From: Hymenobacter sp. HSC-4F20
Lineage (GTDB): Bacteria > Bacteroidota > Bacteroidia > Cytophagales > Hymenobacteraceae
Length of the DNA stretch: 64,000 bases
NCBI RefSeq assembly: GCF_019599275.1
Contig: NZ_JAHZTD010000001.1
Span: 1,550,001-1,614,000 of the forward strand
Reading direction: 5' to 3'
A program made the translations under genes and the position numbers. Shown in pieces: positions 1 through 64,000 of this stretch (positions are counted from its first letter, which is position 1; each line of letters opens with the position of its first letter). Under the pieces are notes generated by a model that was not told the origin of the DNA, did no database searches, and saw nothing but the letters and a program-made list of their open reading frames with translations.

Positions 1-2
1 CT

Positions 3-1256
3 TCTCAAACGGGACTGTTTCACGGGGCCCTGCTCCAGCACGAAGGAACCTGGGAGAAAAACGGAGCCCGATTGACCACGCACGTAGCCACTCCCGGCGC
101 GGGTGCCACCTACAGCACAACCACCAGTGCGCACGAGCTGACCTATAACACCACTGAAAACCACACCACCCTCCGGGTAGAACAAGCCGGGGCCGCCCAG
201 ACACAGTTTCTGGCCGCGCTCTACCCCTCGGAACTGGCCGCTACCCCTGCCCAGATAACCACCACCAGCACGGCTACTACCGCTGCCCTGGCCGCCACCG
301 CCGATGGCTACCAGGATGCTGCATTCACCCAAACGGATACCGTACTGACTTCCAGCCCCAGCCTGCGGCGCGGGCTCAGCTCCGATGCTCTGCTGACTTT
401 TTTATCGGTAAATGACGTGGATGTGCCCGTGCAGGCCTTTCTGGACCAGGGCACGCAGCTTCGCTACGGCACGGAGCTGGTGCTGGCGTCGTCGCGCCGG
501 GCCACTATCAGCTGGCAGCGGGTGGGCGCCACGGGGTTTGCCGGCTACGTGAGCCGGGCTACTACGCTCACCCTGCCCGTGTCCTCGGCCGCCGTCACGG
601 TGACGGGTCCGGGCGTGGCCCACACCACCTTCGATGCGGCTACCGGCCAGCTGCGCATTGAGCTGACCCAGGCGTCGGCGTTTGAGGTGCAGGTAGCTAA
701 CCGGCCGCTGCCGGTGGTGCTGACGGATTTTTCCGCCCAGCGTGCTACCCCTTCTTCCGTAGCCCTTGCCTGGCACACTGCTACGGAGCTGCAGAACCGC
801 GGCTTTTCAGTGCAGCGTAGCCTCGACGGCGGCCGCACCTTCCAAGATATCGGGTTTGTGTCGGGCCGGGGCACCAGCGCCCAGGCTACTACCTACCACT
901 TCACCGATGCTGCTGCCGCTACCGGCCAAAGCTACTACCGCCTGCAGCAGCAGGACTTAGATGGCTCGGTGCAGTACTCCGCTGTGGTGCAGGTAGCCGC
1001 CGCAGCTACGGCCGTCATGCTAACGGCCGCCCCCGTGCCGGCCCGCGACTTTCTGACGGTTTCCTACCCCGATCCACAGCAGCGCATCGACTTGCAGGTG
1101 CTGGACCGCAACGGGCGGGTAGTGTTGCGGGAACAGTTTCAGCAGCAAACCCAGCTCAATGTGCAGAATTTAGTGCCGGGTCTGTATTATCTCCGGGCCC
1201 TGAATTCAACCGGCCAGATGGTAGCCACCCCGGTCAAAGTGTTGATTGAAAGGTAG
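3..1256 (+). CDS. T9SS type A sorting domain protein, 3' part only
   Basis: The reading frame is open from the first bases of the window, so this is the C-terminal part of a larger secreted protein whose start lies upstream. About 230 residues of beta-rich, Thr/Ala-rich sequence come first. A fibronectin-like segment follows (LTDFSA, then ALAWHTATELQNRGFSVQRS and YYRLQQQDLDG), which is the usual linker in Bacteroidota exported proteins. The last ~75 residues form a type A T9SS sorting domain (VPARDFLTVSY, GRVV, LVPGLYYLRAL). Such domains direct export across the outer membrane and are cleaved or anchored at the surface. The catalytic part is missing; the segment before the linker is reminiscent of the C-terminal beta domain of polysaccharide lyases, but this is a guess. 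A strong terminator follows 22 bases downstream. Confidence 0.85.
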   Translation, partial: SQTGLFHGALLQHEGTWEKNGARLTTHVATPGAGATYSTTTSAHELTYNTTENHTTLRVEQAGAAQTQFLAALYPSELAATPAQITTTSTATTAALAATADGYQDAAFTQTDTVLTSSPSLRRGLSSDALLTFLSVNDVDVPVQAFLDQGTQLRYGTELVLASSRRATISWQRVGATGFAGYVSRATTLTLPVSSAAVTVTGPGVAHTTFDAATGQLRIELTQASAFEVQVANRPLPVVLTDFSAQRATPSSVALAWHTATELQNRGFSVQRSLDGGRTFQDIGFVSGRGTSAQATTYHFTDAAAATGQSYYRLQQQDLDGSVQYSAVVQVAAAATAVMLTAAPVPARDFLTVSYPDPQQRIDLQVLDRNGRVVLREQFQQQTQLNVQNLVPGLYYLRALNSTGQMVATPVKVLIER

Positions 1257-1277
1257 GGTTGACGTTTATACTACGCC

Positions 1278-1325
1278 AAAGCCAAAAAAGCCCGAACGCT
1301 CTAGCGTTCGGGCTTTTTTGGCTTT
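1278..1325. terminator. Bidirectional Rho-independent terminator
   Basis: A perfect 23-base inverted repeat (1278-1300 and 1303-1325) has a GC core and flanking A6/T6 tracts. It can therefore act in both directions, serving the T9SS gene on + and ffh on -, which converge here. Confidence 0.93.
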
Positions 1326-1350
1326 TAAAGGCTACGTAGCTTTTAGTCGC

Positions 1351-2700
1351 TTAGCGCAGGGGACCTTTCATGCCCATCATGCGGGCCATTTGCTGCATAC
1401 CACCTTTGGTCTGGCTCATCTTGTTCATGGTGCGCATCACTTTGCGCATGTCCTCGAACTGCTTCATCAGGTTGTTTACCTGCTGGATGTCGGTGCCGGA
1501 CCCTTTGGCCAGGCGGCGGCGGCGCGAGCCGTTTAGCAGCTCGGGCTGGGCCCGCTCCTGCGGGGTCATGCTCTTGATGATGGCCTCAATCGGCTTGAAG
1601 GCATCATCGTCGATTTCCACGTCCTTCAGGGCCTTGCCCATGCCGGGAATCATGCCTACCAGATCCTTCAGGTTGCCCATCTTCTTGATCTGCTCCAGCT
1701 GGGAGAGGAAGTCGTCGAAGTTGAACTGGTTTTTGCGGATCTTCTGGTTGATGCGCTTGGCCTCTTCCTCGTCGAACTGTTGCTGGGCGCGCTCTACCAG
1801 CGAAATCACGTCGCCCATGCCCAGAATACGCTGGGCCATCCGGTCGGGGTAGAACAGATCGAGGGCTTCCATCTTCTCACCCGTCGAGATGAACTTGATG
1901 GGCTTCTCCACCACGGCCCGGATGGAGAGGGCCGCACCACCGCGCGAGTCACCGTCGAGCTTGGTGAGTACTACCCCGTCAAAGTTCAGGCGGTCGTTGA
2001 AGGTCTTGGCCGTGTTTACGGCGTCCTGACCCGTCATGGAGTCCACCACGAACAGCGTTTCCGAAGGATTGATGGCGCGCTTTACGGCCTCAATCTCTTT
2101 CATCATCTGCTCGTCCACGGCCAAGCGGCCGGCGGTGTCAATGATGACTACCTTCTTGTTGTTCTTGCGGGCAAAATCAATGGCGTTCTGCGAAATCTCC
2201 ACCGGGTTTTTGTTTTCCGGCTCCGAGTACACTTCCACGCCAATCTGCTCGCCCAGCACTTTCAGCTGGTCGATAGCGGCGGGGCGGTACACGTCGCAAG
2301 CCACCAGCAGCACGTTGCGGCCTTGCTTCTTGATGTAGCTGGCCAGCTTACCGGCAAACGTGGTCTTGCCCGAGCCCTGCAGGCCCGAGAGCAGCACCAC
2401 GGCCGGCTCGCCTTTGATAACGATGTCCTGCTTTTCGCCGCCCATGAGCTGGGTCAGCTCATCGTAGACGATTTTGGTCATCAGCTGGCCCGGCGACACG
2501 CTGATGAGCACGTCGCGGCCCATGGCCTCGTCCTTGATTTTGTCGGTTACCTCTTTGGCCACCTTGTAGTTCACGTCGGCGTCCACGAGGGCCCGACGGA
2601 TTTCCTTTACGGTGGCGGCAACGTTGATTTCGGTGATACTACCCTGGCCCTTAAGGGTTTTAAAGGCGCGGTCTAGTTTGGTACTAAGGTTATCGAACAT
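1351..2700 (-). CDS. ffh: Signal recognition particle protein Ffh
   Basis: The SRP GTPase binds signal sequences of nascent membrane proteins and delivers ribosomes to FtsY together with the 4.5S RNA. The 449 residues match the family length. They comprise an N-terminal helical domain (1-90), a G domain with P-loop GLQGSGKTT near residue 106, DTAGRL near 189 and TKLDGDSRGG, and a methionine-rich M domain whose end (MNKMSQTKGGMQQMARMMGM) is typical of Bacteroidota Ffh. The ATG at 2700 begins the canonical MFDNLSTKLDRAF start. The gene stands alone and is transcribed towards the bidirectional terminator. Its RNA partner is encoded about 42 kb away at 44313-44407. Confidence 0.97.
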   Translation of the reverse strand: MFDNLSTKLDRAFKTLKGQGSITEINVAATVKEIRRALVDADVNYKVAKEVTDKIKDEAMGRDVLISVSPGQLMTKIVYDELTQLMGGEKQDIVIKGEPAVVLLSGLQGSGKTTFAGKLASYIKKQGRNVLLVACDVYRPAAIDQLKVLGEQIGVEVYSEPENKNPVEISQNAIDFARKNNKKVVIIDTAGRLAVDEQMMKEIEAVKRAINPSETLFVVDSMTGQDAVNTAKTFNDRLNFDGVVLTKLDGDSRGGAALSIRAVVEKPIKFISTGEKMEALDLFYPDRMAQRILGMGDVISLVERAQQQFDEEEAKRINQKIRKNQFNFDDFLSQLEQIKKMGNLKDLVGMIPGMGKALKDVEIDDDAFKPIEAIIKSMTPQERAQPELLNGSRRRRLAKGSGTDIQQVNNLMKQFEDMRKVMRTMNKMSQTKGGMQQMARMMGMKGPLR

Positions 2701-2839
2701 GGAGTCGCAGATTTGCGCAGATTTTCCTGATTTGGCTGAAGTATACTCGTGCTGCGTAAGCGCGGCACCGGAATGCCGGGAGGCGTCGGTGGTTCAGCCT
2801 CCAAAAGTAACCAGAAAACCCCGAAAGGCCGCAGGTGCT

Positions 2840-2847
2840 TACCTTCG
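2840..2847 (+). promoter_or_regulatory. Putative -7 box of the GT4 gene
   Basis: TACCTTCG resembles the Bacteroidota -7 element TAnnTTTG and lies 24 bases before the GTG at 2872. It is one reason for preferring that start over the upstream GTG at 2749. Confidence 0.4.
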
Positions 2848-2871
2848 CGGTTTCCTTGCTACCCTCTCTTT

Positions 2872-4212
2872 GTGCCCGTGTCTGCTGCTCGCCCGCTTCG
2901 CCTGCTTGTTCTAACGTACTACTGGCCGCCTTCCGGCGGGGCTGGCGTGCAGCGCAGCCTGAAGTTTGTGAAGCACCTGCCCCAGTTCGGGGTTGAGCCG
3001 ACGGTCATTACCGTAGACCCCAGCCAGGGAGCCTACCCCGTGCTCGACCACTCGCTCGCTGCCGACGTGCCGCCGCAGGTGCGCGTGATTCGCACGAGCA
3101 CCTTCGAGCCCTTCGACAGTTATAAACGCCTGACCGGCAAGCAAGTTCCCTACGGCGGCTTCGTGGGCGAAAGCAAAACCAGCCTCGCGCAGCGCCTGTT
3201 CAAGTTCGTGCGCGGCAACCTGTTCATTCCCGATGCCCGCCGCGGCTGGAACCGCTACGCCCTCCGGGCCGTGGCCGATTTACTAGCGGCCGGCGAGGAG
3301 TTCGACGCCGTGCTGACTTCTTCCCCACCCCACTCTACCCAACTGATAGGCCTGGAGCTAAAACGCCGCTTCGGCCTGCGCTGGCTGGCCGACATGCGCG
3401 ACCCCTGGACCGATATTTACTACTATAAAGAACTGAACCACACCCCCCTGGCCCGTTGGCTCGATGCCCGTTACGAGCGCCAGGTGCTGGAGCAGGCCGA
3501 CGCCGTACTGGTGACCAGCCCCCACACCAAACGGCTATTCCTGGGCAAATCAGAGCAAATTGCGGCCGACAAAATTCAGGTAGTCCCCAACGGCTACGAT
3601 GAAGATGATTTCCGGGCAGTAAGCACGCCGCCCCCGGATGCATTGCTCATCACTCACACCGGCACCATCTCCGAAACCTACCACATTGAGCAGTTGCTGG
3701 CCGCCTGCGCCGAGTGCGCCCGCCGCCACCCTGAGGTGCCATTGCGCCTGCGCTTCGTGGGGAAAGTATCCGACGGAGTACGGCAGCAGGTAGTGGCGGC
3801 GGGGCTTGGTGAACAGACGGAGTTTATTCCCTTCGTGCCGCACGACGAGTCGGTGGGCTACCTGCTGCGGAGCACGGTGCTGCTAATGGCCATTCCCGAC
3901 GTGGCCAACAACCTGGGTATTCTACCGGGCAAGGTGTTCGAGTACTTGGCCGCCGACAAGCCCATCCTATGCGTGGGCCCTGCCGGCTCCGACGCCGACC
4001 TGCTGCTGCGCGAGTGCGGCGCGGGCCAGGCCCTACCCTACGCCGACTATGAAACCATGCTGGCGCACCTGGAAGCCCTGGCCGCGCAGTGGCGCACCAA
4101 CCCTAACCTTGATCTGTCCACCGGCCGCGCCACCGCCTACTCCCGCCGCGCCCTTACCGAGCGGCTGGCGAAGTTGGTGAGGGTAGGTGAAGAGGTGACA
4201 AGTGACAAGTAA
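2872..4212 (+). CDS. Glycosyltransferase family 4-like protein
   Basis: A predicted GT-B sugar transferase acting at the cytoplasmic face on a surface polysaccharide. The N-terminal Rossmann half has LRLLVLTYYWPPSGGAGVQR, in which the glycine loop follows the first strand. The C-terminal half has VPNGYDEDDF, the TGTISETYHIEQL region and EYLAADKPILCVG, the usual nucleotide-sugar-binding end. The GTG at 2872 is chosen because the frame upstream of it overlaps a promoter-like box and has no family similarity; the next upstream option is GTG at 2749. Donor and acceptor cannot be read from sequence. The gene opens the glycan locus and is divergent from ffh. Confidence 0.85.
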   Translation: MPVSAARPLRLLVLTYYWPPSGGAGVQRSLKFVKHLPQFGVEPTVITVDPSQGAYPVLDHSLAADVPPQVRVIRTSTFEPFDSYKRLTGKQVPYGGFVGESKTSLAQRLFKFVRGNLFIPDARRGWNRYALRAVADLLAAGEEFDAVLTSSPPHSTQLIGLELKRRFGLRWLADMRDPWTDIYYYKELNHTPLARWLDARYERQVLEQADAVLVTSPHTKRLFLGKSEQIAADKIQVVPNGYDEDDFRAVSTPPPDALLITHTGTISETYHIEQLLAACAECARRHPEVPLRLRFVGKVSDGVRQQVVAAGLGEQTEFIPFVPHDESVGYLLRSTVLLMAIPDVANNLGILPGKVFEYLAADKPILCVGPAGSDADLLLRECGAGQALPYADYETMLAHLEALAAQWRTNPNLDLSTGRATAYSRRALTERLAKLVRVGEEVTSDK

Positions 4213-4408
4213 ATGGTCGGAAGTGAAGGGTGGTAGGTGAATCGTCTGTCATGCAGAGGCGCAGCCGAAGCATCTCGCGTGCTGACGTTGCAGTACTATT
4301 TACTCTACCTCTCTCTAAGGAGGGGGAGTCGGGGGGTGAGGTTGCCCACGCGAGATTCCTCGACAAGCTCGGAATGACGTTCTGTTTGTAACCTGTTACT
4401 TGTCACCT
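4193..4408. repeat. Nested intergenic inverted repeat
   Basis: An outer pair of 11-base arms (AGGTGACAAGT at 4193, ACTTGTCACCT at 4398) encloses an imperfect inverted element (4248-4379). That element begins GTCATGCAGAGGCGCAGC and ends CTCGGAATGACG. The left outer arm overlaps the end of the GT4 gene. The inner element shares its ATTCCTCG...GCTCGGAATGACG end with copies at 15077 and 18240. It fills the 218-base gap between the two convergent genes; no gene is seen here. Confidence 0.6.
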
Positions 4409-4430
4409 TATCACACTTCAACTCATCACT

Positions 4431-6248
4431 TTACTTAAACAAGCCGCGCAGCTTGCCGGGCACCAGGCTGGCGGCGCGGGCTTTCAGGTCGGTCCAAGTG
4501 GAATGGTCGAGATGGTGGCCGTGCCACTGGCCGATGGCGGCGGCTAGGCGCTGGGCCAGGGTGCGGTAGTGCTGGCGGTGGTAGTGGCGGAGGTTGTTGG
4601 TCACGTCGGCGGGCGTCTGCACGAAGTCGCGAACATCTACTACCTGGCAGTTTTCGGCGGAAGCTGCAAAATCCATCAGAGCCTGGTTCATTAGGTGGTG
4701 CCTCTCTTTGGCGCCAGTTTCGCCCGAGCCGGGCACCTCTATTTCGGCTCCGTTCAGCAGGAAAATGGGCACCTGAACCGGCACCTGAGCCCGCAGCCAC
4801 CGCAGGTTTTTCGTGAACTGCTCGGGCGAAATCTGCCCGACGAACTCAAACTCCTGCTGAAATCGGCGCAAGAAGGCTTCATCCATACCCTGAAAACGGC
4901 GCTGGGCGTACTTGGCTGCCTGCGTGGCGGGGTCCACGGCTGTGAGGTTCTGGTAGCCACCGAACGGAATTTCTAAGCCAGAGGATTTTTCGCGGTACAA
5001 CTCCTGGGTGTAATCCATGAGGGGGCTGTACACCAGCACGTCGTAATTGCCGCTCCAAAGCTGCGTTTCGAAGGCTTCGCGGCCGAGGAAGGGTAGCGTG
5101 GCAGCTAGGCGCTGCTGCTCCTGGGCAGGCCACTCGCGCCCGGCGCGCAACAAGGCCGTATGCTCCAGGTGGACCGGAATCTGATGCTCGTTGTTGTAGT
5201 TGAATTCTTCGACCACCGCCAAGTCGAATGCCTGCAGGAAAGGTGTGAGTTGGCCCAGGTCGCAGCCGCCTTTCAGCAGCACACGCAGCCGTTCCCCGGC
5301 CGGGGCAGAGGCTGCCGCAACCGGGTTTTCGGTTTCGATGGTAATCCAGTCGGGTTTGTCTGTGTTGTTGAGGGTAGTGGCTACCTCGCCCTGTACCTCC
5401 AACGTCGGAAAACCAAGGTGGGCGTAGGTGAACTGCTCTACGCCCAAGTGCAGAATCCGGCAGGAAAACACCAGCTGTTCCAGCTGATTACTAGTTGTGT
5501 TCAGGCAGTAAATTCCTACCAGTCCATAGTCCCCGAACCGGTCGCGCACCCGCACGGTGCCCCAGCGGCGGGTAGCATCCGCGAAGCTGACCTGCAGTTC
5601 GTCTTTGGTAACGCGGCGCTTAGTAAAATTGAGTTGGTTAGAGCGGTTGATCAGTTCCTCGATGCGGTCCAGATCGGGCCCTACCCCTGCTCCTTCGCGG
5701 AACTCGATGCGCACCTGGGCGTCGCGCAGAAAGGCCAGGTTATCATCGTAGGCGGCGCGGGCCTGTTGCTGGCGCTCCAGCAATTTGTACTGCTCCAGGC
5801 GCGAAAATGTGGGGTCCGGCTTGCCGCTGGCGCGCAGCTGCGGAGCCAGCTTGGGCAGCTCGGCGGGGTCGGCTACCTGCAGCTCGGGGTTGTAGTATTG
5901 CGCTTCCGCCCGGTTCATGGAGTTATCATCCAGAAACAGGGCGTTGGGGGCCCGCAGCTGCATCTGCTCCAGCAGCTGCTTGATAATGGGGCCCTTGGGT
6001 TGCCAGCTGATTTGCGGGAACACGAACAGGTCGCGGATGCCCAGCTCCAGCAGCTTGGCTTCAGCCAGCGCGAAATCGTTCTTGCTGACAATGGTGTGCA
6101 CGATGCCGCGGGCCGCCGTGTCGCGCACCAGCTGCAGATTATCCTCCAGCGCCTCTACTGCTCCTTCTGAGAGCGTGCCCTTCCAGAATGTATCGTCCAG
6201 GTCCCAGATGATGACTTTGATGGGTTGGGTGGGGGTAGCGGCGGCCAT
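4431..6248 (-). CDS. HAD-IIIC / FkbH-like protein
   Basis: The N-terminal HAD domain has the phosphatase nucleophile motif WDLDDTFWKG (residues ~15-25), the S/T motif VSKND and the acidic motif FLDDNSMNRAE. A ~120-residue central region follows that resembles the FkbH acyltransferase-like part (EELINRSNQLNFTKRR, FGDYGLVG). The C-terminal ~270 residues look SGNH-hydrolase-like, with LLKGGCDLG and a late DVRDF...HYHRQHY. FkbH-type proteins load glycolytic acyl groups on carrier proteins in polyketide pathways, but relatives occur in surface-glycan loci with unknown substrates. Here it is divergent from pseB. ATG 6248 starts a short leader before the HAD domain. Function in glycan modification is inference. 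Confidence 0.85.
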   Translation of the reverse strand: MAAATPTQPIKVIIWDLDDTFWKGTLSEGAVEALEDNLQLVRDTAARGIVHTIVSKNDFALAEAKLLELGIRDLFVFPQISWQPKGPIIKQLLEQMQLRAPNALFLDDNSMNRAEAQYYNPELQVADPAELPKLAPQLRASGKPDPTFSRLEQYKLLERQQQARAAYDDNLAFLRDAQVRIEFREGAGVGPDLDRIEELINRSNQLNFTKRRVTKDELQVSFADATRRWGTVRVRDRFGDYGLVGIYCLNTTSNQLEQLVFSCRILHLGVEQFTYAHLGFPTLEVQGEVATTLNNTDKPDWITIETENPVAAASAPAGERLRVLLKGGCDLGQLTPFLQAFDLAVVEEFNYNNEHQIPVHLEHTALLRAGREWPAQEQQRLAATLPFLGREAFETQLWSGNYDVLVYSPLMDYTQELYREKSSGLEIPFGGYQNLTAVDPATQAAKYAQRRFQGMDEAFLRRFQQEFEFVGQISPEQFTKNLRWLRAQVPVQVPIFLLNGAEIEVPGSGETGAKERHHLMNQALMDFAASAENCQVVDVRDFVQTPADVTNNLRHYHRQHYRTLAQRLAAAIGQWHGHHLDHSTWTDLKARAASLVPGKLRGLFK

Positions 6249-6266
6249 AGGAAAAGTAAAAAAGAG

Positions 6267-6365
6267 GCTGTCATCCTGCGTCTGCGCGAAGGGCTGCTCA
6301 GGGGAGGAATGGCTACTACCCCATCAAAGCGAGGGAAGTCCCTGGCGCAAGTGCAGGATGACAGC
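6267..6365. repeat. Intergenic inverted repeat between divergent genes
   Basis: Perfect 13-base arms GCTGTCATCCTGC (6267-6279) and GCAGGATGACAGC (6353-6365) flank about 73 bases. It lies in the divergent promoter region of the FkbH-like gene and pseB. The GTCAT...ATGAC ends recall the other intergenic elements in this window. Confidence 0.6.
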
Positions 6366-6413
6366 GGGGACTTGGTAACGCTAGCAAAAGTACGTAAGCT
6401 CCCGGCGGAATGC

Positions 6414-6421
6414 CTACTTTT
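6414..6421 (+). promoter_or_regulatory. Putative -7 box of pseB
   Basis: TACTTTTG fits TAnnTTTG exactly and lies about 48 bases before the pseB ATG. No clear -33 element is seen. Confidence 0.5.
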
Positions 6422-6469
6422 GCTTCCCTTACCCCGGCGGCACCCTAGCCACGGGCTTGTTTTCCCATC

Positions 6470-7489
6470 ATGGCCCTCGACCTCAATCATAAATCCATTC
6501 TGGTAACCGGCGGCACCGGTTCGTTCGGCAAGCAGTTCGTGCAGACCGTGTTCGAGAAATATCCCCAGGTAAGGCGCCTGGTGGTGTACTCGCGCGACGA
6601 GCTGAAGCAATTCGAGATGTCGCAGATTTTTCCCCACTCCAAGTACCCCGCCATTCGCTATTTCATTGGCGACGTGCGCGATGCCGAGCGCATGAAACGG
6701 GCCTGTGAGGGGATTGATATTATTGTGCACGCCGCCGCCCTCAAGCAGGTGCCGGCCGCCGAGTACAACCCGATGGAGTGCATCAAAACCAACATTTTTG
6801 GGGCTGAAAACGTGATTAACGCGGCCCTGGACTGCGGTGTGAAGGATGTGGTAGCCCTGAGCACCGACAAAGCCGCCGCGCCCATCAACCTTTACGGGGC
6901 CACCAAGCTCTGCTCCGACAAGCTGTTCGTGGCGGCCAACAACATGAAGGGCTCCCGCGACCTGCGTTTTTCGGTGGTGCGCTACGGCAACGTAATCGGC
7001 TCGCGTGGCTCGGTGGTGCCGTTTTTCCTGCAGCGCCGCCACACCGGCGTGCTGCCCATCACCCACCCCGACATGACCCGCTTCAACATTTCCCTGGAAG
7101 AAGGCGTGGACCTGGTGCTGTATGCCTTGGAGCACAGCTGGGGCGGGGAGATTTTCGTGCCCAAGATTCCGAGCTACAAGATTACGGAGGTAGCCAAAGC
7201 CATCGGCCCCGACTGCCGCCAGGAAATTGTGGGCATCCGGCCGGGCGAGAAGCTGCACGAGGAAATGATTACCGAAACCGACGCCCTGAGCACCGTGGAG
7301 CTGGATAAGTACTACGTGATTTTGCCCTTCACCCCCCGTTGGGATGTTGACGACTTCATCAAGCACTTCGGTGGCCGCCGCGTAGAACCCGGCTTCCACT
7401 ACGATTCCAGCAACAACACCGAGTGGCTCGACGCTGCCCAGATCCGCGAGGAAATTCGCCTGCATGTGGACGCAGGATTTGAGGCGTAA
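6470..7489 (+). CDS. pseB: UDP-GlcNAc 4,6-dehydratase (inverting) PseB
   Basis: First step of pseudaminic acid synthesis: converts UDP-GlcNAc to the 4-keto-6-deoxy-L-arabino sugar with C5 inversion. This is an extended short-chain dehydrogenase of 339 residues. The NADP-binding TGGTGSFGKQF is near residue 12, AALKQVPAAEYNP is the distinctive PseB/FlaA1 segment, and STDKAAAPINLYGATK supplies the catalytic region, with K in place of the SDR tyrosine as is normal for this subfamily, followed by Y...K. The C-terminal GIRPGEKLHEEMI is also PseB-specific. ATG 6470 gives the canonical start. A terminator at 7508-7543 separates it from pseC, so it may be its own transcript. Confidence 0.95.
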   Translation: MALDLNHKSILVTGGTGSFGKQFVQTVFEKYPQVRRLVVYSRDELKQFEMSQIFPHSKYPAIRYFIGDVRDAERMKRACEGIDIIVHAAALKQVPAAEYNPMECIKTNIFGAENVINAALDCGVKDVVALSTDKAAAPINLYGATKLCSDKLFVAANNMKGSRDLRFSVVRYGNVIGSRGSVVPFFLQRRHTGVLPITHPDMTRFNISLEEGVDLVLYALEHSWGGEIFVPKIPSYKITEVAKAIGPDCRQEIVGIRPGEKLHEEMITETDALSTVELDKYYVILPFTPRWDVDDFIKHFGGRRVEPGFHYDSSNNTEWLDAAQIREEIRLHVDAGFEA

Positions 7490-7507
7490 AAGCACGCTAA
7501 TCCGAAC

Positions 7508-7543
7508 CAAAAGGCCGTTTTCCGAGGAAAGCGGCCTTTTTTG
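7508..7543 (+). terminator. Rho-independent terminator after pseB
   Basis: The stem AAAAGGCCGTTTTCC / GGAAAGCGGCCTTTT has one mismatched pair and a 2-base nominal loop, followed by more T. It begins 19 bases after the pseB stop. Confidence 0.85.
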
Positions 7544-7568
7544 CTTTCCAAGTTGTTTCAGCAGCGGT

Positions 7569-7576
7569 TACCTTTG
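7569..7576 (+). promoter_or_regulatory. -7 box 8 nt before the pseC start
   Basis: TACCTTTG is an exact match to TAnnTTTG. Only 8 bases separate it from the ATG at 7585, so the transcript would have almost no leader. Confidence 0.6.
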
Positions 7577-7584
7577 AGGTACCT

Positions 7585-8763
7585 ATGCCAGCCTCTCCCT
7601 TCTCCCCTACTCGCCCCATTGCCTACGGCCGCCAGCAAATCACGCCTGAAGATGTGCAGGCCGTGACGGAAACCCTGTATTCTGACTACCTCACCCAAGG
7701 CCCCAAAGTGGCGGAGTTTGAGCAGAAGTTCGCGGCTTACGTGGGGGCAAACTATGCGGTGGCGGTAGCCAATGGCACGGCGGCGCTGCACCTGTGCGCT
7801 ATGGCGCTGGGCGTGCAGCCGGGCCAGCGCGTCATTACTACCCCCATCACCTTCTCGGCCTCGGCCAACTGCGTGCGCTACTGCGGCGGCGAGGTGCACT
7901 TCGCCGATATCGACCCCGCTACCGCCCTCATTGACCTGAAGGCCGTGCGGCGCCTGCTGGAAAGCCACCCACAAGGCTACTTCCACGGCCTGATTCCGGT
8001 GGATTTCGCGGGTCTGCCGGTGAACTTGGAGGAGGCCCGTCAGCTGGCCGATGAGTTTGGCCTCTGGCTGATTGAGGACGCCTGCCACGCGCCCGGCGGT
8101 TCTTTTACCGACAGCCAGGGCCGGGAGCAGCGCTGCGGCAACGGGCAGTTTGCGGAGCTGGCTATTTTCAGCTTCCACCCCGTCAAGCACATTGCCACCG
8201 GCGAGGGCGGCATGATTACCACCAACCGGCAAGACCTCTACGAGCACCTGCTGCGCCTGCGCACCCACGGCATCACGAAAGAGCCCACGCAGCTGCAACG
8301 CCCCTCCGACGGAGGCTGGTACATGGAAATGCAGGAGCTGGGCTACAACTACCGTATGCCCGACATGCTCTGCGCCCTCGGCATCAGCCAGCTCACCCGC
8401 GCCGAAGAGGGCCTACAGCGCCGCCGCGAACTGGCCGCCCGCTATGATGCTGCTTTCGCCGATATGCCTGGCGTGCAACCCCTCACGCCTGCGGCGGGCC
8501 ACGCCTACCACCTCTACGTCATTCAGGTTGCTGACCGCAAAGGGCTCTATGATTTCCTGCGCACCAAGGAAATATTTGCCCAGGTGCACTACATCCCGGT
8601 GCACACCATGCCGTACTACCAGCAGCTAGGCTGGCAACCCGGCGACTTCCCGCGGGCCGAAAACTATTACGCTCATTGCCTTAGCATTCCACTGTTTCCG
8701 AGCCTTACGGATGGGGAACAGCTGTACGTACTTGACTGCATCCGGGAATTCATGCAAGCCTAA
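7585..8763 (+). CDS. pseC: UDP-4-amino-4,6-dideoxy-N-acetyl-L-altrosamine transaminase PseC
   Basis: Second step of the pseudaminate pathway: PLP-dependent, glutamate-driven amination at C4 of the PseB product. This is a 392-residue DegT/DnrJ/EryC1/StrS fold aminotransferase. It shows VANGTAALHLCAMALGV (phosphate-binding loop), TTPITFSASANCVRYCGG, EDACHAPGG, and FSFHPVKHIATGEGG with the PLP lysine near residue 200. ITFSASANCV and FHPVKHI are characteristic of PseC among DegT proteins. The ATG at 7585 follows a -7 box closely. The cytidylyltransferase gene begins 4 bases after the stop, so the two are cotranscribed. Confidence 0.94.
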   Translation: MPASPFSPTRPIAYGRQQITPEDVQAVTETLYSDYLTQGPKVAEFEQKFAAYVGANYAVAVANGTAALHLCAMALGVQPGQRVITTPITFSASANCVRYCGGEVHFADIDPATALIDLKAVRRLLESHPQGYFHGLIPVDFAGLPVNLEEARQLADEFGLWLIEDACHAPGGSFTDSQGREQRCGNGQFAELAIFSFHPVKHIATGEGGMITTNRQDLYEHLLRLRTHGITKEPTQLQRPSDGGWYMEMQELGYNYRMPDMLCALGISQLTRAEEGLQRRRELAARYDAAFADMPGVQPLTPAAGHAYHLYVIQVADRKGLYDFLRTKEIFAQVHYIPVHTMPYYQQLGWQPGDFPRAENYYAHCLSIPLFPSLTDGEQLYVLDCIREFMQA

Positions 8764-8767
8764 CTCC

Positions 8768-9493
8768 GTGACCAACATCGGCATTATTTCTCAGGCCCGT
8801 ATGACCAGCACCCGCCTGCCCGGCAAGGTGCTGCACCACGCCGCCGGCCGGCCTCTGCTGGACTACCACGTAGCGCGCCTGCGCTGGAGCAACCTGCCGC
8901 TGTATCTGGCCATTACCACTAACACGCCCGATGATGTGCTGGCCACCTACGCCGCGGCCCACCACCTGCCCTGCACCCGTGGGTCGGAAGAAGATGTACT
9001 GGCCCGGTTTCAGCAGTGCGCCCAGCAGCACAACCTCGATGTGATTGTGCGGGTTACCTCTGACTGCCCCCTGCTGGACGGAAGCCTGATTGCGGGGGCC
9101 GTAGCGGACTATGTAGCCGCCGCCAACCCCCGCCTTTATCTGTCTAACGTGCTAGAGCGAACCTTTCCCCGCGGCTTCGATTTTGAGGTATTTTCGCGGG
9201 AGTTACTGGAAGAAGCTCACGCGCATGCTACCCTGCCTGCCGACCGGGAGCACGTAACGCCCTACATCCACCAGAACCGCTCCGGCCGCGTGGACTTCCG
9301 GCATGTGCGCCGCACGGTGGACCGCAGCAGCTACCGCCTTACCGTGGACACGCCCGATGATTTCACCCTGATTCGGACCTTGATTGAAGAGTACCGGGCG
9401 GCTGACTTAGCAGCGGATGAGCTAATTGCGGTCCTGGACGCGCATCCTGCCCTCGTGGCTCTGAACGCCCACGTAGAGCAGAAAAAGGTTTGA
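8768..9493 (+). CDS. SpsF-type cytidylyltransferase, probably activating pseudaminate
   Basis: A nucleotidyltransferase with the GT-A-like signature IGIISQARMTSTRLPGKVL at its N terminus and VIVRVTSDCPLLD near residue 95, both typical of the SpsF/acylneuraminate cytidylyltransferase group. The locus needs an enzyme that makes CMP-pseudaminic acid, and no NeuA-like PseF is present, so this protein is the likely provider; that step is inferred from context. The GTG at 8768 gives a start directly before the conserved strand and sits 4 bases behind pseC. About 241 residues, normal for the group. It could instead activate a different sugar acid. Confidence 0.82.
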   Translation: MTNIGIISQARMTSTRLPGKVLHHAAGRPLLDYHVARLRWSNLPLYLAITTNTPDDVLATYAAAHHLPCTRGSEEDVLARFQQCAQQHNLDVIVRVTSDCPLLDGSLIAGAVADYVAAANPRLYLSNVLERTFPRGFDFEVFSRELLEEAHAHATLPADREHVTPYIHQNRSGRVDFRHVRRTVDRSSYRLTVDTPDDFTLIRTLIEEYRAADLAADELIAVLDAHPALVALNAHVEQKKV

Positions 9494-9530
9494 TTCTCTT
9501 CTTTTGAACGCCAGGCTCGGAGCGAGTATC

Positions 9531-9538
9531 TACCTTCG
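9531..9538 (+). promoter_or_regulatory. -7 box 4 nt before the pseG-pseH fusion
   Basis: TACCTTCG (one mismatch to TAnnTTTG) lies 4 bases before ATG 9543. If used, transcription starts at or next to the start codon. Confidence 0.5.
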
Positions 9539-9542
9539 GGCC

Positions 9543-11075
9543 ATGCAATCTTCGGTGCCTACCCCCGCTGCTCGCCCCAACTCTGCCGCTTCGCCTCGCT
9601 TGGTACTACGAGCCGATGGAAACTCCCGCATTGGCCTCGGGCACGTGATGCGGCTGCTGGCCTTGGCAGAAATCCTGCGCCCCGATTTTGCGGAGCAGCT
9701 TTTCCTGATTCGGGAGCCGGATGCGGCGCTGATTGAGCAGCTCCTGGCGGCTGGCCTGCGAGTAGAGCAGCTACCCGCAGGCCAGCCCCTGCCGGAAGAA
9801 GCCGCTACTCTAGTGCGCCACATCTTGCGGCCTACCGACGTGCTGGTGCTAGATGGCTACGACTTTCGCTACGAGTACCAGAATACCGTGCGCGGCGCCA
9901 TAGCACGGCTGGTCTACCTCGACGATCTGCACGCCTACCCCCTCGCCGCCGACCTAATTCTGAACCCGGCCGGCGGCCTCACGCCCCGCCAGTACGAGCT
10001 GCGTCAGCCCGGTGCCCGCCTGCTGAGCGGACCGGCCTTCGCCCCTTTGCGCGCTGCTTTCCGCTCCCGCGAGGCCTCTAAGCCGCTAGCCTTACCTGAT
10101 ACCGTGCTCGTTTGCCTGGGCGGGGCCGACCCAACCCACCAAACCCAGCGAGTGGCCGCCGAGCTGCTGGCGCTGCCTTCGGTGCGGCAGGTGCACGCCG
10201 TGGTGGGCAGCGCCTACCCAGGCTGGGAAACCCTGAGCGCCTGGGCCGAGGAACAACCCCGACTCTTGCTCCACCGCCACCTTTCGGGCCCCGACTTGGC
10301 CGCTCTGATGGGCCAATGTGGGGCTGCCGTGTGCTCGGCCAGCACTGTCAGCTACGAATACGCGGCAGCCGGGGGCGGCCTACTGTTTCTGCTGCCCACC
10401 GCCGACAATCAGCACGACATTGACCACTACCTCCGCCAGCAAGGCATGGCCCTACCCTACCCTTCGGCAGCTAACGTGCTTACCTCGCCGGAAGCGGAGC
10501 GCGTGGCCCAGCGCCTGCGCCACCAGCAGCGCCAGGTATTCGATGGGCTGGCCCCCGTGCGCCTGCGCCAGGAGTTTCGGGCGTTGCAGCTGCCGCCACC
10601 GCCGTTTTACCTCCGGCCGGTTGTCGCCACCGACTCGGACCAGCTCCTGGCCTGGACCAACGAGCCGGCCGTGCGGCAATTCTCCTTCACCCCTACCCCC
10701 GTTTCCCGCTCGAACCATGAGCAGTGGCTGGCCGCGCGCCTGCAAGACCCGAATGCCCTGCTGCTACTAGCCCAGGATGCCGCTACAGGCCGCCCGGCCG
10801 GGCTCATCCGGTTTGCCATTGAAGAGGAAAAGGCTACCCTGAGCTACCTGCTGGATGCCGCGTTCCGGGGCCGGGGGCTGGCGCCGCTGCTGCTGCTGGC
10901 CGGTACGCGGCGGCTGGCGGAGCATTTCCCGCAGGTGCGGCAAGTGGTGGGCTATGTGCAGGGAGCCAATGTACCGTCGGTGCGGGCTTTTGAGCGGGCC
11001 GGGTTTCAGCAGTTGCCGGAAGCTTCCACCGATGGAGTTCTTACTTTCGGCTGGCACACTGCAGGCACGGCCTAA
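9543..11075 (+). CDS. PseG-PseH fusion: UDP-sugar hydrolase plus GNAT N-acetyltransferase
   Basis: Two consecutive pathway enzymes in one 510-residue chain. Residues ~15-340 are PseG, a GT-B-fold hydrolase that releases UDP from UDP-2,4-diacetamido-trideoxy-altrose: LRADGNSRIGLGHVMRL, VLDGYDFRYEYQ, VLVCLGGADPTHQT, and CSASTVSYEYAAAGGGLLFL. From ~345 a GNAT domain follows (FYLRPVVATDSDQLLAWTNEP, LSYLLDAAFRGRGLAPLLL as acetyl-CoA loop, VQGANVPSVRAFERAGFQ), matching PseH, which N-acetylates C4 before the PseG step. ATG 9543 is preferred over the TTG at 9504 because of the promoter box between them. Both activities are inferred from motifs and context. Confidence 0.9.
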   Translation: MQSSVPTPAARPNSAASPRLVLRADGNSRIGLGHVMRLLALAEILRPDFAEQLFLIREPDAALIEQLLAAGLRVEQLPAGQPLPEEAATLVRHILRPTDVLVLDGYDFRYEYQNTVRGAIARLVYLDDLHAYPLAADLILNPAGGLTPRQYELRQPGARLLSGPAFAPLRAAFRSREASKPLALPDTVLVCLGGADPTHQTQRVAAELLALPSVRQVHAVVGSAYPGWETLSAWAEEQPRLLLHRHLSGPDLAALMGQCGAAVCSASTVSYEYAAAGGGLLFLLPTADNQHDIDHYLRQQGMALPYPSAANVLTSPEAERVAQRLRHQQRQVFDGLAPVRLRQEFRALQLPPPPFYLRPVVATDSDQLLAWTNEPAVRQFSFTPTPVSRSNHEQWLAARLQDPNALLLLAQDAATGRPAGLIRFAIEEEKATLSYLLDAAFRGRGLAPLLLLAGTRRLAEHFPQVRQVVGYVQGANVPSVRAFERAGFQQLPEASTDGVLTFGWHTAGTA

Positions 11076-11109
11076 GCGAGCTGTACGCCTGATTTCGGCC
11101 CTTACCTTG

Positions 11110-11117
11110 TACTTTTG
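11110..11117 (+). promoter_or_regulatory. -7 box 4 nt before pseI
   Basis: TACTTTTG matches TAnnTTTG exactly, 4 bases before ATG 11122. It supports that start and a near-leaderless mRNA. Confidence 0.6.
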
Positions 11118-11121
11118 CCGC

Positions 11122-12162
11122 ATGAATTTCTCTCTTGGCTCCCGCCTCATCGGCCCCGATCAGCCCCCGCTCATCATTGCTGAGCTCAGCGGCAACCACA
11201 ACCAGGACCTCAACCGCGGCCTGGCCATTGTGGATGCCATGGCCGCCGCCGGGGCCCACGCCATCAAGCTCCAAACCTACACCGCCGATACGATGACGCT
11301 GCCCGGCGCCTACCGCATCGACGACCCGAACTCCCTGTGGTACGGCCGCGAGCTGCACGAGCTGTACCAGGAGGCCCACACGCCCTGGGAGTGGCACAAG
11401 CCCCTCTTTGACCGGGCCCGGCAGCACGGCATGCTGGCCTTTAGCTCGCCCTTCGATGAAACTGCCGTCGATTTCCTGGAAACCCTCGACGTGCCGGCTT
11501 ACAAAATTGCCTCCTTCGAAAACACCGACTGGCCCTTGCTGCGCCGGGTAGCCGCCACCGGCAAGCCCGTGATTATGAGCACCGGCGCCAGTCAACTCTC
11601 TGAGGTAGCCGAAGCCGTGCAGGTGCTGCGCGAAGCTGGCTGCCGCGAGCTGGTGCTACTGAAGTGCACCAGCACCTACCCCGCCACACCCCAGAACACC
11701 AACCTGCGCACCCTGCCCCACTTCCAGCAGCTCTTCCCCGATGCCCTGGTGGGCCTCTCCGACCACACCATGGGGGTAGGCGCGGCCGTAGCGGCCGTGG
11801 CCCTGGGAGCCTGCGTGGTAGAAAAGCACGTCACCCTGCGCCGCGCCGACGGGGGCGTGGACTCGGCTTTCTCCCTGGAGCCGGAAGAGGTAGCCCAGTT
11901 GGTGACAGAAACCGAGCGTGCCTGGCAAGCCCTGGGGCAGGTGCAGTACGGCGTACAGCGCGCCGAAGAAAAAAGTCGGCTTTACAAACGCTCCTTGTAT
12001 ATAGCCCAGGATATTGCGGCCGGCGAGGTATTTACCAAGGAAAATCTACGGGTAGTGCGCCCCGGCGACGGTCTGCCCCCGCGCTACTACGATCAGCTCC
12101 TAGGCAAACCGGCCCGCCAACCCCTGCGCGCCGGGACACCGCTCACCTGGGATGCCCTTTAG
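11122..12162 (+). CDS. pseI: Pseudaminic acid synthase PseI
   Basis: Condenses the free 2,4-diacetamido-trideoxy-altrose with phosphoenolpyruvate to give pseudaminic acid, a metal-dependent NeuB-family reaction. It has 346 residues. The TIM barrel shows IIAELSGNHNQDLNRGLAIV near the N terminus, AIKLQTYTADTMT, AYKIASFENTDWPLL, MSTGASQLSE, LLKCTSTYPA, and GLSDHTMGVG. EKHVTLRRADGGVDSAFSLE leads into a C-terminal antifreeze-like SAF domain (YIAQDIAAGEVFTKENLRVV). AIKLQTYTADTMT and the R-rich EKHVTLRR region separate PseI from sialic acid synthase NeuB. ATG 11122 directly follows a -7 box. Confidence 0.95.
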   Translation: MNFSLGSRLIGPDQPPLIIAELSGNHNQDLNRGLAIVDAMAAAGAHAIKLQTYTADTMTLPGAYRIDDPNSLWYGRELHELYQEAHTPWEWHKPLFDRARQHGMLAFSSPFDETAVDFLETLDVPAYKIASFENTDWPLLRRVAATGKPVIMSTGASQLSEVAEAVQVLREAGCRELVLLKCTSTYPATPQNTNLRTLPHFQQLFPDALVGLSDHTMGVGAAVAAVALGACVVEKHVTLRRADGGVDSAFSLEPEEVAQLVTETERAWQALGQVQYGVQRAEEKSRLYKRSLYIAQDIAAGEVFTKENLRVVRPGDGLPPRYYDQLLGKPARQPLRAGTPLTWDAL

Positions 12163-12186
12163 AACTCGATAGACCTCGCTTCCTGA

Positions 12187-12219
12187 TAGCGCGCTACTCC
12201 CGGGTAGCGCGCTATTTTT
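12187..12219 (+). terminator. Terminator of pseI fused to the next promoter
   Basis: The palindrome TAGCGCGCTA occurs at 12187-12196 and 12205-12214, making a 10-bp stem with an 8-base loop followed by TTTTT. The right arm's final TA plus the T-run form the TATTTTTG box of the next gene. Confidence 0.75.
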
Positions 12220-12220
12220 G
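12213..12220 (+). promoter_or_regulatory. -7 box overlapping the pseI terminator
   Basis: TATTTTTG matches TAnnTTTG and is 6 bases before ATG 12227. It shares its bases with the 3' side and T-tract of the terminator. Confidence 0.55.
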
Positions 12221-12226
12221 TGCCCT

Positions 12227-13519
12227 ATGCCCGATTCTGCCACCGCCCGCCTGCGCGACATTCTGCAACTGCGTTTTACCGACCTGTTTGCTTCGCTACC
12301 GGCCCACATGCTGGAGGCCATTTCCCCGGCCAGCCCCTGGAAGCGCCTTGCCAAGGTGGCCGGCTACGCGGGGCTGCGGCTGGTGGGCAATCTGTGTAAG
12401 CCGGTGCGCAACCGGGAGCAACTACGCGGCGCGGTGTGGCTGTACGTGGTCAGCCAGAACAACTATGACTCCCTGCACTTTCTGCGGGAAAGCCTGCCGA
12501 ACACGGTGCTGGTAGCCGGCCAGAGTAAGCAGATTGGCCGCTACAACGGGGTAGTAAACCGCCTTTCCCTGCGCCGTAAGCTACTGTACTACGGTCAATT
12601 GCCTACCGTATACCAGGGCCTGAAGCGCACGGAAGGCACACGGGCCTGGCGGTTCTTCGACTTGATTTTCAATGCCATTGGCTACTATGAAGTGTACTGC
12701 CGGGCCTTGCGTCATTATCAGCCCCGCGCCGTCATCTTCGCCAACGACCACAACGACGATGCCCGGGCCTTGCTGCTGGCAGCCCGCGCTTGTGGCGTGC
12801 CCACGGCCTACGTGCAGCATGCCAGCGTCAGCACCAACTTCCCACCCCTGGGCTTCGATTTCAGCTTACTGGAAGGCCAGGACGCCCTGGACAAGTACCG
12901 GCAGTGCGGCCCCGTGGCGGGCCGGGTAGAGCTGGTAGGCATGCCCAAGGCTGATGCGTTTTTAGCGCGTAAAAACCAGAACCCTACTGTACGGCGCGTG
13001 GCCGTGGCCATCAACACGCTCGATGAAACGGAGGCCGTAGCCGCTACCCTCGCCCACCTGCTGCGGGAGTTTCCGGACCTTACCTTCACGTTTCGGCCCC
13101 ACCCCGGCGACACCCGCGACTTTTCGTTTCTGCACCAGCGCCACCCGCAGCTGCATTTCTCGGATGCCCGCCAGCAAACCATTTTCGAGTTTCTGGCCGA
13201 GCACGATGCTCTGATTGCCGCCGATACCAGCACCCACTTGGAGGCTACCCTGCTGAATTTGGCCAGCATTTATTTCCGGTTTGGCACCCACGGCGTGGCC
13301 GAAGATTACTACGGGTACGTGGCTCATGGCCTGGTAGCGCGCGCCCCCACCCTACCTGAGCTGAGCGGGCTACTGCGGCGCTACCAGCACCATAAGCCCA
13401 CCGATTTGTACCATCGCGCGGCCTACTACAACGCCACCCTGGGCACCCCTGATGAAGGCCACAGCCAGGAACGGGCCGTCCGGCTGCTACGGGAGTGGCT
13501 AGGGCAACAAGCTCGCTGA
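12227..13519 (+). CDS. Putative GT-B glycosyltransferase, candidate pseudaminyltransferase
   Basis: I do not recognise a named family with certainty. The 430 residues fit a GT-B layout. The N-terminal half has WLYVVSQNNYDSLHFLRES and ends with IFANDHNDDARALLLAARAC and PTAYVQHASVS. The C-terminal half has VAVAINTLDE, then TFTFRPHPGD and AADTSTHLEATLL. The RPHP motif and the late S/T-rich motif recall bacterial sialyltransferases and CDP-glycerol-type transferases, which use CMP- or CDP-activated donors. Its place directly after pseI makes transfer of pseudaminate from CMP-pseudaminate an attractive inference. Another activated donor is possible. ATG 12227 follows a -7 box by 6 bases. Confidence 0.7.
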   Translation: MPDSATARLRDILQLRFTDLFASLPAHMLEAISPASPWKRLAKVAGYAGLRLVGNLCKPVRNREQLRGAVWLYVVSQNNYDSLHFLRESLPNTVLVAGQSKQIGRYNGVVNRLSLRRKLLYYGQLPTVYQGLKRTEGTRAWRFFDLIFNAIGYYEVYCRALRHYQPRAVIFANDHNDDARALLLAARACGVPTAYVQHASVSTNFPPLGFDFSLLEGQDALDKYRQCGPVAGRVELVGMPKADAFLARKNQNPTVRRVAVAINTLDETEAVAATLAHLLREFPDLTFTFRPHPGDTRDFSFLHQRHPQLHFSDARQQTIFEFLAEHDALIAADTSTHLEATLLNLASIYFRFGTHGVAEDYYGYVAHGLVARAPTLPELSGLLRRYQHHKPTDLYHRAAYYNATLGTPDEGHSQERAVRLLREWLGQQAR

Positions 13520-13574
13520 AAGTGATGCCCGCCGAGGGGCGCGGAATAATTCGATAGGGCTTACTTTGCCATCC

Positions 13575-15020
13575 ATGACTGCTCCTCCTTTTCCCGCTGT
13601 GCCGCACCCTATTTCTGCTGAAGTTCGCTTAGCCTACGTGCTTCGGCACTTTCGTATGGCTTATGAGGCTGTGCCGGATGTTTCCATCGGGTACGCTGAT
13701 TTGCAGCCGCAGGTGGAGGTAGCCGACGCGGCTGGTCTGTTTTTCAGCGCGCAGCAGCCCTACCCCCCGGCACCCACCCAAAGGCAGTGGCTAGGGCGCA
13801 CCATCCCGTTTTTCTTCGACCCCGAGCCGCAAAAGCCCTTGCTGGAGCTGCTCCCTGGTGGCCGCGCCCTCGTTCACGCCGATATCATTTCAGGGGCTTT
13901 CTACCTGCTCAGCGGCTGGCAGGAGTACTTTTCGGAGGAGCGCGACCAGCACGGCCGTTTTCCTTACTCGGCCAGCGTGCAGCACCGCTACGGCTTCGTG
14001 CCGGTGCCGGTGGTAAACTACTATTTCGATGTACTGAAAACGGCCGTGGAGCACGTTACGGGCCAGCCCCTACCCCCGCGCCGCTGGGAAAACGGTGCCG
14101 CCTGGGCCGCCTTCATCACCCACGACATCGACAACCTGTACAGCGCCTGGAAAGCCCCTGCCAAGGCCGCCCTGCGCCAGGGCCGGCTCCTGCGCTTCGG
14201 GCGGCAGCTGTGGCGGCACCTCACTTCCCCCGATGCCTGGGACAACCTTCAACTAGTGCAAAAAACGGTGGCTAGCTATGGCGCCAAAAGCACGTTTTTC
14301 TTCCTGCCCGAGCACAGAAAAGCCGCCAATGGCACGCCTAACGCGGATTACAAGCTGCGGAAGGTGTGGCCTGAAGCCGCAGCCGCTATCCAAGATGCGG
14401 AAGTAGGTCTGCACGCAGGTCTGGGCACGGCAACGCATGGAGGAAAGCTAAAAACCGATTGGCTTAAAATTCCGATACCGTGTAGCGGTATCCGATTCCA
14501 TTATCTGGGTTGGGAGCCACGCATTACTCCCACCTTGCTCAGTATGAATAATTTCACTTATGACTCGACACTGGGCTTCGCCGAGCACTTTGGCTTTCGA
14601 AATTCCTACTGCCGGCCGTTCTATCCTTTCAATTTTAATGCTGATCCTTTTATCGTTAATCCTCCGCAAATGAGGCTTTATACGCTACCATCAGAAGCAC
14701 CAGCTTTCTTTACCCTGGGACCAAAAAACTCTATTCAGACATCTAAATTTCTCGAAATCCCGCTCAACGTGATGGATGCTACCCTGCACCACCCGCGCTA
14801 CCTCCAGCTGGCACCCCAGGAAATCCTGCCGGCCCTGATGCCGATGTTCCAGGAGATGGAGCGGTTCGGGGGAGTGTGCACGGTGCTTTGGCACAACGAA
14901 AACTTCGACCCGGCCAACGAGAATACCGGTCCCCGCCAGTTCGCCGAAATCATGGAGTACCTTCGCAGCCGCAACGTGGCCTTCGTCAACGGCCAGGAAA
15001 TTTGTGAGCAAATGGGCTAG
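13575..15020 (+). CDS. Polysaccharide deacetylase-like protein
   Basis: A 481-residue protein with an N-terminal ~170-residue domain seen in Bacteroidota deacetylase-like proteins (FFFDPEPQKP, SGAFYLLSGWQEYF, RYGFVPVPVVNYYF). A carbohydrate esterase family 4-like NodB fold follows: AAFITHDIDN gives the metal-binding Asp region, STFFFLPEH follows, and EVGLHAG would carry a metal-binding His. The C-terminal part has VLWHNENFDP. It probably removes acetyl or related groups from a glycan or its precursor; the substrate is unknown. The middle of the gene (about 14440-14770) is noticeably more AT-rich than both ends although the frame stays open. ATG 13575 lies 6 bases after a TTACTTTG box. Confidence 0.8.
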   Translation: MTAPPFPAVPHPISAEVRLAYVLRHFRMAYEAVPDVSIGYADLQPQVEVADAAGLFFSAQQPYPPAPTQRQWLGRTIPFFFDPEPQKPLLELLPGGRALVHADIISGAFYLLSGWQEYFSEERDQHGRFPYSASVQHRYGFVPVPVVNYYFDVLKTAVEHVTGQPLPPRRWENGAAWAAFITHDIDNLYSAWKAPAKAALRQGRLLRFGRQLWRHLTSPDAWDNLQLVQKTVASYGAKSTFFFLPEHRKAANGTPNADYKLRKVWPEAAAAIQDAEVGLHAGLGTATHGGKLKTDWLKIPIPCSGIRFHYLGWEPRITPTLLSMNNFTYDSTLGFAEHFGFRNSYCRPFYPFNFNADPFIVNPPQMRLYTLPSEAPAFFTLGPKNSIQTSKFLEIPLNVMDATLHHPRYLQLAPQEILPALMPMFQEMERFGGVCTVLWHNENFDPANENTGPRQFAEIMEYLRSRNVAFVNGQEICEQMG

Positions 15021-15110
15021 CAACGTCATTCCGAGCGGAGCGAGGAATCTGAGTTACTGCGTTGGATGGGAAACCTAGATTCCTCGCTCCGCTCGGAATG
15101 ACATTGCTAG
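15017..15110. repeat. 34-base inverted repeat covering a stop codon
   Basis: Arms at 15017-15050 and 15077-15110 pair over 34 bases with one mismatch. The core, from GTCATTCCGAGCGGAGCGAG to its mirror, is perfect for 26 bases. The left arm includes the TAG stop of the deacetylase gene. The ATTCCTCG...CTCGGAATGAC sequence recurs at 4353 and 18245, so this is a dispersed intergenic element. Confidence 0.8.
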
Positions 15111-15146
15111 TTCATTCGCTCATTCACTCAATTACGCATTTACCGT

Positions 15147-16637
15147 TTGGGTATCGTTCAGCGGCAGGGGCTGCGCAACACCATTATTTCCTACATCGGG
15201 CTGGCGCTGGGCTTTGTGAGTACGGCCCTCGTGCTGCCCAACTTTCTGCAGCCGGAGCAGTTGGGCGTTACGGCTACTCTCTCTTCGGTGGCCACACTCT
15301 ACGCCCAGGTGGCGGCCTTCGGCTTTGCTAGCGTGGGCATCCGGTTTTTTCCCTACTTCCGCCACCCGGAGTCGGGCCACCGGGGGTTTCTGCCGCTGCT
15401 AGTGGGTGTGCCGCTGCTGGGGTTTGCGGTGGTGACTACCCTGTATTTCCTGGGCGAACCGCTGCTGCTGACCTGGTACGGGCGGGATGCGCCCCTGCTG
15501 GCCCCATACTACGCCTGGGGCGCCGTGCTGGCGCTGTTTACCATGCTCTACTCGGTGCAGGATGCCTACCTGAAGGCGCTGTACCACACGGCCTTTTCTT
15601 CCTTCGTGCAGGATATTCTGCTGCGGGTTCTGATTGTGGCGGGCGCCTTGCTATTTGGCTTTGGCTTCCTGTCCTTCTCGGGTTACGTGCTGTGGTTTGT
15701 AGGAGTTAACAGCGCCATTGCCCTGCTGCTAACGGCCTACGTGGCGGCCATTGGGGAGCTGCACTGGCGGCCCACGCGGCAGGTGCTCACGGTGCGGCCC
15801 CTGCGCGAGATGCTGGGCATGGGCGCTTTTACCCTGCTCGGCAGCCTGTCGGGCAGCATCATTATGTTCATTGATACCCTGATGGTAGGCGCCCAGGTGA
15901 GCGTGGCGGCAGCCGGCATTTACGTGGTAGCCGGCAACATCAGCACGGCCCTGGCCATTCCGGCCCGCTCCCTTAACAAAGTGGCCTTTCCCCTGCTGGC
16001 CGATTACTGGAAGCAGCAGGACCTGCCGCGCATGGCCGATTTCTACCGCCGCGCTACCCGACTCAACACACTCATCGGCTGCCTGCTGTTCCTGGGCATC
16101 AGTTTGAACCTGGACTTTATTTACTCCCTGATGCGCAATGCCCGCTACGCCGAAGGCACAGTGGTGGTGGTGCTTCTGCTGGGCAGTAAGCTTTTCGATG
16201 GCATCACGGGCGTCAATGGCCTGATGGTAGTGACGTCCCCGCGCTACCGCTTTGATTTGATTTTCAACGTGTCTCTGGCACTGCTCACTATTGTGCTGAA
16301 TGGGCTGCTGATTCCGCGCCTGGGCATGGTGGGGGCGGCGGTGGCGGCCTGCGTAGCACAGGTAAGCATCAATGTGGCCCGCACCTGGTTTGTGTGGCAC
16401 AGCTACCGCATGCAGCCCTTCACTTGGCGAATCCCACTAATATTGGGCATTGCGGCCGTGGCCGGGGTAGCCGGCTGGCTGATGCCCACCCTCAGCTCGG
16501 CCCTGCTGACCATGCTGCTGCGCTCTACCGTGCTGACGTTGGTGTATGGCGGGCTTATTCTCCTGACAAATTCTGCGCCCGAAGCAACTGCCTTTTTACG
16601 CAAGCTGTGGGAGCGTTTCAGCAGGAAGAAAAATTAA
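15147..16637 (+). CDS. Polysaccharide flippase (Wzx/MOP superfamily)
   Basis: A multi-pass membrane protein of 496 residues with around a dozen hydrophobic segments. It starts RQGLRNTIISYIGLALGFVS, the typical first helix of Bacteroidota O-antigen/teichoic-type flippases, and contains LGSLSGSIIMFIDTLMVGA and AIPARSLNKVAFPLLADYW. It would flip lipid-linked glycan units to the periplasm, which fits as the export step of the pse glycan. The start is weak: TTG at 15147 is the only plausible initiator before the first helix, and TACCGTTTG overlaps it. The 3' end and the following intergenic stretch become AT-richer. Confidence 0.87.
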   Translation: MGIVQRQGLRNTIISYIGLALGFVSTALVLPNFLQPEQLGVTATLSSVATLYAQVAAFGFASVGIRFFPYFRHPESGHRGFLPLLVGVPLLGFAVVTTLYFLGEPLLLTWYGRDAPLLAPYYAWGAVLALFTMLYSVQDAYLKALYHTAFSSFVQDILLRVLIVAGALLFGFGFLSFSGYVLWFVGVNSAIALLLTAYVAAIGELHWRPTRQVLTVRPLREMLGMGAFTLLGSLSGSIIMFIDTLMVGAQVSVAAAGIYVVAGNISTALAIPARSLNKVAFPLLADYWKQQDLPRMADFYRRATRLNTLIGCLLFLGISLNLDFIYSLMRNARYAEGTVVVVLLLGSKLFDGITGVNGLMVVTSPRYRFDLIFNVSLALLTIVLNGLLIPRLGMVGAAVAACVAQVSINVARTWFVWHSYRMQPFTWRIPLILGIAAVAGVAGWLMPTLSSALLTMLLRSTVLTLVYGGLILLTNSAPEATAFLRKLWERFSRKKN

Positions 16638-16878
16638 ACAATACGAATAAACTACCCCACCATATAGCCTCAACGATTTTTTGTCGCGGGCTGCAGTTTT
16701 GCATCCTCCCGAATAAAACTAAAGGGTTTAACCAAAGCTACCAGTACGCTATAGTACCCAGTAAGCTCACTGGCAAACTTCAACTTTTCCAACTTCACCA
16801 GAAACTATTGGCACCATCGGCAGTAGGGCGCCAAGCACCAGGTAGTACCATTAGTGCCCTACTGCTGAAAAAATAAAA
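16638..16878. other. AT-richer intergenic stretch without a gene
   Basis: No supported reading frame. A 9-base inverted repeat CAGTAGGGC (16821-16829) / GCCCTACTG (16856-16864) is the only structure seen. It is followed by an A-rich tract leading into the SAM module promoter. Confidence 0.5.
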
Positions 16879-16911
16879 TTTGGTAGTGTAAAATTCTGAC
16901 CACTACTTTTG
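16879..16911 (+). promoter_or_regulatory. Promoter of the cys operon SAM module
   Basis: TTTG (16879-16882), 21 bases, then TACTTTTG (16904-16911): a full match to the Bacteroidota -33/-7 promoter. The same arrangement with a 20-base spacer precedes the second SAM module on the other strand. Confidence 0.75.
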
Positions 16912-16938
16912 CCCTACCAATTCTTTCCCCACAAAGGA

Positions 16939-17036
16939 TTGTTTTTATACAGAGGCGTGGAGAGACAGGCTCGACGAAACGCCGGCAACCAGCGGACCAT
17001 CCGAAACGGTGCCAACTCCTGACCATATAAAAACAA
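16939..17036 (+). promoter_or_regulatory. SAM-I (S-box) riboswitch upstream of cysH
   Basis: P1 is an 11-bp perfect stem, TTGTTTTTATA (16939-16949) with TATAAAAACAA (17026-17036). Inside are the conserved S-box elements: P2 GGCGT/ACGCC enclosing GAGAGACAGGCTC, then CGGCAACC, a small P3 (CGGACCATCCG), and GGTGCCAACTCCTGACC. S-box aptamers bind S-adenosylmethionine and usually lower expression when SAM is abundant. No terminator follows immediately; instead the P1 3' strand ends 6 bases before the GTG of a short ORF. Control of that ORF's translation is therefore a likely output. Confidence 0.92.
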
Positions 17037-17042
17037 CTAGCC

Positions 17043-17138
17043 GTGAACCGCTTGTCCAACTCCGCCGCCGCATCCGCCACTCCCTCTGCTCTACAGCATG
17101 GGTGTTGTGCTATGATGGGTATGCCGTGTTGTTGTTAG
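17043..17138 (+). CDS. Poly-cysteine leader ORF 1 of the cys operon
   Basis: A 31-codon ORF that starts GTG 6 bases after the SAM-I P1 stem and ends HGCCAMMGMPCCC followed by TAG. It has five Cys codons, all TGT, and three Met codons in its last 13. The sequence from the aptamer end to the GTG (GACCATATAAAAACAAC, two bases, GCCGTG) is shared with the second module. That argues the start is functional. It resembles amino-acid-sensing leader peptides: slow Cys-tRNA supply would stall ribosomes at the Cys run and could change folding of, or access to, the 207 bases before cysH. The mechanism is inferred. Confidence 0.72.
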   Translation: MNRLSNSAAASATPSALQHGCCAMMGMPCCC

Positions 17139-17247
17139 CCACTCACCTCCTCCTTTTTCTGGTTTGTACGACTAAGCAGCTCGGCTAACACGGTTTCTCG
17201 TGCGAGTTGCCATTGCGTACGCCCAACTTTTCGCCCGACTGCTGTCG

Positions 17248-17272
17248 GTGGCGCTTTCTGTAGCAGCGCCAC
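17248..17272 (+). promoter_or_regulatory. Hairpin between leader ORF 1 and cysH
   Basis: GTGGCGCT (17248-17255) pairs with AGCGCCAC (17265-17272) around a 9-base loop. No T-run follows, so it is not a classical terminator. It could be part of an alternative structure controlled by the leader ORF. Confidence 0.4.
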
Positions 17273-17345
17273 TCCTCTGTGCTAGGGCCTTCGTTTGGCC
17301 GAAACCTGCGCCTACGGGCCGGTTTTCCTCCCTTCTTTCTTTGTT

Positions 17346-18122
17346 ATGTCCGCAGCAACTGCTGCGCCGGCCGTTTATGCCTTGCTGAACGACCTGCGCC
17401 CCCGGCTGATTCAGGCTTCCGCGCTGGAGCGGCTGCGCCTCGTGGCGGAGCACTTTCCCTCACAGGCCGTCTTCTCAACCTCTTTTGGCCTGGAAGACCA
17501 GATTATCAGCCATCTGATTTTCACCCACCAGCTGCCCATCCAGGTTTTCACCCTCGATACAGGTCGCAATTTTCAGGAAACCTACGCCACCTGGAATAAA
17601 ACCCTGCTCAAGTACGAGCAGCCCATTGCGGTGTACTACCCCCAGCGGGAAAGCGTGGAGCAGCTCATGCTGGCGAAGGGCCCTAACTCCTTCTACGAGA
17701 GCGTGGACAACCGGAAGGAGTGCTGCTTTATCCGCAAGGTAGAGCCCCTGAACCGGGCACTGGCTGGGAGAGCCGCCTGGGTGACGGGCATCCGCGCCGA
17801 GCAGTCGCAGAACCGGCAGACCATGGATCCGGTGGAATGGGACGCGGCCCATAACCTGGTGAAAGTCCATCCCCTGTTCGACTGGACCTGGGACCAGGCT
17901 GTGGCCTTCACCAAAGAGCACCATGTACCCGTGAACACCCTGCATCAGCAGGGCTTCGTGAGCATTGGGTGCGCCCCTTGCACCCGCGCCATCCGGCCGG
18001 GCGAGGACTTCCGCGCCGGCCGCTGGTGGTGGGAGAACCTTTCGGCCAAGGAGTGCGGCCTGCACGCCACCGCCCACCACAACGGCCCCGACCCAGTAGT
18101 GGAGCCGGTGCCCGCAGGTTAG
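17346..18122 (+). CDS. cysH: Phosphoadenylyl/adenylyl-sulfate reductase, 4Fe-4S type
   Basis: Reduces activated sulfate to sulfite with thioredoxin-type reductant in assimilatory sulfur metabolism. It has 258 residues. The PP-loop region is FSTSFGLEDQIISHLI, then TLDTGRNFQETY. RKECCFIRKVEPL and IGCAPCTRAI supply the CC...CxxC ligands of a [4Fe-4S] cluster, which marks the APS-reducing type. KECGLH near the C terminus holds the catalytic cysteine. The lack of a cysC kinase nearby agrees with APS as substrate. ATG 17346 gives a normal start; the earlier in-frame start at 17295 has no similarity. First gene of cysH-cysD-cysN-cobA-cysJ, under the SAM-I/leader ORF module. Confidence 0.94.
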   Translation: MSAATAAPAVYALLNDLRPRLIQASALERLRLVAEHFPSQAVFSTSFGLEDQIISHLIFTHQLPIQVFTLDTGRNFQETYATWNKTLLKYEQPIAVYYPQRESVEQLMLAKGPNSFYESVDNRKECCFIRKVEPLNRALAGRAAWVTGIRAEQSQNRQTMDPVEWDAAHNLVKVHPLFDWTWDQAVAFTKEHHVPVNTLHQQGFVSIGCAPCTRAIRPGEDFRAGRWWWENLSAKECGLHATAHHNGPDPVVEPVPAG

Positions 18123-18186
18123 CACAATAAGAAAGAACGGCATACTGACGAAGGAAGCGTCCCATTAGAAGCGACTCCAATCTTTC

Positions 18187-18270
18187 GGCTCCCCTGAAGA
18201 GGGGCTACAGGGTGAGGCACCCCGCCAGAACGAGCCCGAGCCAGATTCCTCGCAGGCTCGGAATGACGTC
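18187..18270. repeat. Intergenic repeat copy before cysD
   Basis: GCTCCCCTGAAGAGGGGCTA... leads into AGATTCCTCGCAGGCTCGGAATGACG. The second half matches the elements at 4353 and 15077, while the first half resembles the CTCCCCTC element at 23422. It lies in the 175-base cysH-cysD gap. Confidence 0.5.
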
Positions 18271-18297
18271 CCAATGCAAAACTGAACTCAGAATTAT

Positions 18298-19209
18298 ATG
18301 AGTACCCCTTCTTTCGATTACCTCGACCGGCTCGAAGCCGAAGCCATCCACATCCTGCGGGAGGTGGCCGGCCAGTTTGAGCGCCCGGCCCTTCTCTTTT
18401 CCGGTGGCAAAGACTCCATCGTGCTGACGCGCTTGGCCGAAAAAGCCTTCCGTCCCGGCCGCTTTCCCTTTCCGCTGGTGCACGTGGATACCGGCCACAA
18501 CTTCCCCGAGGTGCTGGCCTACCGCGACCAGCTGGCCGAAAGTCTGGGCGAAAAGCTCATTGTCCGGAAGGTGGAAGACACCATCAAGCGCCAGCGGCTG
18601 CGCGAGCCGGGCGGCAAGTTCCCCAGCCGCAACCCGCTGCAGACGTACACGCTGCTGGAGGTAATCGAGGAGTTTGAGTTTGACGCCTGCATTGGCGGGG
18701 CCCGCCGTGATGAGGAAAAGGCCCGCGCCAAGGAGCGCATCTTCTCCGTCCGCGACGAGTTTGGCCAGTGGGACCCCAAGCGCCAGCGCCCGGAGCTCTG
18801 GAACATCTACAACGGCCGCATTCAGAAGGGCGAAAACGTGCGCGTATTCCCCATTTCCAACTGGACGGAGCTAGACGTGTGGCGCTACATCCAGCGCGAA
18901 AATATTGCCCTGCCCGACATCTACTTCGGCCACGAGCGCACGTGCGTGGTGCTCCCCACCGGCCAGCTGCTGGGCCTTTCGGAACACCTGCGCCTCGATG
19001 AGGACGATGAAATCGTGACCCGGCAGGTGCGCTTCCGCACCGTGGGCGACTCTACCTGCACCGCCGCCGTGGAAAGCGACGCCGCTACCGTGGAGGACAT
19101 CATTCAGGATTTGCTGCTGGCCAAAGTAAGCGAACGGGGCGCCACCCGCCTCGACGACAATATCTCCGAAGCCGGCATGGAAGACCGCAAACGCAACGGG
19201 TATTTCTGA
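18298..19209 (+). CDS. cysD: Sulfate adenylyltransferase subunit 2 CysD
   Basis: The catalytic small subunit of ATP sulfurylase, which makes APS from ATP and sulfate with CysN. 303 residues, the family length. It has the PP-loop LLFSGGKDSIVLTRLA near residue 40, HVDTGHNFPEV, CIGGARRDEEKARAKERIFS, and a C-terminal ERGATRLDDNISEAGMEDRK, ending KRNGYF as in typical CysD. ATG 18298 gives MSTPSFDYLDRLEAEAIHIL, the expected start. Second gene of the operon, with cysN 96 bases downstream across a small inverted repeat. Confidence 0.97.
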   Translation: MSTPSFDYLDRLEAEAIHILREVAGQFERPALLFSGGKDSIVLTRLAEKAFRPGRFPFPLVHVDTGHNFPEVLAYRDQLAESLGEKLIVRKVEDTIKRQRLREPGGKFPSRNPLQTYTLLEVIEEFEFDACIGGARRDEEKARAKERIFSVRDEFGQWDPKRQRPELWNIYNGRIQKGENVRVFPISNWTELDVWRYIQRENIALPDIYFGHERTCVVLPTGQLLGLSEHLRLDEDDEIVTRQVRFRTVGDSTCTAAVESDAATVEDIIQDLLLAKVSERGATRLDDNISEAGMEDRKRNGYF

Positions 19210-19212
19210 TTT

Positions 19213-19285
19213 AGAGCTTAGAACCAAGAGCCCAGAACCTAGAGGATGTTCTGGCTTTCAATTCAATTTCTAAGTTCTAAGCTCT
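19213..19285. repeat. Inverted repeat between cysD and cysN
   Basis: AGAGCTTAGAA (19213-19223) and TTCTAAGCTCT (19275-19285) form 11-bp arms. Variants lie at 20591-20680 and 43376-43431, making a second small class of intergenic hairpins. Confidence 0.6.
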
Positions 19286-19305
19286 CATTTCTAACGTCTT
19301 ATAAA

Positions 19306-20592
19306 GTGGACTTACTCCGATTTATCACCTGCGGCAGCGTGGACGACGGCAAAAGCACCCTGATTGGCCGCTTGCTCTACGATTCCGAATCCGTGTCGCT
19401 GGATGTGCTGGCGGCCCTGGAAAAGCGCCAGGCTTCCAATGGCACCGTGGATTTGGCCCTACTGACCGACGGCCTGCGGGCCGAGCGCGAGCAGGGCATC
19501 ACCATTGATGTGGCGTACAAGTATTTCACTACCCCCCGCCGCAAGTTCATCATTACCGATGCACCGGGCCACGTGCAGTACACCCGCAACATGGTAACCG
19601 GCGCCAGCAACGCCGACCTGGCCATTGTGTTGGTTGATGCCCGCCAGGGCGTGATTGAACAAACCCGCCGCCACACCCTCATTGCCGCCCTGCTGGGCAT
19701 CCGGCACTTTGTGCTGGCCGTGAACAAGATGGACCTGGTCGGCTACGACGAGGCAGTTTTTGCCCGGATTGCTACCGACTACGCCGAGCTGACCAACCAC
19801 TTCAACCTGCCTACGGCCACGGCTATTCCACTCAGCGCCCTCAACGGCGACAACGTGGTGAAGAAGTCGGCGCACCTACCCTGGTACACGGGCCCCAGCC
19901 TGCTGGAACACCTGGAAAGCGTACCTGGCGCTTCGGAAACGGCCGCTCCGGCCCGCTTCCAGGTCCAGTACGTCATCCGGCCCCAAACCGCCGAGCTGCC
20001 CGACTACCGTGGCTACGCCGGCCAGATCCAGAGCGGCCAGTACCGCCGCGGCGACCGGGTATCGGTGCTACCCTCGGGCCTGGAATCGGAAATTGAAGCC
20101 ATTGAAGTCAATCAGCAGGAAGTAGAATCGGCTTCGGCCCCGCAGGCCGTGGTGCTGCGCCTGCGCGACGATGTGGACGTGAGCCGCGGCGACTCCATCG
20201 TGCCGGTGGCCGAGGTGCCTACCCTCACCCGCGAACTGGAAGCTACCCTCTGCTGGATGAGCGAGCAGCCTCTGTGGCCGGGCCGCAAGCTGCTGGTGCA
20301 GCATCATTCGGCCCTGGTGAAGGCGGCCATTCCGGCCATCCTCTACAAGGTGAACGTGCACACCTTCGCCCGCGGCGCTGCCAACTCGGCCCAACTCAAC
20401 GACATTGTGCGGGTGCGGCTGAAAACGGCGCTACCCCTGGCCGTGGACAACTACCTGGAAAACCGCGCCACTGGCTCCTTTATCCTCGTCGATGAGCTGA
20501 CCGGCGACACGGTGGCGGCCGGCCTCGTGGAAGCGGCCAACTCGGAGTACTTCACCCTGCCCGTTGGCCCGCCGGTGACTTTTTCCATTTAG
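19306..20592 (+). CDS. cysN: Sulfate adenylyltransferase subunit 1 CysN
   Basis: The GTPase subunit that drives APS formation by CysD. It has 428 residues and an EF-Tu-like layout: GSVDDGKSTLIGRLL (G1) within the first 25 residues, REQGITIDVAYKYF (G2), ITDAPGHVQYTRNM (G3), AVNKMDLVGYD (G4), then two beta-barrel domains. There is no C-terminal APS kinase (CysC) extension. GTG 19306 is chosen because VDLLRFITCGSVDDG is the usual CysN beginning; the upstream 20 codons overlap the repeat and look non-coding. The repeat-filled gap after it leads to cobA. Confidence 0.95.
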   Translation: MDLLRFITCGSVDDGKSTLIGRLLYDSESVSLDVLAALEKRQASNGTVDLALLTDGLRAEREQGITIDVAYKYFTTPRRKFIITDAPGHVQYTRNMVTGASNADLAIVLVDARQGVIEQTRRHTLIAALLGIRHFVLAVNKMDLVGYDEAVFARIATDYAELTNHFNLPTATAIPLSALNGDNVVKKSAHLPWYTGPSLLEHLESVPGASETAAPARFQVQYVIRPQTAELPDYRGYAGQIQSGQYRRGDRVSVLPSGLESEIEAIEVNQQEVESASAPQAVVLRLRDDVDVSRGDSIVPVAEVPTLTRELEATLCWMSEQPLWPGRKLLVQHHSALVKAAIPAILYKVNVHTFARGAANSAQLNDIVRVRLKTALPLAVDNYLENRATGSFILVDELTGDTVAAGLVEAANSEYFTLPVGPPVTFSI

Positions 20593-20690
20593 AGCTCAGA
20601 AGTGAGAGCTGAGAGCTCAGAACCGATACGGTCCCTGCTAGCACACTTCTGCATTCTAAGCTCTAGTATCTAAGCTCTTATTCAAGCCCT
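20591..20690. repeat. Inverted repeat between cysN and cobA
   Basis: AGAGCTCAGAAGTG at 20591-20604 faces CACTTCTG (20644-20651) and ATTCTAAGCTCT further on. It belongs to the same class as the element at 19213-19285. Confidence 0.5.
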
Positions 20691-20696
20691 ACCCCC

Positions 20697-21500
20697 ATGC
20701 CCACCACCAAATTACCACGCCTGACGGTGCTCGGCGCTGGTCCTGGCGACCCGGAGCTACTCACGCTCAAGGGCGCGCGGGTGCTGGCCGAGGCCGACGT
20801 GATTCTCTATGATGCGCTGGCTAACCACGCCCTGCTGCAACACGCCCGCCCCGATGCCCTGACCGTGCCCGTGGGCAAGCGCCGGGGCATGCGCAGCCAC
20901 GGGCAGGACGAAATCAACGCTCTGATTGTAGAGTACGCCCACCGCTACGGCCACGTCGTGCGCCTCAAAGGTGGCGACCCGTTTGTGTTTGGGCGAGGCC
21001 GGGAGGAAATGCTCTACGCCGAGGCGCATGGCCTAGCTACCGACTACGTGCCGGGCATCAGCAGTGCCGTGGCAGCGGCGGGCAGCGTGGGCATTCCGGT
21101 AACGCACCGGGGCCTGAGCGAAGGCTTCCGGGTAATTACGGCCACCACGGCCACCGGCGAGCTGTCGGGCAGCGTGGCGGAGGCGGCCCAATCCCGCGCT
21201 ACCACGGTTATCCTGATGGGCTTAAGCGAGCTGGAAAACATTGTAGCCGTGTTCCGCCAGTTTGGGCAGGCCGATACCCCGGCCGCCATTGTGCAGAACG
21301 GGACCCTACCCCACGCCCAGGTAGTAACGGGGTCGGTAGCGGCGCTGCCGGCGCTGGCCGCGGCAGCAGGCATTGGAGCCCCGGCCATCATCATTATTGG
21401 GGAGGTAGCCAAACTGGCTACTCCGGCCAGCCTGGCGGCCACACTGCCGCCCGCGGCTTTTGCGGTTGCTACCCCTGCTTCTTACGCCAAGGTAGCCTGA
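20697..21500 (+). CDS. cobA: Uroporphyrinogen-III C-methyltransferase
   Basis: SAM-dependent double methylation of uroporphyrinogen III to precorrin-2, first step towards siroheme, the cofactor of sulfite reductase. 267 residues of tetrapyrrole methylase fold: LTVLGAGPGDPELLTLKG at the N terminus, DALANHALL, VGKRRGMRSHGQDEIN, VVRLKGGDPFVFGRGREE, VPGISSAVAAAGSVGIPVTHRGLS, and the usual C-terminal region. It lacks the dehydrogenase/ferrochelatase part of CysG. That activity sits in the fusion protein at 29497-31008, so the two together replace CysG. Confidence 0.95.
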   Translation: MPTTKLPRLTVLGAGPGDPELLTLKGARVLAEADVILYDALANHALLQHARPDALTVPVGKRRGMRSHGQDEINALIVEYAHRYGHVVRLKGGDPFVFGRGREEMLYAEAHGLATDYVPGISSAVAAAGSVGIPVTHRGLSEGFRVITATTATGELSGSVAEAAQSRATTVILMGLSELENIVAVFRQFGQADTPAAIVQNGTLPHAQVVTGSVAALPALAAAAGIGAPAIIIIGEVAKLATPASLAATLPPAAFAVATPASYAKVA

Positions 21501-21550
21501 TTGCCTGTTCGCGCCGCCTAACGCTTTTTACAGCCAGAACCACTCTCATC

Positions 21551-23389
21551 ATGTCTTTCCCTTCCACCACCCTTCCTATTGGCTTTGATGAAGCCACGTT
21601 GCAGCAACTGACGGCTGGCCTTACCGACCGCCAGCTGCTCTGGCTGAGCGGCTACCTCTATGGTCGGGTGGGCACAGATGCTACCCCGGCCGCGGCCCCC
21701 AACCCGGCGGCTACGGCCTCCGCTCCTACCCTCACCATTCTTTACGGCTCCCAAACCGGCAACAGCAAGAAAGCGGCCGGTATTGTGGCCGAAGCAGCCC
21801 GGAAACGCGGCCTTACGGCCACGGTGCGGGACATGAACGACTACCCCACCAAGGACCTCAAAACCGAGCAGCAACTGCTGGTAGTGGTGAGCACCCAGGG
21901 AGAAGGCGACCCACCCATTGCCGCCGAGGAGCTCCACCAGTTCTTGCTCAGCACCCGCGCCCCCAAGCTGCCGGAACTGCGCTTCGCGGTGCTGGCCCTC
22001 GGGGATAAAAGCTACCTACAGTTCTGCCAGACCGGCTTTGAGTTCGACCAGCGCCTGGCCGAGCTGGGCGCCAAGCGCCTCCTGGAGCGCGTAGACTGCG
22101 ACGTAGAGTTTGAAGCCGAAGCCCGCCACTGGGCCGAGCAAGTGCTAAGCCTGATTGCCGAATCGGCGCCCCAGGTAGTGGCTCCGGCCCCGGTAGCAGC
22201 CAATGCGCAGGGTAAGCCGGTTGCCCTTCAGGCCCTGGTGGGCGGTGCGGAAGTGGAGCTGGAAGAGCAGGTAGAATACAGCAGCCGGAACCCCTTCGAA
22301 GCCGAACTGCTGGAGAAAATTCAGCTCAACGGCCGCGGCTCTACCAAGGAAACGTACCACCTGGAGTTTTCCCTGGCCGGCTCGGGCATTCAGTACGAAG
22401 CCGGCGACGCCCTGATGGTGCAGCCCCACAACCGCCCCGGCCTGGTGCAGGAAGTGCTGGCTGCCGCCCGCCTGGACGCTACTGCCCCCGTGCGCCTGGA
22501 AACCTCGGAGCTAGACCTAACCACCGCGCTTACGGAGCGCCTGGAGCTGTCGGTCGTCACCCGCGACGTGCTGGAGCGCTACGCCGCCCTGGCCCCGCAG
22601 TACCCCAAGCTGCGCCAAATCCTGGCCGACAAAGCCCAGCTACCCGCCTACCTCTACGGCCGCGACGTAGCCGATTTGCTCCAGGAGTTTCCCGTGGAGC
22701 TGTCGGGGCAGCAGCTGGCGGCGGTGCTGCGGCCTCTGCCGGCCCGGGCGTATTCCATTGCTTCTTCCCTGCTGGCCCACCCCGAGGAAGTGCACCTGAC
22801 GGTGGGCGCGGTGCGCTACCAAAGCAACGGCCGCCACAAGCACGGGGCCTGCTCCAGCTTCCAGGCCGATCAGCTGCATATCGGCGACACGGCCCGGGTG
22901 TGGGTGGACCGCAACGAGTACTTCAAGCTGCCCCAGGACCCGAGCACCGACATCATTATGGTGGGCGCGGGCACCGGCGTGGCGCCGTTCCGGGCCTTTG
23001 TGGAGGAACGGGCCGAAACTGGCGCTACCGGTCAGAACTGGCTGGTGTTTGGTAACCCCCACTTCACCACCGACTTCCTCTACCAAACCGAGTGGCTGCA
23101 GCACCTCAAGCGCGGCACCCTCCACCAGCTCGACGTAGCCTTCTCCCGCGACCAGCAGGAGAAAATATACATCCAGCACCGCCTGCTCCAGCAAAGCCGC
23201 CGCCTCTACGACCAACTCGAAAACGGCGCTACCTTCTACGTCTGCGGCGACAAAAACCGCATGGCCGCCGACGTGCAGCGCGCCCTGCTCACCGTCATTG
23301 CTCAGGAAAGCGGCCAGGGCGAGGCCTACGCCGCCGACTACCTCAAGCAGCTCCGCAAGTCCCGCCGCTACCTCGAGGACGTGTATTAG
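21551..23389 (+). CDS. cysJ: Sulfite reductase flavoprotein subunit CysJ
   Basis: Transfers electrons from NADPH through FAD and FMN to CysI. 612 residues. An N-terminal flavodoxin-like domain has ILYGSQTGNSKKAAG near residue 65, STQGEGDPP and LALGDKSYLQFCQTG. A connecting and FAD-binding domain follows (RAYSIASS, HKHGACSSFQ), then an NADPH domain (IIMVGAGTGVAPFRAF, VCGDKNRMAADV), ending with the aromatic-terminated YLEDVY. ATG 21551. It is the last gene of the cysH operon. A long inverted repeat and a new leader region follow. Confidence 0.96.
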   Translation: MSFPSTTLPIGFDEATLQQLTAGLTDRQLLWLSGYLYGRVGTDATPAAAPNPAATASAPTLTILYGSQTGNSKKAAGIVAEAARKRGLTATVRDMNDYPTKDLKTEQQLLVVVSTQGEGDPPIAAEELHQFLLSTRAPKLPELRFAVLALGDKSYLQFCQTGFEFDQRLAELGAKRLLERVDCDVEFEAEARHWAEQVLSLIAESAPQVVAPAPVAANAQGKPVALQALVGGAEVELEEQVEYSSRNPFEAELLEKIQLNGRGSTKETYHLEFSLAGSGIQYEAGDALMVQPHNRPGLVQEVLAAARLDATAPVRLETSELDLTTALTERLELSVVTRDVLERYAALAPQYPKLRQILADKAQLPAYLYGRDVADLLQEFPVELSGQQLAAVLRPLPARAYSIASSLLAHPEEVHLTVGAVRYQSNGRHKHGACSSFQADQLHIGDTARVWVDRNEYFKLPQDPSTDIIMVGAGTGVAPFRAFVEERAETGATGQNWLVFGNPHFTTDFLYQTEWLQHLKRGTLHQLDVAFSRDQQEKIYIQHRLLQQSRRLYDQLENGATFYVCGDKNRMAADVQRALLTVIAQESGQGEAYAADYLKQLRKSRRYLEDVY

Positions 23390-23421
23390 TCTATTCCACT
23401 AAACCTAGAGCTAGACACTAG

Positions 23422-23596
23422 CTCCCCTCCTCAGATGAGGAGGGGTTGGGGGTGGTTGACCGGAGCGACTTAACACCCTAGTAAGTCTAGCTCCAAATAC
23501 CGTCCTACCCCTTTCCTCTGGGCAAGGGATACTAGTTCTAAAAACCGCCCTACTCTCATCAACCACCCCCAACCCCTCCTCATCTGAGGAGGGGAG
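23422..23596. repeat. Long inverted repeat after cysJ
   Basis: Perfect 38-base arms at 23422-23459 and 23559-23596, each internally palindromic (CTCCTCAGATGAGGAG), flank 99 bases. Arms of this CTCCCCTCC...GGGGTTGGGGGTGGTT type are widespread intergenic repeats in Bacteroidota. It separates the cysH operon from the TonB receptor operon and may terminate transcription. Confidence 0.85.
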
Positions 23597-23604
23597 TCTA
23601 ACTC

Positions 23605-23612
23605 TAGCTTTC
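23605..23612 (+). promoter_or_regulatory. Putative -7 box before poly-Cys ORF 3
   Basis: TAGCTTTC differs from TAnnTTTG in its last base and lies 16 bases before the ATG at 23629. The same sequence is found 5 bases before the LytS kinase start. Confidence 0.35.
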
Positions 23613-23628
23613 TCCCCCCTCTAATCCG

Positions 23629-23670
23629 ATGATGCGCCTTCTGCCAAGACGATGTTGTTGTAGCCGGTAA
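23629..23670 (+). CDS. Poly-cysteine mini-ORF 3 upstream of the TonB receptor operon
   Basis: Thirteen codons, MMRLLPRRCCCSR then TAA, with three consecutive TGT codons. It has no SAM aptamer in front; the long repeat is directly upstream. Its position, 133 bases before an operon that includes cysI, parallels the two poly-Cys leader ORFs of the SAM modules. It is short, so chance cannot be excluded. The shared rare TGT run and the sulfur context make a cysteine-sensing leader the best reading. Confidence 0.5.
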   Translation: MMRLLPRRCCCSR

Positions 23671-23803
23671 CTGCTGCCGCGCGGCCTGACGCGAGTAGCT
23701 TCCTCCGTTTCGTGCCTTTCGTGGCCTCTATCTGGGTCAGCTCTTTTCGAGCGAGGACCTGTTCCCTACCCCTTCTTCCTTCCAGAACCTCATCTGATTT
23801 GTC

Positions 23804-26731
23804 ATGAAGCACGCATACGCTTCTCTGCTGCCGGCCCTGGTGCTGGCCAGCGCTACCTCCCTGCACGCTCAAGATGCATTAATTTCCGTGAGCGGTACCG
23901 TCCGCGAAAAGAACACCCAGGAGCCGCTGCCGGGCGTGAGTATTAGCGTAAAAGGCGGCTCGGCCGGTACGCTCAGCGACGGCAACGGGCAATTTGCCCT
24001 TAAAGCCAAGCTGCGCTTTCCGTTCACGCTGGTGTTCAACATTCTCGGCTACGAGGCCCGGGAGCTGGAAATTGCCAGTGGCAGCCAGCCCATTGCCATC
24101 CAGTTGGAGTCGAAGGCGGTGGCCATGAATGAGGTGGTCGTGTCGGCGTCGCGGGTGGAGGAAAGCCGGCTGAAGTCGCCGGTAGCCATTGAGAAGCTGG
24201 ATATCCGGGCCATCAAGGAAACGCCTGCGCCCAGCTTTTATGACGCGCTGGAAAACGTGAAGGGCGTGCAGATGACTACCTCCTCGCTCACGTTCAAAGT
24301 GCCCAACACCCGCGGCTTCAACATCCCGAACAACTTCCGCTTTATGCAGCTGGTGGACGGGGTAGATATGCAGGCCGCTACCCTTGGCGTACCCCTGGGC
24401 AACGCCATTGGGCCTACGGAGCTGGATATTGCCAGCGTGGAAATTACGCCTGGCGCGGCCTCGGCCCTGTATGGCATGAACGCCATCAACGGCATGGCCA
24501 ACCTCACCACCAAAAGTCCTTTCAGCTACCAGGGATTGAGCGTGTACCAGAAGGTAGGCGTCAACCACGTGGATGGCAAGGACCGCGACCCGAGCGTACT
24601 GACCGAAACGGCCCTGCGCTGGGCTCAGGCCCTGGGCTCCTCGCAGCGCTGGGCCTACAAGGTGAACCTGAGCTACCTGCGCGGCACCGACTGGCTGGCC
24701 AATACCCAAATCGACCAGAACCCGCAGAACCTGTCGTCGGCCAACCCGCGCTTTCCGGAGCTGAGCGGGGCCAACAACCCGGCCGCCGACCTCTGGAACC
24801 GCTACGGCGACGACAACGCCGGTAACGTGTCCATCCCGATTACCTACAAGGGCCGCACCGAAACCTTTAATATCCGGCGCACAGGCTATTACGAGCGGGA
24901 CCTCACCAACCCCATCGTGCGCAACATCAAGGCCGACGCCAGTCTGCACTACAAGCTTACCGACAAGCTGGAGCTGAGCTACGGCTACCGGTTCGGGCTC
25001 ATGGACGGCGTGTTTCAGCGGGGCAATAAAATTCAGCTCGATGGCGTGACGGTGCAGAACCACAAGCTGGAGCTGCGCGGCCAGGACTTCACGGCTCGCG
25101 CCTACATGCTGGTGGAAAACACCGGCGACTCCTACAACCTCAACCCCCTGGCCCTGAACCTGGACCTGCAGAACGGCGCTACCGCGCTTTCGCCGGCCAA
25201 TGCCACCGTGCGCAACACTTGGGGCGACAAGTTTCAGCAGAGCCTGCAAGCCCAGGTGAACCAGGGCGTCGACCTGGCCACGGCCATGCAGCAGGCCCGC
25301 ACCGCCGCCGATGCGGGCCGCGCCGTGCCAGGCACCGCCGCCTTCGACGCCCTCAAAAACCAGATTGTGCACACCAATAACTGGGACAGCGGCGTGAACG
25401 TGAAGGGCGCGCCTATTCCCGGCGGAGCCGCCCTCACCCAGCGCAGCCACACCTACCACGCCGACGTGCTCTGGAACCTGGGCGAGCGGGTGAAGTTTGC
25501 CGACGTGGTAGTGGGGGCTGATGCCCGCGTGTACGAAGTAATTCCCGACGGCAACAACTTCGTGGACTTCGGCCGCCCGCTCGACCAGCGCACTACCCCC
25601 GGCGGCAACTACCAGTATTATAAGAAGGTAGGCGGCTTTGGGCAGGCTACCAAGCTGCTCCTCCAGGACCGCCTGAAGCTCACCGCGTCCCTTCGCCTCG
25701 ACTACAACCCTGAGTTTGACCCTAAGCTGAACCCGCGGGTAGCGGCCGTGTACACCCTGGCCGCCAAGCATAACTTCCGGGCTTCGTACCAAAACGGCTG
25801 GCGCTTCCCGTCCCTGTTCGAGGCCCTGTCCTTCGTGAACAACGGCAATGTGCGCCGGGTGGGCGGCCTGGCCCGCGTGAACGAAGGCCTCAACTACCTC
25901 GACAACTCCTACACGCTGGCCTCCATTTCTACCTTCAACGCGGCTGTGAATGCCTACGTGGCGGCCAACTCCGGCACCACGGCTTCGCAGGCGGCCCTGC
26001 GCCCGGAAATCCGGGGGTTACTGCAAGTGGGTAACCTGCCCACCGAGCAGCCGGAGCAGATTAACGCTTACGAGGTCGGTTACCGGAGCGTGCTGCTCGA
26101 CAACCGCCTGTCAGTTGATGTGGATGCGTATTACAATATCTATTCCGGCTTCCTGGGGCAGGTAGAAGTAAGCGTACCCAAGAACGCCAGCGGCCAGCAG
26201 GTACCGGTTGGCTCCGATGATGCCGTGCTGGCCGCCCTCAACAGCAACCGCTCGGCCCGCCAGGACCGCTACCGCGTGTACACCAACGCCCGCAACAACT
26301 ACCACAGCTACGGCTCTACCCTGGGCCTGACCTACAACTTCTACCAGAAGTTCACGGTAGGCGGCAACGTCAACTACAACGCTCTGTCTGACAACAAGGA
26401 GGCCGACATCTTCGTGACCGGCTTCAACACCCCGCACTGGGTAACCAACGTGAACTTCGGCAACCGCGAAATCGTGCGCAACGTGGGCTTCAATGTGGTG
26501 TGGCGCCACCAGAGCACCTTCTACTGGGAAAGCCCCCTGGCTAACGGCCGCGTGCCCGCCTACCAAACCGTGGATGCCCAGGTGAACGTGCGCGTACCTA
26601 GTCTCAAGTCGACCATTAAGGTAGGCGGCGCCAACCTCTTCAACAACCGCTACTACCAGTACGCCGCCGGCCCCACCATCGGGGGGCTGTACTACGTGGC
26701 CCTGACGTTTGATAACACGGTGCTCCGCTGA
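23804..26731 (+). CDS. TonB-dependent receptor
   Basis: An outer-membrane active-transport barrel of 975 residues. It has a signal peptide (MKHAYASLLPALVLASA...LHAQ), a carboxypeptidase-regulatory-like beta domain (residues ~27-110, SGTVREKNTQEPLPGVSISV), a plug (MNEVVVSASRVEESRLKSPV, VEITPGAASALYGMNAINGM), and a beta barrel ending in an aromatic-rich YYVALTFDNTVLR. No SusD partner follows. Being in one unit with DUF2490, cysI and the siroheme/TauE gene, it may import a sulfur compound such as a sulfonate or sulfate ester; this is inference. ATG 23804. Confidence 0.93.
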   Translation: MKHAYASLLPALVLASATSLHAQDALISVSGTVREKNTQEPLPGVSISVKGGSAGTLSDGNGQFALKAKLRFPFTLVFNILGYEARELEIASGSQPIAIQLESKAVAMNEVVVSASRVEESRLKSPVAIEKLDIRAIKETPAPSFYDALENVKGVQMTTSSLTFKVPNTRGFNIPNNFRFMQLVDGVDMQAATLGVPLGNAIGPTELDIASVEITPGAASALYGMNAINGMANLTTKSPFSYQGLSVYQKVGVNHVDGKDRDPSVLTETALRWAQALGSSQRWAYKVNLSYLRGTDWLANTQIDQNPQNLSSANPRFPELSGANNPAADLWNRYGDDNAGNVSIPITYKGRTETFNIRRTGYYERDLTNPIVRNIKADASLHYKLTDKLELSYGYRFGLMDGVFQRGNKIQLDGVTVQNHKLELRGQDFTARAYMLVENTGDSYNLNPLALNLDLQNGATALSPANATVRNTWGDKFQQSLQAQVNQGVDLATAMQQARTAADAGRAVPGTAAFDALKNQIVHTNNWDSGVNVKGAPIPGGAALTQRSHTYHADVLWNLGERVKFADVVVGADARVYEVIPDGNNFVDFGRPLDQRTTPGGNYQYYKKVGGFGQATKLLLQDRLKLTASLRLDYNPEFDPKLNPRVAAVYTLAAKHNFRASYQNGWRFPSLFEALSFVNNGNVRRVGGLARVNEGLNYLDNSYTLASISTFNAAVNAYVAANSGTTASQAALRPEIRGLLQVGNLPTEQPEQINAYEVGYRSVLLDNRLSVDVDAYYNIYSGFLGQVEVSVPKNASGQQVPVGSDDAVLAALNSNRSARQDRYRVYTNARNNYHSYGSTLGLTYNFYQKFTVGGNVNYNALSDNKEADIFVTGFNTPHWVTNVNFGNREIVRNVGFNVVWRHQSTFYWESPLANGRVPAYQTVDAQVNVRVPSLKSTIKVGGANLFNNRYYQYAAGPTIGGLYYVALTFDNTVLR

Positions 26732-26742
26732 TTCTCTGCAAG

Positions 26743-27516
26743 ATGAAACGGCTGCTATTTCCCCTCGTCCTATTGCTGCTTCTAAGCCAGCACGCAACAG
26801 CCCAGAAGCAATACGTGCGCGAGCAGCAAACTTGGCTGGGCATGTTCAATCAAACCCGCTTCTCGGACCGCTGGGGCACCTGGACCGACCTGCACCTGCG
26901 CCTCCACGACCACTACGTGCAGGACCTGTTTCAGGGCGTGGCGCGGGTAGGCCTGACCTACTACCTCACCGACGACGTGCGCCTGACCGGGGGCTACGCC
27001 TACGTGCACCACTTCCCCGATGGCGCCCGCACCATCGGGCAGCCGGAGCACCGGCCCTGGCAGCAGGTGCAGTGGTTTACCAAGTTCCCGAAGGCCCGCC
27101 TCATGCAGTGGGTGCGGCTGGAAGAGCGGTTCCGGCGCACCATCCAACGCAATGAGCGCACCGACGAGTTCGACTTCAACTACCGCACCCGCTACAACGC
27201 CGCCCTGTTTCTGCCCCTGACCAAAAAGGGCTTTACCCCCGGCGGGCTGCAGTTTCTGCTCAACAACGAGGTGATGATGAATTTCGGCCGGGAGATTCGC
27301 CTCAACTACTTCGACCAGAACCGGCTGTTTGCCGGCTTGGTGTACCAGCTCAACCCGCACGCCCAGCTGCACGGGGGCTACATGCACCTGTTTCAGCAAC
27401 TGCCGGCCGGTAGCACCTACCGCAATCAGCACACCATTCGGGTGTTTTACTTCCACAACTTCGACCTGCGGCCTACCCCGCCGCCCGTCCCGCCTACCCC
27501 TACTTCTGCCCCGTAA
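26743..27516 (+). CDS. DUF2490 outer-membrane-type protein
   Basis: 257 residues with a signal peptide (MKRLLFPLVLLLLLSQHATAQ). It has the pattern of DUF2490 proteins: REQQTWLGMFNQTRFSDRWGT, then amphipathic strands (YYLTDDVRLTGGYAY, RLMQWVRLEERFRR, FDFNYRTRYN, LNYFDQNRLFAGLVYQL). This suggests a small beta barrel in the outer membrane. Function of the family is unknown. It starts 11 bases after the TonB receptor and ends 4 bases before cysI, so it is cotranscribed with both. A Pro/Thr-rich tail closes it. Confidence 0.88.
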   Translation: MKRLLFPLVLLLLLSQHATAQKQYVREQQTWLGMFNQTRFSDRWGTWTDLHLRLHDHYVQDLFQGVARVGLTYYLTDDVRLTGGYAYVHHFPDGARTIGQPEHRPWQQVQWFTKFPKARLMQWVRLEERFRRTIQRNERTDEFDFNYRTRYNAALFLPLTKKGFTPGGLQFLLNNEVMMNFGREIRLNYFDQNRLFAGLVYQLNPHAQLHGGYMHLFQQLPAGSTYRNQHTIRVFYFHNFDLRPTPPPVPPTPTSAP

Positions 27517-27520
27517 CCTC

Positions 27521-29227
27521 ATGGCTGATATTCAAAAGCTTTCCGAAGTCGAGCACGTCAAGGACGCCAGCAACTACCTGCGCGGCACCCTGGCCGAAAG
27601 CCTCCTGAACCCCATTACCGGCGCCCTCTACCCCGATGATACCCACCTAATCAAGTTTCACGGCTCCTACCAGCAAACGGACCGTGACCTGGACAGTGAG
27701 CGAAAGCGCCAGAAGCTGGAGCCCCTGTACTCCCTCATGATTCGGGTGCGGGTGCCCGGCGGCGTGGCCTCCGCGGCCCAGTGGACGCGCATGGATGAGC
27801 TGGCCGATCAGTACGGCAACGGCACGCTCAAGCTCACTACCCGCCAAGCGTTTCAGCTGCACGGCGTGCTCAAGCGCAACCTCAAAAAAACCATTCAGGG
27901 CTTCAACGAGGCCCTGTTGGACAGCATTGCGGGCTGCGGCGACGTGAACCGCAACGTGATGTTCAACCCCAACCCCCACCAAAGCCGCGTACACGAAGAA
28001 GTGTATGAGGTGTCCCGGCAGATCAGCGCCCACCTCACGCCCCGCACCTCGGCTTACTGGGAGTTGTGGCTGGATGGGGAATCAAAGTACAGCAGCGCGC
28101 CGAACGAGGGCGAGGAAGATGCCGAGCCGATTTACGGCAAAACCTACCTACCCCGCAAGTTTAAGATTGCGCTGGCCGTGCCGCCCCACAACGACACTGA
28201 CATCTTTGCTAACGACCTGGGCCTGATTGCCATTGAAGAAAACGGCCAACTGCTGGGCTTCAACGTGGCCGTGGGCGGCGGCATGGGCATGACCTTCGGG
28301 ATGCCCGAAACCTACCCGCGCCTGGGCAGTCTCATTGGGTTTGTGCCCGCTGAGAAAGTAGTGGACGTGTGCGAGAAAGTAGTCACCATTCAGCGCGACT
28401 GGGGCAACCGGGAAAACCGCAAGTTTAGCCGCCTCAAGTATACACTGGACCGCGTGGGTCTCGACGTGTTCAAGGCGGAACTAGACCAACGGCTAGGCTT
28501 TGTCCTGGAACCCGTGCGGGCCTATGAGTTCAAAAGCTCCGGCGACGCCTTCGGGTGGAGCCAGGGCCCCGACGGCGCCCACCACCTCACCCTGTTTGTA
28601 GAAGGCGGCCGCGTGGCCGATCGGCCCGGCAGCCAGCTCAAAACCGCCCTGCGCGAAATAGCAGCCTTCCACCGCGGTGACTTCCGCCTGACCGGCAACC
28701 AGAACCTGATTCTGGCCAATGTAGCGCCTGCAGACCGGCTCACCATCGAGACGATTCTGGCCAAGTACGGGGTAGCCGTTGAAACTTCCTCGGGGCTGCG
28801 GCGGGGTGCTCTGGCGTGCGTGGCCCTGAATACCTGCTCGCTGGCTTTTGCCGAAGCCGAACGCTACATTCCGCAACTTATTGATAGATTGGAGCCTATC
28901 CTGGCCGCTTACAACCTCACCAACGATGATATCCTGATTCGGATGACGGGCTGCCCCAACGGCTGCGCCCGCCCCTACCTCGGCGAAATTGGGTTGGTAG
29001 GCCGGGCAGTTGGCCGCTACAACCTCTACCTCGGGGCCGCTTTCAACGGGGAGCGGATGAACAAGCTCTACAAAGAAATGTTGGACGAAGACGGCATCGT
29101 GGCGGAGCTCACCCCGCTCTTCGCCGACTACGCCCAAAACCGCCACCCCCAGGAGCACTTCGGTGATTTCATGATTCGCCAGGGCTACGTTCAAGCCACC
29201 ACGAGTGGCCTGAATTTCCACGAGTAA
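27521..29227 (+). CDS. cysI: Sulfite reductase hemoprotein subunit CysI
   Basis: Six-electron reduction of sulfite to sulfide using siroheme and a [4Fe-4S] cluster. 568 residues, equal to the enterobacterial enzyme. Two ferredoxin-like/siroheme repeats are seen (LKLTTRQAFQLHGV near residue 105, DFRLTGNQNLILANV near 390). The cluster motif is ACVALNTC...MTGCPNGCARPYLGEIGLVGR. GDVNRNVM and GGGMGMTFGMPETYPRLG are further CysI hallmarks. ATG 27521 follows the DUF2490 stop by 4 bases. Unusually, it is separated from cysJ by a repeat, a leader region and two outer-membrane genes. Confidence 0.96.
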   Translation: MADIQKLSEVEHVKDASNYLRGTLAESLLNPITGALYPDDTHLIKFHGSYQQTDRDLDSERKRQKLEPLYSLMIRVRVPGGVASAAQWTRMDELADQYGNGTLKLTTRQAFQLHGVLKRNLKKTIQGFNEALLDSIAGCGDVNRNVMFNPNPHQSRVHEEVYEVSRQISAHLTPRTSAYWELWLDGESKYSSAPNEGEEDAEPIYGKTYLPRKFKIALAVPPHNDTDIFANDLGLIAIEENGQLLGFNVAVGGGMGMTFGMPETYPRLGSLIGFVPAEKVVDVCEKVVTIQRDWGNRENRKFSRLKYTLDRVGLDVFKAELDQRLGFVLEPVRAYEFKSSGDAFGWSQGPDGAHHLTLFVEGGRVADRPGSQLKTALREIAAFHRGDFRLTGNQNLILANVAPADRLTIETILAKYGVAVETSSGLRRGALACVALNTCSLAFAEAERYIPQLIDRLEPILAAYNLTNDDILIRMTGCPNGCARPYLGEIGLVGRAVGRYNLYLGAAFNGERMNKLYKEMLDEDGIVAELTPLFADYAQNRHPQEHFGDFMIRQGYVQATTSGLNFHE

Positions 29228-29496
29228 AGCATGCGCTTGCTGCCAGTAAGCGGTTTGCTGCACTGGGCTGCCTATCTTTTAGCGTTCATCGGGAGCGGAA
29301 GCGAGGAAACTCTACGAAAGGCAACTTTCTACAGTAGCCACCGCCAGAGGCTCGTCGCTCTTAGCTCCCGATGACAGAGTTCCTGAGGAAAGTTTTCTTG
29401 CTTTCCTTGCTGGTCGGCTTAGATGAGGCCTGCCATTTCTGAAGGAGCTTCCTCTCCTTCCTGCCCTACCCCTACCGTTCCAACCAACACCAATCC
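29228..29496. other. Gap between cysI and the siroheme/TauE gene
   Basis: 269 bases. GCTCCCGATGACAGAG and GGGAGCGGAAGCGAGGAAACTC resemble degenerate copies of the GTCAT repeat family. A 47-codon frame from 29231 exists but has no recognisable features. Confidence 0.35.
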
Positions 29497-31008
29497 ATGC
29501 CTCTTTCTTCCAACGAAGTTCTGCCTCAGCCGGAGCCGCCGCCTTATTCGGAAAGCAATCGGCTGTTTCCCGTTTTCCTGAAGCTGGAGCAGCTGCACGT
29601 GCTGCTGGTGGGCGGGGGAAATGTGGGCGTTGAAAAACTCTCGGCGCTGCTCTCAAACAGCCCGGCGGCAAGCATAACGGTAGTAGCCACCTGGTTTTCG
29701 CCCGAGTTGAAAGCCCTGGCTGCCCGCTACCCCCTGGTGCAGCTGCGCGAGCAGCCCTACCAAACCACCGACCTCGTCGGCCACGACCTCGTGATTGTGG
29801 CAACCAACGACAAGGCGTTGAATCTGCGCATTAAGGCCGATGCTACGCGCCAGCGCCTGCTTTGCAACGTGGCCGACACGCCCGAGGCGTGCGACTTTTA
29901 CCTGGGCTCCATAGTGCAGAAAGGCGACCTGAAAATTGCCATCAGCACCAACGGCAAGTCGCCTACCATTGCCAAGCGCCTGCGTGAAATGCTTACCCAG
30001 GCCCTCCCCAACGAACTCCACGACGTGCTCCAGCGCATGTCCATCATCCGGGAGAAAGTCGGCGGCGACTTCGCCCACAAGGTAAAGTCCTTGAATGCCG
30101 TGACGGCCGAGCTGACGGGTGGCCCGGCCTACGAGTCGCCGGCGGCGGCGCGGTGGCGGCGCATTGCCACGGCCTCGTTGCTGGCCTTTGCGGCCATGTT
30201 GATCTTCAACATTCTTTCCTACTACTTCACCTGGCAGCAGGTGTGGGGGGCCGCCACGCACGCCGAAATGTTCTGGCTGTTCGTGGCCATTGGCTTCGGC
30301 GCTCAGTTGGTTGACGGACTGTTGGGCATGGGCTACGGGGTAGTCACGGCCATCAGCCTGATGAGTTTGAACATAGCGCCGGCAGCGGTGAGTGCCAGCA
30401 TTCATACTGCTGAAATGTTTGCCAGCGGCGCATCGGGCTACCATCACTACCGCTTCGGCAACGTGAACAAGAAGCTGTTCAAAGTGCTGCTGATCCCGGG
30501 GGTGCTGGGCGCCGTTACGGGGGCCTACCTGCTCTCTAAGTTCGGCGAAACCTATGCCGGCTACGTGAAGCCGTTTCTGGCGGCCTACCTGCTGCTGCTG
30601 GGCATCCGCATCATATCCAAAGCGTTTTCCAAGCCCGGCCCGCGCCAAAAGCACAAGAAGCTGGGGTTGCTGGCCGCAGCCGGCGGCTTCCTCGACTCCT
30701 TTGGCGGCGGCGGCTGGGGCCCCTTAGTAACCAGCACCCTCATTGCCGGTGGCCGCACCCCGCAGTATGTTATTGGCTCGGTGAGCGTCACGGAGTTTTT
30801 CGTCACGTTTGCCAGCGCTGTTACCTTCTTCGCGACCCTGGGCATCTCGCACTGGCAGATTATCCTGGGGCTGATTGTGGGCGGCGTGGCCGCCTCGCCC
30901 CTGGCTGCTCGCCTAGCCGGCCGCATTCCGGTGCGCTGGATGTTTGTGGGCGTGGGCCTGATGGTGATTGTCTGGAGCCTGTGGGCGTTGCGCAAGGTGT
31001 TTATGTAG
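29497..31008 (+). CDS. Fusion of siroheme synthase N-domain and TauE/SafE exporter
   Basis: Residues ~20-215 match precorrin-2 dehydrogenase/sirohydrochlorin ferrochelatase (the CysG N-terminal half): FPVFLKLEQLHVLLVGGGNVG, VIVATNDKALN, LCNVADTPEACDFYLGSI, ISTNGKSPTIAKRLRE. After a helix, residues ~235-503 form a TSUP-family permease with about eight membrane segments (GAQLVDGLLGMGYGVVTAIS, ASIHTAEMFASGASGYHH, GGFLDSFGGGGWGPLVTSTL). It thus finishes siroheme synthesis after CobA and could move sulfite or a related anion. Length is the sum of the two parts with no sign of frameshift. Last gene of the sulfur + strand. Confidence 0.92.
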   Translation: MPLSSNEVLPQPEPPPYSESNRLFPVFLKLEQLHVLLVGGGNVGVEKLSALLSNSPAASITVVATWFSPELKALAARYPLVQLREQPYQTTDLVGHDLVIVATNDKALNLRIKADATRQRLLCNVADTPEACDFYLGSIVQKGDLKIAISTNGKSPTIAKRLREMLTQALPNELHDVLQRMSIIREKVGGDFAHKVKSLNAVTAELTGGPAYESPAAARWRRIATASLLAFAAMLIFNILSYYFTWQQVWGAATHAEMFWLFVAIGFGAQLVDGLLGMGYGVVTAISLMSLNIAPAAVSASIHTAEMFASGASGYHHYRFGNVNKKLFKVLLIPGVLGAVTGAYLLSKFGETYAGYVKPFLAAYLLLLGIRIISKAFSKPGPRQKHKKLGLLAAAGGFLDSFGGGGWGPLVTSTLIAGGRTPQYVIGSVSVTEFFVTFASAVTFFATLGISHWQIILGLIVGGVAASPLAARLAGRIPVRWMFVGVGLMVIVWSLWALRKVFM

Positions 31009-31028
31009 TGTGGCGCAGCAGAAAGATG

Positions 31029-31076
31029 TCCAACAGAAAAGCCCCGCTGGCGAGCCAGCGGGGCTTTTTTGTTGGA
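31029..31076. terminator. Bidirectional terminator
   Basis: Stem AAAAGCCCCGCTGG / CCAGCGGGGCTTTT (31037-31050, 31055-31068), extended by TCCAAC/GTTGGA, with T/A tracts on both sides. It lies between convergent genes. Confidence 0.92.
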
Positions 31077-31089
31077 CTAGGCGTAGGTT

Positions 31090-32544
31090 TTACGCTACCT
31101 GCCGTTGGGCTTCCTGGCCCAGCTTGCTGTGCTTGCGCCCGTAGCCATAATAAATAGCCAAGCCAATGGCCAGCCATACGGCCAGGCGCAGCCAGGTTTC
31201 CCAGGGCAGGGACACCATCATCACCAGGCAGGTTAGAATACCCAGAATAGGTACCAGCGGCACCAGCGGAGTGCGGAACCCGCGGGGGGCATTGGGTTCT
31301 TTTTTGCGCATAATGAGCACGCCGATACACACCATCACGAAAGCCAGCAGGGTGCCAATCGACGTCATTTCGCCTACCACCGAAATCGGAACGAAGCCGG
31401 CAAATAGGGCAATAAACACGCCCAGCAGCAGATTGGACTGCAGGGGCGTATGGAAGCGGCCGTGGATGCGGGCAAACACGGGGGGTAGCAAACCGTCTTT
31501 CGCCATGGAGAAAAACACCCGGCTCTGACCCAGCAAATCCACCAAAATCACGGAGGTGTAGCCGATGATAATAGCCAGAATCACGGCCGAGGAAAGCCAG
31601 GCATAGGGCGTTTTTTCGATGGCAATAGCTACCGGCGCGGCGCTGTTCTTGAACTCGGTATAGTTGGCCAGGCCCGTCATAACGTGGCCGAACAGCACGA
31701 ACAGCACGGTGCAAATCAGCAAGGAGCCAATGATGCCGATGGGCATGTTTTTCTGCGGATTCTTGGTTTCCTGGGCCATCGTCGCCACAATATCGAAGCC
31801 GATGAACACGAAAAACACTACCCCCGCCCCGCGCAGAATACCGCTCCAGCCAAACTCGCCAAATACGCCTGTATTCTCCGGGATATAGGGTTGGTAGTTA
31901 GCCGGGTCGATGTATTGCCACCCCAGGGCAATGAACACCAGCACTACGGCCACTTTCAGCGTAACCACCAGCGCATTAAACCAGGCCGAGCCCGACGTAC
32001 CGCGGATAATAATGAGGGTAATGGCCAGCACAACGAGCATAGCCGGAATATTGACCAGGCCGTGCACGGCAGTACCATCGGCCAGCGTGGCCGTTTCAAA
32101 CGGCGACATCACTAGCTGCGGGGGCAGATTAATGCCATATTTGCTCAGGAACTTGAGCAGGTACTGCGACCAGCTGATGGCTACCGTAGCAGCCCCTACG
32201 GAATACTCGAGCACCAAGTCCCAGCCGATAATCCAGGCGAACAACTCGCCCATGGTGGCATAAGCGTAGGTGTAGGCGGAGCCGGCTACCGGCACCATGG
32301 AGGCAAACTCGGCGTAGCACAGGGCCGAGAAGGCGCAGCCTACGGCTGCCACCACAAACGAGAGGGTAACCGCCGGACCGGCATTGTTGGCGGCCGCAAT
32401 ACCGGTAAGCGAGAACAGGCCCGCGCCAATAATTACCCCGATGCCAATGGCAATCAGGCTGAAGCCGCCCAGACTTCGTTTTAGGGTGTGGGCGCCGGTT
32501 TCGGCCGCCTCCTGCCGTAGCAGTTCCAGTGATTTTTTAAGCAT
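31090..32544 (-). CDS. APC-family amino acid permease under SAM-I/poly-Cys control
   Basis: A 484-residue permease of the cationic-amino-acid-transporter-like APC group with about 12-13 membrane segments. It starts MLKKSLELLRQE, then SLGGFSLIAIGIGVIIGAGL, the conserved first-helix GxG motif. It also has GCAFSALCYAEFASMVPVAG and VFFVFIGFDIVATMAQETKN. ATG 32544 is preferred over starts further up, which lie in the leader. Substrate cannot be read directly. Upstream on the same strand are a SAM-I riboswitch and a poly-Cys leader ORF, so import of methionine, cysteine or a related compound during sulfur starvation is inferred. It converges on the sulfur operon. Confidence 0.92.
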   Translation of the reverse strand: MLKKSLELLRQEAAETGAHTLKRSLGGFSLIAIGIGVIIGAGLFSLTGIAAANNAGPAVTLSFVVAAVGCAFSALCYAEFASMVPVAGSAYTYAYATMGELFAWIIGWDLVLEYSVGAATVAISWSQYLLKFLSKYGINLPPQLVMSPFETATLADGTAVHGLVNIPAMLVVLAITLIIIRGTSGSAWFNALVVTLKVAVVLVFIALGWQYIDPANYQPYIPENTGVFGEFGWSGILRGAGVVFFVFIGFDIVATMAQETKNPQKNMPIGIIGSLLICTVLFVLFGHVMTGLANYTEFKNSAAPVAIAIEKTPYAWLSSAVILAIIIGYTSVILVDLLGQSRVFFSMAKDGLLPPVFARIHGRFHTPLQSNLLLGVFIALFAGFVPISVVGEMTSIGTLLAFVMVCIGVLIMRKKEPNAPRGFRTPLVPLVPILGILTCLVMMVSLPWETWLRLAVWLAIGLAIYYGYGRKHSKLGQEAQRQVA

Positions 32545-32554
32545 ACATGCATGC

Positions 32555-32572
32555 GCCAACGCTGAAGTTGGC
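32555..32572 (-). promoter_or_regulatory. Hairpin just before the permease start
   Basis: GCCAAC and GTTGGC pair around 6 bases, ending 10 bases before the ATG on the minus strand. It could limit ribosome access and be part of the leader-ORF output. Confidence 0.4.
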
Positions 32573-32799
32573 TGGTAAGTAAAATAGCTCGGCGCCCTTG
32601 CTACCCCAGTGGCGCGCAGAAAGTCTGCTGCAGCGCAACCCATTGATACTCGGCTAGCTACACCCCGTCCGGACATGCTAAGGGGTAGTAGGCTAGCTGC
32701 ATCAAGCTGGAAGCGGGGCCGAAAAAGAGAAACGAAAAAGTACTCCTGCTGCCATACCGTACGGCTACGCAGCTACTGCTTGAGGCAGCCTGTTTGGCT

Positions 32800-32907
32800 T
32801 CAGCAGCAACAACACCCTCCGGGCCAACAGGCCTGCGCTTGGGCAGACGCCCGCAAGCGGACAGCAGAAACGACGGAACGGGTACTACGGCAGGGGCAAA
32901 AGTCCAC
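32800..32907 (-). CDS. Poly-cysteine leader ORF 2 of the permease
   Basis: A 35-codon ORF starting GTG 6 bases after P1 of the second SAM-I riboswitch. It begins VDFCPC and ends QACWPGGCCCC directly before TGA; seven Cys in all. The body differs completely from leader ORF 1, but start codon, position relative to the aptamer and terminal Cys run are the same. That is the pattern expected when only the start and the Cys codons are under selection. It is followed by 255 bases before the permease ATG. It probably senses charged Cys-tRNA; the mechanism is inferred. Confidence 0.72.
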   Translation of the reverse strand: MDFCPCRSTRSVVSAVRLRASAQAQACWPGGCCCC

Positions 32908-32913
32908 GGCTTG

Positions 32914-33012
32914 TTGTTTTTATATGGTCAGGAATTGGCACCGTTCCAGCAGTTGCGGATGGTTGCCGACGCGTCTTAGAGCCTGTCTCTCAGCGCCTCT
33001 GTATAAAAACAA
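32914..33012 (-). promoter_or_regulatory. SAM-I (S-box) riboswitch upstream of the permease
   Basis: P1 is the same 11-bp stem as in the first copy (minus-strand TTGTTTTTATA at 33012-33002, TATAAAAACAA at 32924-32914). P2 is GGCGC/GCGTC, a compensatory change against GGCGT/ACGCC, enclosing the same GAGAGACAGGCTC. CGGCAACC and GGTGCCAATTCCTGACC follow. The P2-side loop reads TAAGAC instead of GACGAA, which might alter affinity. The covariation supports a functional aptamer. Confidence 0.9.
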
Positions 33013-33040
33013 TCCTTTGGGCTAGAAAGAATTGATAGCG

Positions 33041-33072
33041 CAAAGGTAGAACCGGAATTCTGCCTCTGCAAA
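33041..33072 (-). promoter_or_regulatory. Promoter of the permease SAM module
   Basis: On the minus strand, TTTG (33072-33069), 20 bases, then TACCTTTG (33048-33041). This is the same layout as at 16879-16911, and the sequence between box and aptamer (CAATTCTTTC, AAAGGATTG) is also shared. Confidence 0.75.
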
Positions 33073-33366
33073 CACCCCATGGGCAGCGGGCCCTTGCCGG
33101 CGGGGTGCTTCACCCTTCACGTCTGCAGACGGGTAGCACAGCCCGACGGCCACCTCGTTCATTGCCTGGTTATCAGATGCATACACCAGCGACACAGTTT
33201 ACCCGTCAAGGTTTAACCTGAAAATTTAAATTTTTCCATCCCCCGCTACCCCTGTCTTTTGGCCAAAGTTGGCATTTGAGTTGCCTATTGACCTGACAGA
33301 AGCACAAACGCCTGTTCCGGACCACGGCCAGCTTCTTTCTCTGAATTTAAGCCCTCCAACATAGTC
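33073..33366. other. Intergenic region upstream of the Spy/CpxP-like gene
   Basis: 294 bases without a supported gene. It must hold the promoter of the + strand gene; no clear TAnnTTTG box was identified. A TAAATT-rich stretch near 33220 is the most AT-rich part. Confidence 0.35.
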
Positions 33367-33798
33367 ATGAAAAAGCTCCTCGTTCTTTTCGCTGCTTTCT
33401 CCTTTTCCGCGGCCGCTGCTTCAGCCCAGACCACGCCCGTAAAAGCGCCGCACGCCCAGCACCAAAAGGGCACCAAAACCGCTAAAACGCCCGAGCAACG
33501 CGCCGAGCAAAAAGCCAAAAGCCTAAGCCAGAAGCTTGGCCTTTCGGCCTCCCAAACCGAGCAGGTTCGTCAGCTGAACCTGGCCCGCTTCCAGGAAATG
33601 CAGGCCAAGCGCACCCAAGTGGCCACTGCAGCCAATAAGCAACAGCGCCATCAGGAAATGAAAGCCAGCAAGGACCGCTATGAAGCCCAGCTCAAGCAAA
33701 TTCTGAGCGCCGAGCAGTACACCAAATACGCCCAACTGCAGGCCGAAAAGCAAGCCAAGCACAAAGGCCAGCACCAGCCGCGCAAGGCCAGAAGCTAA
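33367..33798 (+). CDS. Small secreted Spy/CpxP-like or DUF4890-like protein
   Basis: 143 residues with a clear signal peptide (MKKLLVLFAAFSFSAAAASAQ) and a highly basic, all-helical mature part: TPEQRAEQKAKSLSQKLGLSASQTEQVRQL, then YEAQLKQILSAEQYTKYAQLQAE. The pattern of an LGLS..Q..QV helix followed by LSAEQ..KY is shared by periplasmic Spy/CpxP-type and DUF4890 proteins of Bacteroidota. Some of these are stress chaperones; a role here is unproven. Terminator 15 bases downstream. Monocistronic. Confidence 0.85.
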   Translation: MKKLLVLFAAFSFSAAAASAQTTPVKAPHAQHQKGTKTAKTPEQRAEQKAKSLSQKLGLSASQTEQVRQLNLARFQEMQAKRTQVATAANKQQRHQEMKASKDRYEAQLKQILSAEQYTKYAQLQAEKQAKHKGQHQPRKARS

Positions 33799-33813
33799 GG
33801 CTGCATTTACTAG

Positions 33814-33851
33814 ACAAAAAGCCTCGTTCCAGCCGGAACGAGGCTTTTTGT
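33814..33851. terminator. Terminator between convergent genes
   Basis: Perfect 17-base arms ACAAAAAGCCTCGTTCC / GGAACGAGGCTTTTTGT with a 4-base loop; A and T tracts allow use from both sides. Confidence 0.92.
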
Positions 33852-33886
33852 TTGTTAGGGCGGGTAGTCCGGCCTAGGGCCTGCGC

Positions 33887-34642
33887 TCAAGGAGAAGAGG
33901 GCAGCACGCCGTGGTTTTCTTCGGGTGTATGTAGCCACCGCAAACGGTAGCAGTTCATGGCCGTGTCGCCGAGTTGCTCCAGCAACCGGTAGTTAGCTAC
34001 GGCTCCTACAGCGGCCCCAATGACAGGTATAAGTTGGGCCATTTTGGCCAGGTCAATATAGTCGCGGTATTCCTGCTGAAAGGTGCGCCAGTCGAACTCG
34101 TGCACGTCGGCGGGGAGGCTGCGGCGGTAGGTGTCCCAGGTGGCCACGCGCTGGTACACCTGGTTGCGGGTATGCTGGCTGCTGAACGCGAGCTGAAAGA
34201 TGTGCAGCAAAAACAGGCGCTCGGTGTAGTCGCGCACATCGTAGCCATACAGCGTTGCTACGTCGAACAGGAACTTGAGCTTGAGGCCCAGCAGCAGCGG
34301 AAAATCGGCTAGGCCCAGCAAGAAGCCCCCGGCCCCGGTTACGGCACCTTCGGCCGCCGCCGTGGTGCGGTAGTAGCGGAGCGTATTCCTCACGGCGGCT
34401 TCCCGCTCGGCCAGCGAGGCGGCCATTTCGGGGCGGCGGGTAGTATGGGTAGAGCCAAACAGTACCCCGCGCACCATTTGCTTGATAGCCGTAGTAAGCG
34501 CGAGGTGCAGCTTCTCCGGCAGCAGCGCATTCAGCCGCGTTTGAATACGCCGCGTGAGGTGGCCCAGCAAGCTGGGCTTCTGCTGCATGCGGCGCTGCCA
34601 GGTGCGCAGTTCGGCCAGGGCTTCTTCGTCGAGGGATGCCAT
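33887..34642 (-). CDS. EcsC family protein
   Basis: 251 residues from ATG 34642 (MASLDEEALAELRTWQRRM). It is homologous in pattern to EcsC: an N-terminal helical region, then EGAVTGAGGFLLGLADFPLLLGLKLKFLFDVATLYG with a hydrophobic glycine-rich core, and a C-terminal AKMAQLIPVIGAAVGAVANYRLLEQLG. EcsC of Bacillus was linked to ABC-transporter function, but its biochemical role is unknown. An in-frame TTG at 34711 would add 23 residues without support. Stands alone. Confidence 0.85.
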   Translation of the reverse strand: MASLDEEALAELRTWQRRMQQKPSLLGHLTRRIQTRLNALLPEKLHLALTTAIKQMVRGVLFGSTHTTRRPEMAASLAEREAAVRNTLRYYRTTAAAEGAVTGAGGFLLGLADFPLLLGLKLKFLFDVATLYGYDVRDYTERLFLLHIFQLAFSSQHTRNQVYQRVATWDTYRRSLPADVHEFDWRTFQQEYRDYIDLAKMAQLIPVIGAAVGAVANYRLLEQLGDTAMNCYRLRWLHTPEENHGVLPSSP

Positions 34643-34797
34643 AGAGTAAGGCGATTCGCGGGCATAGGTACGAATATCTTTGGGTAAAAGCCGGGGGTAG
34701 GCCGGCGGCAAACCGGCCGGACTCGTCGGCGAAGTTGGCGGGCCTATGGATTACGTATGGCCTGCCGCAGCCAAGCGAGTAGCTTGCCGCTGTTTCC

Positions 34798-34805
34798 TAG
34801 CTTTC
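34798..34805 (+). promoter_or_regulatory. -7-like box 5 nt before the LytS kinase start
   Basis: TAGCTTTC, one base off TAnnTTTG, lies 5 bases before ATG 34811. It supports that start rather than ATG 34757. Confidence 0.4.
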
Positions 34806-34810
34806 TGCGC

Positions 34811-35956
34811 ATGGTATCTTCTACGCTTCGCCGGACGTTGCTTCCGCTTTTGTTGCATGGGTTGGTGTGGGGCTTGCTGCTTATGTTGCTGGCCATGCAG
34901 CCGGCCAACCGGGCAACGGGCACTTCCTACCTGGTTTTACAGGCGTCTTTGTTAGGCTTGCTGGCCCTGGTGTTTTACGTAAATGTGCAGGTAGCCGTAC
35001 CGCGCCTGTTGTACCGGCGGCGTTGGCTTGGCTACGCTGCTTTTCTGGTGGTGGCCGTGGTGGGCGTGTTGGCGTTACACCGCCAAGTGGAGCGGGCGTT
35101 GGCCTCCTCCCCCGCCAGCGCCGGGCCTTTCTCGTATCCTACACCACCGCCGCCCGGCCCTGGTCCTCCGCGGCCCTACCCTGGTGGCCCGCCGCCGGCC
35201 GGCCCTGATGGCCCGCCTAGGCGCGACGGTAACCACCGATTTGGCTTGTTTAACCCACCTGTTTTTCTCATTACCCTGCTGGCCCTGGGCTTGGGCACTA
35301 GTGTGGCCGCCGTTCAGCACGGACAGCGCGAGGGGGAACTGCGGCAGGCCCTGGAGCAGGAAAAGCTAAGCACTGAGCTGTCGTGGCTGAAAGCCCAGAT
35401 CAATCCGCACTTCTTTTTCAACACCCTCAACAACATTTACGCCCTTACTCTGCTGGATGGAAACAAGGCCCGCGAGGCTCTGCATCGACTCTCGCGGATG
35501 ATGCGCTACGTACTCTACGAAACCCAAACCGGCACGGCGCCACTAAGCCAGGAGCTGCTATTCGTGCGCGACTACATCGACCTGATGCAGCTGCGCCTGA
35601 CCGACAACGTGCGCGTAGAGTTCCAAACGCCCGAGCCCCTGCACGACGCTCCCATTGCCCCCATGATTTTGCTCACCTTCGTAGAAAACGCCTTTAAGCA
35701 CGGCGTCAGCACCGTTGAGCCAAGTCATATTCAGATTATCGTGCAGCACCCTACCCCCCACTCCGTTGCCGTTGACGTGCGCAACACGGTATTTCAGGAC
35801 CGGCCCGTAGCCTTGGATGACAACCACGGCATTGGGCTCGTAAACACCCGGCGCCGCCTCGATTTACTTTATCCGGGCCGCTACACGCTCACTGTTACCG
35901 AGCGCACGCCCACAAACGAATACCACGTCCATCTGACCCTTACCCTGCTGCCATGA
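34811..35956 (+). CDS. LytS/YehU-type sensor histidine kinase
   Basis: 381 residues with four hydrophobic segments in the first ~180: two near 10-60, one near 85, one near 165. The last pair flanks a Pro/Gly-rich loop (PTPPPPGPGPPRPYPGG). The kinase core follows: SWLKAQINPHFFFNTLNNIY with the phosphoacceptor His, LSRMMRYVLYE, then MILLTFVENAFKHG (N box) and HGIGLVNTRRRLDLLYPG (G box). This is the His_kinase family paired with LytTR regulators. The stop overlaps the regulator start by 4 bases, so they are translationally coupled. The signal is unknown. Confidence 0.92.
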   Translation: MVSSTLRRTLLPLLLHGLVWGLLLMLLAMQPANRATGTSYLVLQASLLGLLALVFYVNVQVAVPRLLYRRRWLGYAAFLVVAVVGVLALHRQVERALASSPASAGPFSYPTPPPPGPGPPRPYPGGPPPAGPDGPPRRDGNHRFGLFNPPVFLITLLALGLGTSVAAVQHGQREGELRQALEQEKLSTELSWLKAQINPHFFFNTLNNIYALTLLDGNKAREALHRLSRMMRYVLYETQTGTAPLSQELLFVRDYIDLMQLRLTDNVRVEFQTPEPLHDAPIAPMILLTFVENAFKHGVSTVEPSHIQIIVQHPTPHSVAVDVRNTVFQDRPVALDDNHGIGLVNTRRRLDLLYPGRYTLTVTERTPTNEYHVHLTLTLLP

Positions 35957-36702
35957 TGCTGAACTGCATTGCCGTTGATGATGAACCGCTGGCTCTCCGG
36001 ATGGTGGCCAGCTTTATTGAGCAAACGCCTTTCCTGCAGCTAACAGGAAGCTACAGCAGCGCCGTAGCAGCCCTGAAAGGACTGCAGCAGGCATCGGAGC
36101 CCATCGACTTGCTGTTTCTGGATATTCAGATGCCCGACCTCAACGGGCTGGAGCTGGCGCGGGTGCTGGACCGGGGGCCCGGCCGGGGGCCGCGCGTCAT
36201 CTTTACCACGGCCTTCAACCAGTATGCCCTGGAAGGCTACAAAGTTGATGCGCTGGATTATCTGCTTAAGCCCTTTTCCTATGAGGAGTTTTTGCGCGCC
36301 GCCCAAAAAGCCCAACGCTACGCTGAGCTGCAACAGAGCCCGGCCCTACCTCCCCCCTCGCCGCTTCCAACCCCGGAGCCTGAGGAAGATTTTCTCTACC
36401 TGAAAGTTGAGTACCAGCTGGTGCGCGTACCCTACGACGACATCCTTTACATCGAAGGCCTCAAGGATTATATTAAAGTGTACCGGCGCAGCGAGCCGCG
36501 GCCCTTGCTTTCGTTGCAGAGCCTGAAGGCCCTGGAAGAGCGCCTACCCCGGCAGTTTATGCGCATCCACCGCTCCTATATTGTGGCTCTCAACCAGATC
36601 AGTTCCGTGGGCCGGGGTACTGTGCAAATCGGTACTGCCACCATTCCGGTTAGTGAGGGCTACCGCGAAGCTTTCGACCACTACATGCGCCGTTGGAAAT
36701 AA
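35953..36702 (+). CDS. LytTR response regulator
   Basis: 249 residues. The receiver domain (1-125) has VDDEP, the phosphoacceptor Asp near 57 in LFLDIQMPDLNG, FTTAFNQYALEGYKVDALDYLLKPF with the conserved T and K. After a Pro-rich linker (PALPPPSPLPTPEPEED), a LytTR DNA-binding domain fills the rest (VPYDDILYIEGLKDYIKVY, RIHRSYIVALNQI, IPVSEGYREAF). Its start overlaps the kinase gene (ATGATG), making a two-component pair. Targets are not evident; such pairs often control neighbours or envelope genes. Confidence 0.95.
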   Translation: MMLNCIAVDDEPLALRMVASFIEQTPFLQLTGSYSSAVAALKGLQQASEPIDLLFLDIQMPDLNGLELARVLDRGPGRGPRVIFTTAFNQYALEGYKVDALDYLLKPFSYEEFLRAAQKAQRYAELQQSPALPPPSPLPTPEPEEDFLYLKVEYQLVRVPYDDILYIEGLKDYIKVYRRSEPRPLLSLQSLKALEERLPRQFMRIHRSYIVALNQISSVGRGTVQIGTATIPVSEGYREAFDHYMRRWK

Positions 36703-36779
36703 GTAGCTTCAGGATGCTTCAGCCTGGTGCTAAAGCAAGCGACTGGCTCCTACCCCCTTGAGTTGCCATAAACCTGCCC

Positions 36780-37805
36780 CTAGCGCAGGCTATAGATTCG
36801 CTCAATGATGTCTACCACTTTCAGGCCTTCCAGGGCATTGGTAGTGGCGTAGCTGCGGTTCTGAATAGTGTCCACCACGTTTTCGATGAGCTGTACGTGG
36901 TTAGCGGCGCTGCCTTGGTACGCCCCGTAATTGTTGGCCGGATTGGTTGGCGGCAGCTCGGGCAACTGGTAGTCGCGCAGGTGGCAATACTCTACTTTAT
37001 CGAGGTATTGACCGCCGAGGCGGAGGCTGCCATGTTCAGCCACTACCGTCAGCGAGCTTTCCAGGTTCCGGTCCCACACGGCAGTGCTGTACTGGAGGGT
37101 GCCACTCCCCCCCCGCACTAGGTCAAACGTCACCAGGCCACTATCCTCAAATTCGGTTAGCTCCTGGTGGTTGAAGTCGCGGAAGCGGGCCGTAATATTG
37201 GTAATGTCGCCGAACACCCAGTACAGCAGGTCTACGAAGTGGCTGAACTGAGTGAAGAGCGTGCCACCATCCTGGGCTTGGCTACCCCGCCAGCTACCGG
37301 GCTGGTAATAGCGGGCATCCCGGTTCCAGAAGCAGTTAAATTGCACCAGGTACACCTGGCCCAACCGCCCTTCCCCATAGATTTGCTTGAGCCAGGCGGC
37401 CGGCGGGGAGTAGCGGTTCTGCATCACTCCAAAAACCAGACGGCCCGTCTGCAAAGCCGTGTGTACTATGGCTTCCGCATCGGTCTTGCGCAGGGCAATT
37501 GGTTTCTCAATTACTACGTGCAGGCCGTGCTGCAACCCAGCTATAGCTTGCGGCGCATGCTGGTAATTTGGTGTAGCTATAGTTACTACATCTGCATCCA
37601 GTCCTGCCGCCAGGTACGCTTCCAACGACGAAAAAAAAGGCACACCAGGAAATTCGGCGGCCAGCTCAGAAGCCAATTCGGCGCGCGTATCGATAAGGGC
37701 AACTAGTTCGGCGCCATGGTGGCGGGCTACCAGGGTGGCATGGCGGTGCCCAATATGGCCCACGCCACAGATGACAAAACGAACAGCAGGAAATAAATCG
37801 GCCAA
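36780..37805 (-). CDS. Gfo/Idh/MocA family oxidoreductase
   Basis: 341 residues. The N-terminal Rossmann fold is RFVICGVGHIGHRHATLVARH, followed by VTIATPNYQHAPQAIAGLQ and VVIEKPIALRKTDAEAIV (EKP motif). A C-terminal alpha/beta domain carries FNCFWNRDARYYQPGSWRG...DGGTLFTQFSHFVDLLYW. It resembles WlbA/WbpB-type dehydrogenases that oxidise UDP-GlcNAcA at C3. The only initiator seen is TTG at 37805. Together with the DegT aminotransferase about 1 kb further up it could make a 3-amino sugar; this pairing is inference, as an M48 gene lies between. Confidence 0.88.
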   Translation of the reverse strand: MADLFPAVRFVICGVGHIGHRHATLVARHHGAELVALIDTRAELASELAAEFPGVPFFSSLEAYLAAGLDADVVTIATPNYQHAPQAIAGLQHGLHVVIEKPIALRKTDAEAIVHTALQTGRLVFGVMQNRYSPPAAWLKQIYGEGRLGQVYLVQFNCFWNRDARYYQPGSWRGSQAQDGGTLFTQFSHFVDLLYWVFGDITNITARFRDFNHQELTEFEDSGLVTFDLVRGGSGTLQYSTAVWDRNLESSLTVVAEHGSLRLGGQYLDKVEYCHLRDYQLPELPPTNPANNYGAYQGSAANHVQLIENVVDTIQNRSYATTNALEGLKVVDIIERIYSLR

Positions 37806-37903
37806 GGAGTACTGCGCTAAGTGGTGGCAAGCTGCAAAAAAACTACTGAAACTTGGTCTTTCAGTCGGGGGCTAGGGCTATGTTTGGCTACTTGCCGCAA
37901 TGC

Positions 37904-37948
37904 AAAATCCCCAACCCGGCAGCCTGCGCTTACCGGGTTGGGGATTTT
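37904..37948. terminator. Terminator upstream of the Gfo/Idh gene
   Basis: 16-base perfect arms AAAATCCCCAACCCGG / CCGGGTTGGGGATTTT with a 13-base loop. Its minus-strand T-tract suits the M48 gene. Confidence 0.85.
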
Positions 37949-37975
37949 ATCTTTACTCCGGGCTGACTATTCGTC

Positions 37976-38785
37976 CTACAGCAGCCGCTTCAATTCCTCG
38001 AAGTTGGAGTTGCTCACCGATTTGCCCGTGCAGCCAAGCTGCTGGGCACTGCGCTGAATATTCTGAATGCGGGAGCCGGGGTTAGGGTGTGTGCTCAGGA
38101 ATTCGGGCGTACCTGCTGCGCCCTGCTTCTCGGCTTTAATAAAGAAGCCCGCGGCCCCGTCGCAGGAGTAATAGCGGGTGCCATTGAGGTAAATGGTAGA
38201 ATACTTGTCGGCCTCCGTTTCGAAGCTGCGGCTAAACTTGAGCTGCCCCAGCCCGGCGGCAATCTGCACCAACTGGTTGGAGGAACGGTTACCCAACACT
38301 AGCCCTAACAGCAGGCTGGTGCCATACTGCTGCTGCAGCTGCTGGGTGCTGTGGCGGCGGTCGGCGTGGGCAATTTCGTGGCCCAGCACGCCGGCCAGCT
38401 GGTTTTCATTGTCCAGAAACTTAATCAGGCCCGAAAAGACGTAGATGTGGCCGCCAGGGGTAGCAAAAGCGTTTTGGGTCTGGTCGTCCTTGATGATTTG
38501 CACATCCCACGGAAACTGCGTGCGGTACTTGATATTGCCATTATCAAGCACGCGCTTTACTACCCCATCCAGGAGCTGATAGGCCCGAGGGTTACGGGAG
38601 CGTTCGAGCAGTTGCCCTTTGGCACGGTAGAGAGAGTCGGTTTGCTTAGCAACCTGAGCCCCCAGGGCAATATCCTGGTTGATGGAGAACAGGTTGATGC
38701 CTTGCTGAGGCTTAGTGATGGCCGCGGTGGTCAGCCCCGCCACTACGGCCAGCGGAAGAAGAAAGGTTAGCAACGGATGGCGCAT
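37976..38785 (-). CDS. M48 family metallopeptidase
   Basis: 269 residues with a signal or anchor peptide (MRHPLLTFLLPLAVVAGLTTAA). It has the zinc motif GHEIAHADRRHS and the third-ligand region FETEADKYSTIYL. The family also shows HIYVFSGLIKFLDNENQLAGVLGHE and FLSTHPNPGSRIQNI, as in YcaL/LoiP-like Oma1-type proteases of the periplasm. It probably degrades or processes envelope proteins. ATG 38785 follows a CTCTTTG box by 4 bases. The terminator at 37904-37948 closes it. Confidence 0.94.
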   Translation of the reverse strand: MRHPLLTFLLPLAVVAGLTTAAITKPQQGINLFSINQDIALGAQVAKQTDSLYRAKGQLLERSRNPRAYQLLDGVVKRVLDNGNIKYRTQFPWDVQIIKDDQTQNAFATPGGHIYVFSGLIKFLDNENQLAGVLGHEIAHADRRHSTQQLQQQYGTSLLLGLVLGNRSSNQLVQIAAGLGQLKFSRSFETEADKYSTIYLNGTRYYSCDGAAGFFIKAEKQGAAGTPEFLSTHPNPGSRIQNIQRSAQQLGCTGKSVSNSNFEELKRLL

Positions 38786-38884
38786 GGTACAAAGAGGGGG
38801 AAATATGACGGAGATAGTACGAGGAAAAGAAAAAACAGTGCCAGCAAAAGCACGGTCCTCCCCGAAGGCTTTGCAGGAAAAGCA

Positions 38885-40042
38885 CTACACGCCGGCCCAC
38901 GCCGCCAGCGTGGCAGCCACGTAGCTCACCTGCTCGGCAGTTAGCGTAGGGTGGATGGGCAACGACAGCACGGTACGGCACAGGCGCTCGGCCACCGGAA
39001 ACTGCCCGGCCCGGTACCCCAGGTAAGCATAGGCCGGCTGGGCATGAACGGGCATTGGGTAATACACCGCGCTGGGCACGCCGTGGGCCGCCAAGTGCTG
39101 CTGCAGGGCCTCGCGGCAACCAGGCTCATCGGCTACGGTAATGGTATACTGATGAAACACATGGGTACTGCGCGGGTCACGCTCCGGCACTGTGAGGCCA
39201 TGCACTGCGGCCAACGCCGCATCATACTGGGCCGCAACCTGCTGGCGGGCTTGCGTCCAGGCGGGCAGGTAGCGCAGCTTTACTTGCAGCAAGGCAGCCT
39301 GCAGGGTATCGAGGCGGGAGTTAAGGCCAATATGCTCGTGGTAGTATTTGCGGGTTTGGCCGTGGTTGGCGAGCTGGCGTAGGGTAGCAGCCCGGGCCGC
39401 GTCGCGGGTAAACAAGGCGCCACCATCCCCGAAACCGCCCAGGTTTTTACTAGGGAAGAAGGAGGTAGTGCCTACCTCTCCGACCGTGCCAGCCCACCAC
39501 GTTTCGCCCCGGCTGGTGGTAAACTGGGCCCCTATGGCCTGGGCATTGTCTTCAAGCAGCGCTACCCCGCGGCGGTCGGCCAGGGTGCGCAGAGCTTCTA
39601 AATCGGCACACTGCCCAAACAGGTGTACTGCCACTATAGCCCCCGTGCGTGACGTCAGGGCGGCTTCTACGGCGGCGGGGTCGAGGTTAAAGGTGCCGGG
39701 CAGCACATCGGCGGGCACCGGCTGCAGCCCCAGCACCGCGGCGGCTTCTAACGTTGCCACATAGGTAAAGGCCGGCACAATCACCTCGGTACCGGCCGGC
39801 AGCCGTAGGCTCATCAGGGCCAGCTGCAGGGCGTCGGTGCCATTGGCGCAGGGCACTACGTGCGCCTGACCCAGGTAGGCCCCCAGCTCCTGAGCAAACG
39901 TGGCCACGGCGGGCCCCTGAATAAAGGCTGCCTCGTGCAGGGTATGACGCACGGCCGCGTCCAGCTCGGCCTGAAGGGGCGCGTGCTGGCCGGCCAGATC
40001 AAGCAATTGAATGGGAAGTGGCGAAGCAGAAGAAACCGGCAC
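38885..40042 (-). CDS. DegT/DnrJ/EryC1/StrS family aminotransferase
   Basis: 385 residues of PLP-dependent sugar aminotransferase: IQLLDLAGQHAPLQAELDAAV, CANGTDALQLALMSL, VPAFTYVATLEAAAVLG, LLEDNAQAIGA, and TSFFPSKNLGGFGDGG with the PLP lysine. The closest pattern is WbpE/WlbC-type, which aminates 3-keto-UDP-GlcNAcA. The start is GTG at 40042, close behind a TTACTTCT sequence. It may work with the Gfo/Idh oxidoreductase at 36780, but no acetyltransferase of that pathway is nearby. Alternatively it serves another deoxyamino sugar. Confidence 0.9.
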   Translation of the reverse strand: MPVSSASPLPIQLLDLAGQHAPLQAELDAAVRHTLHEAAFIQGPAVATFAQELGAYLGQAHVVPCANGTDALQLALMSLRLPAGTEVIVPAFTYVATLEAAAVLGLQPVPADVLPGTFNLDPAAVEAALTSRTGAIVAVHLFGQCADLEALRTLADRRGVALLEDNAQAIGAQFTTSRGETWWAGTVGEVGTTSFFPSKNLGGFGDGGALFTRDAARAATLRQLANHGQTRKYYHEHIGLNSRLDTLQAALLQVKLRYLPAWTQARQQVAAQYDAALAAVHGLTVPERDPRSTHVFHQYTITVADEPGCREALQQHLAAHGVPSAVYYPMPVHAQPAYAYLGYRAGQFPVAERLCRTVLSLPIHPTLTAEQVSYVAATLAAWAGV

Positions 40043-40206
40043 AGCTAAGAAGTAAGCGCAGTGAAAAGCGGCACCAAAGATAGACGCCTCATCAGAACCA
40101 CCCGTGAAAAAGCAGGGCGCAACCAGGCAAGGAGGTGTTGCGTTAAGCGAGCTAACCGCTACATCGTAGCAGCTCTATATTCTCTCCCTCCTTTTACCTA
40201 CTTGCC

Positions 40207-41130
40207 ATGTTCAGGAAAACCCTCACCCTGCACGCGCTGTCTGCGCTTCTGCTGTTGGGCGGCGCTACGTTTACTACCTCCAGCTGCAGCCAGAACCAGC
40301 AGAACGAAGCCTCTGCCGAAGCCGACCAGGCGTATAACGACTTCAAAACCTTTGTGTCTGACACGGAAGCCAAGACGGATGCTGTAGCCTCAGAGGCGGA
40401 AGCCGATTACGAGCAGGAAACCGCTCAGTTGAAGTCTGACTTCGACGCCAAGGTAGCCGCCGTAGATAAGTACGCCGACAGCTACGATGATGCCCGCCGG
40501 CAGGAAATTGAAGCCCTTCGCACGCGCTACACCACCGCCTACGACAAGCGCGAAATGGCCTGGAAAAACCGTCCTGGCGTTACCAGCGCTATGTCGGGCA
40601 CAGCGGGCACGGCTACCGGCAGCACGAAAATGGGCAAGTCCTACAAGCCAACTAACCCGGCTGCTCAGCTTACGGCTGCCAACGCCCGCCAGACCTACGA
40701 GGCCTTCGTGCGCGACATCAAGGTGAATGAAGACAAGTACGACATCGACGACTGGCGTAACATCAACGCCGAATGGCGCGCCCTCGACGAGGCCTACGAC
40801 AAGGTAAAAAAGGACATTCCGGCCCGCGACCTAGCTGAAATTCAGAAAGAGAAGCTGAAGTACGCCGCCTTTAAATCGTACGATAAAGCAGAGGCCCGCG
40901 TGGCCCAGGGCGCCGATGCTACCGAGCAAGGCGCGGAAAACGTAGCCGCCGAAACCCAGGATGAGCGCTCCGCCGTAGGCCGCGCCGCCAGCAACACCGC
41001 TTCCGATGTAAAAGAAGCCGGTAAAGATGTGGGCCAGGGTGCCGCTAAGGTTGGTAAAAAGGTAGGCAGTGCTGTGAAAGGCGCCTACAAGGAAGTGAAG
41101 TCGGAAGTAAAGAACACCGACAACGATTAA
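40207..41130 (+). CDS. Probable lipoprotein, helical, charged (unknown function)
   Basis: 307 residues starting MFRKTLTLHALSALLLLGGATFTTSSCSQ, with Cys 28 at the end of the hydrophobic stretch, so a lipoprotein is likely. The body is helical and highly charged (TEAKTDAVASEAEADYEQE, AKVAAVDKYADSYDDARR). The C terminus has alternating Ala/Lys/Glu repeats (KEAGKDVGQGAAKVGKKVG), recalling late-embryogenesis or CsbD-like amphipathic repeats. I do not recognise a family with known function. Monocistronic with a terminator 22 bases downstream. Confidence 0.8.
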   Translation: MFRKTLTLHALSALLLLGGATFTTSSCSQNQQNEASAEADQAYNDFKTFVSDTEAKTDAVASEAEADYEQETAQLKSDFDAKVAAVDKYADSYDDARRQEIEALRTRYTTAYDKREMAWKNRPGVTSAMSGTAGTATGSTKMGKSYKPTNPAAQLTAANARQTYEAFVRDIKVNEDKYDIDDWRNINAEWRALDEAYDKVKKDIPARDLAEIQKEKLKYAAFKSYDKAEARVAQGADATEQGAENVAAETQDERSAVGRAASNTASDVKEAGKDVGQGAAKVGKKVGSAVKGAYKEVKSEVKNTDND

Positions 41131-41151
41131 CCCTGTCTTTTTCTGGGCCTG

Positions 41152-41186
41152 GCGCCGGCGCTTCTGCAGAAGCGCCGGCGCTTTTT
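41152..41186 (+). terminator. Terminator after the lipoprotein gene
   Basis: Perfect 15-base palindrome GCGCCGGCGCTTCTG / CAGAAGCGCCGGCGC followed by TTTTT. Confidence 0.85.
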
Positions 41187-41225
41187 CTTTGTGCCTAGTC
41201 AACGCCTCGATTACTGCCCGGGAAG

Positions 41226-42116
41226 CTAGCGAAGCTCGTTAAGCAACCAATAAAGCTTGAGCGCATCAAGCTGACGCAGGCTGGGACGGTTTGACAGCAA
41301 ATTGCGGCGCACCTGTTCCCGGCGCAGGCCAAAAGCTACCCGCACGGCCTTGCTCAACCCCCAGCGCTGCAAGCGTAGTGCGGCCTGCAGGAGCTTGGTA
41401 TCTGCCCCCAGCCCCTCAGATCGGTAGAGCTGCACCAGGTTGCGTACGGCATCGTGGGTTTTCTGCAGGAAAATTGGGGCCGGATCTAGGCCATTATGCA
41501 GCACCGGATTATCTAGGTGGACGACAGTAGCCCCTGCGCGCCGCAGCAGCCATCCAAATTTCGTGTCCTCGTGTCCGTAGCGGGTCAGGCTTTCGTCTAG
41601 GCCGAGGCGGCAAAACACATCGGCCCGAATGAGCAGGTTGTTCAGGGTAAGTTGCCGGTGCGGCGCCCGTTGGCGCACCGCTGCCGGCCGGGCTTCGCGG
41701 CGGCGGCCATAAAGCCAGCGCAGCCGTAAGGCTTCTTCGTGGGGGGGCACTGCCTCGTAGGCGGTGCCTCCGGAAAGTACCGGGGCTTGGGAGCAGGCGG
41801 CGGCATAGCGAGCTAAGAAGTGAGCATCGGGGAGCAGGCTGTCGTTATCGAGAAGGAGCAGCCACTCGTGCCCGGCCTCTGCCGCCAACTGGTTTCGGAT
41901 GGCGGCGCGCCCTACATTTTGTTCCAGCTCGCGGTAGCGTACACCTGGCTGGAGGGCAAGCTCCCGGTTTTTCCGGCGGTATACTTCCTGCGAGCCATCA
42001 TCCAGGCAATGGATTTCAACCAAACCGGGCCAGTCGGACGCCTGCGCCAACAATGCGTGCACCAATGGCCGCACATCGTGGTTGAACACCGGAATCAGCA
42101 CTGAAAGGCCTGCCAT
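41226..42116 (-). CDS. Glycosyltransferase family 2 protein
   Basis: 296 residues of GT-A fold from ATG 42116: MAGLSVLIPVFNHDVRPLV, EIHCLDDGSQEV, NVGRAAIRNQLAAEAGHEWLLLLDNDSLLPD (donor and metal-binding DND), and GHEDTKFGWLLRRAG, a C-terminal ED motif like the catalytic base of GT2 enzymes. No membrane helices are seen, so a cytosolic or peripheral enzyme. A TTTTTGC sequence 20-25 bases upstream may be the promoter. The TTG 27 bases further up overlaps it and is not preferred. Acceptor unknown. Confidence 0.9.
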   Translation of the reverse strand: MAGLSVLIPVFNHDVRPLVHALLAQASDWPGLVEIHCLDDGSQEVYRRKNRELALQPGVRYRELEQNVGRAAIRNQLAAEAGHEWLLLLDNDSLLPDAHFLARYAAACSQAPVLSGGTAYEAVPPHEEALRLRWLYGRRREARPAAVRQRAPHRQLTLNNLLIRADVFCRLGLDESLTRYGHEDTKFGWLLRRAGATVVHLDNPVLHNGLDPAPIFLQKTHDAVRNLVQLYRSEGLGADTKLLQAALRLQRWGLSKAVRVAFGLRREQVRRNLLSNRPSLRQLDALKLYWLLNELR

Positions 42117-42324
42117 GCTTACTACAGAAGGGTTGGAAAGCAAAAATGCTGAAAGCGCCGAAATATTCCGTACGAGGCCCTCTTACTACAAGAGCTAATC
42201 CACCCTTCAAAGGTTGCCAGCCTGCCCACTTACTTTTTTGCTGTTCTGCTGCCTACCCCTCCCCCCGCTTCAAACCCCTCCGGGCCAATCCTACACCCTC
42301 AGACCACTAGCTGGTGCCTGCGGG

Positions 42325-43032
42325 CTACATAGCCAGTTCGAAAGGCGTCTTGGCCGAATCTATAAGCTGTCCTTGCTCACACTTGAGCACCCGTTGCGGA
42401 TACTGCCGGATAATCTGGTAGTTGTGGGTAGCCATGAGTACGGCTGTTCCCGCGTTGTTAATCTCCACAAACAGGCGCATAATGCTGTCGGCTACGTCGG
42501 GGTCGAGGTTGCCGGTAGGCTCGTCGGCCAGCAGCAGCAAGGGCTCGTTGAGCAAGGCCCGGGCAATCACTACGCGTTGCTGCTCGCCTCCGGAGAGCTG
42601 ATGGGGCATTTTGGCGGCGGCATTGGCAAGGCCAACCCGCATCAGTACCTCCGAAATCCGCTGCTGCTTACGAGCCTTCCCCGACCAGCCCGTAGCGTTG
42701 AGCACAAACAGTAGGTTATCGGCCACAGAGCGGTCAAACAGCAGCTGAAAATCCTGAAAGATGATACCGAGTTTGCGGCGCAAAAACGGCACTTTGTCGC
42801 TGCCGGCTAGCTTAGGCAATGGAAAGCCGGCTACTGTGCCTGAGCCGGCGGGCAAGGGCAAGTCGGCGTAAAGGGTCTTGAGCAGGGAGCTTTTTCCCGA
42901 CCCCGTACGCCCCACCAGGTACGCAAACTCGCCCTTCTCCAGCGTAAACGTAACCTTCTGCAGCACAGTGTTTACATCCTGCATAATGTACGCATCGTGC
43001 AGTTCAATAACGGGGGCAGACGAGGTAGGCAT
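42325..43032 (-). CDS. FtsE-like ABC transporter ATP-binding protein
   Basis: 235 residues: [20 protein letters not shown] (Walker A), [20 protein letters not shown] (Q-loop), [34 protein letters not shown] (signature and Walker B), and [13 protein letters not shown] (H-switch). The compact form, FQDF and [18 protein letters not shown] fit FtsE, which with FtsX regulates peptidoglycan hydrolysis at division. No ftsX is adjacent, as is common in Bacteroidota. ATG 43032 lies 5 bases from a TACCTTCG box, which rules against the upstream TTG. Confidence 0.9.
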
Positions 43033-43037
43033 AACAA

Positions 43038-43045
43038 CGAAGGTA
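43038..43045 (-). promoter_or_regulatory. -7 box 5 nt before the FtsE-like gene
   Basis: TACCTTCG on the minus strand ends 5 bases before ATG 43032; near-leaderless. Confidence 0.5.
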
Positions 43046-43143
43046 AAGGGCAGAGCGGGTTTCAGAAACACTCATTCCGGGCTCATCAGGAAATTTATAC
43101 GCTAAACTTCCCGATAAGCCCGGAACGTGAGGTACCGAAACGG

Positions 43144-43347
43144 TCAAACTTCCAGTTTTTGCAGCTTCCCGAACTCCAAGGCTTCAATAAGGGTAGCCAG
43201 CTCGGTTTCCTTGCCCTCCAGCCCGTAGCGGTGCAAATCCTTCAGAGGCCGGTCGGCGCGGAAGTAGGCAATAAGCACGAAATGCTCGTCGCGCAGCTGG
43301 ATATAATCCGGAATCTTGGCCTTGCCTTTTACTTTGATGATGTACAT
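43144..43347 (-). CDS. Conserved-looking small protein, 67 residues
   Basis: MYIIKVKGKAKIPDYIQLRD begins a compact alpha/beta sequence with FVLIAYFRADRPLKDLHRYG and ending LEFGKLQKLEV. Codon use and the clean ATG start suggest a real gene. No function is recognised. It lies between the fructose-6-phosphate aldolase and FtsE-like genes on the same strand, separated from the aldolase by a small inverted repeat. Confidence 0.75.
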   Translation of the reverse strand: MYIIKVKGKAKIPDYIQLRDEHFVLIAYFRADRPLKDLHRYGLEGKETELATLIEALEFGKLQKLEV

Positions 43348-43375
43348 AAGAGGAGAGCGTAGATGGGAATGCTTA

Positions 43376-43431
43376 GAGCGTAGAACCTAAAGGCCGTTGC
43401 GTACTTGGTGCGGTTGCTGCGTTCTACGCTC
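43376..43431. repeat. Intergenic inverted repeat after the aldolase gene
   Basis: GAGCGTAGAAC (43376-43386) and GTTCTACGCTC (43421-43431), 11-bp perfect arms, related to the AGAGCTTAGAA elements in the cys operon. Confidence 0.6.
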
Positions 43432-43451
43432 CACAATCTAACCTCTACTCA

Positions 43452-44108
43452 CTACCCGTTCACCTTTTTGTGGTCGGCCAGGAAGGTAGCAAGACCTTTG
43501 TCGGTGAGGGGGTGGTTAAGCAGGCCCGTGATAACGTTAAGCGGGCACGTTACCACGTCAGCGCCCAGCTCGGCGCACTGAATCAGGTGCGGTACGTGGC
43601 GCACGGAAGCTGCCAGCACTTGGGTGGGGTAGCCGTAGTTCGAGAAAATGTCCACGATCTGCTGAATCAGCTGCAGTCCATCGTGCCCGATGTCGTCGAG
43701 GCGGCCTACGAAAGGTGATACATAAGTAGCGCCAGCCTTCGCGGCCAGCAACGCCTGCCCGGCCGAGAAAATCAGGGTGCAGTTGGTTTTGATGCCTTTG
43801 TCGGAGAAATAGCGGATGGCCTTCACGCCCTCGCGAATCATGGGCACCTTCACCACAATGTTGGGGTGCAGCTCAGCCAGGGCCTCGCCTTCCCGGATGA
43901 TACCTTCGTAATCGGTAGCAATTACTTCGGCAGACACGTCGCCATCCACGATTTCGCAGATCTGCTGGTAATGGGCCATCACGGCGTCAGTGCCTTTGAT
44001 GCCTTCTTTGGCCATCAGCGAGGGGTTGGTGGTCACGCCGTCGAGCACGCCCAGCTCCACAGCTTCCTGAATTTCCTTCAGGTTGGCGGTATCAATGAAA
44101 AATTTCAT
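43452..44108 (-). CDS. fsa: Fructose-6-phosphate aldolase / transaldolase-like
   Basis: 218 residues of the TalC/Fsa subfamily: [30 protein letters not shown] at the start, [10 protein letters not shown] with the Schiff-base lysine, [32 protein letters not shown], and [12 protein letters not shown]. The short form lacking the long transaldolase insert points to fructose-6-phosphate aldolase or small transaldolase. The two cannot be separated with certainty from sequence. A TAGCTTTG box lies 28 bases upstream (44144-44137, minus). Confidence 0.93.
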
Positions 44109-44230
44109 GCGGGTAGATTGAAAACAACAATGCGTACAAAGCTAAGCACTGATTTATCGGATTTGCCGGATGAGCCGGATTTTGTAGGTACCGACTGGTG
44201 AAGTGCTGCCGCTTTGGTGGGTAAAAACAC

Positions 44231-44258
44231 GAAAAGCGACTCGTATGAGTCGCTTTTC
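44231..44258. terminator. Hairpin terminator near the SRP RNA
   Basis: GAAAAGCGACTC / GAGTCGCTTTTC, 12-base perfect arms with a 4-base loop, lies downstream of the SRP RNA gene on the minus strand. Confidence 0.7.
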
Positions 44259-44312
44259 AAGTATCAGCTAGTCCACTTTACCTGGTACTGTCCGTGGAAG
44301 TTTTGGGCAAAA

Positions 44313-44407
44313 AAAAGCGAGCCAAAATCGCACCGCTACAACCGTTTACCCTTGCTACCTTCCGGTCCTGGGGGAGTTCAACAGGAGCTGGTCGTTCTGA
44401 CTCGCCG
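44313..44407 (-). ncRNA. ffs: Signal recognition particle RNA (4.5S type)
   Basis: The minus strand contains AACTCCCCCAGGACCGGAA followed by GGTAGCAAGGGTAA, the conserved domain IV hairpin that binds Ffh (GGAA tetraloop, CCAGG/AGCAAGG internal loop). A TACCTTTG promoter box lies at 44418-44411, and a T8 tract follows on the minus strand. GGCGAG near the 5' end can pair with CTCGC before the T-run. Ends are approximate. Length about 95 nt, right for the short bacterial form. Confidence 0.9.
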
Positions 44408-44419
44408 GTGCAAAGGTAC

Positions 44420-45258
44420 GCAGCTATTTCAGCACAATGCATACTCCCGGCAGATATTTTTTATGTGTAGGCCGGTATGTACAAGAGTATCAGCCCGTTT
44501 TTTTATGCAAACACCTCGCTTTACCAACTATTCCCCGGCCCCGGTAGTACCGGAGCATATTTTCCGCCTAGCCCTGTAGGTTAAGAATTTTCTGGGGTAC
44601 AGCGGGCAGCTCGGGTGGTCCTGAGCATAACCGGCCAGCGGGTCGGATGCCGCCCCCTCTAGCCCTGCCCCGGAGCTTCCGGTCTGGGCGCCAGCAGGTT
44701 GGAGTCGGTAGCTGGCTGAGGTAAACCAGACTCGGGAAGCGTCAGGGCGCCAAGCAAAGACAAGGCGAGCAAGGGTAGGGATGAATTCATTAGAGGCAGG
44801 TGCGAAAAGTCCTAGCATAATTCCACCGTAAAGGTCAGGCGTAACTGCGCGGAGGAAAAGGCATAGAAGCTCCGATTTGTGACTAGCATTTGTTAGAGAA
44901 AACAGTAGGATTGTGCGAAGGAAATAGCAGCTACCTGCTTGTTACTGGCATGTACTGACTGGGTAGCCAGCATAAATCATTTTGTTTGTGACCAGCATTC
45001 GCCCTGGTCTTGCCCTGTTCTCTACACCGGCTGCTGCGCCTACGCACTTTTTCGGGCCCTCACGCGCGAGCAGATTAGCACCACGTGGCGCCCGAGGAGC
45101 GTAGCCAGCAGGGCCCCTACCTGCTGCCCCGCCCGCGGTCAACGGCAACCCACTGCTGCCAGTCCCGGCCCGTGGGCTAACGACCAGTACGACTAGCGAA
45201 AGCAAAGAAAAAGCCGGCGCCGGCGCAACTCCGTGCTTTAGGTCTGAAATCTGCGCCG
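44420..45258. other. 840-base region without a convincing gene
   Basis: A 96-codon frame on the minus strand (44528-44818) has no signal peptide, domain or plausible codon pattern and is not called. Nothing RNA-like was recognised. The right end carries the guaA promoter. Confidence 0.4.
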
Positions 45259-45266
45259 TATTTTTG
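45259..45266 (+). promoter_or_regulatory. -7 box 3 nt before guaA
   Basis: TATTTTTG fits TAnnTTTG exactly and ends 3 bases before ATG 45270. It implies a leaderless or nearly leaderless guaA transcript. Confidence 0.6.
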
Positions 45267-45269
45267 CCC

Positions 45270-46802
45270 ATGCCTCAACAGATTCTCATTCTTGATTTTG
45301 GGTCGCAGTACACGCAGCTTATTGCCCGGCGCATCCGGGAATTAAACGTTTACTGCGAAATTCACCCGTATACGCACGCCCCGGACCTCACTGAGGACAT
45401 CCGGGGCGTGGTGCTTTCGGGCTCACCCTGTTCCGTGCGCGACGCCGACTCGCCCAACCCGGACTTGTCCCGCTACCTGGGCCGGGTGCCGGTACTCGGC
45501 GTCTGCTATGGTGCGCAGCTGCTGGCTCACCAGCGGGGCGGCGAAGTGCTGCCGGCCACTATCCGGGAGTACGGCCGCGCCCGCCTGGCCCGCGTCCACC
45601 ACGATTCGCCCTTGCTGCACGGCGTACCCACCGATTCGCAGGTGTGGATGTCGCACGGCGACACGATTAAGACGCTGCCAGCGGGCTTCGACATTATTGC
45701 CAGCACCCCGGAGGTGGCCGTGGCCGCCTACCAGATTCAGGGCCAGCCAACCTACGGCATCCAGTTCCACCCCGAGGTAACGCACTCCACCGACGGCAAA
45801 ACCCTGCTCCAGAACTTTGTGGTGAACATCTGCGGGCTGGATCAGAGCTGGACCCCGGAGCACTTCGTAGACAGCATGGTGGGTACCCTGCAACGGACCA
45901 TTGGCGAGGAAGACCAGGTGATTCTGGGACTTTCCGGCGGGGTAGATTCCTCGGTGGCAGCGCTACTGCTGCACAAGGCCATTGGCAAGCGCCTGCACGG
46001 CATCTTCGTCAACAACGGGTTGCTGCGCAAAAACGAGTACGAAGACGTGCTGCACTCCTACCAGGGTCTGGGCCTGAATGTGCGGGGGGTAGATGCTTCC
46101 CAGGAGTTTTACGCCGCCCTGCAGGGCCTCACCGATCCGGAGCAGAAGCGCAAGGCCATCGGCCGCACGTTTATTGAGGTGTTCGACCGGGAAGCGCAGA
46201 AAGTAGAGGGCGCCCGCTGGCTGGCTCAGGGCACTATTTACCCCGATGTGATTGAGTCGGTGTCGGTGAAGGGCCCGGCCGTAACCATCAAGAGCCACCA
46301 CAACGTGGGCGGCCTGCCCGAGAAAATGAACCTGCGGATTGTGGAGCCGCTACGGGCCTTGTTCAAAGACGAGGTGCGCGAAGTAGGCCACACCCTGGAG
46401 CTGCCCGAGCACATCCTGCACCGCCACCCCTTCCCCGGTCCCGGCCTGGGCATCCGCATCCTCGGCGACATCACCCCCGAAAAGGTCGACATTCTGCAGC
46501 GCGCCGACGCCATCTTCATCAACGGCCTGAAAGAGCACGGCCTCTACGATAAGGTATGGCAGGCCGGCGTGATGCTGCTGCCGGTGCAAAGCGTGGGCGT
46601 GATGGGCGATGAGCGCACCTATGAGCGGGTAGTGGCCCTACGTGCCGTAACCAGCGTAGACGGCATGACTGCCGACTGGGCTCACCTGCCCTACGAGTTC
46701 CTCGCCGACGTCTCAAACCGCATCATCAACCAGGTGCGTGGCATCAACCGCGTGGTGTACGATATTAGCTCCAAACCCCCGGCAACCATTGAATGGGAAT
46801 AG
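45270..46802 (+). CDS. guaA: GMP synthase (glutamine-hydrolysing)
   Basis: Amidates XMP to GMP, the last step of guanine nucleotide synthesis. 510 residues. A class I glutamine amidotransferase domain comes first: [33 protein letters not shown] with the catalytic Cys, and [11 protein letters not shown]. Then the ATP-pyrophosphatase loop [18 protein letters not shown] near residue 220, [27 protein letters not shown], and the C-terminal dimer domain ending [22 protein letters not shown] 45270 sits 3 bases behind a -7 box; TTG 45264 would overlap that box. Confidence 0.97.
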
Positions 46803-46815
46803 CGGAGGGGTGATG

Positions 46816-47052
46816 AAACGGTGAATGCGTGAGCTTGCCGCTTAACAGGCTCCGAGAGGTAGCCCCGGAAGGGCAGCATCTCGGCAGCCACCCTACCCCC
46901 TCTTACCCTTTCAAAGCCCCAGCGGGGCGACACAAACCGTTCCACAACGGGTGTCGCTCCGCTGGGGCTTTACGTTTCTGCTCCGAGTTTCTCTACCCAT
47001 AGGCCATCCCTTGCGGAACCCGTTAAGCGGCAAGCTCACGCATTCACCGTTT
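46816..47052. repeat. Nested inverted repeats between guaA and the DUF4153 gene
   Basis: Outer perfect 31-base arms at 46816-46846 and 47022-47052. The right arm runs 9 bases into the 3' end of the DUF4153 gene. Inside is a 21-base hairpin (46913-46933 / 46951-46971, one mismatch). The whole forms a long cruciform-like structure between convergent genes. Confidence 0.8.
46913..46971. terminator. Long hairpin, probable bidirectional terminator
   Basis: AAAGCCCCAGCGG...GTCG pairs with its mirror around 17 bases; GC-rich and bounded by A3/T3. A weaker T-tract than the other terminators here. Confidence 0.6.
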
Positions 47053-48928
47053 TACTTCCAGCAAGGCCTGGCCCTCGAAGCTGTACCAGATGCTGTCCTG
47101 GCGTTGGTGGCGGTTCAGGCCGCGCAACAGCAGTTGCAGATGCAGGTTCTTGGCGGTGGCGTGCAGGGTGAGGGCGGAGTTGGGCAACTCAACCCCGACG
47201 GCAGGGTTGCGCCCATGGACGCGGGTCAGGGAATCGGCAATGGCGCCGGGGGCAAGAATGAGCTGGGGCTGCCAGCTGCCATCGGCCCGCATCTGCTCCA
47301 GTTGCAGGTCATAGCCGCGCCGACGGGTACGTAGCCGGAACGAGCCTTCCGGCACGCTTACGTTCGCCAGCGTATCCTTATCAGGTACATAATACTGGTA
47401 CACGCTCACGTTGTTGAGTAGGTAACGGCCGTTGCCCAGGGGTAGTACATCGGGATTTTTGACGCCGAACGAGGCAGAAATTTCCTCATCGGCCTCAGTG
47501 GCATAGCGGCTGGTGCGCTCCAGGTTACTAAGCGCGAACAGACGGTCAGACTGCCAGTGCCTTTTCTCCCACGGCGTGTCTTGGAGCAAGGAATCGGGCA
47601 GTTGCAGGGAGCCGGCAAAAAGAGGTTGCAGCTGGTCCAGCGCCTGCCGCTCGGCAAAAAACTCGAAAATGGATGTGAGCCGCTGCCGCACCACCAAGGG
47701 TAGTTTAGGCACGCGCTGACCGGCGCCGTCCAGCTTACCGTTCTGCAGCAGAGTGTACTGGGCGCTGATTTCGCGCAGCTGGCCGAGTTGGCTGCGCTCG
47801 GCCGTAGCAAATGCGCCCCAGGGGCCGGCAGCCGACAACAAAGCTACCAGAGCCAGCGAAGCCGGAATCCAGATGATGCCCTGGCCTTTGCGCACCAGAA
47901 AGTAGGTAGCCATTACCAGCAGCCAAGCGGCCAGGATCAGCACAAAGTAGCGCTCCTCCGTGATGCCGTAGGCCCGGATGCGGGTACTAATAGCCACAGC
48001 CAGCAGCCCTAGCAAGGGAAATAGCGCCAGGTAAAACCAGCGCGCAAACGTGCGAATCCAGGTGTTTTCAGCCGCATTGCGGATGGGGTGAATCAGGAGC
48101 AGGGCCAGGATGCCGGCCACCGAAAGGGCCAGCACCAGCACAGATACCCAGCCCTCCGGCAGCTCCCACTGTACCAGAATACGCCCCATATAGGCGTACA
48201 GAATGCCTAGGTACAGCACCACCAGCGGCAGCAGCACAAACTGAGTAAACACCTTGAGGCCCTTGGGATAGGTAGCCTCCTGCTCCAGGGCGGCAAAATG
48301 CTGAGGCAGGCACTCCGGCCAGGAAAAACCAGGTGTTAAACACCGTACCCAGCACCGTGAACAGGTGCTGGTACACGTACCGGTCCAGCTTCACCTCAAA
48401 CAGGTTCTCGATGGCGAGCAGGGCCAGGGCGCACCCCGCAAACAGCACTCCGGAGTATAGTCCGGCCGTGAGAATGCGCAGAAACAATGTTTCGTTGTAG
48501 CGCCAGAAACCCGCCGTATCGGCCTCGCGGCGCAGTTCGGGCAGGTAGGGCACCACGGCTACCAGCAGGTGCGAAGCCACCAGCAACACAAACAGCCGCA
48601 GCCTCCACACACTATCGGGCTCGGCGGGGCAGGCCACAGACCAGCCTCCCAGCACCAGCACTACCCCCACCGAGGCGGCCAGCCGCCCCCACCTAGGCCA
48701 CCGATACCGCTCAGCTGCCAGGGCTACGGTCAGCGCGAGCGTGAGCCCCAGCACTGCCGTAGAAAGCACGGGAAACAGCCAGTCAAGCTTGGCTTCCTCA
48801 GCATAAGGCAGGCGCTGCACGTAAATGCCCACGCCGCACAGAATAAAAGCGCAAAGCAGAGGTAAAGGAAAGCGCCGAAGCACCGTGGCGGCTTCGGTGA
48901 GCAGATGCTGCAGGGAAGGAAGTTTCAT
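47044..48928 (-). pseudogene. DUF4153 membrane protein interrupted by a frameshift
   Basis: Two adjoining frames together make one DUF4153 protein of roughly 625 residues. The N-terminal part (from ATG 48928, MKLPSLQHLLTEAATVLRR) has six or so membrane helices and runs to FNTWFFLAGVP near 48310. The continuation, PQHFAALEQEATYPKGLKVF then TQFVLLPLVVLYLGILYAYM, is in the +1 frame down to 47044. The shift of one extra base (or two missing) falls within about 48298-48316. It may be a real mutation or a sequencing error; the rest of both halves is intact. Function of the family is unknown. Confidence 0.8.
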
Positions 48929-49005
48929 GAGTCACGCCGGATAAGTGCGCCAAGAAACAGCTTTTCCGTTGAGCTTCCGGCGCGCAAGGCCGGGCTTATT
49001 CGTTT

Positions 49006-49320
49006 TCATTTCTGCAGCAGCTCTTCCACTTCCAGCAGCAACGCCGTGTTTTCTACAATGTCGCGCAACTGGGTCAGCTCAATCAGGGTGAACACCAGGG
49101 CCAGTCGGGGCGCAGGCGTGCGCAAAGCAATACAGCGCGCCTCGGGGTCCTGGGTGCGGAGGCAATGATGCTGCCAGCTGCTGCTTACTACCTCCCGAAA
49201 CTCCTGGAACTCGGCGGTGGTAGCGGCCAGGGCCACGTTGCCGAAGCACAGGTGCAGGTGGCGCGTGCGGGGGCACCGGGCGCAGTACCCAAACTCGTTA
49301 TGATGAAAGAACTGAGCCAT
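49006..49320 (-). CDS. Small DUF6686-like protein
   Basis: 104 residues: a Cys/His-containing start (FFHHNEFGYCARCPRTRHLHLCFGN) with CxxC, then TAEFQEFREVVSS and a C-terminal ALVFTLIELTQLRDIVENTALLLEVEELL. This matches my recollection of a small Bacteroidota family (DUF6686) with FG.C..C...HL.FGN. It may bind a metal through the Cys/His cluster; function unknown. ATG 49320. Monocistronic, upstream of nothing on its strand but the DUF4153 gene. Confidence 0.75.
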   Translation of the reverse strand: MAQFFHHNEFGYCARCPRTRHLHLCFGNVALAATTAEFQEFREVVSSSWQHHCLRTQDPEARCIALRTPAPRLALVFTLIELTQLRDIVENTALLLEVEELLQK

Positions 49321-49641
49321 GATGGAATGGTGAAGTAGAACCGCAAGTATAACTATTTAGAAAATGTCTAAACAAATAACCAGCCGTTTGTATTTCGCCC
49401 CGACGTGCCCAGCTTGCCCTGCCAGCCCAGATAGTGTACCGCCGCACTACCTCCCTTTCAGGCCCTGGCAACCCGTCGGCGGCAACTTATTTCAGAAACC
49501 CGACTTGCTCAGGACCGTTCCTAAGAGAGAACGGGGCCGCCGGGGGCTGGAGTTGCTTCTGCTCTGACTCTGCCCCAGACCAGCCGGGTTTTTCTGCGTA
49601 GAAGCCCGCGTTGCCCTAACTGTTCTGCTCACTTCCCCTCC
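49321..49641. other. Intergenic region between divergent genes
   Basis: 321 bases with no supported gene. A short AT-rich segment (49350-49380, with TTTAGAAAATGTCTAAA) probably holds the promoter of the DUF6686-like gene. A small CCGTTC/GAACGG hairpin lies near 49516-49535. Confidence 0.35.
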
Positions 49642-52600
49642 ATGAAACGTCCTTCCGTCCTCCGGCTGCTGGCTTTTACGGTGCTGGCGCTGCTGATAGC
49701 GGGCGTAACGGGCGCATGGCTGGTAGGCACGCGCTGGGGGCAACGGCAGCTGGAGCACCTGATCCGGCAGCGGCTGGCCCAGCAATCCGACCTGGTGCTG
49801 GCCCCCTTCGACGTGCGAATTTCTCTGCTGCCCGATTTTCCGCACCTGACGGCTTCACTGCGGCATCTGGTTCTCACGGACACCTCCTACCACCGCGCGG
49901 TACCCGTGTTGCGGGTTGGGCAGGCAGATATGCGGCTGGAACTGGGGCAGGCTTGGCGCGGGCAGTTCCGAGTTAGCCATCTGACACTGCGCAACGTGGA
50001 GTTTCAGCAGTTCACCGATTCGCGGGGGCACGACTGGGGCCTACGGGGCAAAGGACCGCGCAACACTACCCCTACCCCACCACCCGACTTCGACCTGGAT
50101 TCGCTGGTAGTTTTCAATTTGCGGGTGCTGGACCACAATGAGCTGCACCGGAGTGGGTTCTCCGCCTACGTCCGGCTGGGCCGGCTCCGGGCTCAGGTGC
50201 GCCGGGGCCAGGCGCACGTAGGAGGCCACCTGCAGGGGCAACTGGAGTTTTTACGCAGCGGCCGGGGTAACCTGTTTGAGCAGGAGCCCATTCAGGCCCT
50301 GATTCGCTACCAGTATGATTTCCGGCGGCGCCAGGGCACGTTTCTGCAAACCAAAGCTACCCTCAACGGCGACACGGTGCTGGTGAGCGGCACCCACCGC
50401 GGGGCGGCGCCCGGCGAGCCGCGGGGGACGTACCTGAACCTGCATTTTCGGGGCAACCAGCCGCTGCTGGAGGTGCTGCACGTGGCCCTGCCCCCCAGCC
50501 TCGACCGGTTTCTGGCGGGCGCCCGCAGCCCTAGCCACGCCCGCATTGCCTACACCATCCGCGGCCTAAGCGGCCCCACTACGCGCCCGCGCACGGTGCT
50601 GCGCTTTGCCCTCCACAATGCCCAGGTGCGGTGGGCCGACTCGACGCGGCGCATCCGGCGCTGGGATGCGCGCGGAGTATTCGACAATGGCCGTAGCCAC
50701 TCGCCGCGTACTACCTCCCTTGTGTTTGAGAGGTGCCGCCTGTATTCCGAGGCGGGGGAACTGGATGCGGCCCTGGCCGTGCGCGACTTCACCCGCCCCC
50801 GCCTGCACGGCCACGTGCGGGGGCGCACCGAGCTGCAAACCCTGGCCGCAGTTGTAGCGCCCCACCTGTGGCGGGCGCGCAGCGGGCGGGCCTCCCTAAA
50901 TCTGGACCTCAATGGTACCCTGCCGGAAATTCCGGACCGCACCACGCGCCGCACCTTACACCCCGATTCGCTGCTGCCGCCCATTGCGGCCCGCGGCACG
51001 GTGGAGCTGGAACAGGCGGCCTTCGACATCCCGAGCCGCCAGGCCACCATGCGCAACCTGACCGTGCGCGTCCGCCTGCTTGACAGCTTGTGGGTCTTGG
51101 AAAACCTGACGGGGCAGCTCAACCGCATGCGGGTGCAAGCCAACGCCACCACCACGCACCTGCTGGCGTACTTCAGCGGCCAGCATCCTACCACCAGCAT
51201 TGCGGGCACGTTTACCGTCGACGACCTGGCGCTGGGGGAACTGCGCCGCCTGCTGGCTCCGCCCGGAGGCCGGGCCGTGAAATCCCACCCTCAGGCTTCT
51301 CGCCCCGGTTACACCCGTAACCAGGAGCTGGCTTCGCGGGCCCTGAATTTACTTCCCCCCGGGCTGCGCCTGAATGTGCGCCTGCGCTGCGGCCGGCTGG
51401 TGCTGGCCGCCGATACGCTCTACCAGCTGGCCGCCACAGTGCGCCACAATGGCCACCTCGTGCGGCTGCACCAGCTGCAGGGACAGGTGTGGGGTGGGCA
51501 GATAACCGGCGCCATCAGCTGGCCTACCGATACGCTGAACCTGCAGCCGGTTGCGGCCCGCCTTGCCGTGCACTTCCCACTGCTGCGCTACGATCAGCTC
51601 CTGGCCCGCCTGACGCAACCCTCGCGCAAAGGGCCCACCGCCCCCACCGACGCAACCCTGCGCGAAGTGCTCCTGGCAGCTAACGGCCAGGCCACGGCCA
51701 CTATTGACCGCCTGGTGTTACCTGGGTCCGACTACCTGAGTACAGTGCGGCTGCTGATCGACAAGAAAGGCCCCGTCTTCCTTATTCCAGCCCTGACTTT
51801 TGCCACCAAGGCAGGCGGAACCGGCCGCATTAGTGCTACGGCTCAGTTGGCGGGCACCCACCTGACCCATGCCCGCGCCGACCTTGATTTGCGCTACCAG
51901 ACCCTGGATGTGCAGCACTTGCTGCAACTATTAGCGGCCCTGAGTACGGTACCACCGTCTACCTCGGAGGTAGGGCCCCGCGCCCGTAAGTCCGCCGGCT
52001 CGCCTTCTCCCTTCCTCGACGGCACCATTACCGGGCGGGTCCACGTCAGGGCACAGGAAGTGCAGTATGGGGCGCTGCAAGGGCAGCAGTTTCAGCTCCG
52101 CAGCCAGTTGCTGGCGGGGCAGGCCCGCGTGGAAGAGTGCTCGATGCAGGCATTTGGGGGTACGCTACGGCTGCGTGGCACTATGCAAACCAACGCGGGT
52201 AGCGGCCACCACCCCCTGCACGCCCAACTGCAGCTGCGCGCCATTCAGCTGCCCGAGCTGTTTAAACTGGCCACGGCCCTGGGCTTTGAAGTGCTGGGTC
52301 CCGAGAATATCCGGGGCACCATGCAGTGCGGGGCCGACGTGCACACGGACCTGGACAATTCTTTTCTGCCACAGCTGGCCGTTACCCGTGCCTTTCTGCG
52401 CACCGACCTCCGTGAACTGGAGCTGATGGATGTCGAAGCTGTTACCCAAGCCCTGAAAATGCTGAGTGAAAAGCGCACCAGCCACCTCTACTTCGAGCCG
52501 GTACAGCCCCGGTTTGTACTGGATGGCAGCCGCCTGCTGATTCCGCACCTGGGCCTGAGCAGCAACCTCACCGACATGACCATCAGCGGCGAGTACTACC

Positions 52601-52878
52601 TTACCGGCAAAGCCGACCTGTACGTGGGCCTGAGCCCGTTGCAGGCCCTGCTGGGCAACAACCGCAAACGCATTGCCCGCATCCAGAGCGGCGAAGCGGC
52701 CGAGCGGCCCAACCGCGGCCTACTATACGTGAACCTGCAGCGGGAGCCGGGCTCCCGCTACAAAGTGCGGCTTTTCCAAAAGCAGGAGCAGCAGGCCCAG
52801 CAGCGCGCCCTGCAGCAGCAGTACCAGCACCTCCTGCAGCGGCAGCCACTGGATACTACCCTACGCCTGCTGCAGTAA
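49642..52878 (+). CDS. AsmA-like outer membrane biogenesis protein
   Basis: 1078 residues. One N-terminal membrane anchor (LLAFTVLALLIAGVTGAWLV) is followed by a long periplasmic beta-rich region. It opens like AsmA/TamB-type proteins (RQRLAQQSDLVLAPFDVRIS, LPDFPHLTASLRHLVLTDT) and has the C-terminal AsmA-like segment around residues 850-1030 (GGTLRLRGTMQTNAG, SNLTDMTISGEYYLTGKADLYVGLSP). Such proteins form hydrophobic grooves thought to carry phospholipids between membranes. The Gln-rich C terminus (QKQEQQAQQRALQQQYQ) is unusual. ATG 49642. Monocistronic. Confidence 0.85.
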   Translation: MKRPSVLRLLAFTVLALLIAGVTGAWLVGTRWGQRQLEHLIRQRLAQQSDLVLAPFDVRISLLPDFPHLTASLRHLVLTDTSYHRAVPVLRVGQADMRLELGQAWRGQFRVSHLTLRNVEFQQFTDSRGHDWGLRGKGPRNTTPTPPPDFDLDSLVVFNLRVLDHNELHRSGFSAYVRLGRLRAQVRRGQAHVGGHLQGQLEFLRSGRGNLFEQEPIQALIRYQYDFRRRQGTFLQTKATLNGDTVLVSGTHRGAAPGEPRGTYLNLHFRGNQPLLEVLHVALPPSLDRFLAGARSPSHARIAYTIRGLSGPTTRPRTVLRFALHNAQVRWADSTRRIRRWDARGVFDNGRSHSPRTTSLVFERCRLYSEAGELDAALAVRDFTRPRLHGHVRGRTELQTLAAVVAPHLWRARSGRASLNLDLNGTLPEIPDRTTRRTLHPDSLLPPIAARGTVELEQAAFDIPSRQATMRNLTVRVRLLDSLWVLENLTGQLNRMRVQANATTTHLLAYFSGQHPTTSIAGTFTVDDLALGELRRLLAPPGGRAVKSHPQASRPGYTRNQELASRALNLLPPGLRLNVRLRCGRLVLAADTLYQLAATVRHNGHLVRLHQLQGQVWGGQITGAISWPTDTLNLQPVAARLAVHFPLLRYDQLLARLTQPSRKGPTAPTDATLREVLLAANGQATATIDRLVLPGSDYLSTVRLLIDKKGPVFLIPALTFATKAGGTGRISATAQLAGTHLTHARADLDLRYQTLDVQHLLQLLAALSTVPPSTSEVGPRARKSAGSPSPFLDGTITGRVHVRAQEVQYGALQGQQFQLRSQLLAGQARVEECSMQAFGGTLRLRGTMQTNAGSGHHPLHAQLQLRAIQLPELFKLATALGFEVLGPENIRGTMQCGADVHTDLDNSFLPQLAVTRAFLRTDLRELELMDVEAVTQALKMLSEKRTSHLYFEPVQPRFVLDGSRLLIPHLGLSSNLTDMTISGEYYLTGKADLYVGLSPLQALLGNNRKRIARIQSGEAAERPNRGLLYVNLQREPGSRYKVRLFQKQEQQAQQRALQQQYQHLLQRQPLDTTLRLLQ

Positions 52879-52928
52879 CGCTGGTCTGCCGGCAGGCCAT
52901 CCGCAGAGCCAGGCCGATATTCAGCCGC

Positions 52929-54350
52929 TTAAAACCGCCGGGGCAGCTCAATGCCGCGGATGGCCCGGAACAGGCTGCTGGCGTTATGGTCCGTCAGCCC
53001 CCCGATGTAGTCCGTCAGCAGCACAATCTGCTCGTAGGCAGAGGCCTGCTGCTGGTGGCCGGTAGCCCGGAACTGCTCGGGCAGCAGCTGCACTACCTTG
53101 CGGGAGCGGGCTGTTTCCTGCGGATCGAAGATGGCGTGCAGAAACGCATCGAGCAGGCCCGCCAGCACCTCGAAGCCGGCGGCCTCGGTTTCCAGCACCG
53201 GCCGGCTGTGGTAGAGGTGCTCGACCGTCAAGTGGTGCATGTGCTGGAGCTGCTCCCAGCAGTCGAGCTGCTGTACCAGGGGCTCATCGGAACGGCCCCG
53301 GAGCAGGTCAGCGGCCCGATCGGCGAACAGGCGGGCGGTTTGCTGCACCAGGCGGTTAATCAGCCGGGCGCGCAGGTAGCCCAGCTCCTCGCGCCAGTCG
53401 CGCCACTCTACCGTGCCACGACGGCCGGGCGCGTCGCCCAGCAGCTCGCGTAACAGGGCCAGCCCCGTCTGGCAGGGAATCAGGCCCAGCTTCAGGCCAT
53501 CCTCAAAGTCGATAATGCGGAAGCACAAATCATCGGCGGCTTCCACCAGAAAGGCCAGCGGGTGGCGGTGGTAGAAGCCGCCCAGGTCGGTACCCGGCGG
53601 CTTGGGCAGCAGGCCCAGCTCCCGGGCTACCTCTTGAAAGCGGGCGGCTTCGGTTTGAAAGTAGCCGTACTTTTTTTCGCTGGTGCCGCGGGTCAGGCCG
53701 GCTTCTTCCACGATAGAGGGCCGCGGATACTTGGTAAAGGCTCCGAGGGTAGCATAGGTCAGCCCCAGCCCGGCCGAGCCGCTGCTGTGGGCCGCGTAGG
53801 TATGCGTCAGGACCCGAAACCCGGCCGCGTTGCCCCCAAACTGCTGCAGGTCAGTCCGCTGGGCGGGGTTCAGCACCCGCACGAACGGTTCGGCGGCGGC
53901 GCTGCGGAAGTAGGCCGAAATGGCGTCTTCGCCGGCGTGCCCGAAGGGTGGGTTGCCAATGTCGTGGGCCAGGCAGGCGGCGGCCACAATGTCGCCGAAG
54001 TCACTGTCGAGGTGGGGCAGGCGCCGGCCAAGGTCGGGGGTTTCTTCGAGTAGCAGCCGGCCCCCGAGTCGGCCGAGTGAGCGGCCCACGCAAGCCGTTT
54101 CCAGAGAGTGCGTCAGGCGGGTGTGCACGAAGTCGGTTTCGGGCAGGGGCAGCACCTGCGTCTGGCGCTGCAGCCGCCGGAACGCCGTGCTGAAGACTAC
54201 CCGGTCGTAGTCCTGCACGAAAGCCCCGCGTACGGGGGGAGCATCGGTTACCACGTGTAGCTGGGGCTGCTCGGGGTAGCGGCGGCGGCTCAGCAGCCGC
54301 TCCCAGCTCATGGTCGGCGCGTCGGACGAATCGGTTTGGAGGTGCATCAT
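52929..54350 (-). CDS. dgt: dGTP triphosphohydrolase (dGTPase)
   Basis: Hydrolyses dGTP to deoxyguanosine and triphosphate. 473 residues of HD-domain fold: RVVFSTAFRRLQRQTQV, HTRLTHSLETACVGRSLG (first H), AACLAHDIGNPPFGHAGEDAI (HD pair) and LVEAADDLCFRIIDFEDG (last D). The Bacteroidota-type N terminus is MSWERLLSRRRYP, so translation may start at ATG 54311 rather than 54350. A TACCTTGT box lies 15 bases before the upper ATG and favours it. Neighbouring genes are unrelated. Confidence 0.93.
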   Translation of the reverse strand: MMHLQTDSSDAPTMSWERLLSRRRYPEQPQLHVVTDAPPVRGAFVQDYDRVVFSTAFRRLQRQTQVLPLPETDFVHTRLTHSLETACVGRSLGRLGGRLLLEETPDLGRRLPHLDSDFGDIVAAACLAHDIGNPPFGHAGEDAISAYFRSAAAEPFVRVLNPAQRTDLQQFGGNAAGFRVLTHTYAAHSSGSAGLGLTYATLGAFTKYPRPSIVEEAGLTRGTSEKKYGYFQTEAARFQEVARELGLLPKPPGTDLGGFYHRHPLAFLVEAADDLCFRIIDFEDGLKLGLIPCQTGLALLRELLGDAPGRRGTVEWRDWREELGYLRARLINRLVQQTARLFADRAADLLRGRSDEPLVQQLDCWEQLQHMHHLTVEHLYHSRPVLETEAAGFEVLAGLLDAFLHAIFDPQETARSRKVVQLLPEQFRATGHQQQASAYEQIVLLTDYIGGLTDHNASSLFRAIRGIELPRRF

Positions 54351-54433
54351 CGGAGAGACAAGGTACGATGCTCGGGTAAATCATCTGCCAGCCCCGATAA
54401 GCGACTGTGGTGCCCCAGCGCCGAAACTCCGGA

Positions 54434-55120
54434 CTACTCGGTGTGGTGCGGGCGGCCCAGCAGCCGCACCGTGGCGTAGCCCAGCAGCAGAAAGACCCCG
54501 TACAGCAAGGTTACGCCCCAGGTATCCCGGTGCACCGTGGGGTGCAGCACCCGGGAAATGATGTCGTAAAAGAGAGCGAGCGGGTTGGTTAGCACGTCCC
54601 AGCTGTTAAAGCGCAGGTAGCGGCCCAGGTACACCCCGAAGCTACTCAGCAGCAGCGCCACGGTGGCAAACACCCAGCCGGCCCACCAGCCCAGGCGGCG
54701 CGTCACGAGCACCTGCATGTCGGTCAGGGAAGCGTACGCCAGCATCAGCCCGTTCCAGGCGCAACTCAGAATCAACGCCAAGTCATACCAGTAGGGCGCG
54801 TCGGGGCGGGGTTCCAGGTGAAATAAATCGGTGAGAATGTAGGGCGCGTTGGGGAAGAACAGCAGCCACACCACCCCTACCGGCAGCAGCACCCGGGCTT
54901 TTAGCCGTCCTGCCGAAAGCCCCAGCATGGTGCTTAGTCCAAACGGAATAAGCGCCAGAAACAGATTCCAGAGCAGAAAGACAAAGGAAATCTTGTGGGT
55001 GATGAATACCCGGAAGGTGATGAGCAAAACGCTCAAGGCCAGCGAGGCGCCCAAAATCAGCAGCAGATTCAGGCGCTGGCGCAACTGGGGTACCGATAAG
55101 GTAGCAACGGACATCGACAT
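54434..55120 (-). CDS. DUF1361 integral membrane protein
   Basis: 228 residues with about six or seven membrane helices. Motifs are LFLALIPFGLSTMLG, VWLLFFPNAPYILTDLFHL, YDLALILSCAWNGLMLAYASL and FGVYLGRYLRFNSWDVLTNP, all typical of DUF1361, a family of unknown function. ATG 55120 (MSMSVATLS) is preferred; the frame continues up to 55192 with a basic segment lacking similarity. ATG 55114 is equally possible. Confidence 0.87.
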   Translation of the reverse strand: MSMSVATLSVPQLRQRLNLLLILGASLALSVLLITFRVFITHKISFVFLLWNLFLALIPFGLSTMLGLSAGRLKARVLLPVGVVWLLFFPNAPYILTDLFHLEPRPDAPYWYDLALILSCAWNGLMLAYASLTDMQVLVTRRLGWWAGWVFATVALLLSSFGVYLGRYLRFNSWDVLTNPLALFYDIISRVLHPTVHRDTWGVTLLYGVFLLLGYATVRLLGRPHHTE

Positions 55121-55242
55121 ACTCACTGGGTAGATATTTTTAACCGCTGCCAGTAACGGATTGTTGCGGCCGCGCATTGCACGGCGCGCCACAAAATCAG
55201 GCGCTGGGCGGGGCTGAAATGTACAGAATGTCCGACTGCCAA

Positions 55243-56757
55243 CTAGTTAGCCGTTCCGCCGGCTGCCCAGCGCAGGGTAGCCTGGGTTTGGGCGTACTTG
55301 CTCTGCAGCTCCGCCAGCTTTACCCGCGCCGACACCAGACTGGCCTCGCGGGAGTTGATCAGGAACACGGAGCTTTCCCCGTTTTCGAAACGGATTTGCT
55401 CGCCATTGCGCAGCTGCTCAGCGTTGCGTACTACCTGCTCCTGCAAGGCCAACTGCTCGCGCAGGGCTTCCCAGTCGTTGGCTACGGTGCGCACGGTAGT
55501 CTGCACCTCGCGGGTGTCCTGCTGCAGGTCCAGCTCGGCTTCGCGCACTTTCAGACGGTTGAGCTGCAGCTTGGCCCGCTCTTGCCGCAGCAGCAAGGGG
55601 TAGGCGAAGCTCACACCCAGCTTGTAGTTATTTTCGAGGTAGCTGCCGCTCAGGCTGGCGGCTTTTTCGGGGTTGAAGGGCTGACCGGCCTGCAGCAGGT
55701 TGTAATCGAGGGTGAGCTTGGGCAGCAGCTTATTAGTCAGCAGGCGCTGCTCCACCCCGAGTTGGCTAAGCTTGGCGCGGTTCTTCTGCAAGTCCGGATG
55801 AATCTGCTGGGCCTGCCGGGCCAGGGCGGCTACCGAGTCGGGGGCGAGGGTGCGCCAGTCGGTGGGGCCGGGCAAGGGCTGGGGCACGGCCGCCGGGGGT
55901 AGGTCGAGGGGTTGCTGCTGGTCGTCCCAGAGGTAGTTGCTCAGCAGGAGGGTAGCATTGCGGAACTGCACCCGCGCCTGGCTAAGCGTAGCCTGGCGGT
56001 TCTGCATTTCCGTGAGGGCCTCCACTGAGTCGATGGCGGCCAGGTCACCGAGCAGCACGCGCTGGCGCACCGCCCGAAAGCGCACGTTGGCCAGGCCCGC
56101 ATTCCGATCCAGCAGTTGCAGGCGCTGGTAGTTCAGGCTCCACTCCCAGTAATCTTTGGCCGCCTGGAGCAGCAGCTTATTCAGGGCACTGCGCCGCTCC
56201 GCTTCTGCCAGTCCGCGCAGGGCCTGGGCCTGGCGCACGGCGGCCCGGCGCTCATCAATCAGCAAGCCCTGCGCCAGCGGCACCGATATGCCTACGTAGC
56301 TCAGGCCGGCCGGCGAGGTGTAGTTTTCGGGGTTCACGTACGTGCCCACGCCTCGCTCGAAGCCCGCTTTTACATCGAGGCCGTACCACACCGGAATGCG
56401 CAGCTGGGTGTCCCAGTCGTGGAAGTACTCTTTGCCTTTGAATGTCTTGCCATAGTACTTGCTGGTAGCTGCGGGGTCGAACAGGCCGCGGGCATAGCGC
56501 ACCTCTTGCTGGGCGCGCTCGGGTAGCAGGCCAGCCTGCCGGGCCACCGGGTGGCGCAGGGCCACGTAATTCAGCAGGTCGGCCAGCGTGAACACCTGCC
56601 CCGAATCGGGGGGAGCTGCCGCCACAGGGGTAGGCTGAGCCCACACGGGGACCCAGGCAAGCCAGAGCACCAAGAGCAGCAAGGCCCTACCCCGTCCGGC
56701 AGGCCCAAGCCGCAAGCGCCCCATGCAACGGGTGGCCCCTAATCCTATGCGCTTCAT
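55243..56757 (-). CDS. TolC family outer membrane efflux protein
   Basis: 504 residues with a signal peptide (RALLLLVLWLAWVPVWAQ) and two helical-hairpin repeats with TolC features: TLADLLNYVALRHP, LNKLLLQAAKDYWEWSLNYQ, HPDLQKNRAKLSQLGVEQRL, and a final QSKYAQTQATLRWAAGG. It would be the outer channel of the type I-like exporter whose adaptor and ABC genes are next to it. The start ATG overlaps the HlyD stop (ATGA), so the genes are coupled. A later in-frame ATG (MGRLRL) is possible. Confidence 0.9.
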   Translation of the reverse strand: MKRIGLGATRCMGRLRLGPAGRGRALLLLVLWLAWVPVWAQPTPVAAAPPDSGQVFTLADLLNYVALRHPVARQAGLLPERAQQEVRYARGLFDPAATSKYYGKTFKGKEYFHDWDTQLRIPVWYGLDVKAGFERGVGTYVNPENYTSPAGLSYVGISVPLAQGLLIDERRAAVRQAQALRGLAEAERRSALNKLLLQAAKDYWEWSLNYQRLQLLDRNAGLANVRFRAVRQRVLLGDLAAIDSVEALTEMQNRQATLSQARVQFRNATLLLSNYLWDDQQQPLDLPPAAVPQPLPGPTDWRTLAPDSVAALARQAQQIHPDLQKNRAKLSQLGVEQRLLTNKLLPKLTLDYNLLQAGQPFNPEKAASLSGSYLENNYKLGVSFAYPLLLRQERAKLQLNRLKVREAELDLQQDTREVQTTVRTVANDWEALREQLALQEQVVRNAEQLRNGEQIRFENGESSVFLINSREASLVSARVKLAELQSKYAQTQATLRWAAGGTAN

Positions 56758-58154
56758 TTCGCTTCCTCCTCTCCTCCGCTGTCCGCGGACTTATCGGCTT
56801 TCTTGGCTTCTTTCCCGCCTTTGCCGGCATCAGTTGGATTACCCACGAAATTGGGGGGGAAGCCGTTCAGCTGGCGCCAGAGCTCGTACCAGATGGGCAC
56901 GTTATCCAGCAAGGCCCAGCCGTACACTCCGGAGCCTACCCGCAGGGGCTTCGGCCAGGCTTCCAGCTCAGGGTCGGGGGTAACCAGAATGCGGTACTGG
57001 CCCTGAGAGTCGATGTTATCGATGACGGCGACGCGGCCCCCGAAGGTACCGAAGCTGGTGCCGGGCCAGCCGCTGAACACCAGGGCCGGCCAGCCATCAA
57101 ACTGCAGGCGCACCTTGCGGCCCACGCTCAGGAGCGGAATATCCATGGGCTTCACGTACAGCTCGGCAGCCAGGGCCGTGGTATGCGGCATAACCGTTAC
57201 GACGGCCTCCCCTTCCTTTACAATTTCGCCTAGCCCTTCCTTCAGGGCCCGCACTACGTAGCCATCCTGCGGGGCCGTAATGTGGTAGTAGCCCGAGCGG
57301 ATGCTGAGGTTGGCCAGCTCGTTGCGCATCTTGGCAATTTGGCCTTCGGAGTCAAACTGGTAGGCCGTAGCCGAGCGCCGGTCCGACTCCGATTTGGCTA
57401 TCTTGTCTTGGTACTCGGCCTGCAACGAAGAAAGCTCCAGCTGCGCATTCACCAGCTCCTGGCGGGAGGCTCCCAGCTTGTTTTCCACGGCCTGGCGCTT
57501 GGCCGTGCTTTCCTGAAACTTCAGGCGGCGCTGCTCCAGCTCGGTCAGGCTTTTGAGGCCCTGTTGGTAGAGAGCTTCCTGGCGGGCCAGCTGCTGGCGG
57601 GCAATATCAAAGTCGTTGGTGGCGGCGCGCAGCTCGGCCTCGTCGCTGTTGACCTTCAGGCGGGTCTGGGTTACTTTGTTGCGGGCCTTATCGAGGCTTA
57701 CGCGTAGCCCCTGGCGCAGGGCTTCCTGCTGGGAGCTTAGCGCCACGGTTTTGCCACGGTTTTCCTCCAGGGCCGCAATTTTGGCTTCCAGCTGCTCGCG
57801 GGTGCGCTGCAACAGCTGCGGATCAAAGTACTTGTCTTTGATTTCGGCAATGTCGACCAGGGTGTCCCCTTTTTTCACCTGCTGGCCCTCGCGCACTCGC
57901 CACTGCTGGATACGGCCGGCAATGGTGCTGGGTACGGTTTGGGGCCGGTCTTGAGGGCGTAGCGTAGTCAGGCGGCCGGTAGAGCGGATGTTCTGGGTCC
58001 AGGGCAAAAACCCCATTAGGAAAATTCCTATTCCGAGCCCCCCCAGCCAACGGGCAAGGGTGCGGCCGGCGGTCGGCGTCTGCACGCGCGCAAAAGAGCG
58101 GAAACGCGCCGTCAGGGGGTTGGTTTCTTCCAGCGGATGTTCAGCAAAAGGCAT
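56754..58154 (-). CDS. HlyD family periplasmic adaptor
   Basis: 466 residues from ATG 58154 (MPFAEHPLEETN). One membrane segment (WLGGLGIGIFLMGFLPW) near residue 45 is followed by a lipoyl half (IAGRIQQWRVREGQQVKKGD), a long coiled coil of about 200 residues (LQRTREQLEAKIAALEENRG, LEQRRLKFQESTAKRQAVEN), a second lipoyl half (APQDGYVVRALKEGLGEIVK) and a beta barrel (GRKVRLQFDGWPALVF). A charged Lys/Glu/Ala tail ends it. It bridges the ABC protein and TolC. The frame extends upstream to 58343 without support. Confidence 0.92.
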   Translation of the reverse strand: MPFAEHPLEETNPLTARFRSFARVQTPTAGRTLARWLGGLGIGIFLMGFLPWTQNIRSTGRLTTLRPQDRPQTVPSTIAGRIQQWRVREGQQVKKGDTLVDIAEIKDKYFDPQLLQRTREQLEAKIAALEENRGKTVALSSQQEALRQGLRVSLDKARNKVTQTRLKVNSDEAELRAATNDFDIARQQLARQEALYQQGLKSLTELEQRRLKFQESTAKRQAVENKLGASRQELVNAQLELSSLQAEYQDKIAKSESDRRSATAYQFDSEGQIAKMRNELANLSIRSGYYHITAPQDGYVVRALKEGLGEIVKEGEAVVTVMPHTTALAAELYVKPMDIPLLSVGRKVRLQFDGWPALVFSGWPGTSFGTFGGRVAVIDNIDSQGQYRILVTPDPELEAWPKPLRVGSGVYGWALLDNVPIWYELWRQLNGFPPNFVGNPTDAGKGGKEAKKADKSADSGGEEEAK

Positions 58155-58246
58155 ATAAAACGAGTGCTGATGAAGATGAATGAGAAGTAAGTGCGGCCAC
58201 AAGGGGCCGGGCAGAAATGAGGCGGCCGTTAGCCGGGGCAGCGCCT

Positions 58247-59974
58247 CTACAGCAGGTCCTGCAGCTCGGGCTGCTGCGAGAGGGTAGCAAATGTGCCGTC
58301 GGCTACCACACGGCCGCCGCGCAGCAGGGCCAGGCGGGGGCACAGCCCGAGTACCCGTAGGTCGTTGGAGGCCACAATAACGGTCCAGGAATTACTGGGC
58401 TCCAGCACCCGGCTAAGCACGCGCAGGCGCTCTGCCGGCTCCACCCCGGGCAGGAAGGTATCCAGGAGCAGCAGGCGGGGGCGGCGCACCAGGGCCCGGG
58501 CCAGCAGCAGCTTCTGGCGCACACTATCGGAGAGCGGAGTGCCTACCCCAATGGGCGAGTTAAGGCCCTGCTGCCGGGCGTAAAGGTCGTCGCGCAGCCC
58601 CACCAAGTCCAGAGCCCAGGCCACATCTTCCGGGCTGATGCTGGCCTGGTCGAGGGTCAGGTTCTGCAGCAGCGTACCCTCGAAGAGGTTTTGGTACGAG
58701 ACATTGTCGCCGACGTGGTTGCCCAGCGCCTCGCTGGATATGTCCTGCAGAGCCAGACCATCGTAGGCAACTACCCCCGTGTAGCCATCCAGCAGGCCAG
58801 CCAGGATTCGTAGCAGCGTGGTTTTGCCCGAGCCATCGGAACCGGCCAACCCCAGGTGTTCCCCGGGTGCCAGGGTCAGGCTGACATCCTGCACGGGCAG
58901 CTTGTGCCCGCCGGGGTACTGGTAGGTCAGGTTGCGCACTTCTACCCGCAGCCCCGTCGGGGTGCTGGGCAAGGGCAGATTTACCCCCTGCCGGGCGGCC
59001 ACCACGGGCAGGTCCAGCACGTGCCCGATTTTATCGAGCGAGGTAAGGGCGTCGTACACCACGTCGAGCTTGAGCAGCACCTTTTCCACCGCCGATATGG
59101 TGAGAATAATGATGATTTCGGCAGCCACAAACTGCCCGATGTTAATTTGCTTGTTGATCAGCAGCCAGCAACCCAGAATGAGCAGGGAGGCAGTAATTAG
59201 GGTTTTAAAGGCCACAAAGCCCCAGAACTGGGTGAGCAGTACGCGGAAATGGCTCTGGCGGGCGCCGAGGTAGCCTTCCACCAGCGTATCGGTGCGGTTG
59301 AGGGCCATTTGCTGGCGCGGCGCGTGGCGGAAGGTGTGCACCGTGCGGGCTACGTCTTCCAGCCAGGCCACTACCCGGTACTTGTATTTCGACTCGGCGA
59401 GGCTGGTTTTAAGGCCATTCGGACCGGTGAAGCGCACCATCAGGGCCAGCAGCGCAACCAACAGCACGCCGAAGGCAATGAAGATGTAGTGGTAAAAGGA
59501 CAGCAGAATCAGACCGAAGAGAATTTGCAGCGCTGCCGCTGAAAACTCAATCAGCAGCGTGGACAGGCCTTTTTGCAGGGTGGGCGTATCCAGCAGGCGG
59601 TTGACCAGCTCAGGCAGGTACTGGCCGTCCAGCGACTCGGTGCGGACCCGCGGCAGGCGCACGGCAAAATCGAAGCTAACCCGGGCAAACAGGCGCTGCT
59701 GGATAAACTCAACCAAGTAGAGCTGCATTACCTGCAAGGCCCCTACCAGGAACGTCCCGAAGACAATAAAGCCAATGAGTACAATCAGGGAGGTACTCAC
59801 GTCGCCGCTGCTCACGAAGCCAATAACGGACTGCACGCCCAGCGGCAGCGTCAGGCTAATTAGGCCTGCCAGGGCCGCGTACACGTAGAGATACACAATG
59901 TCGCGGCGCTCGGCAGAAAGCAGGCGCAGCAGGCGCTGGCCCGGCGTAAGCGCAGGTTCTTGATGATCGGCCAT
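58247..59974 (-). CDS. ABC exporter, fused membrane and ATPase domains with degenerate motifs
   Basis: 575 residues: about five or six membrane helices (residues ~25-310, LISLTLPLGVQSVIGFVSSG) and an ATPase domain. Walker A is intact (GSDGSGKTTLL) and the Q-loop present (VSYQNLFEGTLLQNL). The signature reads PLSDSVRQKLLLARAL instead of LSGGQ, Walker B ends LLLLDTFLPG with T at the catalytic Glu position, and the H-switch is VIVASNDL with N for His. No peptidase domain. First gene of an exporter unit with HlyD and TolC; cargo unknown. Confidence 0.9.
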   Translation of the reverse strand: MADHQEPALTPGQRLLRLLSAERRDIVYLYVYAALAGLISLTLPLGVQSVIGFVSSGDVSTSLIVLIGFIVFGTFLVGALQVMQLYLVEFIQQRLFARVSFDFAVRLPRVRTESLDGQYLPELVNRLLDTPTLQKGLSTLLIEFSAAALQILFGLILLSFYHYIFIAFGVLLVALLALMVRFTGPNGLKTSLAESKYKYRVVAWLEDVARTVHTFRHAPRQQMALNRTDTLVEGYLGARQSHFRVLLTQFWGFVAFKTLITASLLILGCWLLINKQINIGQFVAAEIIIILTISAVEKVLLKLDVVYDALTSLDKIGHVLDLPVVAARQGVNLPLPSTPTGLRVEVRNLTYQYPGGHKLPVQDVSLTLAPGEHLGLAGSDGSGKTTLLRILAGLLDGYTGVVAYDGLALQDISSEALGNHVGDNVSYQNLFEGTLLQNLTLDQASISPEDVAWALDLVGLRDDLYARQQGLNSPIGVGTPLSDSVRQKLLLARALVRRPRLLLLDTFLPGVEPAERLRVLSRVLEPSNSWTVIVASNDLRVLGLCPRLALLRGGRVVADGTFATLSQQPELQDLL

Positions 59975-60050
59975 GAATGCAATAGAAGGTTGAAAGCGTA
60001 AGCGTCAGAGGGTAAGAAGATCGTTGTGCAGGGGCATTTCGCCCGGGTAC

Positions 60051-60728
60051 TTAGGTAGCCGGCGGGGGCTGGCTGAGGGTTCCGAACAAAAGCCCGTGCA
60101 GGAAATCGTACAGAGTATTTTCGGTGGTTTCGGTCAGGGTAGGCAGGTGCTGGGAAAAAAACAACTGCTTCCGCGCCTCTTCCAGGAGGGTGCTGGCCAG
60201 CGCCTGGGGGTAGGCGTAGTCGGGGTTTAATTCGCGCAGCACGCCGGCTATATCTGCCACCAGGCAGTGGTATTCCCGGAACAGGCCCGCGCGGTGGTCC
60301 TCGTCGACGCAGCGAATCAGGTAGGCTTTGGATGCCTCGCTTACCACCAGCCGGTACAGGGCCGCCTCGTCCAGGTCGGTGGTGGTAGGGTCGTCGCGGT
60401 GGGCCTGGGTCAGAATGCTCAAAATCAGGTGCAGCCGCTGGGCCGCGCTGGGTATGTTATGGATGTGAAACCGAATCCGGAACCGGAGCCAGGCCCAGTG
60501 CCAGGAGACCAGGTAGCCCAGCAGGCGGTGCTTGTTTTCGAAATAGCGGTACAGGGAGGCCTCCGTGGAAGCCATGCGCTGGGCCAGCTTGCGGAAGGTG
60601 AACTGCTCCAGGCCGATTTCATCCATCAGCCGGATACTCTCCGCTATCATGCGCCGACCCAGCTCGGTTTCTTGGGGGTCGCGCAGGTATAGGCGGTGGG
60701 GAATGTCTATGCGCAGCGACGTATTCAT
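60051..60728 (-). CDS. TetR/AcrR family regulator
   Basis: 225 residues from ATG 60728 (MNTSLRIDIPHRLYLRDPQ). The N-terminal helix-turn-helix is RRMIAESIRLMDEIGLEQFT, then FRKLAQRMASTEASLYRYFE and NKHRLLGYLVSW, the classical TetR DNA-binding domain. The C-terminal ligand or dimer domain is helical. It lies 76 bases upstream of the ABC/HlyD/TolC genes in the same direction and is probably their repressor. An operator was not identified. An 11-codon in-frame extension upstream is possible but unlikely. Confidence 0.9.
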   Translation of the reverse strand: MNTSLRIDIPHRLYLRDPQETELGRRMIAESIRLMDEIGLEQFTFRKLAQRMASTEASLYRYFENKHRLLGYLVSWHWAWLRFRIRFHIHNIPSAAQRLHLILSILTQAHRDDPTTTDLDEAALYRLVVSEASKAYLIRCVDEDHRAGLFREYHCLVADIAGVLRELNPDYAYPQALASTLLEEARKQLFFSQHLPTLTETTENTLYDFLHGLLFGTLSQPPPAT

Positions 60729-61049
60729 ACTAGATATGCTATGTGGCCCTGGAGTAAACACTATTACGCATGATAGCTTTACTTTCCTACGCGCCGCATG
60801 CGAGTAGCCCGCGACCTGGTGAGCCCACGTTTCCTGTTCTCCAAACTTCTCTGCAAAGGTACTCTGTTGCCATACCGCTCAGCTTAAGACCGGATTAAAT
60901 GGAACTTAAGTTTTCATTAAAAATGCGCCCCTAAGCCGCCTTTAGCTTCCGGCATATCTTCCCCAGCGTATCTGCGTACCTTTGCCGGGCGAGCCGTAGC
61001 GTTGCGGCCTCGCAGTTTCTCCCGCCTACCTGATTTGGCTCCTCGGTAT

Positions 61050-63047
61050 ATGAGGTCGTACTCTCTCCTGTTTGTTACCGTATTCTGCAGCAGTGTTGCG
61101 CTGTCAGCTCCTGCGTGGGCCCAGCAAGCGCCCGCTAAGAAGCCGGCTCCTACCCCCACTCCTGCCAGCAAGGTCACTACGCCAGCTCCTACCCGTCCGG
61201 CTCCTACCAGCCCCACCAAGCCCGCTCCGGGTGCCACTGCCAAACTAGCCCCGGCCAAGCCAGCTGCTACAACCACTACGGCTACTAAGGCCGCGGCTCC
61301 TGCCACCAGCAAGGCGGCCGCACCGGCAACCAAGCCTGCTACCTCACCTACTACCTCCAAGCCTACTGTAACGGCCGCGCCGAAGCCTACGGGCCCGCCG
61401 CTGCCCGCCAACATGGGCTCCAGCGACCCAGCCACCCGCTACAAAAACGGCAAAACCCTGCTCGACCAAACCCGCTACGACCTGGCCATGCAGGAGCTGC
61501 TGCCCATTACGGCGGCTACCAGCAAGTTTCAGCAGGCTCCTGAAGCGGCTTACCTCTACGCCGTAGCCGCCAGCCGGGCTAAAAAATGGGCCGAGGCAGA
61601 GCAGATGCTCAACTTGCTCCGCACGGAGTACTCGCAGTGGTCTGCGCTGCCGGAGGCTTTCTTTCTGCAGGGGCAGGTTTCCTTCGAGCAAGGCGACTTC
61701 GACAACGCCCTGCGCGTGCTCAGCCAACTTCCGCCCGACCGTTTGGCCACGGAGCGTGAGAATATGAAGGCAGCGTACCTGCCCCGCATCAAAGACAAGG
61801 CTACCTTCCAGAACCTGCTGAAAGCCTACCCCCAGGATGCAACCCTGGCCCGCGCCTATGCCGATAAGCTTGCCAACGGCGGCTGGTACACCGAAGCCGA
61901 TAAGCCCCAGCTCGATCAGCTGATTACCCAGTTTGCCCTCGACCGGAGCCGGTATACTCCTCGCCCGCGGGCGCTCAAAAAGAGCACCTATAACATTGGG
62001 GTCCTCCTCCCCTTCGAGTTTGACGATACCAGCTGGGAAACGCGGCGCAAAAATCAGTTCGTTACTGACCTGTACGCAGGCATGCGTCTGGCCCAGGACT
62101 CGTTGCAGCGTGAAGGCCGGCCGGTGCAGCTATTTGCCTACGATACCGGCGCCGACACCCTCCAGCTGAAGCAAGTGCTGGCCCTACCCGAGCTAGCGGG
62201 CATGGACCTGATTATCGGCCCGGTGTATAAATCAGGCAGTAAGATTCTGGCCCGCTACGCCCAGCAAAAACAGATTGTGGTGGTCAACCCCTTGTCGCAG
62301 GACGGCGACTTGGTGCTCGATAATCCCTGGCACTACCTCTTTGAGCCCAGCACTGCTACGCAGGCCCGCCAGGCCGCTCAGTTTGCCTATTCCCGCCTCG
62401 GCGGAGCGCGCACGGCCGTGGTGCTCTACGAGGACACGAAAGATGAAACCGCCTTTGGCCAGGCCTACAAGCAAGCCTACGAAGCCCTGGGAGGCCGCGT
62501 GCTTCAGCTGCGCCGCATCAACTCCGATGTGGAAGAATCTCTGGCGGCAGGCTTCGCCGGAATTGATCTGAAAACCGTGGGGCATTTGGTAGTAGCTTCC
62601 GATGGAAAAAAGGCAGGTCCCTACACCCTGGGCGTCCTCAAGGCCCAGGATGCCCGCGTGCCGCTTATCACCTACGCTTCCTGGCTTGACAACAACCGTA
62701 TCGGGCTGGGCCAGCTTGATGCCCGCGACGTGTATTTCGTGCATCCCAAGTTTGTGGACCGGACCAGCCCAGGCGTGCGGCGAGTGCGCCAGCTCTACAC
62801 CCAGCGCCAGAACCTGCCCCCTTCTGTGTTTGCCCTTTCCGGCTTCGAGTTGCTGTACTTCTTCGCCAACCAGCTCCACCTCTACGGTCCGTCGTTTCAG
62901 CAGCCGCTGGCCAATGGCGGGCCAGTTTCGGGGGCGGTGTTCCAGGGCATCGGCTACCCCGGCGGCAGCCACGACAACCAGTACGTTCCGCTCACAAAAC
63001 TAGAGCGGTTGGAGGTGGAAGTCTTGAACCCAGTCGGGATTCGATAG
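61050..63047 (+). CDS. LppC/LpoA-like periplasmic protein with TPR-like part
   Basis: 665 residues. A signal peptide (SLLFVTVFCSSVALSAPAWAQ) is followed by a ~100-residue low-complexity Ala/Pro/Thr/Lys linker. Helical TPR-like repeats come next (ATRYKNGKTLLDQTRYDLAM, FLQGQVSFEQGDFDNALRVL), then a periplasmic-binding-protein fold (YNIGVLLPFEFDD, LIIGPVYKSGSKILARYAQQ, FALSGFELLYFFANQL). The combination of TPR and receptor-ligand-binding domains matches LppC/LpoA-type proteins, which in enterobacteria activate penicillin-binding proteins. That role here is an inference. ATG 61050 begins the signal peptide; the frame upstream is not needed. Confidence 0.85.
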   Translation: MRSYSLLFVTVFCSSVALSAPAWAQQAPAKKPAPTPTPASKVTTPAPTRPAPTSPTKPAPGATAKLAPAKPAATTTTATKAAAPATSKAAAPATKPATSPTTSKPTVTAAPKPTGPPLPANMGSSDPATRYKNGKTLLDQTRYDLAMQELLPITAATSKFQQAPEAAYLYAVAASRAKKWAEAEQMLNLLRTEYSQWSALPEAFFLQGQVSFEQGDFDNALRVLSQLPPDRLATERENMKAAYLPRIKDKATFQNLLKAYPQDATLARAYADKLANGGWYTEADKPQLDQLITQFALDRSRYTPRPRALKKSTYNIGVLLPFEFDDTSWETRRKNQFVTDLYAGMRLAQDSLQREGRPVQLFAYDTGADTLQLKQVLALPELAGMDLIIGPVYKSGSKILARYAQQKQIVVVNPLSQDGDLVLDNPWHYLFEPSTATQARQAAQFAYSRLGGARTAVVLYEDTKDETAFGQAYKQAYEALGGRVLQLRRINSDVEESLAAGFAGIDLKTVGHLVVASDGKKAGPYTLGVLKAQDARVPLITYASWLDNNRIGLGQLDARDVYFVHPKFVDRTSPGVRRVRQLYTQRQNLPPSVFALSGFELLYFFANQLHLYGPSFQQPLANGGPVSGAVFQGIGYPGGSHDNQYVPLTKLERLEVEVLNPVGIR

Positions 63048-63059
63048 GTTTTACTACTA

Positions 63060-63149
63060 GCGCGAAGCTCCAACTTTGCGCCCTGCTGAACCGCCTTTTT
63101 GAGCTGTTCTTCGAGTACCGTTCACTGATATGCGAAGCTGGAGCTTCGC
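63060..63149. repeat. GCGAAGCT intergenic repeats upstream of hemL
   Basis: GCGAAGCTCCAACTTTGCG near 63061 and the hairpin GCGAAGCT-GG-AGCTTCGC (63132-63149) are related sequences about 50 bases apart between the LppC-like gene and hemL. Confidence 0.55.
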
Positions 63150-63165
63150 ACTACATTCTGCTTTT

Positions 63166-64000
63166 ATGGAATCCTCCCATCTTACTACTACCTCCGAGCT
63201 GACCCTGACGACCAGCGACGAGCTGTTTACCCGCGCCAAAAACCACATTCCGGGCGGGGTTAACTCGCCGGTACGGGCGTTTCGGGCGGTAGGCGGCCAC
63301 CCCGTGTTTATGCAGTCGGCCAACGGGGCCTGGCTAACCGACGTGGACGGCAACCGCTACCTTGATTTCATCAACTCCTGGGGCCCAATGATTCTGGGCC
63401 ATGCCCCGCAGCTGGTGCTGGATGCCGTGCAGCAAGCGGTGCAGGGTTCGTTGTCGTTCGGGGCGCCCACGCGCCGTGAGGTGGAAATGGCGGAGCTTAT
63501 TAAGCAGATGGTGCCCAGCATCGAAAAAGTGCGCCTGGTAAACTCGGGCACGGAGGCCACTATGTCGGCTATCCGGGTGGCGCGCGGCTACACCGGCCGC
63601 AACAAACTCATCAAATTCGAAGGCTGCTACCACGGCCACGGCGACTCCTTCCTGATTGCTGCCGGCTCGGGTGCCCTAACCCTGGGGGCCCCCGACTCGC
63701 CGGGCGTAACCCAGGGCGTTGCCCAGGATACCCTCACGGTTCCTTACAACGACCTGGCTGCCGTAGAAACGATACTTGCAGCCAACGAAGGCCAGGTAGC
63801 GGCCCTGATTCTGGAGCCTGTAGTGGGCAATATGGGCCTGGTTGCCCCGCAGGAGGGCTACCTCCAGGGCTTGCGTGCACTGTGCACCCAGCATGGCATC
63901 GTGCTTATTTTCGATGAGGTGATGACCGGCTTCCGCCTCGCCCGGGGCGGCGCGCAGGAGCTCTACGGCATCACGCCCGATATGACGACCTTAGGCAAAA
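63166..64000 (+). CDS. hemL: Glutamate-1-semialdehyde 2,1-aminomutase, 5' part
   Basis: Converts glutamate-1-semialdehyde to 5-aminolevulinate in C5-pathway tetrapyrrole synthesis; PLP enzyme. The 278 residues present show [78 protein letters not shown], and [18 protein letters not shown], all diagnostic for HemL. The frame is open at the window end, just around the PLP lysine region (MTTLGK). ATG 63166 follows a TACATTCTG sequence by a few bases. Confidence 0.95.

Follow-up and report, generated by a model that had tools for sequence, protein, structure and literature searches.

The window analysed here, a stretch of 64,000 nucleotides from Hymenobacter sp. HSC-4F20, includes a cysH gene which is preceded by a promoter, a SAM-I (S-box) aptamer and a short leader ORF ending in a run of Cys codons (Table 1). 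On the same strand, cysH is followed by two genes which we take to be cysD-like and cysN-like, a tetrapyrrole methylase with a presumed role in siroheme supply, and cysJ. The window also contains a Bacteroidales small SRP RNA.

Table 1. Positions of the leader elements, genes and RNAs in the window.
Feature	Position	Strand	Evidence
Bacteroidota-type promoter, TTTG-N21-TAnnTTTG	16879..16911	+	Sequence and motif scan
SAM-I (S-box) aptamer	16942..17033	+	RF00162, 73.7 bits, E 2.3e-15
Leader ORF, GTG start, 31 codons, ending ...QHGCCAMMGMPCCC-stop	17043..17138	+	Translation
Cys run at the ORF end (TGT TGT TGT, then TAG), where stalling is predicted	17127..17138	+	Sequence
Predicted hairpin, 38 nt past the leader stop, without U-tract	17176..17210	+	Fold of 17136–17225
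cysH, phosphoadenylyl-sulfate reductase	17346..18122	+	Pfam PF01507 (PAPS_reduct), E 7.5e-45
cysD-like (presumed name), PAPS_reduct domain	18298..19209	+	Pfam PF01507
cysN-like GTPase (presumed name)	19246..20592	+	Pfam GTP_EFTU
Tetrapyrrole methylase	20697..21500	+	Pfam TP_methylase
cysJ, sulfite reductase flavoprotein subunit	21551..23389	+	NCBIfam TIGR01931, 715 bits (cut-off 668)
Amino-acid permease behind the second copy	31090..32544	-	Pfam AA_permease_2 on the first 376 residues
Second leader ORF, GTG start, VDFCPCRSTRSVVSAVRLRASAQAQACWPGGCCCC-stop	32800..32907	-	Translation
Second SAM-I aptamer	32917..33009	-	RF00162, 72.0 bits
Promoter of the second copy, TTTG-N20-TAnnTTTG	33041..33072	-	Motif scan
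Bacteroidales small SRP RNA	44311..44414	-	RF04183, 79.6 bits

Both window aptamers scored above the RF00162 gathering score of 44.4 bits and belong on structure and sequence to the SAM-I class, for which a response to SAM is predicted. The original prediction had placed the cysH S-box at 16939–17036, and these are the positions reached when the covariance match is extended by three extra P1 pairs readable in the sequence (TTG/CAA). The P1 helix of this aptamer consists of 8 bp (UUUUUAUA/UAUAAAAA) and is A-U throughout. The promoter noted ahead of the S-box has its 3' end 30 nt before the aptamer and follows the Bacteroidota-type consensus of TTTG-N-TAnnTTTG. The TAnnTTTG portion of this consensus is quoted in a passage of PMC9723704. 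The leader ORF starts 9 nt past the end of the Rfam aptamer and 6 nt past the extended P1, and translates as V(M)NRLSNSAAASATPSALQHGCCAMMGMPCCC with the C-terminus ...MPCCC directly before the stop codon. Translation and the Pfam match to PAPS_reduct also bear out the remainder of what had been predicted for the leader, namely a GTG-started 31-codon ORF 6 bases past the S-box with Cys codons at its end, and cysH 207 bases further downstream (ATG at 17346). No second Rfam match, whether to a tandem aptamer or to a T box, reached the gathering score in either window leader.

A second promoter, SAM-I aptamer and leader ORF, which are absent from the original prediction, lie on the other strand of the window (33072–32800), with an aptamer-to-ORF spacing that matches the cysH leader and a peptide ending in ...GGCCCC. 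This copy precedes an amino-acid permease (the permease frame is open from 32676, and the start at 32544 was picked by eye). The source genome contains six S-boxes in total, and five of these are followed 9–10 nt on by a multi-Cys ORF, ahead of cysH, the permease, metY, an ATP-grasp gene and a gene which presumably encodes a TonB-type receptor. The metH S-box is the only one of the six without a Cys-rich leader ORF, and four of the six pass the strict Cys-terminal test described below. Of the four further S-boxes with a Cys leader ORF, three (L001, L004 and L006) have the TTTG–TAnnTTTG promoter motif 30–31 nt ahead, and the metY S-box (L005) has a TTG variant of the promoter 48 nt ahead. A search of the source genome for TGYTGYTGYTRR, aimed at Cys leaders without an S-box, gave 210 matches compared with 36 in a reversed control; among the matches listed, these were mostly TGCTGCTG-like, and the search was set aside as uninformative.

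We expanded the comparison to S-boxes from overlapping samples of 19 genomes (the source genome and its relatives), 79 genomes of the order and 80 of the phylum. A total of 250 sites were read, made up of 80 from the genus (all of those listed), 118 from the order (all but one), 23 from the same class and 29 from the same phylum; 45 further same-phylum sites and one sub-threshold order site (G081:C4, 34.4 bits) were left out of the counts. In the strict test, a site is positive if the leader ORF has at least three Cys among its last 11 residues. It should be noted that ten of the 250 aptamer slices lack the simple core motif and were retained, with three of them (L059, L178 and L196) counting among the 81 positives reported below, and that L227 was counted as negative because its aptamer end was misplaced, despite an ORF ending in ...MCCCC. 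Genes such as metY and metH were labelled from motifs, and single representatives of cysH, the permease, the ATP-grasp gene and metY were also checked with Pfam; metH, hom and metX carry the motif label.

The strict test was passed by 81 of the 198 genus and order sites. When the flanks of the same 198 sites were dinucleotide-shuffled in 30 rounds, 2.4 sites passed on average and never more than 5. Every one of the 18 genus genomes has one or more strict cases, as do 45 of the 74 genus and order genomes having S-boxes. The positives are unevenly distributed amongst the downstream genes, with none at the 55 metH sites and 81 at the 143 other sites (Fisher p 3e-16). For metY, the strict test was passed at 18/18 sites in the genus and 25/37 in the order, and in the genus and order together the permease (13/14), ATP-grasp (10/10) and TonB-type (2/3) sites were also mostly positive. 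Of the 40 unlabelled sites, 5 passed (14 under a relaxed test); there were no passes for hom (0/3), metC/B (0/4) or metX (0/1). Under the relaxed test, 14/14 permease and 47/55 metY sites are positive, compared with 2/55 for metH. The original prediction had named relatives which keep the aptamer without a Cys-rich ORF as the observation that would count against it, and we find that the genus and order cysH sites keep such an ORF in 13/13 cases by the relaxed test and in 8/13 by the strict test. Counting against the two-input account proposed below, 43 of 117 sites ending in TATAA(A/C/G) fail the strict test, and some of these, such as the metX-like leaders L131 and L161, have no ORF at all. 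Outside the order, none of the 52 sites read (23 same-class and 29 same-phylum) is a strict case, and the sole cysH site read there (L250) has no Cys-rich ORF. The arrangement is present on genes which make or import reduced sulfur, and is absent from metH by the strict test.

A number of less familiar genes are also found behind these leaders. A RimK-like ATP-grasp gene follows the Cys leader in all ten of the labelled genus and order cases (L001, L036 and L044 among them) and is a candidate sulfur gene; in L036 and L044 the next gene is one which we take to encode a luciferase-like monooxygenase. Five S-boxes (L006, L011, L052, L164 and L192) have Cys-rich leader ORFs with the QHxCC motif seen in the cysH leaders, and the genes behind them, presumably TonB-dependent-receptor-like, may possibly be involved in the uptake of sulfur compounds. 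Other genes behind an S-box and Cys leader (L125, L145, L178, L259 and L270) include a Na+/H+ antiporter family member, a nitrite/sulfite reductase, a class-V (desulfurase-like) aminotransferase, a pyridine-nucleotide oxidoreductase and OsmC. Tiny ORFs ending in C or CC (e.g. MKTRYCC) were also noted after S-boxes of one family of the order (L216, L220, L221 and L222), and are candidates for a reduced or decaying form of the leader.

As both the strict test and the genome scan described below pick terminal Cys, the rise of Cys towards the stop codon is partly built in and we have left it out as evidence. We undertook instead a frame analysis of 129 TATA-type sites in which no ORF was chosen beforehand and eleven kinds of codon were compared. 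Runs of at least three codons of the same kind after the aptamer, in any frame, were found for Cys at 75 of the 129 sites, with Phe next at 11. An ATG or GTG lies no more than 18 nt from the aptamer at 74 of these 75 sites, and the Cys run is in frame with the first such codon at 67 of the 74, with no intervening stop in 66; at the remaining seven, a nearby ATG opens an ORF in frame with the run. The run abuts the stop codon in 40 of the 66 open cases. Among the leaders in general, as many as nine Cys follow one another. In 70 of the 81 strict leaders the start codon is 7–11 nt past the aptamer, with a mode of 9. The genus leaders use TGT and TGC in a ratio of 175:101, compared with 14:139 in the genes that follow them (p 4e-30), and this mixture of codons indicates that the amino acid is preserved while the codon varies.

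Frame conservation and mixed codons are indirect evidence that selection acts on Cys codons within a translated frame, and not on a mere repeat. A conserved UGU-repeat RNA element would also account for the nucleotides which are conserved, as these are UGU/UGC repeats, but it would leave unexplained the retention of the first-start frame and the nearby in-frame ATG at the seven other sites, as well as runs broken by other whole codons (e.g. CICMCCCCC) and by TGC, and we give this explanation next to no weight. A function of the peptide itself, perhaps that of a metal- or redox-binding microprotein which is rich in Cys and co-regulated by SAM, is suggested by the longest of the runs; we consider this highly improbable given that the N-terminal part varies widely between leaders, that four leaders tried had no NCBIfam match and that the Cys run mostly adjoins the stop. 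The bias towards TGT, which the downstream genes avoid, means that pausing could occur without starvation, and the leader might then be the translated expression platform of an ordinary SAM riboswitch in which the rare Cys codons serve only for a fixed pause, without any sensing of cysteine. We find this rather improbable, as Cys runs alone stand out among the eleven codon kinds and the leaders are found on sulfur-supply genes and not on metH. What is seen in the leaders is a short ORF with a run of Cys codons ahead of sulfur genes, as in amino-acid leader ORFs, and the frame conservation lends indirect support to the prediction that the ORF is translated and responds to the charging of Cys-tRNA.

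Further analysis of 84,980 species genomes, using a scan pattern made up of the 3' part of the aptamer, TATAAA and four Cys codons at a fixed distance, found at least 119 matching stretches, with some genomes matching more than once. Matches were confirmed by a DNA profile of the aptamer, the 5' half of which lies outside the scan pattern, and by an in-frame Cys-terminal ORF. Among the matches listed, 113 of 119 (77/80 plus 36/39) have both the aptamer and an in-frame poly-Cys ORF, and the Cys run is in frame with the first ATG or GTG in 106 of these 113 (72/77 plus 34/36). The six stretches which are not cases are from Paludibacter, Opitutales and Fredinandcohnia MAGs, a Bacillota MAG, Tamlana haliotis and one of two Mucilaginibacter rigui loci. 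By title, the confirmed loci among the matches listed comprise 112 from Bacteroidota and one from Glaciecola amylolytica. The genera listed include Hymenobacter, Pontibacter, Adhaeribacter, Thermoflexibacter, Mucilaginibacter and Lewinella, and the MAG titles listed include Chitinophagales, Saprospiraceae and Flavobacteriales (lineages looked up for four species gave Cytophagales, Sphingobacteriales and Saprospirales; Chitinophagales and Flavobacteriales are by title only). With named loci in several orders, the combination of aptamer and Cys leader extends well past the order of the source genome, yet it is not the rule in our phylum sample. We note that the locus titled Glaciecola amylolytica (L341, CP034120.1) has an aptamer and poly-Cys leader whose peptide is like that of a Flavobacteriales MAG (L266), and because of this resemblance the genome may be mislabelled or the locus transferred.

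We propose a leader with two inputs, in which the ORF would be closed to translation by SAM and the ribosome would stall at the end of the ORF if Cys-tRNA is short, with the operon switched on only when both are scarce, and consider this a reasonably probable account of how these leaders work. That the leader integrates SAM level and Cys-tRNA charging, as the original prediction supposed, is in our view the best reading of the sequences. As only 9 nt separate the 3' strand of P1 from the start codon, the closed helix would cover the ribosome landing site; given the size of the ribosome footprint, P1 falls within the region where the 30S subunit lands, and its stabilisation by SAM would be expected to block translation of the leader. 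P1 in the leader class is almost pure A-U and should therefore open readily without SAM (the 81 leader sites have on average 0.30 G-C pairs among the eight of P1, compared with 2.16 at the 55 metH sites), and A-rich sequence such as that of its 3' strand is favoured by the ribosomes of Bacteroidota. At low SAM the ORF would then be read, and the terminal Cys run could report the charging of Cys-tRNA. In the last step, which is the weakest, the stalled ribosome would keep the downstream RNA open to RNA polymerase; a leader left untranslated at high SAM, or a ribosome released at high Cys, would lead to transcription stopping before the gene. We have assigned the ON state by need, since the genes behind the leaders supply reduced sulfur, and metH, which lacks a strict Cys ORF, does not.

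Such a premature stop would more likely be brought about by Rho, by a hairpin after the ORF, or by both, than by a classical U-tract terminator. A simple scan found no intrinsic terminator (a G+C hairpin plus U-run) in the cysH leader, and terminator-like sites occur at only 12 of the 81 leaders, at 12 of the 55 metH sites and at all three hom S-boxes, so we rejected classical attenuation with an intrinsic terminator as the rule. The terminators of the hom S-boxes (L009, L013 and L089), which are from the same genus, are clear, and S-box output therefore seems to take several forms within one genus. A Rho domain gene is present in the genome, and the body of the leader ORFs has an excess of C over G relative to genes (p 2e-16). 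No significant excess in C-richness over genes was found in the 60 nt past the stop codon (p 0.12), which makes a rut site there less likely, and the RNA of this region is somewhat structured. The fold of the 90 nt which include the predicted cysH-leader hairpin has an energy of -24.2 kcal/mol (z -1.62), and hairpins between +30 and +80 from the stop are mildly enriched across 150 leaders (p 0.013 and 0.004, uncorrected and with related sequences).

The same two sensors could also act through translation, with the stalled ribosome refolding the leader and freeing the cysH start region without any premature termination, and an output of this kind has been proposed for some actinobacterial leaders. 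The scarcity of U-tract terminators agrees with this, as does the finding that the RNA between the start of the Cys run and +76 forms more stable folds than shuffled sequences do (mean z of -0.98 for 151 leaders, compared with -0.05 for 148 in-gene controls). However, the gap between the leader stop and the gene is long (207 nt here, with a roughly estimated median of 165 over the 81 leaders), its sequence is little conserved among cysH leaders, and complementarity between the Cys run and RNA further downstream, which we looked for because of GTTAGCC/GGCTAAC in the window, is not generally enriched (p 0.08 and p 0.47). We think a translational output unlikely, and have a slight preference for early termination via Rho or a hairpin.

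Put in terms of logic, the two-input leader might be a ligand-gated codon sensor, in which the SAM-I aptamer of Bacteroidota, instead of acting on the gene directly, admits ribosomes to the poly-Cys leader and gives 'low SAM AND low cysteine' for a whole sulfur regulon (the cysH operon, sulfite reductase, metY, permease, ATP-grasp enzyme and TonB receptors), with metH, which serves methionine only, remaining a plain SAM switch; we are evenly divided on this. The logic is directly testable because metH in the same genomes provides the contrast. If true, a riboswitch gating a codon-reading attenuator would amount to a naturally occurring RNA logic device with two inputs, serving many sulfur operons in several Bacteroidota orders, and it offers a hypothesis for how the supply of Cys is balanced with that of Met and SAM from one sulfide pool. 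Annotators would also have reason to search behind S-boxes for leader ORFs which have been overlooked, and genes of unknown role that share this leader, such as that of the ATP-grasp enzyme, would be flagged as likely sulfur genes.

The original prediction knew of no such combination in Bacteroidota and our literature search agrees with this, as no SAM aptamer coupled to a Cys leader ORF was found among the titles and abstract openings listed in searches of open-access PMC. The parts are known singly and the combination is apparently new, as far as can be searched, and apparently both widespread and undescribed. Canestrari reportedly described polycysteine leaderless ORFs in mycobacteria in 2020 (doi 10.1111/mmi.14498); those ORFs are leaderless by title, whereas here the ORF is immediately 3' of an aptamer. 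Passages of a riboswitch review deal with uORF attenuators and SAM riboswitches separately (PMC9971707), and the transcriptome papers for Flavobacterium psychrophilum and Bacteroides thetaiotaomicron refer in part to leader-peptide-like ORFs in general (PMC9723704, PMC7366714).

The closest known Cys leaders are those of actinobacterial cys operons, where leader ORFs with Cys codons and without terminators were predicted in 2005 (PMC1262725). According to the relevant passages, they share with the leaders described here a short ORF whose Cys codons lie close to the stop, sulfur genes downstream and the lack of a conserved terminator hairpin, and Rho was suggested in a prediction which the authors themselves called weak; in contrast, those passages mention no aptamer, and our ORFs lie directly behind a SAM-I aptamer in another phylum. 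In Salmonella, the tandem attenuators of mgtCBR also place two signals in one leader, one of them read via Pro codons in a short ORF, but they use two ORFs, respond to ATP and proline in an independent and additive manner, and have no metabolite aptamer named in the sections concerned (PMC3641672).

Control of ribosome entry by a riboswitch also has parallels. The M. tuberculosis B12 riboswitches of metE and ppe2 control a translated uORF, translation of which is required in the case of ppe2, but the ligand is B12 and no amino-acid codon sensor is described in the text concerned (PMC11260477). In the Sinorhizobium metA leader, a SAM-II aptamer governs ribosome entry far from the real start, and this differs from our leaders in the class of aptamer and in that the relevant passages mention no Cys leader (PMC9373788). 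The nearest in logic are the tandem SAM-I / T box(Met) leaders found before metX and metY, of which two examples are given with a predicted NOT A AND B logic (PMC9481103). As outlined there, these likewise combine a SAM OFF switch with a sensor of tRNA charging on the same kind of gene; their second sensor is an RNA which binds uncharged tRNA-Met, whereas in the leaders described here it would be a translated run of Cys codons, found at more than 100 loci.
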